The translations under genes were made by a program, and so were the position numbers. Positions 1-20,649 of a stretch of DNA of 20,649 nucleotides are shown in pieces. Position 1 is the first letter of the stretch; every line of letters begins with the position of its first letter. The stretch is from a virus, in the IMG/VR virus record IMGVR_UViG_3300044833_000005, positions 1-20,649 of that record, one strand, 5' to 3'. The notes beneath the pieces were generated by a model. That model was given only the letters and a program-made list of their open reading frames with translations, made no database searches and was not told the DNA's origin.

Positions 1-2108
1 CGAAAGCCAGTTGATACGTCACATGCGGTTATTACCCCACCAGAATCGTAACAAAAAGCAGACGTAGACGGCCAATATAATCCTGTGTTAGAAGCGGCAC
101 CACTAGCTTGAAAAGTAGGGTTACCATTTGTTCCAAGCGGTAATACTAAAGTACCCCCTGTAGCTGTTACCGTCAAAGCAGAACTACCCGATGTAGCTCC
201 AAATAATGTAAGTCCACCGGCAACACCCGTAGAACCTACCGAAAGAACATTAGAAGCATACGAAAGATTAGTAGCACTAGCAGTAGGACAAACACCCGCG
301 CCACCACCCAAGAGAACAGCAGTAGCAGGTAATAATGCTGATGATGCTTCCGCCGACGTAGAAGAATAACAAGGTATACCGCCCGAAGTGAATCCCGCTG
401 CCGCTGGAAAAGTGTTCGTATTGACTGAGGTAGCATTAATAGTTCCTGTTCCGGTCACACCCAAGCTACCGCCCGTTCCCATAAGCAACGCGACAGTGTT
501 AGTACCAGCAGTTACAGCCGAAAAAGCTGCTCCACCCGCTGTACCAAAAGGACCAACTGTCGCACCATTGATTTGTGCAAACATTCCGGTGCTTGTAGTC
601 CACACATCACCATTTACGGGACTAGTCGGAGCAGCACCCGCAGGAAGATTAAAACCAGCACCACCTGTCGCACTTAATACAGTAATTAACTTCCCTGTAA
701 GCGTTCCACCAATTAAAGCTAGATATCCTGTTATGGTCGTGCCGCTAGGCAACGCAACAGCAGTTGTAAGATTAGCCGCTGTACCTGTAGTATTAGCGGC
801 AATAGTTGATGGAATATAAGCGGAGAGAATTTGACGCCCCACTTTGTTAATACCTTCAAGGCTGACGACAGCAGTACAAGCAACGCCTGTACATCCCGTA
901 GTGACATCTCCTGTAACGCCTTGCTGCATCGGAATAGAATTACGCGAAGTCGCTGACGTATCATGGCCCTGTCCACCAGTCGTTATAGATGGAGAAACAA
1001 TATCACCAACAACGGCTGTTCCATCCATAATAAGACTAGAATAGCCGTCTAAACAAACAGCAACCGGATTACCTACAGTTGCAGAGGCTTGAGCTACACC
1101 ATAAGCACCCCCACCAGTTGTAGGTGCCGTCACCCATCGACCCGTAATATCCACAACAACCAAATTAAAAGCTGTAACTGATCCACCAGCCGTATAAGTC
1201 TGTGCTCGACAAGTTCCTAAACCTCCTCCGCTTCCACCAGACATTGCTATCCACGAACGAACACCAACTGTAGTAGACGAAAGAACATACCCATTAACAC
1301 TAGGATTACCAAGAGAAGGCTCACGCGTAGCTACAGCCGCATCATCATAAGCTGTGGTTGCTAAGCGTGTTGAATTATTTAATGCCGTCTGTGTTGGTGC
1401 TGTGGGATTACCAGTTAATGCGGGGCTAGCAGCTCTAACCGACGAACCTGTACCTGTACTTATGTTCCAACTAATATTACCACTAAGATCAGTTACAAGC
1501 GTTGAATTATTGACAGTAACTAACTGTGTTGGAGTACCAGTCGTACCCCCAATAATCATATCATTGGTATTAGACATTGGATTAGTTAAACCCAATGCAG
1601 CAGTACACGTGGTACCATTACAAATAGTTAATCCACGTGTCGTATCAAAACCAAGCGTACGCAACCCTGTAGTACCCACAAGATTGACAGGCTCATTTGC
1701 AATCGTGTCAGACACAGCAAACGGATTAGTACCCATTTGTAACAGACCGTCAAGCGTCAAATTACCTGTGACGTGCATGTTACCTGTAAATGTCGTATTG
1801 CCTGTGTAACTGCCAGTGAAACCAGCGCCCGACCCGCATGACGATCCAGTAGAAGTAACTACTGTGGCAGTTACAGTCAAGCAACCATCCGAAGCGCCAT
1901 TTAACTTTAGTGTCGTAACCTTCAAGATAGGCCAAATAGCTGCACCGCCGCCCAAAGCGTCAATCTTGTTAAAGTTTGCATTCATCAATACATCCCATCC
2001 AGCAGTGTTAAAGACAGGAGTATTAAGGCCCAAGTTAGGCGTAGTGGTTTGTGCCATCAAACCAACAGAGAACAGCAGTAGCGCTAGTGCGCGAATCAGA
2101 CGATTCAT
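1..2108 (-). CDS. Exported tail-fibre-like protein, 3' end beyond window
   Basis: I read this frame codon by codon from ATG at 2108 to the window edge and found no stop in 702 codons, so the gene is 3'-truncated by the window. The start has a good ribosome site (AAGGGG, 2112-2119 region). Residues 1-20 look like a Sec signal peptide: Arg at 3 and 6, a Leu-rich core, and a likely cut at LMA|Q. After it comes TPNLGLNTPVFNTAGWDV, then Gly/Thr/Ser/Asn-rich beta repeats. Residues 228-262 hold the phage fibre signature SPALTGNPTAPT...NNSTRLATTAY, and about 490-515 hold PVNGDVWTTSTGMFAQING, also common in fibres. Several cysteines come as close pairs (for example CNGTTC and GCTGVAC), which suits disulfides outside the cytoplasm. 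It likely binds the cell surface, but export of a virion fibre would be odd. A phage-encoded surface adhesin is the alternative. Gene call is firm; role is inferred. Confidence 0.85.
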   Translation of the reverse strand, partial: MNRLIRALALLLFSVGLMAQTTTPNLGLNTPVFNTAGWDVLMNANFNKIDALGGGAAIWPILKVTTLKLNGASDGCLTVTATVVTSTGSSCGSGAGFTGSYTGNTTFTGNMHVTGNLTLDGLLQMGTNPFAVSDTIANEPVNLVGTTGLRTLGFDTTRGLTICNGTTCTAALGLTNPMSNTNDMIIGGTTGTPTQLVTVNNSTLVTDLSGNISWNISTGTGSSVRAASPALTGNPTAPTQTALNNSTRLATTAYDDAAVATREPSLGNPSVNGYVLSSTTVGVRSWIAMSGGSGGGLGTCRAQTYTAGGSVTAFNLVVVDITGRWVTAPTTGGGAYGVAQASATVGNPVAVCLDGYSSLIMDGTAVVGDIVSPSITTGGQGHDTSATSRNSIPMQQGVTGDVTTGCTGVACTAVVSLEGINKVGRQILSAYIPSTIAANTTGTAANLTTAVALPSGTTITGYLALIGGTLTGKLITVLSATGGAGFNLPAGAAPTSPVNGDVWTTSTGMFAQINGATVGPFGTAGGAAFSAVTAGTNTVALLMGTGGSLGVTGTGTINATSVNTNTFPAAAGFTSGGIPCYSSTSAEASSALLPATAVLLGGGAGVCPTASATNLSYASNVLSVGSTGVAGGLTLFGATSGSSALTVTATGGTLVLPLGTNGNPTFQASGAASNTGLYWPSTSAFCYDSGGVITACDVSTGF

Positions 2109-2130
2109 ATTACGCCCCTTGGTACGAAAG

Positions 2131-2538
2131 TTAGTTAGCTGCCGTATAGTTCACAGTCAAAGTCGGTGTAGTGCCCCCTGTAAAGGTAGGCACAACCGTG
2201 AAAAAGTCATAGAGCACTGTAATAGCCGGATGTCGATTGGCATTAGCATTCGTAACGTTAGTTTCAAGTACGTCACAGATTGCCGCCACCGCACCACTTC
2301 CACGCATACAACCGGAAATCACAATAGAAACGGTCGCAGGCGCACCAAGAATAATCTCGGAAAATGTCACCTTTGACGTAGCTCCAATATCGTTAGCAAA
2401 GGAACCTGTCGTACCGCCCGAAACGATTCCGGTAACTGTCCATTGCTGTCGAAGTTGAGCACCTGTCTTTGTACCCGTATCAGGCTGTGCGACTACCAAC
2501 GATGAAAGTACCAACAGCAATACGATTAAACGTTTCAT
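2131..2538 (-). CDS. Small secreted beta-rich protein of unknown function
   Basis: This is a 135-aa protein beginning MKRLIVLLLVLSSLVVAQ, a clear Sec signal peptide with a probable cut at VVA|Q around residue 18. The mature part is rich in Thr, Val and Gly, looks beta-stranded, and contains two cysteines (77 and 88) that could pair outside the cytoplasm. It has no family I recognise. Its ATG overlaps the tape-measure stop by ATGA, so it is very likely translationally coupled to that gene. It is followed 22 bases later by another signal-peptide gene, the fibre-like protein, and the two leaders are similar in design. It could be a partner or chaperone of the fibre-like protein or a small envelope-modifying protein; neither can be shown from the sequence. 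The gene call is secure from coupling, leader and codon use. Confidence 0.85.
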   Translation of the reverse strand: MKRLIVLLLVLSSLVVAQPDTGTKTGAQLRQQWTVTGIVSGGTTGSFANDIGATSKVTFSEIILGAPATVSIVISGCMRGSGAVAAICDVLETNVTNANANRHPAITVLYDFFTVVPTFTGGTTPTLTVNYTAAN

Positions 2539-5291
2539 CTTTTCCTTCCCGTATCTAAGTTACGACTAAGCGCCTTAGACGTTTTTGAGTTAGGGTTATG
2601 GATGTCTGCCGAAATAACATCCGGTGCGTGCGTATGAACTGCTTGCTTCGCTTCCTGCTTCGCAATGACTCGCACAGTATGCTCATCAATTTGTTGAACA
2701 ACAATAGCCGTACTTCCATCATGGATTACATGCACAGCCAAGCTAGTTCCACCATTAACACTAGCCCCGTTATTACTTACCGAAGTTGCTCCGCTGTTAA
2801 TAGCTTCAAGTAACTGACGATTCTTTGCCGTTGCATCGGCATTTATAACAAACTCACCATTAGATAGCCATGTGGGAATACTATCGCTATTCTTAGTTCC
2901 CGGTCCAGTAATAAATCCGCCCCATGCTTTGCCTTGCGCGGCTGTTCCTACTGATATTACAGCCGCCATTCCAGCCGTAGCAAGCGCTGCATTTGCCCCA
3001 AATGAAAAAAGTGATACTGCTTCAGCTAAGTCCCATGCCGGACCTTGTAACACTTCAATCGCTGCAAGTTGCGCCCCTGTAACTAATGCAATAGCCGCTA
3101 TGGAAGTAATTGTACTTTGAGCCGTTTGCTTTGCATCTGGGGGCTTAGGCAAAGTAAGTCCAAGTGCTTCTACAATGAGATATTGAATACCTAATTCCAC
3201 TAATGAACTTATTAAACTTGCAACCGCCTGCCGCGCCGTATCTACTAAACCTGTTTTAAAACTCTTTCCAAATACGAGCGTTTGTGCGACCGCATTACCT
3301 AAACCTTTTTCAAGCGTGCTAAAAAATTGCGTAAAATCTTTATCAAGATTTTGAATGACTTGCTTACCCACACTTTGAAGTGATTGAAAGTCTGTGAGTA
3401 ACCCGCCCCAAATCTGTTTAATATTGCTTGCAAGTGTTCCACCTGTAAGCTCATTATTCAATTGATTCTGTTGCAACGATACTTGCAATGATAGCGTTTT
3501 GTACTGTCCAAGCGTAATAACTTGATCGTTGTATGCCTTAGTAATTCCTTGTTGCTTAATGGTAAGTTCTTCGGTTAATCCAATTGTTTGTGCATATATC
3601 TTGTTTGCTTCAGCAGAAACTTGCTTATCCGTATTTAGCTGTGTTAGCTTCTTTCGTTCTGTTTCTATCTCTTGTTCATTCAAATCGCGGAAATCTTTTC
3701 TAAGCGTTTTACGAAGATTTTCAATTTCTGTTGTTACACGCAATGCTTGCCCGTAACTGCCAAGCAATCGCGTCTGTTCAGCAAGCGATGCGTTGTAATC
3801 CTGCATCGCCTTCGCTTTCTTTTGGTCATCTTCAAGTTGAACATTTGCCGTTGCTGATGATTGAATCCTGCTTGTTTGATCAGATGTCAACGGGAACTTA
3901 GGATCATTACCCGCTTGCGCGGTCAACTTCTCAACTTGCGCTTGAATCTTTGTTGCTTCCGTTAGTGCGCCAACGGCTACTGTTGATGCGTGATACTTCT
4001 CAAGCATCTTATCAAAGTTAGCATTATGTCGAATGATTTCATCGGTAAATGAATTGTATTCTTTTTTTAACGCATTAACATTTTGCGTAAGCGCTTCCGA
4101 TACCGCAGGAATGTTACTATGTTCATGCGATGCAGCCTCTAACTGCGTTGCGACTAAAGCCCGTTCCTGGTCCGCTGTTACAGCTAAACCGCTTGCCCTC
4201 GCGTCGGTCAATTCATCATCAAATATCTTTTTCTCTTGGCGAACAGCGGCAAGCATGGCTGATACTGTTGCACCATTTGCTTCGGCTGTTAAAACTTTAT
4301 CTTTGGCAATGTATTCTTTTTTATTATCTAAAAGTTTATTCCAATATGCTTGTACAACTAAACGACCATTTTCTGTTGCTGCAAGCAATGGAGCTAAATC
4401 GTCGCCCGTCAATGTTTTTTCAAGAGCATTAATGATATTAAGCTGCTTTCCTACATCGTTCATATCATCAAGCAATGCTTTATGCGTATCTGTCGCGGCA
4501 TTACGCACTAATTCTGAATGCTTAATAAATTTATCGGCATCAGCAGTATCAAATGTTTTAGCTAATTTTGCTGGTGCATCAGACATACCAAGAGCATCGT
4601 GAATTATTTGATTATAATAATCACCGTATCGCTTTATTTCTACAAATGCTTCAGACCACCAATGCGTTTGTGCTTTGATCAATTCGTTAATACCGCTCAT
4701 ATCAACACTAATAGACTTAAAGCGTTGATCACCAAGCATTGCAACATACTTTGCTAACGGTCCTTCCGTCAAACCAATATAACTTTCTTTTAATTGCAAC
4801 AGACGATCATTACTGCGATTATGACTTTCAGCTAGCTTTAGCTCCGCTTCCATTAGGGCAAGAGCCTCTTTCTCTAGCTCCCGATAGACGAGCACAGCCC
4901 CCGCCACGGCTGCTACAGCGAGCGCAGCGACGATCAAAGGCCCTGCCCCTGCCGCCGCTATGCCGACATTGCCAAACGCCCCGCCTAACCGCCCCATACC
5001 CAATTCCACGCCCACAACACGAGCAAGCAGACGTGCGAATCCGTTCTCTAGGCCGCTTGATGCTTGAGCAGCGGCATTAACCGGAGGTGTGAGACTGGTT
5101 ACGGCGCTAGCAAGATTGCCAATTTGTGAGCGCAGTGTGCTAGTTGTTACAGAAGTATTTTGTAAAGCTGCATTAAGACTTGTTACTGATCGTGCTGCAT
5201 TCGTTGATGCAACTTCAATACCATTGATCTTAGCAATGATATTGGAATCAATCTGATCCGTTATTTGAATGACAATAGGCTGCGTGCTCAT
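2535..5291 (-). CDS. Tail tape measure protein
   Basis: This 918-aa protein is the longest complete gene here and follows the tail chaperones, as expected for a tape measure, which sets tail length and is thought to help DNA enter the cell. A hydrophobic stretch (about 109-136) is followed by long helical, Gln/Lys/Glu/Ala-rich coiled-coil regions (about 140-650). A second hydrophobic zone lies near 715-800. The C-terminal block GGFITGPGTKNSDSIPTWLS followed by NGEFVINADAT is a hallmark of tape measure C-termini. Its ATG overlaps the preceding gp10-like stop as ATGA. Using the usual rule of about 0.15 nm per residue, the tail would be near 140 nm; that is an inference. The N-terminal hydrophobic part (about 4860-5090) looks richer in G+C than the rest of the gene. 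Confidence 0.95.
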   Translation of the reverse strand: MSTQPIVIQITDQIDSNIIAKINGIEVASTNAARSVTSLNAALQNTSVTTSTLRSQIGNLASAVTSLTPPVNAAAQASSGLENGFARLLARVVGVELGMGRLGGAFGNVGIAAAGAGPLIVAALAVAAVAGAVLVYRELEKEALALMEAELKLAESHNRSNDRLLQLKESYIGLTEGPLAKYVAMLGDQRFKSISVDMSGINELIKAQTHWWSEAFVEIKRYGDYYNQIIHDALGMSDAPAKLAKTFDTADADKFIKHSELVRNAATDTHKALLDDMNDVGKQLNIINALEKTLTGDDLAPLLAATENGRLVVQAYWNKLLDNKKEYIAKDKVLTAEANGATVSAMLAAVRQEKKIFDDELTDARASGLAVTADQERALVATQLEAASHEHSNIPAVSEALTQNVNALKKEYNSFTDEIIRHNANFDKMLEKYHASTVAVGALTEATKIQAQVEKLTAQAGNDPKFPLTSDQTSRIQSSATANVQLEDDQKKAKAMQDYNASLAEQTRLLGSYGQALRVTTEIENLRKTLRKDFRDLNEQEIETERKKLTQLNTDKQVSAEANKIYAQTIGLTEELTIKQQGITKAYNDQVITLGQYKTLSLQVSLQQNQLNNELTGGTLASNIKQIWGGLLTDFQSLQSVGKQVIQNLDKDFTQFFSTLEKGLGNAVAQTLVFGKSFKTGLVDTARQAVASLISSLVELGIQYLIVEALGLTLPKPPDAKQTAQSTITSIAAIALVTGAQLAAIEVLQGPAWDLAEAVSLFSFGANAALATAGMAAVISVGTAAQGKAWGGFITGPGTKNSDSIPTWLSNGEFVINADATAKNRQLLEAINSGATSVSNNGASVNGGTSLAVHVIHDGSTAIVVQQIDEHTVRVIAKQEAKQAVHTHAPDVISADIHNPNSKTSKALSRNLDTGRKR

Positions 5292-5755
5292 AGCTTGGCC
5301 CTCGCTATGGCATCATTGCCTAAGATGATTGCACGATCAACAAATCCCGCTGGTGCTTGCGTCGAACCACCTTGGTCTAAATCTTCAATATAAGGAATGT
5401 TGTTTGTAATGAATATTGTCTGCCCCGGCTGCTTTGCAGCAAGCACACCGTTTGCAGCGTTAAGTGTAGGAGTTATATTTGCTTGCGCGGTAAGTGCTGG
5501 ATCAACCTTATGCACCCATTTACCGGCAACTACGCGGCCCTTTGGACTAGGGACGTATGCGGGAATATCGCTAACAGCGGGAGTATTTAACGTCAGTTGC
5601 CAATTCGATAATGCTTCGCCCACATCTACCGGCGTTACTTGAACTAGATCGTTAAGAATAGTGCGTGCAACGTCTTTGCTTGTTTCATTGCCAAATGCTC
5701 CTAAACGCTTTTGCAAAGTTCGCATCTGGGTAGCCAAGTCGTATAAATCACGCAT
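5288..5755 (-). CDS. HK97 gp10-like tail/neck completion protein
   Basis: This 155-aa protein matches the pattern of the HK97 gp10 family: an N-terminal helix, TPVDVG at 41-46 followed by a NW pair near 51-52 (the family's PVdTG...nW), and a C-terminal NNIPYIEDLDQGGSTQAPAG block (about 117-137). Members act at the head-tail joint or as tail completion proteins. The start has an AAGGG ribosome site and lies 8 bases inside the end of the second chaperone frame; its stop overlaps the tape measure start as ATGA. The position is unusual. This family is normally encoded before the tail terminator and tube genes, whereas here it sits between chaperone and tape measure. The family assignment rests on motifs read by eye. 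Confidence 0.8.
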   Translation of the reverse strand: MRDLYDLATQMRTLQKRLGAFGNETSKDVARTILNDLVQVTPVDVGEALSNWQLTLNTPAVSDIPAYVPSPKGRVVAGKWVHKVDPALTAQANITPTLNAANGVLAAKQPGQTIFITNNIPYIEDLDQGGSTQAPAGFVDRAIILGNDAIARAKL

Positions 5756-6077
5756 CGTTACCCTTTTCTTTTATACGCTGTAAGTGCGCCGAATCCAATG
5801 CTTTAATAAAGTACAACAATGAATCCGTCTGTTCATCATCTAAGCCGTAATACTCCGCATACTGCGTTATTGCTATCCAAGGGATACGTCCTAGTCCCAT
5901 TCCCTGCGACCGCTCCGAATCAAGATCAAAAAACGCTTCAAGGTAAAACACTAAACCTTGTCGTAACATTGGAGCATTCAAGATGCGATCTGGAATTGGT
6001 TGCCCGGTTCGCAATGCTTGTCTTACAATGTTCCGCTCCATACTGCCAAGCTCCAAGGTGTAGAGCAGAACATCCAC
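5748..6077 (-). CDS. Tail assembly chaperone, downstream frame (made by -1 frameshift)
   Basis: This is a 109-codon open frame in the -1 frame relative to the preceding gene, lying just before the gp10-like and tape measure genes. That is where the T part of a lambda G-GT pair sits. The only near-5' start is a GTG that directly abuts the upstream TAG, and there is no ribosome site at a useful distance. The segment is therefore most likely made only as an extension of the upstream protein. A slip on A-AAA-AAC gives 140 residues, then Leu, then this frame (GTG read as Val), a fusion of about 250 residues. The peptide has GRIPWIAITQYAEYYGLDDE, typical of tail chaperone second frames. The fusion would bind the tape measure during tail assembly and be absent from the virion. 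Confidence 0.85.
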   Translation of the reverse strand: MDVLLYTLELGSMERNIVRQALRTGQPIPDRILNAPMLRQGLVFYLEAFFDLDSERSQGMGLGRIPWIAITQYAEYYGLDDEQTDSLLYFIKALDSAHLQRIKEKGNDA

Positions 6078-6086
6078 TAGTTTTTT
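6028..6086 (-). promoter_or_regulatory. Programmed -1 ribosomal frameshift signal
   Basis: On the minus strand the upstream chaperone ends GCA AAA AAC TAG. The heptamer A AAA AAC (6080-6086) is in the correct zero frame, X XXY YYZ, for simultaneous -1 slippage. Six bases later (TAGTGG, 6074-6079) an 11-bp stem begins: ATGTTCTGCTC (6063-6073) pairs with GAGCGGAACAT (6028-6038), all Watson-Crick except one G-U, around a 24-nt loop. The -1 frame continues open through the next gene. Heptamer, spacer and stem all fit the known design of tail-chaperone frameshifts. Confidence 0.88.
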
Positions 6087-6499
6087 GCGTCATTCTCCCG
6101 CGTTTCAGCACGAAACGTTGTAAACTTTGCCGCGTGCTCCGCTAAGTCAAGATACAACTCAGGAAGTGTTTCAAACAACATTTTGGCATTAGCATAGTTA
6201 AACGGAATCAACTTGCCTTCCGTATCCTGTACGTCACGCCAACCAAGCAACACAGACGAACAAAATACATCAACAAGAATAGTACGTTCTCGTTTCTTAT
6301 CCAACGCACCAATGTCAATCAACCTTCGATACGGCGCGGTTGCTGTTTCAAGCGCTTTAGCATATCGTTGATTAGATTGGCCTAACCGGGTAATGATGAA
6401 AGTAGGTATAGTTCCATCATCATTGGGTGCATAGGTTACTTCAACACCTTCTTGTTCCTTCTTGCTATCCGTCTGAAATTGTTTGAATAGCGATGACAT
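6077..6499 (-). CDS. Tail assembly chaperone, upstream frame (G-like)
   Basis: This 140-aa protein follows the tail tube gene and the small 37-aa gene, and comes before the tape measure, the conserved place for the G-type tail assembly chaperone. It is mostly alpha-helical and charged, with no signal peptide or membrane segment, as expected for a cytoplasmic assembly factor. The start has a GAGG ribosome site. The gene ends in the slippery string A AAA AAC directly before TAG, so most ribosomes should release the 140-aa form and a minority should shift to the longer fusion. The upstream part of such chaperones evolves fast, so the assignment rests mainly on position and the frameshift signal. 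Residues near 40-100 (RLGQSNQRYAKAL...VDVFCSSVLLGW) resemble tail chaperones I have seen. Confidence 0.85.
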   Translation of the reverse strand: MSSLFKQFQTDSKKEQEGVEVTYAPNDDGTIPTFIITRLGQSNQRYAKALETATAPYRRLIDIGALDKKRERTILVDVFCSSVLLGWRDVQDTEGKLIPFNYANAKMLFETLPELYLDLAEHAAKFTTFRAETRENDAKN

Positions 6500-6535
6500 A
6501 ATAGCCGCCTCTTTCTAGGGTTAGTTAAAGCTATC

Positions 6536-6649
6536 TTAACAAGGATAGCCGTGTTTTTTGCTTGTAGGCCGTGGATTTTTTCGTGTGCCGCTAACCATAG
6601 GTTTTCCACTGCCCTTAGTAATCGTGGCCTTACCAACCTTCTTTGCCAT
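6536..6649 (-). CDS. 37-aa highly basic peptide between tail tube and chaperone
   Basis: A short frame from ATG at 6649 encodes 37 residues starting MAKKVGKATITKGSGKPMVS and ending HGYPC. It has a good ribosome site (GAGGG five bases upstream) and fills most of the gap between the tube and chaperone genes. It is rich in Lys, Arg, Gly and Thr, with almost no acidic residues, so it could bind nucleic acid or simply be a disordered tail accessory. I do not recognise a family. The alternative frame in the same stretch (6436-6690) needs a non-ATG start and overlaps the chaperone, so I prefer this one. The gene is likely but not certain. Confidence 0.6.
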   Translation of the reverse strand: MAKKVGKATITKGSGKPMVSGTRKNPRPTSKKHGYPC

Positions 6650-6661
6650 GATACCCTCACT

Positions 6662-8194
6662 TTATAATGCAACTGTTGGAAGATACTCAAAGAAAATTGC
6701 CATCATAGTATAGCCAGCAACGTTCTTTGCAGCATCCTGCGTTATTGCAACTTCAATAGGCTTATCTTTGACAACCTTATTTAACCCGCCGCCCAATGCG
6801 AGTAAAGGAATGTCATAAATCATGCCAGAATTGTTTTTTGATAAAATCAACTGTAAACTACAATCAGAATTGTTACGAACAGCCGCTATTGCCGCGATAG
6901 TAGAAAAATATGCAGTTACAGTACCAGTTACAACAAAATCACCTTGCGTAACATTAAAACCACCAAGCACACCAAGTGCTTTAGTTGGAACAGCCGCATT
7001 GTTAATAACTAATTTCACATCCGACACATACGCATATAACGGTGTAGGATTCAATACTGTGCGATCTACAATCGCAATGCGTGATAAATAAATATCATTC
7101 GCTGAATTATATGCAGGTTCACCCGGCAAACCAACACGTGTACCAGCTTTAATGCCGGTCGCTCCGCTACGAACTTCATTATCTAATCCGACAAAGGTAA
7201 GATCGGTAGTAATTTTTGCTGCTATCGGAACATTAAACGTAAGTTGATCAGCAATAGCACCAGTCAAATATTCTGATTGCGTTCCAATACCATCATTTCC
7301 CAAGGTTCTTTCAAGCTGATAAGAACGTCGTTTGACCGACGTTGCAAGAATCGCGTTGTTAATAACCTTGCCGAAAAAGATTTGTACTTTCTGCGTTGCT
7401 GGTACATCAGCATCAAGTAACGGCGTAAAAGTAGTTATATCAAATGTTAGTAAGTGTGCGGCAATTGACAAGATACGCGCATAACCTTGATTGTTGGCCG
7501 GTGCGGTAGCAAAGTTATTAATCGCGGCATCTCCACCAACAAACACCCACTCACCAACATTCAAACCAAGTGTTGTAAAATCCAATGCGGTCGAAGAAAT
7601 TGTTACATTCACACCCGCAATAGCAATATGCAAATCACCCGCCGCCCCTTGAATGCCAACAGCTTCAAGCTGTGCCGCCGCTGGTGGAGCAGCTTCAACG
7701 GTCAATACTTTATCAGTAGTCAGTGCCCCGGCTGCAACCGCCGTAATATGAGCTAAGCCATTGTTGGCTGCATTGATAAAACCTTTCACGCTAATCAGAT
7801 GATTAACGAGAAAAATACCCAATCCAGCCGCCGCCTGAAATTGTGCCGCAGTCGCAGCCGTCATTACGATCTGCGTTCCGTTAAATGGCTGCGTTGCAGG
7901 TTTCTCAATAGCATCGGCAAAGAAAAAGCCTTGAAGCAAGCGCGTAAGATTACGTTGCGTTAAATCAACGTTGATTCCAGCTTTCGCCGTTTCATCTACG
8001 ATACTACCCCGCAAACGTTGACGAGTAGCATTAATAACTTCACGCGCCACTTGCGAAAATGTTGCACCAAAATCAGAATAGCTATTCGGTTCCATAGCAT
8101 ACCAAATAGGCGTAACGGGGAGAACTTTTAGACTCTGTTCCTCTGCGAAGGATAATCCAGTCTGATTACTATCAACTGTTGTAGGAACTGGCAT
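6662..8194 (-). CDS. Major tail tube protein
   Basis: This 510-aa protein lies between the tail terminator and chaperone genes, the place of the major tail protein that polymerises into the tube. The start has a strong GGGGAG ribosome site. The outer parts fit the phage tail tube family I know as Phage_tube_2: an early segment SFAEEQSLKVLPVTPIWYAM with a Ser/Arg-rich helix near 45-65, and a later strand KRRSYQLERTL (288-299) followed by a beta-rich half to the end. Between about 105 and 285 lies a large beta-rich insert with WVFVGGD (216-222) and an LLTFD strand, seen in other large tube proteins. The insert would probably decorate the outside of the tail. Length is well above a minimal tube protein, in line with this insert. 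No sheath gene is present, which supports a non-contractile tail. Confidence 0.85.
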   Translation of the reverse strand: MPVPTTVDSNQTGLSFAEEQSLKVLPVTPIWYAMEPNSYSDFGATFSQVAREVINATRQRLRGSIVDETAKAGINVDLTQRNLTRLLQGFFFADAIEKPATQPFNGTQIVMTAATAAQFQAAAGLGIFLVNHLISVKGFINAANNGLAHITAVAAGALTTDKVLTVEAAPPAAAQLEAVGIQGAAGDLHIAIAGVNVTISSTALDFTTLGLNVGEWVFVGGDAAINNFATAPANNQGYARILSIAAHLLTFDITTFTPLLDADVPATQKVQIFFGKVINNAILATSVKRRSYQLERTLGNDGIGTQSEYLTGAIADQLTFNVPIAAKITTDLTFVGLDNEVRSGATGIKAGTRVGLPGEPAYNSANDIYLSRIAIVDRTVLNPTPLYAYVSDVKLVINNAAVPTKALGVLGGFNVTQGDFVVTGTVTAYFSTIAAIAAVRNNSDCSLQLILSKNNSGMIYDIPLLALGGGLNKVVKDKPIEVAITQDAAKNVAGYTMMAIFFEYLPTVAL

Positions 8195-8206
8195 ATTAGT
8201 TCTCCC

Positions 8207-8656
8207 CTATTGAATTGTTTTGTAACTGTACTGCACTACTACGTTAATCGGATAGAAGTCAACTGTTTCAGCTAACTCCAAAATCTTTTGATTCCTAAAC
8301 CAAATCTGTCCTGATGGCGATTGTTTTCTAAAAGCATCTCTCATTGCTAAGGCAACCGCCCGACCATTTTCCATCGAAGCTGCTAAGTTACGTGGACAAA
8401 ATAGTTGCACATACAATAACCCGGTAGCCTCATATAAATTCTTATTTGCATTCGCCGCAAGTGACACTTGATTATCCGTTACCGTTTGCGTCGAAACTCT
8501 TGCCCACATCTTACTACGATCTGGCACCGCTGAAGTTCCAACCCCTTGCCATCGTACATCCAAAGTACCAACCAACGCCATTATAGTTGGATCAACAAAA
8601 ACGGCTTCAACCATGCCAAATAACTCATCAAGAGCATCGCTGTAAAGCAAACTCAT
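8207..8656 (-). CDS. Tail terminator/tail completion protein
   Basis: This 149-aa protein overlaps the preceding neck gene by ATGA and directly precedes the tail tube gene. That is the conserved place of the tail terminator, which caps the finished tail and joins it to the head. The content fits: an N-terminal helix (LYSDALDELFGMVEAVF), a WARVSTQTV strand at about 51-59, a central LYVQLFCP strand, a helix with NGRAVALAMRDAF, and a closing FYPINVVVQYSYK strand. This is the alpha-beta pattern of lambda gpU-type proteins. The assignment combines this pattern with gene order. It could instead be annotated as a generic tail completion protein. Confidence 0.75.
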   Translation of the reverse strand: MSLLYSDALDELFGMVEAVFVDPTIMALVGTLDVRWQGVGTSAVPDRSKMWARVSTQTVTDNQVSLAANANKNLYEATGLLYVQLFCPRNLAASMENGRAVALAMRDAFRKQSPSGQIWFRNQKILELAETVDFYPINVVVQYSYKTIQ

Positions 8657-9084
8657 TCAAATTCCAGCTTGTACAAGATAACTTCACCATTCGGTGCTAC
8701 GATGTCAAAATCTTTTATAACCATCGCTTTCGGACCACGCATTACCATATCGTTAATCTCTGGTGTAAAACCTGTCACAGCGCCCATCAGCCCCACAGGT
8801 GCGCCGGTTGGTATTGACGTACCTTGCATAAGTGCAAATAGGGCTTGTAATCCGCTCTTTGGCGCAAGGAATACGATAGAAACAGCATAACTAGGCGCAT
8901 CGCTATTGCCGACACCATAACCACCAGCGCCGTATCCACCAACACCGTAACCCGATGGCACTTTGCTTGTTTTCCACGGCTGTATGTTGCCTTGTTGTGC
9001 ATTATGTTTCACCCAAGTTACCGCTTGACCCTTTTTGGCAATTAGCCTTAAAGCTGTTGCGATTTGGCGATCATATACACCCAT
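8653..9084 (-). CDS. Neck/head closure protein with GYG repeat
   Basis: This 143-aa protein sits between the DnaT-like connector and the tail terminator. The opening YDRQIATALRLIAKKGQAVTW is typical of phage neck or head-closure proteins, which seal the portal after packaging and bind the tail. Residues 45-59 are a perfect three-unit Gly-Tyr repeat (GYGVG, GYGAG, GYGVG) inserted between the N-terminal part and the conserved ASP/Tyr-rich strand that follows. The rest is beta-rich and ends NGEVILYKLEFE. The start overlaps the previous stop by one base, and its stop overlaps the next start as ATGA, so it belongs to one tightly coupled joining operon. Confidence 0.75.
   Translation of the reverse strand: MGVYDRQIATALRLIAKKGQAVTWVKHNAQQGNIQPWKTSKVPSGYGVGGYGAGGYGVGNSDAPSYAVSIVFLAPKSGLQALFALMQGTSIPTGAPVGLMGAVTGFTPEINDMVMRGPKAMVIKDFDIVAPNGEVILYKLEFE
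8908..8952 (-). repeat. Three-unit 15-bp in-frame tandem repeat
   Basis: Three adjacent 15-bp units encode GYGVG, GYGAG and GYGVG within the neck protein. The units differ at several third positions, so the repeat is not brand new, but the protein pattern is kept. It probably forms a flexible loop. Unit number could vary among related phages. Confidence 0.8.
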
Positions 9085-9584
9085 TAGCCGCGTGTCACTG
9101 TTAATGCTGGTGTTGGAATAGTAATAGTTCGCAACAACGCCCTAACTTTAGGAAGGATAGGTTGTGACGTTGTACCAATATGTTCTGAGTAGCGCGTACT
9201 TATCACATCAACCTTTTCTTCAATGACAAATCCGCCACTCGCATACGATACCGAAGGTTGCAGCACTAACCCGGCTGCTTGTGCTATTACTAACTCGAAT
9301 TGCGCGAAAACTAACGCAATCGGAATAGCATTGTTAGGAAACGGCGTATCAGGATCATATTGAACTTGGTTACGCGGCCATGACAATGATTGTGTATTTA
9401 ATACTGGCACGCCTACATAGCTCAAAGATTCAAGATAATCTGTTGCTAGAATCAATTGCTGTGAAACTACTACATAAGTACCCAAGGCGATGCCCCTGTC
9501 ACTGGCATAGCTACGCGCATCGGCTACGTCACCGTAGGAGTTCGCGCCAGCTACGCCAGTGCCATCTTCGACAATCAGGGCCAT
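9084..9584 (-). CDS. DnaT-like head-tail connector protein
   Basis: This 166-aa protein opens LIVEDGTGVAGANSYGDVAD, followed by a Tyr-Ala helix, then ATDYLESL near 47-54 and LSWPRNQV near 67-74. This series (iveDGTg..nAnSY, aTdYLd, laWPR) is the signature of the phage family labelled DnaT-like ssDNA-binding protein, which in structural operons acts as the gp6-type connector under the portal. It lies two bases after the preceding gene and overlaps the neck gene by one base, in a head-completion operon. The DnaT name reflects sequence similarity only. The connector role comes from position. Confidence 0.85.
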   Translation of the reverse strand: MALIVEDGTGVAGANSYGDVADARSYASDRGIALGTYVVVSQQLILATDYLESLSYVGVPVLNTQSLSWPRNQVQYDPDTPFPNNAIPIALVFAQFELVIAQAAGLVLQPSVSYASGGFVIEEKVDVISTRYSEHIGTTSQPILPKVRALLRTITIPTPALTVTRG

Positions 9585-9586
9585 AA

Positions 9587-10090
9587 TTACGCTGCGTTAG
9601 GCTTCCAACTTGGAACAGCCGGTTGTGCATTAGCCGACTTTACTTCCGTCGCCTTTTCAGCAGCCGCTTTCTTTGCAGCGGGACTATCTTGACTTGGCTT
9701 CGGCAAGTTCAATTGCCGTGGCAATTCAACTTCGGGAGCATCGCCAGTACGACCGTAATTAATGTCCTGTCCCGTCACACGCAATGATTGTGCAACGTCA
9801 GCAGCGGCCTTTTCAGGATCACCCGTATGCGTAGGTGCGCTGCTATTAAGGAACTTTCGTTCCTTATACTCGCGTGAAATGCGATCTGCAACGCGCCTAT
9901 TATTGTGATTGCCGCCGAAAGGATCGGCATCAGCATCCTCTAACACAAGTTCTTCAATCGGATGTGGTTTAACAGCTTCAAGCGTGCCAACATCGGCAAG
10001 CGCTTTATTCTGTTGTACTGCATGAGCATTGATCTTGTCATCAACCTCTTGTGAAGCCTTCAACATTGCTTGTGTCTGATCGCCTACCAT
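9587..10090 (-). CDS. Hydrophilic unknown protein after the capsid gene
   Basis: This 167-aa protein is of a family I do not recognise. It starts with a good AAAGGGA ribosome site, downstream of the strong terminator that follows the capsid gene. It is hydrophilic throughout: a helical N-terminal part (about 1-40), an acidic stretch (EELVLEDADADPFGG, about 46-60), a basic helix (RRVADRISREYKERKF), and an Ala/Lys/Pro-rich tail (about 125-167) that looks disordered. There are no cysteines and no membrane segment. Placed between capsid and connector, it could be a head decoration, an internal head protein or an assembly factor. The sequence does not decide between them. Confidence 0.8.
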   Translation of the reverse strand: MVGDQTQAMLKASQEVDDKINAHAVQQNKALADVGTLEAVKPHPIEELVLEDADADPFGGNHNNRRVADRISREYKERKFLNSSAPTHTGDPEKAAADVAQSLRVTGQDINYGRTGDAPEVELPRQLNLPKPSQDSPAAKKAAAEKATEVKSANAQPAVPSWKPNAA

Positions 10091-10107
10091 AGTTCCCTTT
10101 CATTCTC

Positions 10108-10159
10108 AAAAAATTTTTAAAAAGAGCGCTAGCACTGCCCCCAGACACTAACGCCCTCT
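10108..10159 (-). terminator. Rho-independent terminator after the capsid gene
   Basis: On the minus strand an imperfect stem pairs AGAG..CGTTAG (10148-10159 side) with CTAGCG CTCT (10123-10132). It has a two-base bulge and an inner CTG-GGGG-CAG helix, and is followed by TTTTT, AAAAA and TTTTTT (10108-10122). It lies directly after the major capsid stop and would end most capsid transcripts while letting some read into the tail genes. Confidence 0.8.
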
Positions 10160-10172
10160 TGCCTAACCTCTT

Positions 10173-11210
10173 TTAGCCGTTCGTGATTAAGAACGACAAA
10201 GGAACCATCTTGCGAAAATCAACAACTCGCGTCCAATTGGTTGCTAGTCGTAATTCAGCAAGTGTTGGCGATTGACCGGCAACAGAATTGCTTGTGAACT
10301 TGAAACCGAAAGGATGTACAATCATAGATTTACGTTCCCACAATTGTTCAATGCCACCACCATTGCCCTGATCCGGTCGGCGGTAAACTTCGACAGGCAC
10401 CAGCGGAGTATTTTCGCCATAACCAATCACCCCTTGTCCAAACAGGATGCTGGTGTACTTGAATCCGCTTGTGCTTCCTGCTACGACAGGCAAGCTATCA
10501 TCAATGATAACTCGCTTTCCCAAGAAGAACGGAATAGAACCAACGCCAACCGGCAAATTGGGATCGGTCATAGACGCACGTTCAAAGGAAATATCGTCAT
10601 TATCCACCATGCGTTTGTACACGATGGAGTGAACGGCGATAGCTACGATCTGTTCAAAATGATCGCCAAGGGTAAACATTGCCCCGGTGAACGCAGCACG
10701 ACTAAACATATTCGCAGCGGTTTGTCCTACCAACGTTTCCAGCGCGATGCTGTTAACCATATCGGACGCGAAACTTGCAATGTTATTTGCAAGAACGCCC
10801 TGCGCGGTTGCAATGACACGGCGCTGCCATTGACGCATCCAATACGTGCCAAATCGGTTGCGAATACGCTGCATCGGGTTTGACCCGGCCAATTCTGCGA
10901 CAAGATCAGCGGCAGAGTAACCTTGGTTCATATTTGCGACACGCGCAAGCATTTCAGCCGCCGTAACCTTGTTAGGGGTTGCAACGTCAGTTACAGCATC
11001 AGTTGAATAGTTAGGTTCAATGGTAGGGTCAAGGTCTTTCCAAAACGGCATGTGTACAGTAGTTCCGCCAGCCGTGAAAGCGTTATCAATAACGGGATTA
11101 CGAACGGCAACGCCACTTTGGAAAAACGCGGTAAGTTCGGGGTTATCCAATGCTGTGTAAGACATATACACCGCAGGGATAATTACATCAGAAAGCAGTA
11201 CACTCGCCAT
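10173..11210 (-). CDS. Major capsid protein
   Basis: This 345-aa protein follows the scaffold gene and is the only candidate for the coat subunit. The N-terminus (LLSDVIIPAVYMSYTALDNP, then an FFQSGVAV strand and GGTTVHMPFWKDLD near 47-61) fits HK97-fold coat proteins of the type that are not cleaved as a fused prohead protease product. Further fold-typical parts are the NMNQGYSAADLVAELAGSNP segment (spine-helix region), a long helix with WMRQWQRRVIA, and a C-terminal beta part ending LSFLITNG. A GAGGCGAT ribosome site precedes the ATG. It lies 26 bases after the scaffold gene and is closed by a strong terminator, consistent with high expression as a two-gene unit. No head protease gene is present nearby. 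Confidence 0.9.
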   Translation of the reverse strand: MASVLLSDVIIPAVYMSYTALDNPELTAFFQSGVAVRNPVIDNAFTAGGTTVHMPFWKDLDPTIEPNYSTDAVTDVATPNKVTAAEMLARVANMNQGYSAADLVAELAGSNPMQRIRNRFGTYWMRQWQRRVIATAQGVLANNIASFASDMVNSIALETLVGQTAANMFSRAAFTGAMFTLGDHFEQIVAIAVHSIVYKRMVDNDDISFERASMTDPNLPVGVGSIPFFLGKRVIIDDSLPVVAGSTSGFKYTSILFGQGVIGYGENTPLVPVEVYRRPDQGNGGGIEQLWERKSMIVHPFGFKFTSNSVAGQSPTLAELRLATNWTRVVDFRKMVPLSFLITNG

Positions 11211-11236
11211 AATCGCCTCGCGTTATTGATTTACAA

Positions 11237-11968
11237 TCAGATAGCGCGACGATTGGCTTCCGCTTCCAGTTTGAAACCATCTGGATCACGTTTGAACCAT
11301 TCGGTGCGTTCCTGATCGTTCAGTTCACTGAACTTTTTATTACCGGGACCGGCACCGCCGTTTTGACCATTACCCCTTCCAGCGGCACCGCCGCCAGAGG
11401 CTTTACTTGCGATTACGACAGGCGCAAAGCGCTTATCGTTTGCAAATTCTGCTTTCAACTCCTCAACAGACAACGCTGATGGTTCACCATTCTTATCAAG
11501 CACTCGCGTCATAGGCTTTGATCCGCTCATGTCCGCTTGCAAACGTTGCTTAATGTGCGGCAGAATGATGGTTGCATTGTCACCGGCTAAGTCACTAGCT
11601 AACTTCAATGCAATGCTATCAACTAACGTATCTTTAATAAACGCATCTTTCTTAGCTAACTCACCCTGATGCACCGCATCAGCGTCAGTTAGCTTTTTCT
11701 TCCAACTCTTTTCAAGTGCTTCAACATCACCAGCACGTTCCGCATCAGTTTGCGTAATAGTGTCAAGTTTTTCTTTCAATCGTTTTGCTTCAGCTTCAGC
11801 CGTTTTACGTGCGGTCACTTCATGTTCTTTGGCGCGTTTCAATTCCGCAGCATCGTCAAAGCCTTCCGCATCTAAAACGAAATCCGCACCTTCAGGCTTG
11901 TACTCCACCTTCAGCGCATCGTTCAGAGCATCATAAGTTGCCTTGTCGATCTTACGTTTAAGCGCCAT
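11237..11968 (-). CDS. Capsid scaffolding protein
   Basis: This protein lies directly before the major capsid gene and after the portal, the usual place of the scaffold. I choose ATG at 11968 (243 aa). A TTG at 11983 would add five residues but has no better ribosome site. The N-terminal part (KRKIDKATYDALNDALKVEY) resembles the opening of several phage scaffold or DUF4355-type proteins. Residues 40-115 form a long Lys/Glu/Ala coiled coil, typical of scaffolds. Residues 120-185 hold a short folded segment, 191-210 a Gly/Ala linker, and 211-243 a helical, charged C-terminus (ELNDQERTEWFKRDPDGF) that could bind coat subunits. It is expected in the prohead and lost before maturation. The gene is preceded by a promoter at 12057-12086. 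Confidence 0.85.
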   Translation of the reverse strand: MALKRKIDKATYDALNDALKVEYKPEGADFVLDAEGFDDAAELKRAKEHEVTARKTAEAEAKRLKEKLDTITQTDAERAGDVEALEKSWKKKLTDADAVHQGELAKKDAFIKDTLVDSIALKLASDLAGDNATIILPHIKQRLQADMSGSKPMTRVLDKNGEPSALSVEELKAEFANDKRFAPVVIASKASGGGAAGRGNGQNGGAGPGNKKFSELNDQERTEWFKRDPDGFKLEAEANRRAI

Positions 11969-12056
11969 CAGAACACCGTCCAATCTTGAAAATCAGAGAA
12001 GCCGGACCCATTACCGACTTCCCTTCAGGAGCATCTAGCTGTGACATGACCGCTCT

Positions 12057-12086
12057 ACTATGCTCTACCTAACTACATCGTGTCAA
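12057..12086 (-). promoter_or_regulatory. Sigma70-like promoter for scaffold-capsid unit
   Basis: On the minus strand a perfect TTGACA (12081-12086) is followed after 18 bases by CATAGT (12057-12062), four of six matches to TATAAT. It lies in the 136-base gap between portal and scaffold genes, the largest intergenic gap in the structural region, and would leave an untranslated leader of about 80 bases. The AT-rich stretch just upstream (12087-12107) could serve as an UP element. Confidence 0.6.
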
Positions 12087-12089
12087 TAC

Positions 12090-12103
12090 AATATTATAAT
12101 ATT
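12090..12103. repeat. 14-bp perfect AT palindrome upstream of promoter
   Basis: AATATTATAATATT is its own reverse complement and lies four bases upstream of the -35 box of the capsid promoter. It could be an UP element or a binding site for a dimeric regulator. Being pure A/T, chance cannot be excluded. Confidence 0.45.
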
Positions 12104-12104
12104 T

Positions 12105-13778
12105 TTATGGCTTCGATTGCCGCCTGATTCTCTTAGGTTGTGGACCACCCGCCGTTGAGGGTGCTTTAGGTGGATTTCCACCCGCGCCGGTCGCTGGTGG
12201 AAGCGGCGGGGGATTCTGTTCTAACGTAGGATCAGGAATCAAACCATCGTCAATATCTTTCTGAATTGCTTTTCTAGCTTCGTCATCTGGCAATGATGCC
12301 GTACCAGCTTTGCGAAGCACCGTCCGCATTTCAGAAAAATCAATTGCGGCAGACTGCCACTGTTTAATAACTGCATTCTGATCGTCAGCCGTCATGCTGG
12401 TAAGATCAAAATCACGATTTAATTGATACTCAATTGACCCTGCATCGGCACCTACAAACGCAGCCGCCATTTCCAAAGCCCATTCCATAACATCGGAAAC
12501 GTTTTTAGAAATGTTCGCAAGCGTCGAACTTTCTGATGTTGTTTCAATAATCTGTTGTGTTGCGGAGCGTGCGCTACGCTGAAGCTGTACTAACTTCGCA
12601 CCTAACGATACCATTTGTTCTTCTTTTAACTTCATGGCTTCGTAAGGCATACTGTTAGGCTTCGCTTGTAATAGCTCAGCACGAGCATTAACCGGCAACG
12701 GTATAGCGTTACGAGAACCTAATACTACTTCGCCATTAAGTATATTTTTCACCCAATCTTCGCTAAGTCCTGACAGTACAGGAGTAGGTTGCCCACAAAT
12801 AAAACAGGCTTCCTCGTAATCAGCAGAATTGCGATAGTGCCCAATGTTTAACGTTGCCAATCCATACAGTGGCGGTCGGTCAACAGAAACGTCATTATTC
12901 TCTGAACCCATGAAGTGAAAAGGTATTTCAGTGAAAGGATTGCCCTTTGCATTGACGGGCATTAACTTGCCTCTTGAAATAAAGTTACCTTCCTTACCAT
13001 CATACATTTCAACAACGTGCTTACCATTTTCAATGCTTAGCACTCGAAACTGTTCTGATTGCGTGAACTGAAAACCATCTCCGCTATCTTCCTCAAATGT
13101 TTCACGAAGGACAACCATTGTTAGTACCATCTTGGCACCTTGGCGTTCAATGCGCCAGTTAATAATGTCCCAAGGGTTATAGATTGTAATAGTAGGTTGA
13201 ATATCACCATTTGCAAGTGCAGCCTTAGTTGTGGGTACTTCGCCAACAATAGGGTAGTCAACTAAGCAACCGCTTCGACCATAGGCGATCAAATGCCGTA
13301 CTGCCATATACGCGGTTTGATCCAATGTCAAACCAGCACCATTAGCATTATCTTGTACGTTATCTAATTCTGAGGGTATTTCAATTGTTGGCGGTCGCAA
13401 GAAAATCTGCCCGGCCATGCCCTCAAGAGTTCTACCAGTTACTTCATAGAAGATTGCGCGTGTTACATAAGCACGATAGCGTTCTAAGTTCTGTTGTGAC
13501 TTATCCGTTGGATTCGGTTGCGGCAAGTAACGCATTGCCCTTGTTAGAATAACGTTATTAATAACAATCGGAATACCCCCATTGCCTGAACCGGAGATAC
13601 CCGCCGCGCCACCAGTTAACCCTTTAATCGCGGTTTCGCCCTCAATGGCATCACGAATAAGATAATATGTATATAGCATGTTACTAAGTTCATCGCGGGT
13701 ATAATTAACCTTGGGAGAAGATGTTCGTGCTCCCGGCGTTTGCGGTGACACACGCTGTTGCGGTTGTCGTTTAGCCAT
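12105..13778 (-). CDS. Portal protein (DUF4055 type)
   Basis: This 557-aa protein begins one base after the terminase stop and precedes scaffold and capsid. That gene order alone points to the portal, the twelve-subunit ring through which DNA enters and leaves the head. Internal motifs match the DUF4055 portal family: YNPWDIINWRIER near 200, then LTMVVLRETFEE, then PPLYGLATLNIGHYRNSADY (about 305-325), then PTPVLSGLS and GSRNAIPLPVNA, and later KLKEEQMVSLGAKLVQ (about 380-400). The N-terminal 25 residues and the C-terminal 50 (Pro/Gly/Lys/Arg-rich) look disordered. No fused domain is visible. It is probably translated with terminase, from the same message. Confidence 0.92.
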   Translation of the reverse strand: MAKRQPQQRVSPQTPGARTSSPKVNYTRDELSNMLYTYYLIRDAIEGETAIKGLTGGAAGISGSGNGGIPIVINNVILTRAMRYLPQPNPTDKSQQNLERYRAYVTRAIFYEVTGRTLEGMAGQIFLRPPTIEIPSELDNVQDNANGAGLTLDQTAYMAVRHLIAYGRSGCLVDYPIVGEVPTTKAALANGDIQPTITIYNPWDIINWRIERQGAKMVLTMVVLRETFEEDSGDGFQFTQSEQFRVLSIENGKHVVEMYDGKEGNFISRGKLMPVNAKGNPFTEIPFHFMGSENNDVSVDRPPLYGLATLNIGHYRNSADYEEACFICGQPTPVLSGLSEDWVKNILNGEVVLGSRNAIPLPVNARAELLQAKPNSMPYEAMKLKEEQMVSLGAKLVQLQRSARSATQQIIETTSESSTLANISKNVSDVMEWALEMAAAFVGADAGSIEYQLNRDFDLTSMTADDQNAVIKQWQSAAIDFSEMRTVLRKAGTASLPDDEARKAIQKDIDDGLIPDPTLEQNPPPLPPATGAGGNPPKAPSTAGGPQPKRIRRQSKP

Positions 13779-13779
13779 G

Positions 13780-15300
13780 TTAGTTAACCCACTTTACATT
13801 AATTTTTGCCGCCGCTTTACGCTCACCTTTTAGTATTCGATACCGCATCATATCCCAAGGATGATCTTCAGCCGTTGTATCAACGTCATCCATCTTTTCC
13901 TCATCACGCGGCAATACGGGTACGGTGGCGATGGTAGCGCGGCAGTTGTCCATGACATAGATTGCCGGTCCTTCGCCCTTCGTTGCAGCCCTGAAGCGTT
14001 CTCGCGCTATCTCTAGCCCGTTCTTACGCGACCCCGGCGACTTATCGCTATGCTGCCAGCGAACACCTTGCTTCGACATCTTATACTCAATCGTTTCTTC
14101 GTCTGACTCTTTCACGTCGCGTATCTGATTGTCTGCCGGTCCTGCCAAGGGCTGTTTCAATATCCACTCATCGGCAAGCATCTGTAACTCGCGTTCGCGT
14201 ATGCCTAAAGCTATATCACCAGCCGACATTTTCAAACCCTTATTTGTGCCAATCGTTTTTGTGCCGTACCATTCGGCAAACTGGATCAGCGACCCCGGCT
14301 GTGGCGTGAACGTTTCACCGTTCGGTAACGTAGCCTCTTCACCGTTAGCTTCGGCCCACCAGCCCACAGAGAACGGCTGTGAGCTACCCCAATCGAAGCT
14401 ACGATCCAGATACCAGCTTTCGGGCACCTGAAAGCGCGGGACTACATGCACGGCACGTTTCCAAACATCATCGAATGCTCCACCAGCTACTACGTCCCAT
14501 GAACCATAAAACCATGATTGCTTTAAGTTCTCATCTTCTTCCTCTTGCAAGTTAGCAACGTAAATTGGATCAAGATAGATGTTTTCTTTATACGAACCAA
14601 AGATTGCTACTTGCGTGCGCGTCACCATTTCTTCTTTTTGTGTCTTAGGGTTGAATACTTCAACTGTGTTAGCAACTACTTTGCCATAAGGGGCTACGTC
14701 AATAAACTTCGCCTTAACCCAAGCGTGCCCCGGCCCATAACTATTGCAAGTAGAAAACACCTCTAAGGGTATATCTGAAATATCAATACGTTGTTTTGTC
14801 TTAGGATCAATAGGAGCGTCTTTCTCCCAAGTGAATGATGAGCGATTACAACTCATCATTCGATTATAGAGAACATCGCTAGGATACTTAGTAAGTTCGT
14901 TCCAACCAATGAAGGGGTATTCTTGACCATGATAGTTATCATAGTCGGAAGGCACTTTAATAACGCGGAATAACAGTTCTTCGCCGGTAGGCCACACCCA
15001 TTTGAATGCTGATGTACTCGCTAACCACTCCGCACCATCATTAAATTTTGGAAACCAACGCCTTGATTTAGCAACAAGATCGTCAAGATGTTTGTACTCA
15101 CGATCAAAGATAATACCGCGCCAGAATTGACCGTAGCCCATTCCAACCCGACGCTTAAAACGCATTAATTGTGTGTCAGACTTACCGGGACCACGCGATC
15201 CTGTAAACAACGTATGATTACAGCGCGAGTCTAAAGCTAACTCTTGGCTGGAATTAGGTATAGGTTGCCATACAATCGGACGTTCAATTAACTGTGGCAT
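13780..15300 (-). CDS. terL: Terminase large subunit
   Basis: This 506-aa protein is the ATPase-nuclease motor that packages DNA. The ATPase half shows a Walker A, GSRGPGKS (34-41), a Walker B with catalytic Glu in YPFIGWNELTKY (Glu135), and a coupling motif STCNSYG (183-189). The nuclease half shows acidic residues expected at the RNase H-like active site: Asp303 in SFDWGSSQP, Asp390 in GPADNQI, and Asp479/Asp483 in DHPWDMMRY. Length is normal for the family. The ATG lies 17 bases inside the end of the small-subunit gene and lacks a strong ribosome site, so coupling is likely. It precedes the portal by one base. All key residues are present, so it should be active. Confidence 0.96.
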   Translation of the reverse strand: MPQLIERPIVWQPIPNSSQELALDSRCNHTLFTGSRGPGKSDTQLMRFKRRVGMGYGQFWRGIIFDREYKHLDDLVAKSRRWFPKFNDGAEWLASTSAFKWVWPTGEELLFRVIKVPSDYDNYHGQEYPFIGWNELTKYPSDVLYNRMMSCNRSSFTWEKDAPIDPKTKQRIDISDIPLEVFSTCNSYGPGHAWVKAKFIDVAPYGKVVANTVEVFNPKTQKEEMVTRTQVAIFGSYKENIYLDPIYVANLQEEEDENLKQSWFYGSWDVVAGGAFDDVWKRAVHVVPRFQVPESWYLDRSFDWGSSQPFSVGWWAEANGEEATLPNGETFTPQPGSLIQFAEWYGTKTIGTNKGLKMSAGDIALGIRERELQMLADEWILKQPLAGPADNQIRDVKESDEETIEYKMSKQGVRWQHSDKSPGSRKNGLEIARERFRAATKGEGPAIYVMDNCRATIATVPVLPRDEEKMDDVDTTAEDHPWDMMRYRILKGERKAAAKINVKWVN

Positions 15301-15736
15301 GTGCGATAAGTTTGCGCTGTTGGTCTACGGCTGTATCTTCCCAATCTTGGTCATCTTTCGCCGTCCGCACAACCATCACGCCCTGATTCAAAACGTTAAT
15401 TGCGTTACCCGCATTCGGCTTTTCAATGAAGCCCATCACTTCGGCGTACAAACGATGTGCTTTAATGCGCTCATCAACACCAATTGCCATACTAGTAGCA
15501 ATAGCGTAAATATCCCGCGCTTGTGCTTCCTTTGTGGGAAGGAATGACTTCGCACCTTCACCAGCTAACAATTTATCTTGTTCAGCTAGTACGACAGGAT
15601 CAGCAATCCAATTCTTTGCAATCTGTAAAGCAAGGCCGGTACTTGGTGTAGTGGCGAATGCAGCTTTAGCAGGATCATCGGGATAGCGAAGCAAGTTCGC
15701 CGCGAAGTCCTTTTTAAGCTGTACATCACTATCCAT
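15284..15736 (-). CDS. terS: Terminase small subunit (predicted)
   Basis: This 150-aa protein overlaps the start of the large terminase by 17 bases, the place of the DNA-recognising small subunit. It is alpha-helical. An N-terminal segment with LLRYPDDPAKAAFATTPSTG and AKNWIADPVVLAEQDKLL (about 41-58) resembles the DNA-binding region of other small terminases. EAQARDIYAIATSM and IKAHRLYAEVMGFIEKP (about 91-107) resemble their oligomerisation helices. The start has a modest AAAGGT ribosome site. I cannot point to a definite named family, so the function comes from position plus the helical pattern. If right, its recognition site probably lies near or within this gene, as in many phages. Confidence 0.75.
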   Translation of the reverse strand: MDSDVQLKKDFAANLLRYPDDPAKAAFATTPSTGLALQIAKNWIADPVVLAEQDKLLAGEGAKSFLPTKEAQARDIYAIATSMAIGVDERIKAHRLYAEVMGFIEKPNAGNAINVLNQGVMVVRTAKDDQDWEDTAVDQQRKLIAHATVN

Positions 15737-15782
15737 AATACCGACCTTTATCTAAGCTGAAGCGGTAACCGTCTATACCCGC

Positions 15783-16535
15783 TCAAGCCGATGGATTCTT
15801 TAGCTTCGCTTCCTCACTTGCAATAGTAGAATCAATCTTATCAAAGAGCGATTCATTCAATGCAAGTATCTCAGCAGTACTCTTACCTTTCAAGCTGGTA
15901 GCAAACTTAACTACCAAGTCAAATGCAACTGGTTCAAGTTGCATTAGAATTTGTAATAGTTGTGCTGCCGCCGCAAGACCACCGCCAATAGCTGCTAGAC
16001 CCATCAACGGAAGTATCGTAAAAGGCCACAATGGCATTTGATGTGGCATATTATGAGACGTATACGAAGCTGGTTTAGCAACAGCCGGTGCAGGTGCCGA
16101 TGATGGAGTCTGCGAACGCAACGCTGTAATCAAACTAATAGCATTTTTCAAAGCAGCGCCAGCAGCCGACAACAAGGTACTTAAACCTTGATTCGCGGAA
16201 GCATCGGCATAAACGATAGTGCTTAAATCGGCGTAAGTTTTTTCAGCTAACGCTATATACTTTGTAGGATCAGCGCCAGTTGATGCGAGTAATATACCAG
16301 CATCCATATCCCGACCGGCGTGCGATGCCAGTTTCTCCGCTTCGAGGATTGTAAGGTGTGTCGAATCCGAAACTTTCTTTTGATCGTGCATTTGAATCTC
16401 AGCATCTTGAAAGGCACTGAGAGTATTTGCATACTTGTTTACAGCGTCAGCACAATTCTGCGAAGTTACCTTACAAGCAGCCAAGATCAGGCATAGACAG
16501 GCAATCAGCCCAATCAATTTGCGATTTGTTTTCAT
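15783..16535 (-). CDS. Lipoprotein with internal hydrophobic segment
   Basis: This 250-aa protein starts MKTNRKLIGLIACLCLILAAC, a bacterial lipoprotein signal with lipobox LAAC (Cys21 would be lipidated). The residue after Cys is Lys rather than Asp, which in the E. coli sorting rule favours the outer membrane. Residues 25-140 are helical. Residues 141-167 are a Pro/Ala/Ser linker. Residues 168-198 are strongly hydrophobic (WPFTILPLMGLAAIGGGL...), and the rest is amphipathic helix. The ribosome site AGGAG includes the stop of the DUF5675 gene, so the two are coupled. It sits at the end of the lysis-like cassette and before terminase. It may be an outer-membrane spanin subunit or an envelope protein altering the host surface. 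Its length is long for a spanin, so the role stays open. Confidence 0.85.
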   Translation of the reverse strand: MKTNRKLIGLIACLCLILAACKVTSQNCADAVNKYANTLSAFQDAEIQMHDQKKVSDSTHLTILEAEKLASHAGRDMDAGILLASTGADPTKYIALAEKTYADLSTIVYADASANQGLSTLLSAAGAALKNAISLITALRSQTPSSAPAPAVAKPASYTSHNMPHQMPLWPFTILPLMGLAAIGGGLAAAAQLLQILMQLEPVAFDLVVKFATSLKGKSTAEILALNESLFDKIDSTIASEEAKLKNPSA

Positions 16536-16543
16536 ACACTCTC

Positions 16544-16927
16544 CTATGCTAAATTCGGCGCGTCCCGATACGTGATATATACTTCTCCCTTAGACAATAG
16601 CTCATCTAGCTTCAAAAAGAAAGCATTAAATTCGTCAACTGAATGACCAACAAAATCTTTACCTTCCGTAGTACCCACAAGTGTACAGAGTTGCGTATCT
16701 TCCGACCAATTGCCCCAATGAATGCGAATGCCTTGATGACCGGGAACGTTCATAACGTGTGGCATCCTACGCTGAAAGCGATTAGAAAAATCAATGGTAA
16801 GCTCGTATGTGCCAGCGGGAATAGGAATTGCAGGTTCAAGCGTATAACACTCATGCACACTATCAATAAACATTTCACCTAGCGTTGCAGTACCATCAGA
16901 TTCAAAACGTTGAACTACAATACTCAT
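16544..16927 (-). CDS. DUF5675 family protein, possible lysis enzyme
   Basis: This 127-aa protein carries the pattern I associate with DUF5675: CYTLEPAIPIPAGTYELTID (27-46), a SNRFQRRMPHVMNVPG segment, then GIRIHWGNWSEDTQLCTLVG (66-85) and a closing HSVDEFNAFF helix. The usual family has Gly-Cys where this one has Leu-Cys (Cys81). His70 and Cys81 recall the His/Cys arrangement of peptidoglycan L,D-transpeptidases, but this is a resemblance only. There is no signal peptide. It follows two membrane-protein genes and precedes a lipoprotein, so it occupies the slot where an endolysin would normally be, and no other endolysin is visible in the window. The TGATG overlap with the preceding gene shows tight coupling. 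The function is not established. Confidence 0.8.
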   Translation of the reverse strand: MSIVVQRFESDGTATLGEMFIDSVHECYTLEPAIPIPAGTYELTIDFSNRFQRRMPHVMNVPGHQGIRIHWGNWSEDTQLCTLVGTTEGKDFVGHSVDEFNAFFLKLDELLSKGEVYITYRDAPNLA

Positions 16928-17484
16928 CAGTGCCCCGTTACTAATTTTAGAATTATAGTTACAACACCAACAGTCGTTCCAACAAAACCAAAAGTGTATG
17001 CTATAGTTTTATCAGTACTTTTAATAGCACCTTCAGAGCTACTTCTTGATTCTCGTAAATTACTAATCTGTTGCATCAACCTTGCTTCCATCTCTGTTTG
17101 CGTTTTCTCTAAAGCACGTAATTGAGCAATCGGAGCAAAGCTCTTTTCACGATCATTCATTGCTTGTCGCCACTCATTTGCATTTGCACGCCATTTTTCA
17201 CTATTTAATTCTGCTTTTTCACCTGCTTTTTCGGCAGCAGCCATTGCTGCTTTAATTGCTTTATCCGAGTCACTAAATTGTTGTTGAATCCTTTTATCTA
17301 ATGCGGCTAAAGCCTCTACAAAATTTTTTTCTAGTGCGACTAATACATTCCTAAACCAATCTTTCTGTTCAATAAGAGCTTCAATAAAACGCTCTTTTAA
17401 GTCACGTACAACATTGTTCAAATGGACTAATACTGACTCAACAGTCCAACCTGTTGTACCACTGGCCGTCGTTTCTGGAGTCAC
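16927..17484 (-). CDS. Coiled-coil protein with C-terminal membrane anchor
   Basis: This 185-aa protein is almost entirely helical. A long coiled coil with Ala/Glu/Lys/Gln heptads spans about 15-145, with WRANANEWRQAMNDREKSF (98-116) resembling phage membrane proteins of the same design. One hydrophobic segment at 161-182 (IAYTFGFVGTTVGVVTIILKLV) leaves a five-residue tail, so the protein is probably anchored by its C-terminus. It overlaps the holin-like gene (ATGA) and the DUF5675 gene (TGATG). It could be a spanin-like or holin-regulating protein. I do not know a characterised relative. Confidence 0.85.
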   Translation of the reverse strand: MTPETTASGTTGWTVESVLVHLNNVVRDLKERFIEALIEQKDWFRNVLVALEKNFVEALAALDKRIQQQFSDSDKAIKAAMAAAEKAGEKAELNSEKWRANANEWRQAMNDREKSFAPIAQLRALEKTQTEMEARLMQQISNLRESRSSSEGAIKSTDKTIAYTFGFVGTTVGVVTIILKLVTGH

Positions 17485-17783
17485 TTCTTAGCTACCTCGT
17501 CAGCATCTTTCACTGCGATGCTAGCCTTTTCAATAGCTGGTGCTGTAGTTGCTTTAACAGTTGCCGTTGCAGCATCAATCTGTGATTGAATAGAGTGTTG
17601 ATCCGCACCTTTAGCAGCTAGCCCCATTAGAGCTAAACCAAGCAATCCGATGACTGCCATTACTAAGCTAAATGTTTGATTAATGTGATAACCAAGTGCG
17701 GCAAGTGCGACGGGAAATCCGCCAATCGAGGACATTAAACCGGCAACCGTAGTAACCCAATTCTTAAACACACCCCAAGGCAT
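17481..17783 (-). CDS. Holin-like small membrane protein
   Basis: This 100-aa protein has two hydrophobic stretches (about 11-31 and 37-58) and a hydrophilic helical C-terminus ending KDADEVAKK, as in class II holins. It opens with MPWGVFKNWVTTVAGLM, resembling phage holins that start with a Trp-rich amphipathic segment (K.W.TT.AG). It is the first gene after a terminator, and no ribosome site is visible before the ATG, so it may be leaderless or use an unseen promoter. The next gene overlaps it. A holin would make holes for the lysis enzyme, but no lysis timing information can be read here. The call rests on size, topology and position. Confidence 0.65.
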   Translation of the reverse strand: MPWGVFKNWVTTVAGLMSSIGGFPVALAALGYHINQTFSLVMAVIGLLGLALMGLAAKGADQHSIQSQIDAATATVKATTAPAIEKASIAVKDADEVAKK

Positions 17784-17797
17784 ACACTACGTAGGGA

Positions 17798-17812
17798 TTG
17801 ATTGTCAATCAA
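17798..17812. repeat. 15-bp inverted repeat before the holin-like gene
   Basis: TTGATTG-T-CAATCAA is a 7-bp perfect inverted repeat with one centre base, 15 bases before the holin-like start and overlapping the edge of the T-run of the previous terminator. On the minus strand it contains TTGACA, but the only possible -10 overlaps the start codon and is poor. It could be an operator. The evidence is weak. Confidence 0.4.
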
Positions 17813-17843
17813 AAAAGAAAAGGCCCATCCCGAAGGATAGGCC
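17811..17843 (-). terminator. Rho-independent terminator with UUCG loop
   Basis: On the minus strand GGCCTATCC (17835-17843) pairs with GGATGGGCC (17822-17830) around a TTCG tetraloop, with one G-U pair. It is followed directly by TTTTCTTTTTT (17811-17821). It closes the early-side group that ends with the gene at 17866-18477 and separates it from the holin-like gene. Confidence 0.92.
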
Positions 17844-17865
17844 CTCTGCTTCACCGTGGCTCTGA

Positions 17866-18477
17866 TTACACAGTGCGATACACACGTGCGCCATCAGACT
17901 TCTCCCCATCGGCAGCAGTACGTGCGCGAACGACAAACTTACGTCCATCCTTGCCAGTTGGTTGTCCGGCCTTCGGATGTGCGTGCTTATCTTTGCCAAC
18001 GGTCGCGGGATATGTGGTTGCATATCGCCGTGACGCGCTAGAGATAGTACTCTGTAACGCCTTCGCGGGATTCGGTCGCTTCTCCGTAGCGGGTACGAAA
18101 AACGACTGTCCAACCGACATCTTGTCAAATGGATAAATATCAGTTTTGAATCCACCCCGGCGCGTTACAGGCGGTTCAAATCCTGTTTCCAGTTCGTAGG
18201 TTGGCTTCGCCGTTTCAGCAACAGCACCTTCGTTGCTGGCAACATTCTGCGATTCAGCACCAACTTTCAAAACTCTTTCAGTAGCACTAACATGTGTGTT
18301 ACCGGCTGTATCAGGTGCGCCGTGAATCTGAAGCGAACCCGGTTCCAAAGCGTTAATGCGTTGCGCCAGCTTGAAAGGAACGTTCGCCCGTCCCACTTCG
18401 CTTTTAGTTCCGGTAACGATAAAACTTAACAGTTCCGTCAACTGTTCTCGTTCCGCTTTCTTTGCATTTTTGAACAT
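17866..18477 (-). CDS. Conserved phage protein of unknown function (YPF...VGQSFFVP type)
   Basis: I choose ATG at 18477 (203 aa) because it has a good GAGGA ribosome site; the extra upstream codons lack one. Residues 115-129 read YPFDKMSVGQSFFVP and the C-terminus has RKFVVRAR (179-186) and GARVYRTV. This spacing (kYPF..l.vGdSFfvp ... kF..R ... GvRvwR) recurs in many short phage proteins of unknown role, where it often forms the whole protein. Here it is preceded by a 110-residue N-terminal part, helical at first and then low complexity. It follows the VRR-NUC gene and is closed by a strong terminator. No function is established. Nucleic-acid-related work is a guess from the basic C-terminus. 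Confidence 0.8.
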   Translation of the reverse strand: MFKNAKKAEREQLTELLSFIVTGTKSEVGRANVPFKLAQRINALEPGSLQIHGAPDTAGNTHVSATERVLKVGAESQNVASNEGAVAETAKPTYELETGFEPPVTRRGGFKTDIYPFDKMSVGQSFFVPATEKRPNPAKALQSTISSASRRYATTYPATVGKDKHAHPKAGQPTGKDGRKFVVRARTAADGEKSDGARVYRTV

Positions 18478-18541
18478 TGATTTTCCTCTTTCGTAGTAGC
18501 TAATTTGATTTGGTGTGCGTGCTCTCACGGAAAGAACTCTA

Positions 18542-18931
18542 TCAGCGACACCATTTATCTGTCAAGTACTTTATGATAAATTGTCGTGCTTGATCCCAAC
18601 CAATTGCAACAGCAATCGCATACCCTTGAGCAATAAGCGCTTGCAACATATCGGTTTGTTTACTGCTAACCGTACCGCCCGGTTTTTTCAACTCAATGAA
18701 CAGTCCATGCAAACCGTGTCGTGACACCGGCAAGAAAATATCAGGCACACCGGGACGCACACCTTCAGCTTGCATCATCGCACCTGTACGTGCGTCACGC
18801 TTGCCGCCGTTTGGGATGGCGAACATCAATTTCAGTTCAGGATGGTCGCGTGCTTCAAGTGCCGCCCATGCAAATAATGCTACTTGATGAGCGTGTTCTG
18901 TCCCGGCTCTGGCTAAATCGGCAGGATTCAT
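18542..18931 (-). CDS. VRR-NUC domain nuclease
   Basis: This 129-aa protein is a compact PD-(D/E)XK-type nuclease of the VRR-NUC class. Glu12 and Gln16 lie in the first helix (TEHAHQVALFAW). The core reads GVRPGVPDIFLPV (57-69, Asp64) and GLFIELKKPGG (76-86, Glu80, Lys82), followed by SSKQTDMLQALIAQGY (89-104, Gln92). All catalytic-type residues are present, so it should cut DNA, possibly branched structures. Stand-alone VRR-NUC proteins are common in phages and may serve in recombination or genome processing. A strong ribosome site (AAGGAAGG) and an ATGA overlap link it to the preceding zinc-binding gene. Confidence 0.9.
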   Translation of the reverse strand: MNPADLARAGTEHAHQVALFAWAALEARDHPELKLMFAIPNGGKRDARTGAMMQAEGVRPGVPDIFLPVSRHGLHGLFIELKKPGGTVSSKQTDMLQALIAQGYAIAVAIGWDQARQFIIKYLTDKWCR

Positions 18932-19266
18932 TTTATTAACCCTTCCTTTTTCAATTCGTTCAATGCCATCTTCCCAAAGAACGTTTGTATTTCTTCACTG
19001 GTATGCCACTTGCCTAAAACTGTCTCTGAATTAATAGAAACACTGTCACAAAGCATGATGAAAGCATAATAAATAATTAGAGCTTTTTCTGTAGGTCCAA
19101 GATGAGCGACCATGACACGCGGTTGATGAAATGACAGACCAATTTGTCCAATTCTCTCTACCAAAGTATGCCGATTCTTATCTCTGCAACCTTGCCCCGG
19201 CCTTGCGTGACAAGTAGGACACCATGCTGCAATAATTTCATCTTCAGTTACAGTTTTAACTGCCAT
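18928..19266 (-). CDS. Small zinc-binding protein (phage zinc-finger type)
   Basis: This is a 112-aa protein. I choose ATG at 19266 because GGAGAAG lies just before it; the TTG at 19278 would fall within the ribosome site itself. Residues 16-50 read CPTCHARPGQGC...SFHQPR: Cys16, Cys19, Cys27 and His47 would form one zinc site. The CPtC...PG.gCr....H..R pattern is common in small phage and actinobacterial zinc-binding proteins, thought to bind nucleic acid. The remainder (59-112) is helical with no known motif. It starts immediately after a terminator and is coupled to the VRR-NUC gene by an ATGA overlap, so the two may act together. The function is inferred only. Confidence 0.85.
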   Translation of the reverse strand: MAVKTVTEDEIIAAWCPTCHARPGQGCRDKNRHTLVERIGQIGLSFHQPRVMVAHLGPTEKALIIYYAFIMLCDSVSINSETVLGKWHTSEEIQTFFGKMALNELKKEGLIK

Positions 19267-19276
19267 TTTCTTCTCC

Positions 19277-19310
19277 AAAAACTAGAGGGAGCCTTAAAAG
19301 CCCCCTCTAG
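19277..19310 (-). terminator. Rho-independent terminator after the 35-aa gene
   Basis: On the minus strand CTAGAGGG (19303-19310) pairs perfectly with CCCTCTAG (19282-19289), with a partly paired GC-rich inner part. It is followed by TTTTT (19277-19281), then by the ribosome site of the next gene. The next gene must therefore use read-through or a promoter overlapping this element. Confidence 0.9.
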
Positions 19311-19332
19311 AAACTACATTGTGCTATGTCGA

Positions 19333-19440
19333 TTATTTCTTTGGCTGTTGCGGTTGTTGTTTTGGAGTCTGAGCCTTATCAAGTTCTTTGTTTTGACTCT
19401 TTGCTGCTTCCTGCGTATCGTTTGGAGTTGGATCAGACAT
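19333..19440 (-). CDS. 35-aa hydrophilic peptide
   Basis: A short frame from ATG at 19440 encodes MSDPTPNDTQ followed by an Ala/Lys/Gln/Pro-rich tail ending QQPKK, 35 residues in all. It has a good ribosome site (AAGAGGT). It is rich in Lys, Gln and Pro with no hydrophobic core, so it is probably disordered. It lies between the Ig-like gene and a terminator and is flanked upstream by two RNA hairpins. I do not recognise it. The clean start, good ribosome site and terminator right after it support a real gene, but a peptide this short remains uncertain. Confidence 0.6.
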   Translation of the reverse strand: MSDPTPNDTQEAAKSQNKELDKAQTPKQQPQQPKK

Positions 19441-19464
19441 TGCTATTACCTCTTTTTGAGAGTA

Positions 19465-19485
19465 CGCGGGGGTATTAGCCCCGCG
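19465..19485. other. 7-bp GC hairpin in the gap before the 35-aa gene
   Basis: CGCGGGG (19465-19471) pairs perfectly with CCCCGCG (19479-19485) around a seven-base loop. No T-run follows on either strand, so it is not a standard terminator. It may stabilise or pause the transcript. Confidence 0.5.
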
Positions 19486-19493
19486 CTTATTAC

Positions 19494-19534
19494 TTACTAT
19501 CGAATATCCTTCCTCCGAAGTTACCCGATAGTAA
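19494..19534. other. 9-bp inverted repeat across the Ig-like gene stop codon
   Basis: TTACTATCG (19494-19502) is the exact reverse complement of CGATAGTAA (19526-19534). The 23-base loop holds the gene's stop codon and, on the minus strand, a strong Shine-Dalgarno-like GGAGGAAGGA that has no start codon at a usable distance. It lies next to the GC hairpin at 19465-19485. Confidence 0.5.
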
Positions 19535-20177
19535 TCTGTGCGGTTGCTGTTTGAGTAGTATCAGCAACGCCAGTTGCCGTAATAACATCAGCAGTTTGGC
19601 CGGTTGTAGGAGCGGTGTACAACCCGTTTGTGTCAATCGTGCCATTATTTGCCTTCCACGTTACGGAAGTGCTAGCGCTAAACTGTTGCGTTCCACCCGG
19701 CGCAACCTGTGCCGTAGTAGGCGAAACAGTCAAAGCAGTCGATGTAACCGGCTGATCCAAGGTACCTTCAGCAGTTGCGGTAGCATCCATCTGCGCTTGA
19801 ATCGTTTTTAAGGCACCAAGAGTTGTTTCTAGCTTCGTTGCTACTGCGTTAATAGCATCGGCATTGCCAGACCCGGCAGCGCCACGTAACGCGGCAAGAT
19901 CATTTTCCATACGTATGTTAGCCGCGACTAATGCGTCACTCATTGTTTTGAGTGACGTTTGAATAGTTGTAAGTTGTGCCTGCATTGCATCAGAATCGTC
20001 TTGCAAGCGCTGCATACCTGTGTTAGTTGACATGGTGAGTTCCTTTACGCTTAAAAGTAACTGCTCGATTCTGCCAAGCGTATGCAGAAATTTAAGAATG
20101 CGTGGAAAGCCATATTGAAATAGCTTTTCTAATTCATCTTCCAATTCATCATTAGACCGCTCTGCGTTCGTGCTCAT
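19521..20177 (-). CDS. Coiled-coil protein with C-terminal Ig-like domain
   Basis: I choose ATG at 20177 (218 aa), which has a strong AGGAGAAG ribosome site. Residues 10-48 are helical. Residues 49-145 form a long coiled coil. Residues 145-218 are a bacterial Ig-like (Big_2-like) domain: LTVSPTTAQVAPGGTQQFSA, then VTWKANNGTIDTNGLYTAP and a final TATAQITIG strand. A second ATG in the same frame at 20033 (residue 49) has its own ribosome site (AAAGGA), so a 170-aa shorter form is likely, and both forms start MSTN. Ig-like domains on phage proteins often decorate virions and bind carbohydrates. This gene sits away from the structural genes, so a role on the virion is only a guess. The start lies inside the end of the small Cys-rich gene. 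Confidence 0.85.
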   Translation of the reverse strand: MSTNAERSNDELEDELEKLFQYGFPRILKFLHTLGRIEQLLLSVKELTMSTNTGMQRLQDDSDAMQAQLTTIQTSLKTMSDALVAANIRMENDLAALRGAAGSGNADAINAVATKLETTLGALKTIQAQMDATATAEGTLDQPVTSTALTVSPTTAQVAPGGTQQFSASTSVTWKANNGTIDTNGLYTAPTTGQTADVITATGVADTTQTATAQITIG

Positions 20178-20331
20178 GTTTTCTTCTCCTAAAAGCAAAG
20201 TCGTTTTCAGCGGTACATTGATGTTCGCAGTACCCACACAACAAACGCAGACATTTCTTACAGCGTTTCCGGCGCATGACCCATCCCTTACAATCTTCGC
20301 ACTGTACTGGGCTACGATGAATCAGCGGCAT
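20152..20331 (-). CDS. 59-aa cysteine-rich zinc-binding protein
   Basis: A frame from ATG at 20331 encodes 59 residues with seven cysteines in pairs: CEDC (11-14), CKKC (24-27), CGYC (32-35) and one more at 39. It also has a basic C-terminus with His and Arg (RRRKHEHERR). The start has an AAGGA ribosome site. This layout suggests one or two treble-clef or zinc-ribbon sites. The first 10 bases overlap the preceding gene and the last 26 overlap the start of the Ig-like gene, a packing typical of phages. It may bind DNA, RNA or a host protein. No family was recognised. Confidence 0.75.
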   Translation of the reverse strand: MPLIHRSPVQCEDCKGWVMRRKRCKKCLRLLCGYCEHQCTAENDFAFRRRKHEHERRAV

Positions 20332-20480
20332 GAATAACGTTCCTTTTCGTCAATTTCTTTTAACATCTCACACAGTTCACTCGCACATTGATCATGCGTT
20401 GCGGGTATCTTTGCCATTGGACCGTGCCAACGCTCCCATACTTTAAGCGCCAACTCAAATGCAAGTTCTTCCCGATTCAT
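20322..20480 (-). CDS. 52-aa acidic helical protein of unknown function
   Basis: I choose ATG at 20480 (52 aa) because it overlaps the stop of the upstream gene as ATGA. A longer non-ATG start at 20534 would run deep into that gene. The protein begins MNREELAFELALKVWERWHG and continues with a helical acidic half (ASELCEMLKEIDEKERYSCR). It may be a small phage accessory protein; the pattern FELALKVWE..HG resembles short hypothetical proteins common in phages, but I know no function. It overlaps the next Cys-rich gene by 10 bases. Confidence 0.65.
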   Translation of the reverse strand: MNREELAFELALKVWERWHGPMAKIPATHDQCASELCEMLKEIDEKERYSCR

Positions 20481-20649
20481 AGCTTCACCCAAAGAACGTT
20501 GCTTAACCTGATTGTGCTCACGCAATGCGTACAATACACACTATATTCCGTTGCTGGTGTTTCAGCTTGCGGTTCACCAAAGCGATAACTTAGAATGAGC
20601 GTGCTACCGCCGCACGTTCTACAACGCGGTACCCATCGTTCATCAGTCA
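20477..20649 (-). CDS. Zinc-ribbon-like small protein, 5' end at window edge
   Basis: The open frame enters from the window edge and ends in a TGA at 20477-20479 that overlaps the next gene's ATG. The first two bases on the minus strand are TG followed by ACT GAT GAA, so the gene probably starts with ATG one base outside the window. The 56 complete codons encode RCRTCGG near residue 9 and YCTHC near residue 39. The two CxxC pairs are about 30 residues apart, typical of a zinc ribbon. The role is unknown; similar small phage proteins are common. The exact start needs the next base. Confidence 0.65.
   Translation of the reverse strand, partial: TDERWVPRCRTCGGSTLILSYRFGEPQAETPATEYSVYCTHCVSTIRLSNVLWVKL

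Follow-up and report, generated by a model that had tools for sequence, protein, structure and literature searches.

The window analyzed here is a 20,649-base stretch of DNA, IMG/VR record IMGVR_UViG_3300044833_000005, from a metagenomic virus. Its minus strand carries the structural genes, namely terminase, portal, capsid, connector genes, tail tube, a tail assembly chaperone pair, tail completion/Neck1, and tape measure. The features in and around the chaperone pair are as follows.

6662-8194, minus strand: tail tube gene (PF18906)
5748-6499, minus strand: chaperone pair, both frames, between the tail tube and tape measure genes
6077-6499, minus strand: frame 0, short tail assembly chaperone (G-like), 140 aa, ending ...NDAKN and then TAG (PHROG 8233, PHROG 313, and the ORF list)
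6095-6099, minus strand: GGGAG, a Shine-Dalgarno (SD)-like word 8 nt upstream of the heptamer and a possible stimulator (family-wide anti-SD peak)
6080-6086, minus strand: slippery heptamer A AAA AAC, in frame (homologous site slippery in the relatives)
6077-6079, minus strand: zero-frame TAG stop, directly 3' of the heptamer (adjacent stop in most relatives)
5748-6080, minus strand: frame -1, C-terminal part (T-like), 110 codons (PF23812, PHROG 3817, and PHROG 8233)
6027-6074, minus strand: whole hairpin, 3' of the TAG
6061-6074, minus strand: hairpin 5' arm, with an 11-bp core at 6063-6073 (sequence, folding, and compensatory changes)
6027-6040, minus strand: hairpin 3' arm, with an 11-bp core at 6028-6038 (sequence, folding, and same-register stems in relatives)
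5980-6017, minus strand: second hairpin, P3, weak in the window (9/14 pairs in the family register) and stronger in many relatives
5288-5755, minus strand: tail completion/Neck1 gene, between the chaperone pair and the tape measure gene
2535-5291, minus strand: tape measure protein gene, 918 aa

Frame 0 matches two tail assembly chaperone profiles, PHROG 8233 (E 8e-24) and PHROG 313 (E 2e-23), and frame -1, counted from the CTA codon whose first base is the final base of the heptamer, matches PF23812 Phage_TAC_18 (E 3e-23, 82 bits against a cut-off of 27) and PHROG 3817 (E 3e-33). Moreover, PHROG 8233 (length 271) covers both frames, with its positions 4-140 in frame 0 and 141-251 in frame -1. 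Judged from these matches, the frames are two halves of one tail assembly chaperone family, and the predicted fusion has 140 + 110 = 250 aa. Frame -1 is open from three codons ahead of the stop-spanning CTA codon, and its homology to relatives begins at its first residue. A sequence-profile search of the PDB found no relative.

On the minus strand the junction reads ...GAC GCA AAA AAC TAG TGG ATG TTC TGC TC..., so that the heptamer A AAA AAC, as the original prediction had it, lies in frame directly before the TAG. That prediction took the site for the tail chaperone -1 frameshift that precedes the tape measure gene in long-tailed phages; this fits all of the evidence. One gene, tail completion/Neck1, separates the pair from the tape measure gene. 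As a word AAAAAAC is no rarity (7 in the window against 7.8 expected), but in-frame heptamers of the form X_XXY_YYZ occupy only 10 of the 4128 codon positions of the structural genes. It is therefore the place of the slip site, and not the word itself, that takes it beyond chance, and comparison with relatives is decisive.

Protein searches returned 239 phage records for one frame and 326 for the other, to which IMG/VR contigs were added, and 111 non-redundant junctions could be read; these relatives are not independent observations. The comparison establishes that the second frame is in the -1 register in 111/111, its first base being the final one of a slippery heptamer; this heptamer is AAAAAAC in 82, GGGAAAC in 27, and AAAAAAT and GGGAAAT in 1 each. 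A stop follows the heptamer directly in 93 of the 111 and one codon later in 12, and the junction heptamer is kept down to roughly 25-35% protein identity. Since the set was limited to matches reaching the first residue of the second frame, we also checked ten loci outside it, including those of KPP23 and Siara. Eight have AAAAAAC or GGGAAAC, in seven of them directly before the stop, and the locus L155 has AAAAAAA before a stop. Relatives with an intact chaperone pair and no slippery heptamer were sought and none was met, the sole exception being the tenth locus, L016, a short and degenerate match in a bacterial genome.

On a weakly supported tree, AAAAAAC and GGGAAAC are exchanged about 19 times, each time with a change between Lys and Gly. 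The fact that the amino acid changes at each AAA/GGG swap implies selection for slipperiness and not for protein sequence. The A-site slip codon is AAC in 109 of the 111 junctions and AAT in 2, and it is never AAG, which is the strongest such codon in E. coli. Every -1 frame in the family begins with Leu, encoded by the last heptamer base plus TNN, and this conserved first residue may be what fixes C or T as the heptamer ending. Taken together, the profile matches and the conserved junction make it very probable that a programmed -1 ribosomal frameshift produces a 250-aa chaperone fusion of the lambda G/GT kind.

We then considered the RNA downstream of the slip site. The 11-bp stem that had been described, ATGTTCTGCTC / GAGCGGAACAT, is exact: 6063-6073 pairs with 6028-6038 through a single G-U and otherwise standard pairs, and the spacer and loop measure 6 nt and 24 nt. 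Followed further, the pairing reaches 14 contiguous pairs (6061-6074 with 6027-6040, 3 of them G-U), leaving a 5-nt spacer and a 20-nt loop, and this 14-bp stem is the RNAfold minimum (-20.6 kcal/mol). Counting this hairpin, the minus strand of the entire 20.6 kb has 8 stems of such strength. When codons were shuffled synonymously with the amino acids fixed, 0 of 60 shuffles folded as well (-20.6 versus -10.4, standard deviation 2.8). To call the stem an unusually clear natural example was nevertheless an overstatement, as it ranks seventh among 76 relatives. A pseudoknot of the loop, GCTTG/CAAGC (+29..+33 with +60..+64, counted from the slip site), has all its pairs in just 1 of 16 stem-sharing relatives, the window itself, and was rejected for want of support. 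An Rfam search of the window gave no match up to E 1.

The heptamer might work with the hairpin merely incidental to it, the amino acids encoded by the arms favoring a stem that stimulates nothing. The amino acids alone indeed give a mean of 8.2 of the 11 pairs, roughly half of the relatives lack a strong stem at this place, and the single-sequence z score is a modest -2.55. However, only 1% of synonymous shuffles reach 11 pairs in the register of the window. In the 76 de-replicated relatives, with shuffles that kept the amino acids and codon counts of each sequence, the stem in that register (at least 10 of 11 pairs) is found in 13, compared with 2.6 (maximum, 7) in shuffles, and strong uninterrupted stems starting at +5..+13 are found in 33, compared with 4.2 expected (maximum, 8). 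The mean folding energy of +4..+57 is -14.9 kcal/mol, against -9.3 in synonymous shuffles (z -19), and that of +58..+111 is -16.4 against -11.8 kcal/mol (z -13), whereas the remaining windows of both genes mostly show a small excess (z +2.4 to -5.3).

The compensatory changes that the original prediction proposed to look for are present in part: 5 of the 14 pairs change on both sides. In a 13-member alignment, picked for carrying the stem, 91% of pairs are kept, compared with 40-50% when the partner is slid, and 0 of 500 column shuffles reach the observed covariation; in a wider set of 32 sequences 71% are kept, compared with 40-45%. The alignments A5-A7 were picked for carrying the stem, whereas the register, folding-energy, partner, P3, start-codon, and uninterrupted-stem tests used sequences not picked for it. 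Compensatory changes are found in the long-range pairs described below as well as in the local ones. An incidental hairpin is thus unlikely, and the shuffle tests, the folding excess, the compensatory changes, and the stem counts argue, as far as sequence comparison goes, that the downstream hairpin and its pairs are under selection. Since about half of the relatives lack a strong unbroken stem next to the slip site, a stem is not essential everywhere.

Among the relatives, the 5' arm, which encodes Glu/Asp-Val-Leu-x-Tyr, pairs with one of three places. The local partner, at +40..+53, is the form seen in the window. A compact partner ending by about +42 is used in Loki, L110, and L144, and a long-range partner at +103..+119 is used in L091, L095, L090, L030, and others, with up to 17 contiguous pairs. 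In the long-range stem the codons just 3' of the slip site pair with the codons for N-A-P-E-L about 100 nt on, as at the following positions.

L091:705-820, L095:705-820, and L030:1439-1554: long-range stem, +1..+120 after the slip site

The long-range stem is present in 16 of 60 relatives, the local stem in 15, and both in 1, so that the two exclude each other almost completely, and when the long-range partner was slid by up to 6 columns there was never more than one such stem. The 5' arm of the window has no long-range partner, its longest run there being 2 pairs. The long-range form encloses the further hairpin P3, which lies at +63..+100, beginning about 62 nt beyond the slip site. P3 has at least 8 contiguous pairs in 16 of 60 relatives, against a null of 3.5, and reaches 14 of 14 pairs in L116, L098, and L100. 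RNAalifold recovered from the long-range set 8 inner P1 pairs only, with a weak energy of -4.6 kcal/mol, and the branched form therefore rests on the register, slide, and synonymous-shuffle tests. An Rfam search of seven relatives gave a single match, below threshold, in L144, where positions 644-735, overlapping the slip site, resemble the hammerhead HH9 (27 bits against a gathering cut-off of 52, E 0.003); this is probably a chance similarity of branched structure.

On a tree from which the structured region was left out, the three forms need about eight changes, a rough number, since the tree has few strong branches. We lean, by a small margin, toward the reading that the stimulator has been kept while its architecture turned over, the same 5' arm having repeatedly switched between compact, local, and long-range partners, all under synonymous-site selection. 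If so, nature has supplied several alternative stimulators of frameshifting for a single slip site and a single protein. In the small part of the literature that could be searched, we found no published description of partner switching or of the long-range branched form.

Upstream of the slip site, complementarity to the 16S anti-SD sequence, averaged over the 76 relatives, peaks in the 8-mers that end 4-7 nt before the heptamer (z about -4.5 versus synonymous shuffles). An SD-like word is found there in 38 of the 76, compared with 23.5 ± 3.1 in shuffles, and is absent from half. This is only suggestive of an upstream stimulator in a dnaX-like layout.

By the mechanism that we propose, most ribosomes would read frame 0 to the TAG and make the short chaperone of 140 aa in abundance. 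Others would encounter the 14-bp hairpin, 5 nt away, while tRNA-Lys occupies AAA and tRNA-Asn occupies AAC; the two tRNAs would then re-pair one base back, on AAA AAA, and translation would resume at CTA GTG GAT..., yielding a rare 250-aa fusion. Pairing of GGGAG with 16S rRNA may add tension. The role of the C-terminal TAC_18 part of the fusion would be to bring subunits of the tail tube to the tape measure. We infer the shift itself, its frequency, and its stimulation by the hairpin and the SD-like word from the comparisons above, and the roles of the short form and the fusion from those of the lambda chaperones (PMC5009743). In E. coli, shifting is much weaker at A_AAA_AAC than at A_AAA_AAG (PMC5009743), and re-pairing from AAC to AAA is poorly tolerated by bacterial ribosomes (PMC4066793). 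The shift efficiency may accordingly be low. Given the weakness of AAC heptamers in E. coli, the strong RNA structure 3' of the slip site would matter more here, as perhaps would the SD-like word.

The possibility that the second frame is a separate gene was also considered. Here ribosomes would re-initiate either at the GTG of TAGTG (6075-6077), which overlaps the stop, or at the ATG at 6039-6041, which has GGAG 9 nt upstream. Given these two possible starts, the claim that the second frame lacks a good one was overstated; neither of them is conserved. The window alone has GTG as codon 2, and any start codon (ATG, GTG, or TTG) is found there in just 2 of the 76 relatives; no start codon is shared among them, and 19 lack both ATG and GTG throughout the first 40 codons of the frame. 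Furthermore, GGGAG lies at least 15 nt from the GTG, and residues upstream of the candidate starts are conserved: residues 1, 4, 5, and 7 of the -1 frame precede any shared start, with Val at 4 in 68/76, Leu at 5 in 68/76, and Tyr at 7 in 69/76. Coding selection thus extends to the first -1 codon, and with no conserved start the second frame does not appear to be independently started, which leaves a separate gene very improbable.

Two other explanations do without a shift of ribosomes. RNA polymerase might slip on the run of six A in the window and so produce mRNAs with altered numbers of A that are then read normally. The GGGAAAC variants argue against this, as 27 of the 111 relatives use that heptamer and have no such run, and in the cases described from bacteria the run is about nine residues of A or T long (PMC5009743); we consider it more doubtful still than re-initiation. 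That a single gene was split by sequencing or assembly error, as might be suspected in a metagenomic virus record, can be dismissed for practical purposes, since the same split and a slippery site are found in 111/111 relatives, sequenced isolates included, and in none of the 111 are both parts in one open frame.

Programmed frameshifting by the ribosome, the reading that we prefer, has well-known parallels. The lambda slip site is of the GGGAAAG kind. The window resembles lambda gpG/gpGT in that the -1 shift site falls close to where the first chaperone frame ends, with the tape measure gene farther downstream, and in the proposed production of a low-frequency fusion beside an abundant short form. 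It differs in having AAC, an adjacent stop, a strong 3' hairpin, and one gene before the tape measure gene. Counterparts of the lambda chaperone frameshift are widespread in long-tailed phages (PMC5009743). Within the family, frameshifts have been predicted for gp12/gp13 of Acinetobacter phage Loki, at an AAAAAAC adjoining the stop (PMC5313236), and for gp18/gp19 of Burkholderia phage KL1, at a GGGAAAC adjoining the stop with an mfold stem-loop within 35 nt (PMC3483164). Both share with the window homologous proteins, gene order, and a heptamer directly before the stop, and the site in the window therefore belongs to a known kind. Those papers made single-genome predictions without a family-wide comparison of RNA structure, and Loki has the compact hairpin in place of the +40..+53 stem of the window.

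E. coli dnaX has the same arrangement of an upstream SD-like word, a slippery heptamer, and a hairpin about 5-6 nt on, but its heptamer is A_AAA_AAG and its shift shortens the product, whereas that of the window has AAC and would extend it. The IS911 stimulator, with its three-way junction (cited in PMC5009743 and PMC4066793), is, like the long-range form of the family, a branched RNA on the 3' side of a -1 site in bacteria; the window has a simple local hairpin instead, and there is no sequence relation.

The frameshift itself is thus textbook phage biology and had already been predicted in the family. What is of value here is the comparative evidence: the slip site shared by all relatives examined, the stem preserved through compensatory changes, and the three partners of one 5' arm. 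The relatives amount to a ready-made set of natural constructs with which to find out what shapes of downstream RNA cause bacterial ribosomes to slip on weak AAC heptamers.

Joined fusions are annotated in the public records of RcMotherGoose, KL1, Loki, AH03, RcThunderbird, and Siara. In L017 (phage 73), L019, L021-L024, and many other phage records, the second frame is entered as a gene in its own right, starting well within the conserved region, except that L023 leaves this frame without annotation. Where it is listed separately or is absent, the fusion product is missing from the record. Elsewhere in the window, a 16-bp stem (6 G-U) lies on the minus strand at 10120-10160. It falls between the capsid gene, which covers positions from 10173, and the next gene, which reaches to 10090, and is a possible terminator or processing hairpin.
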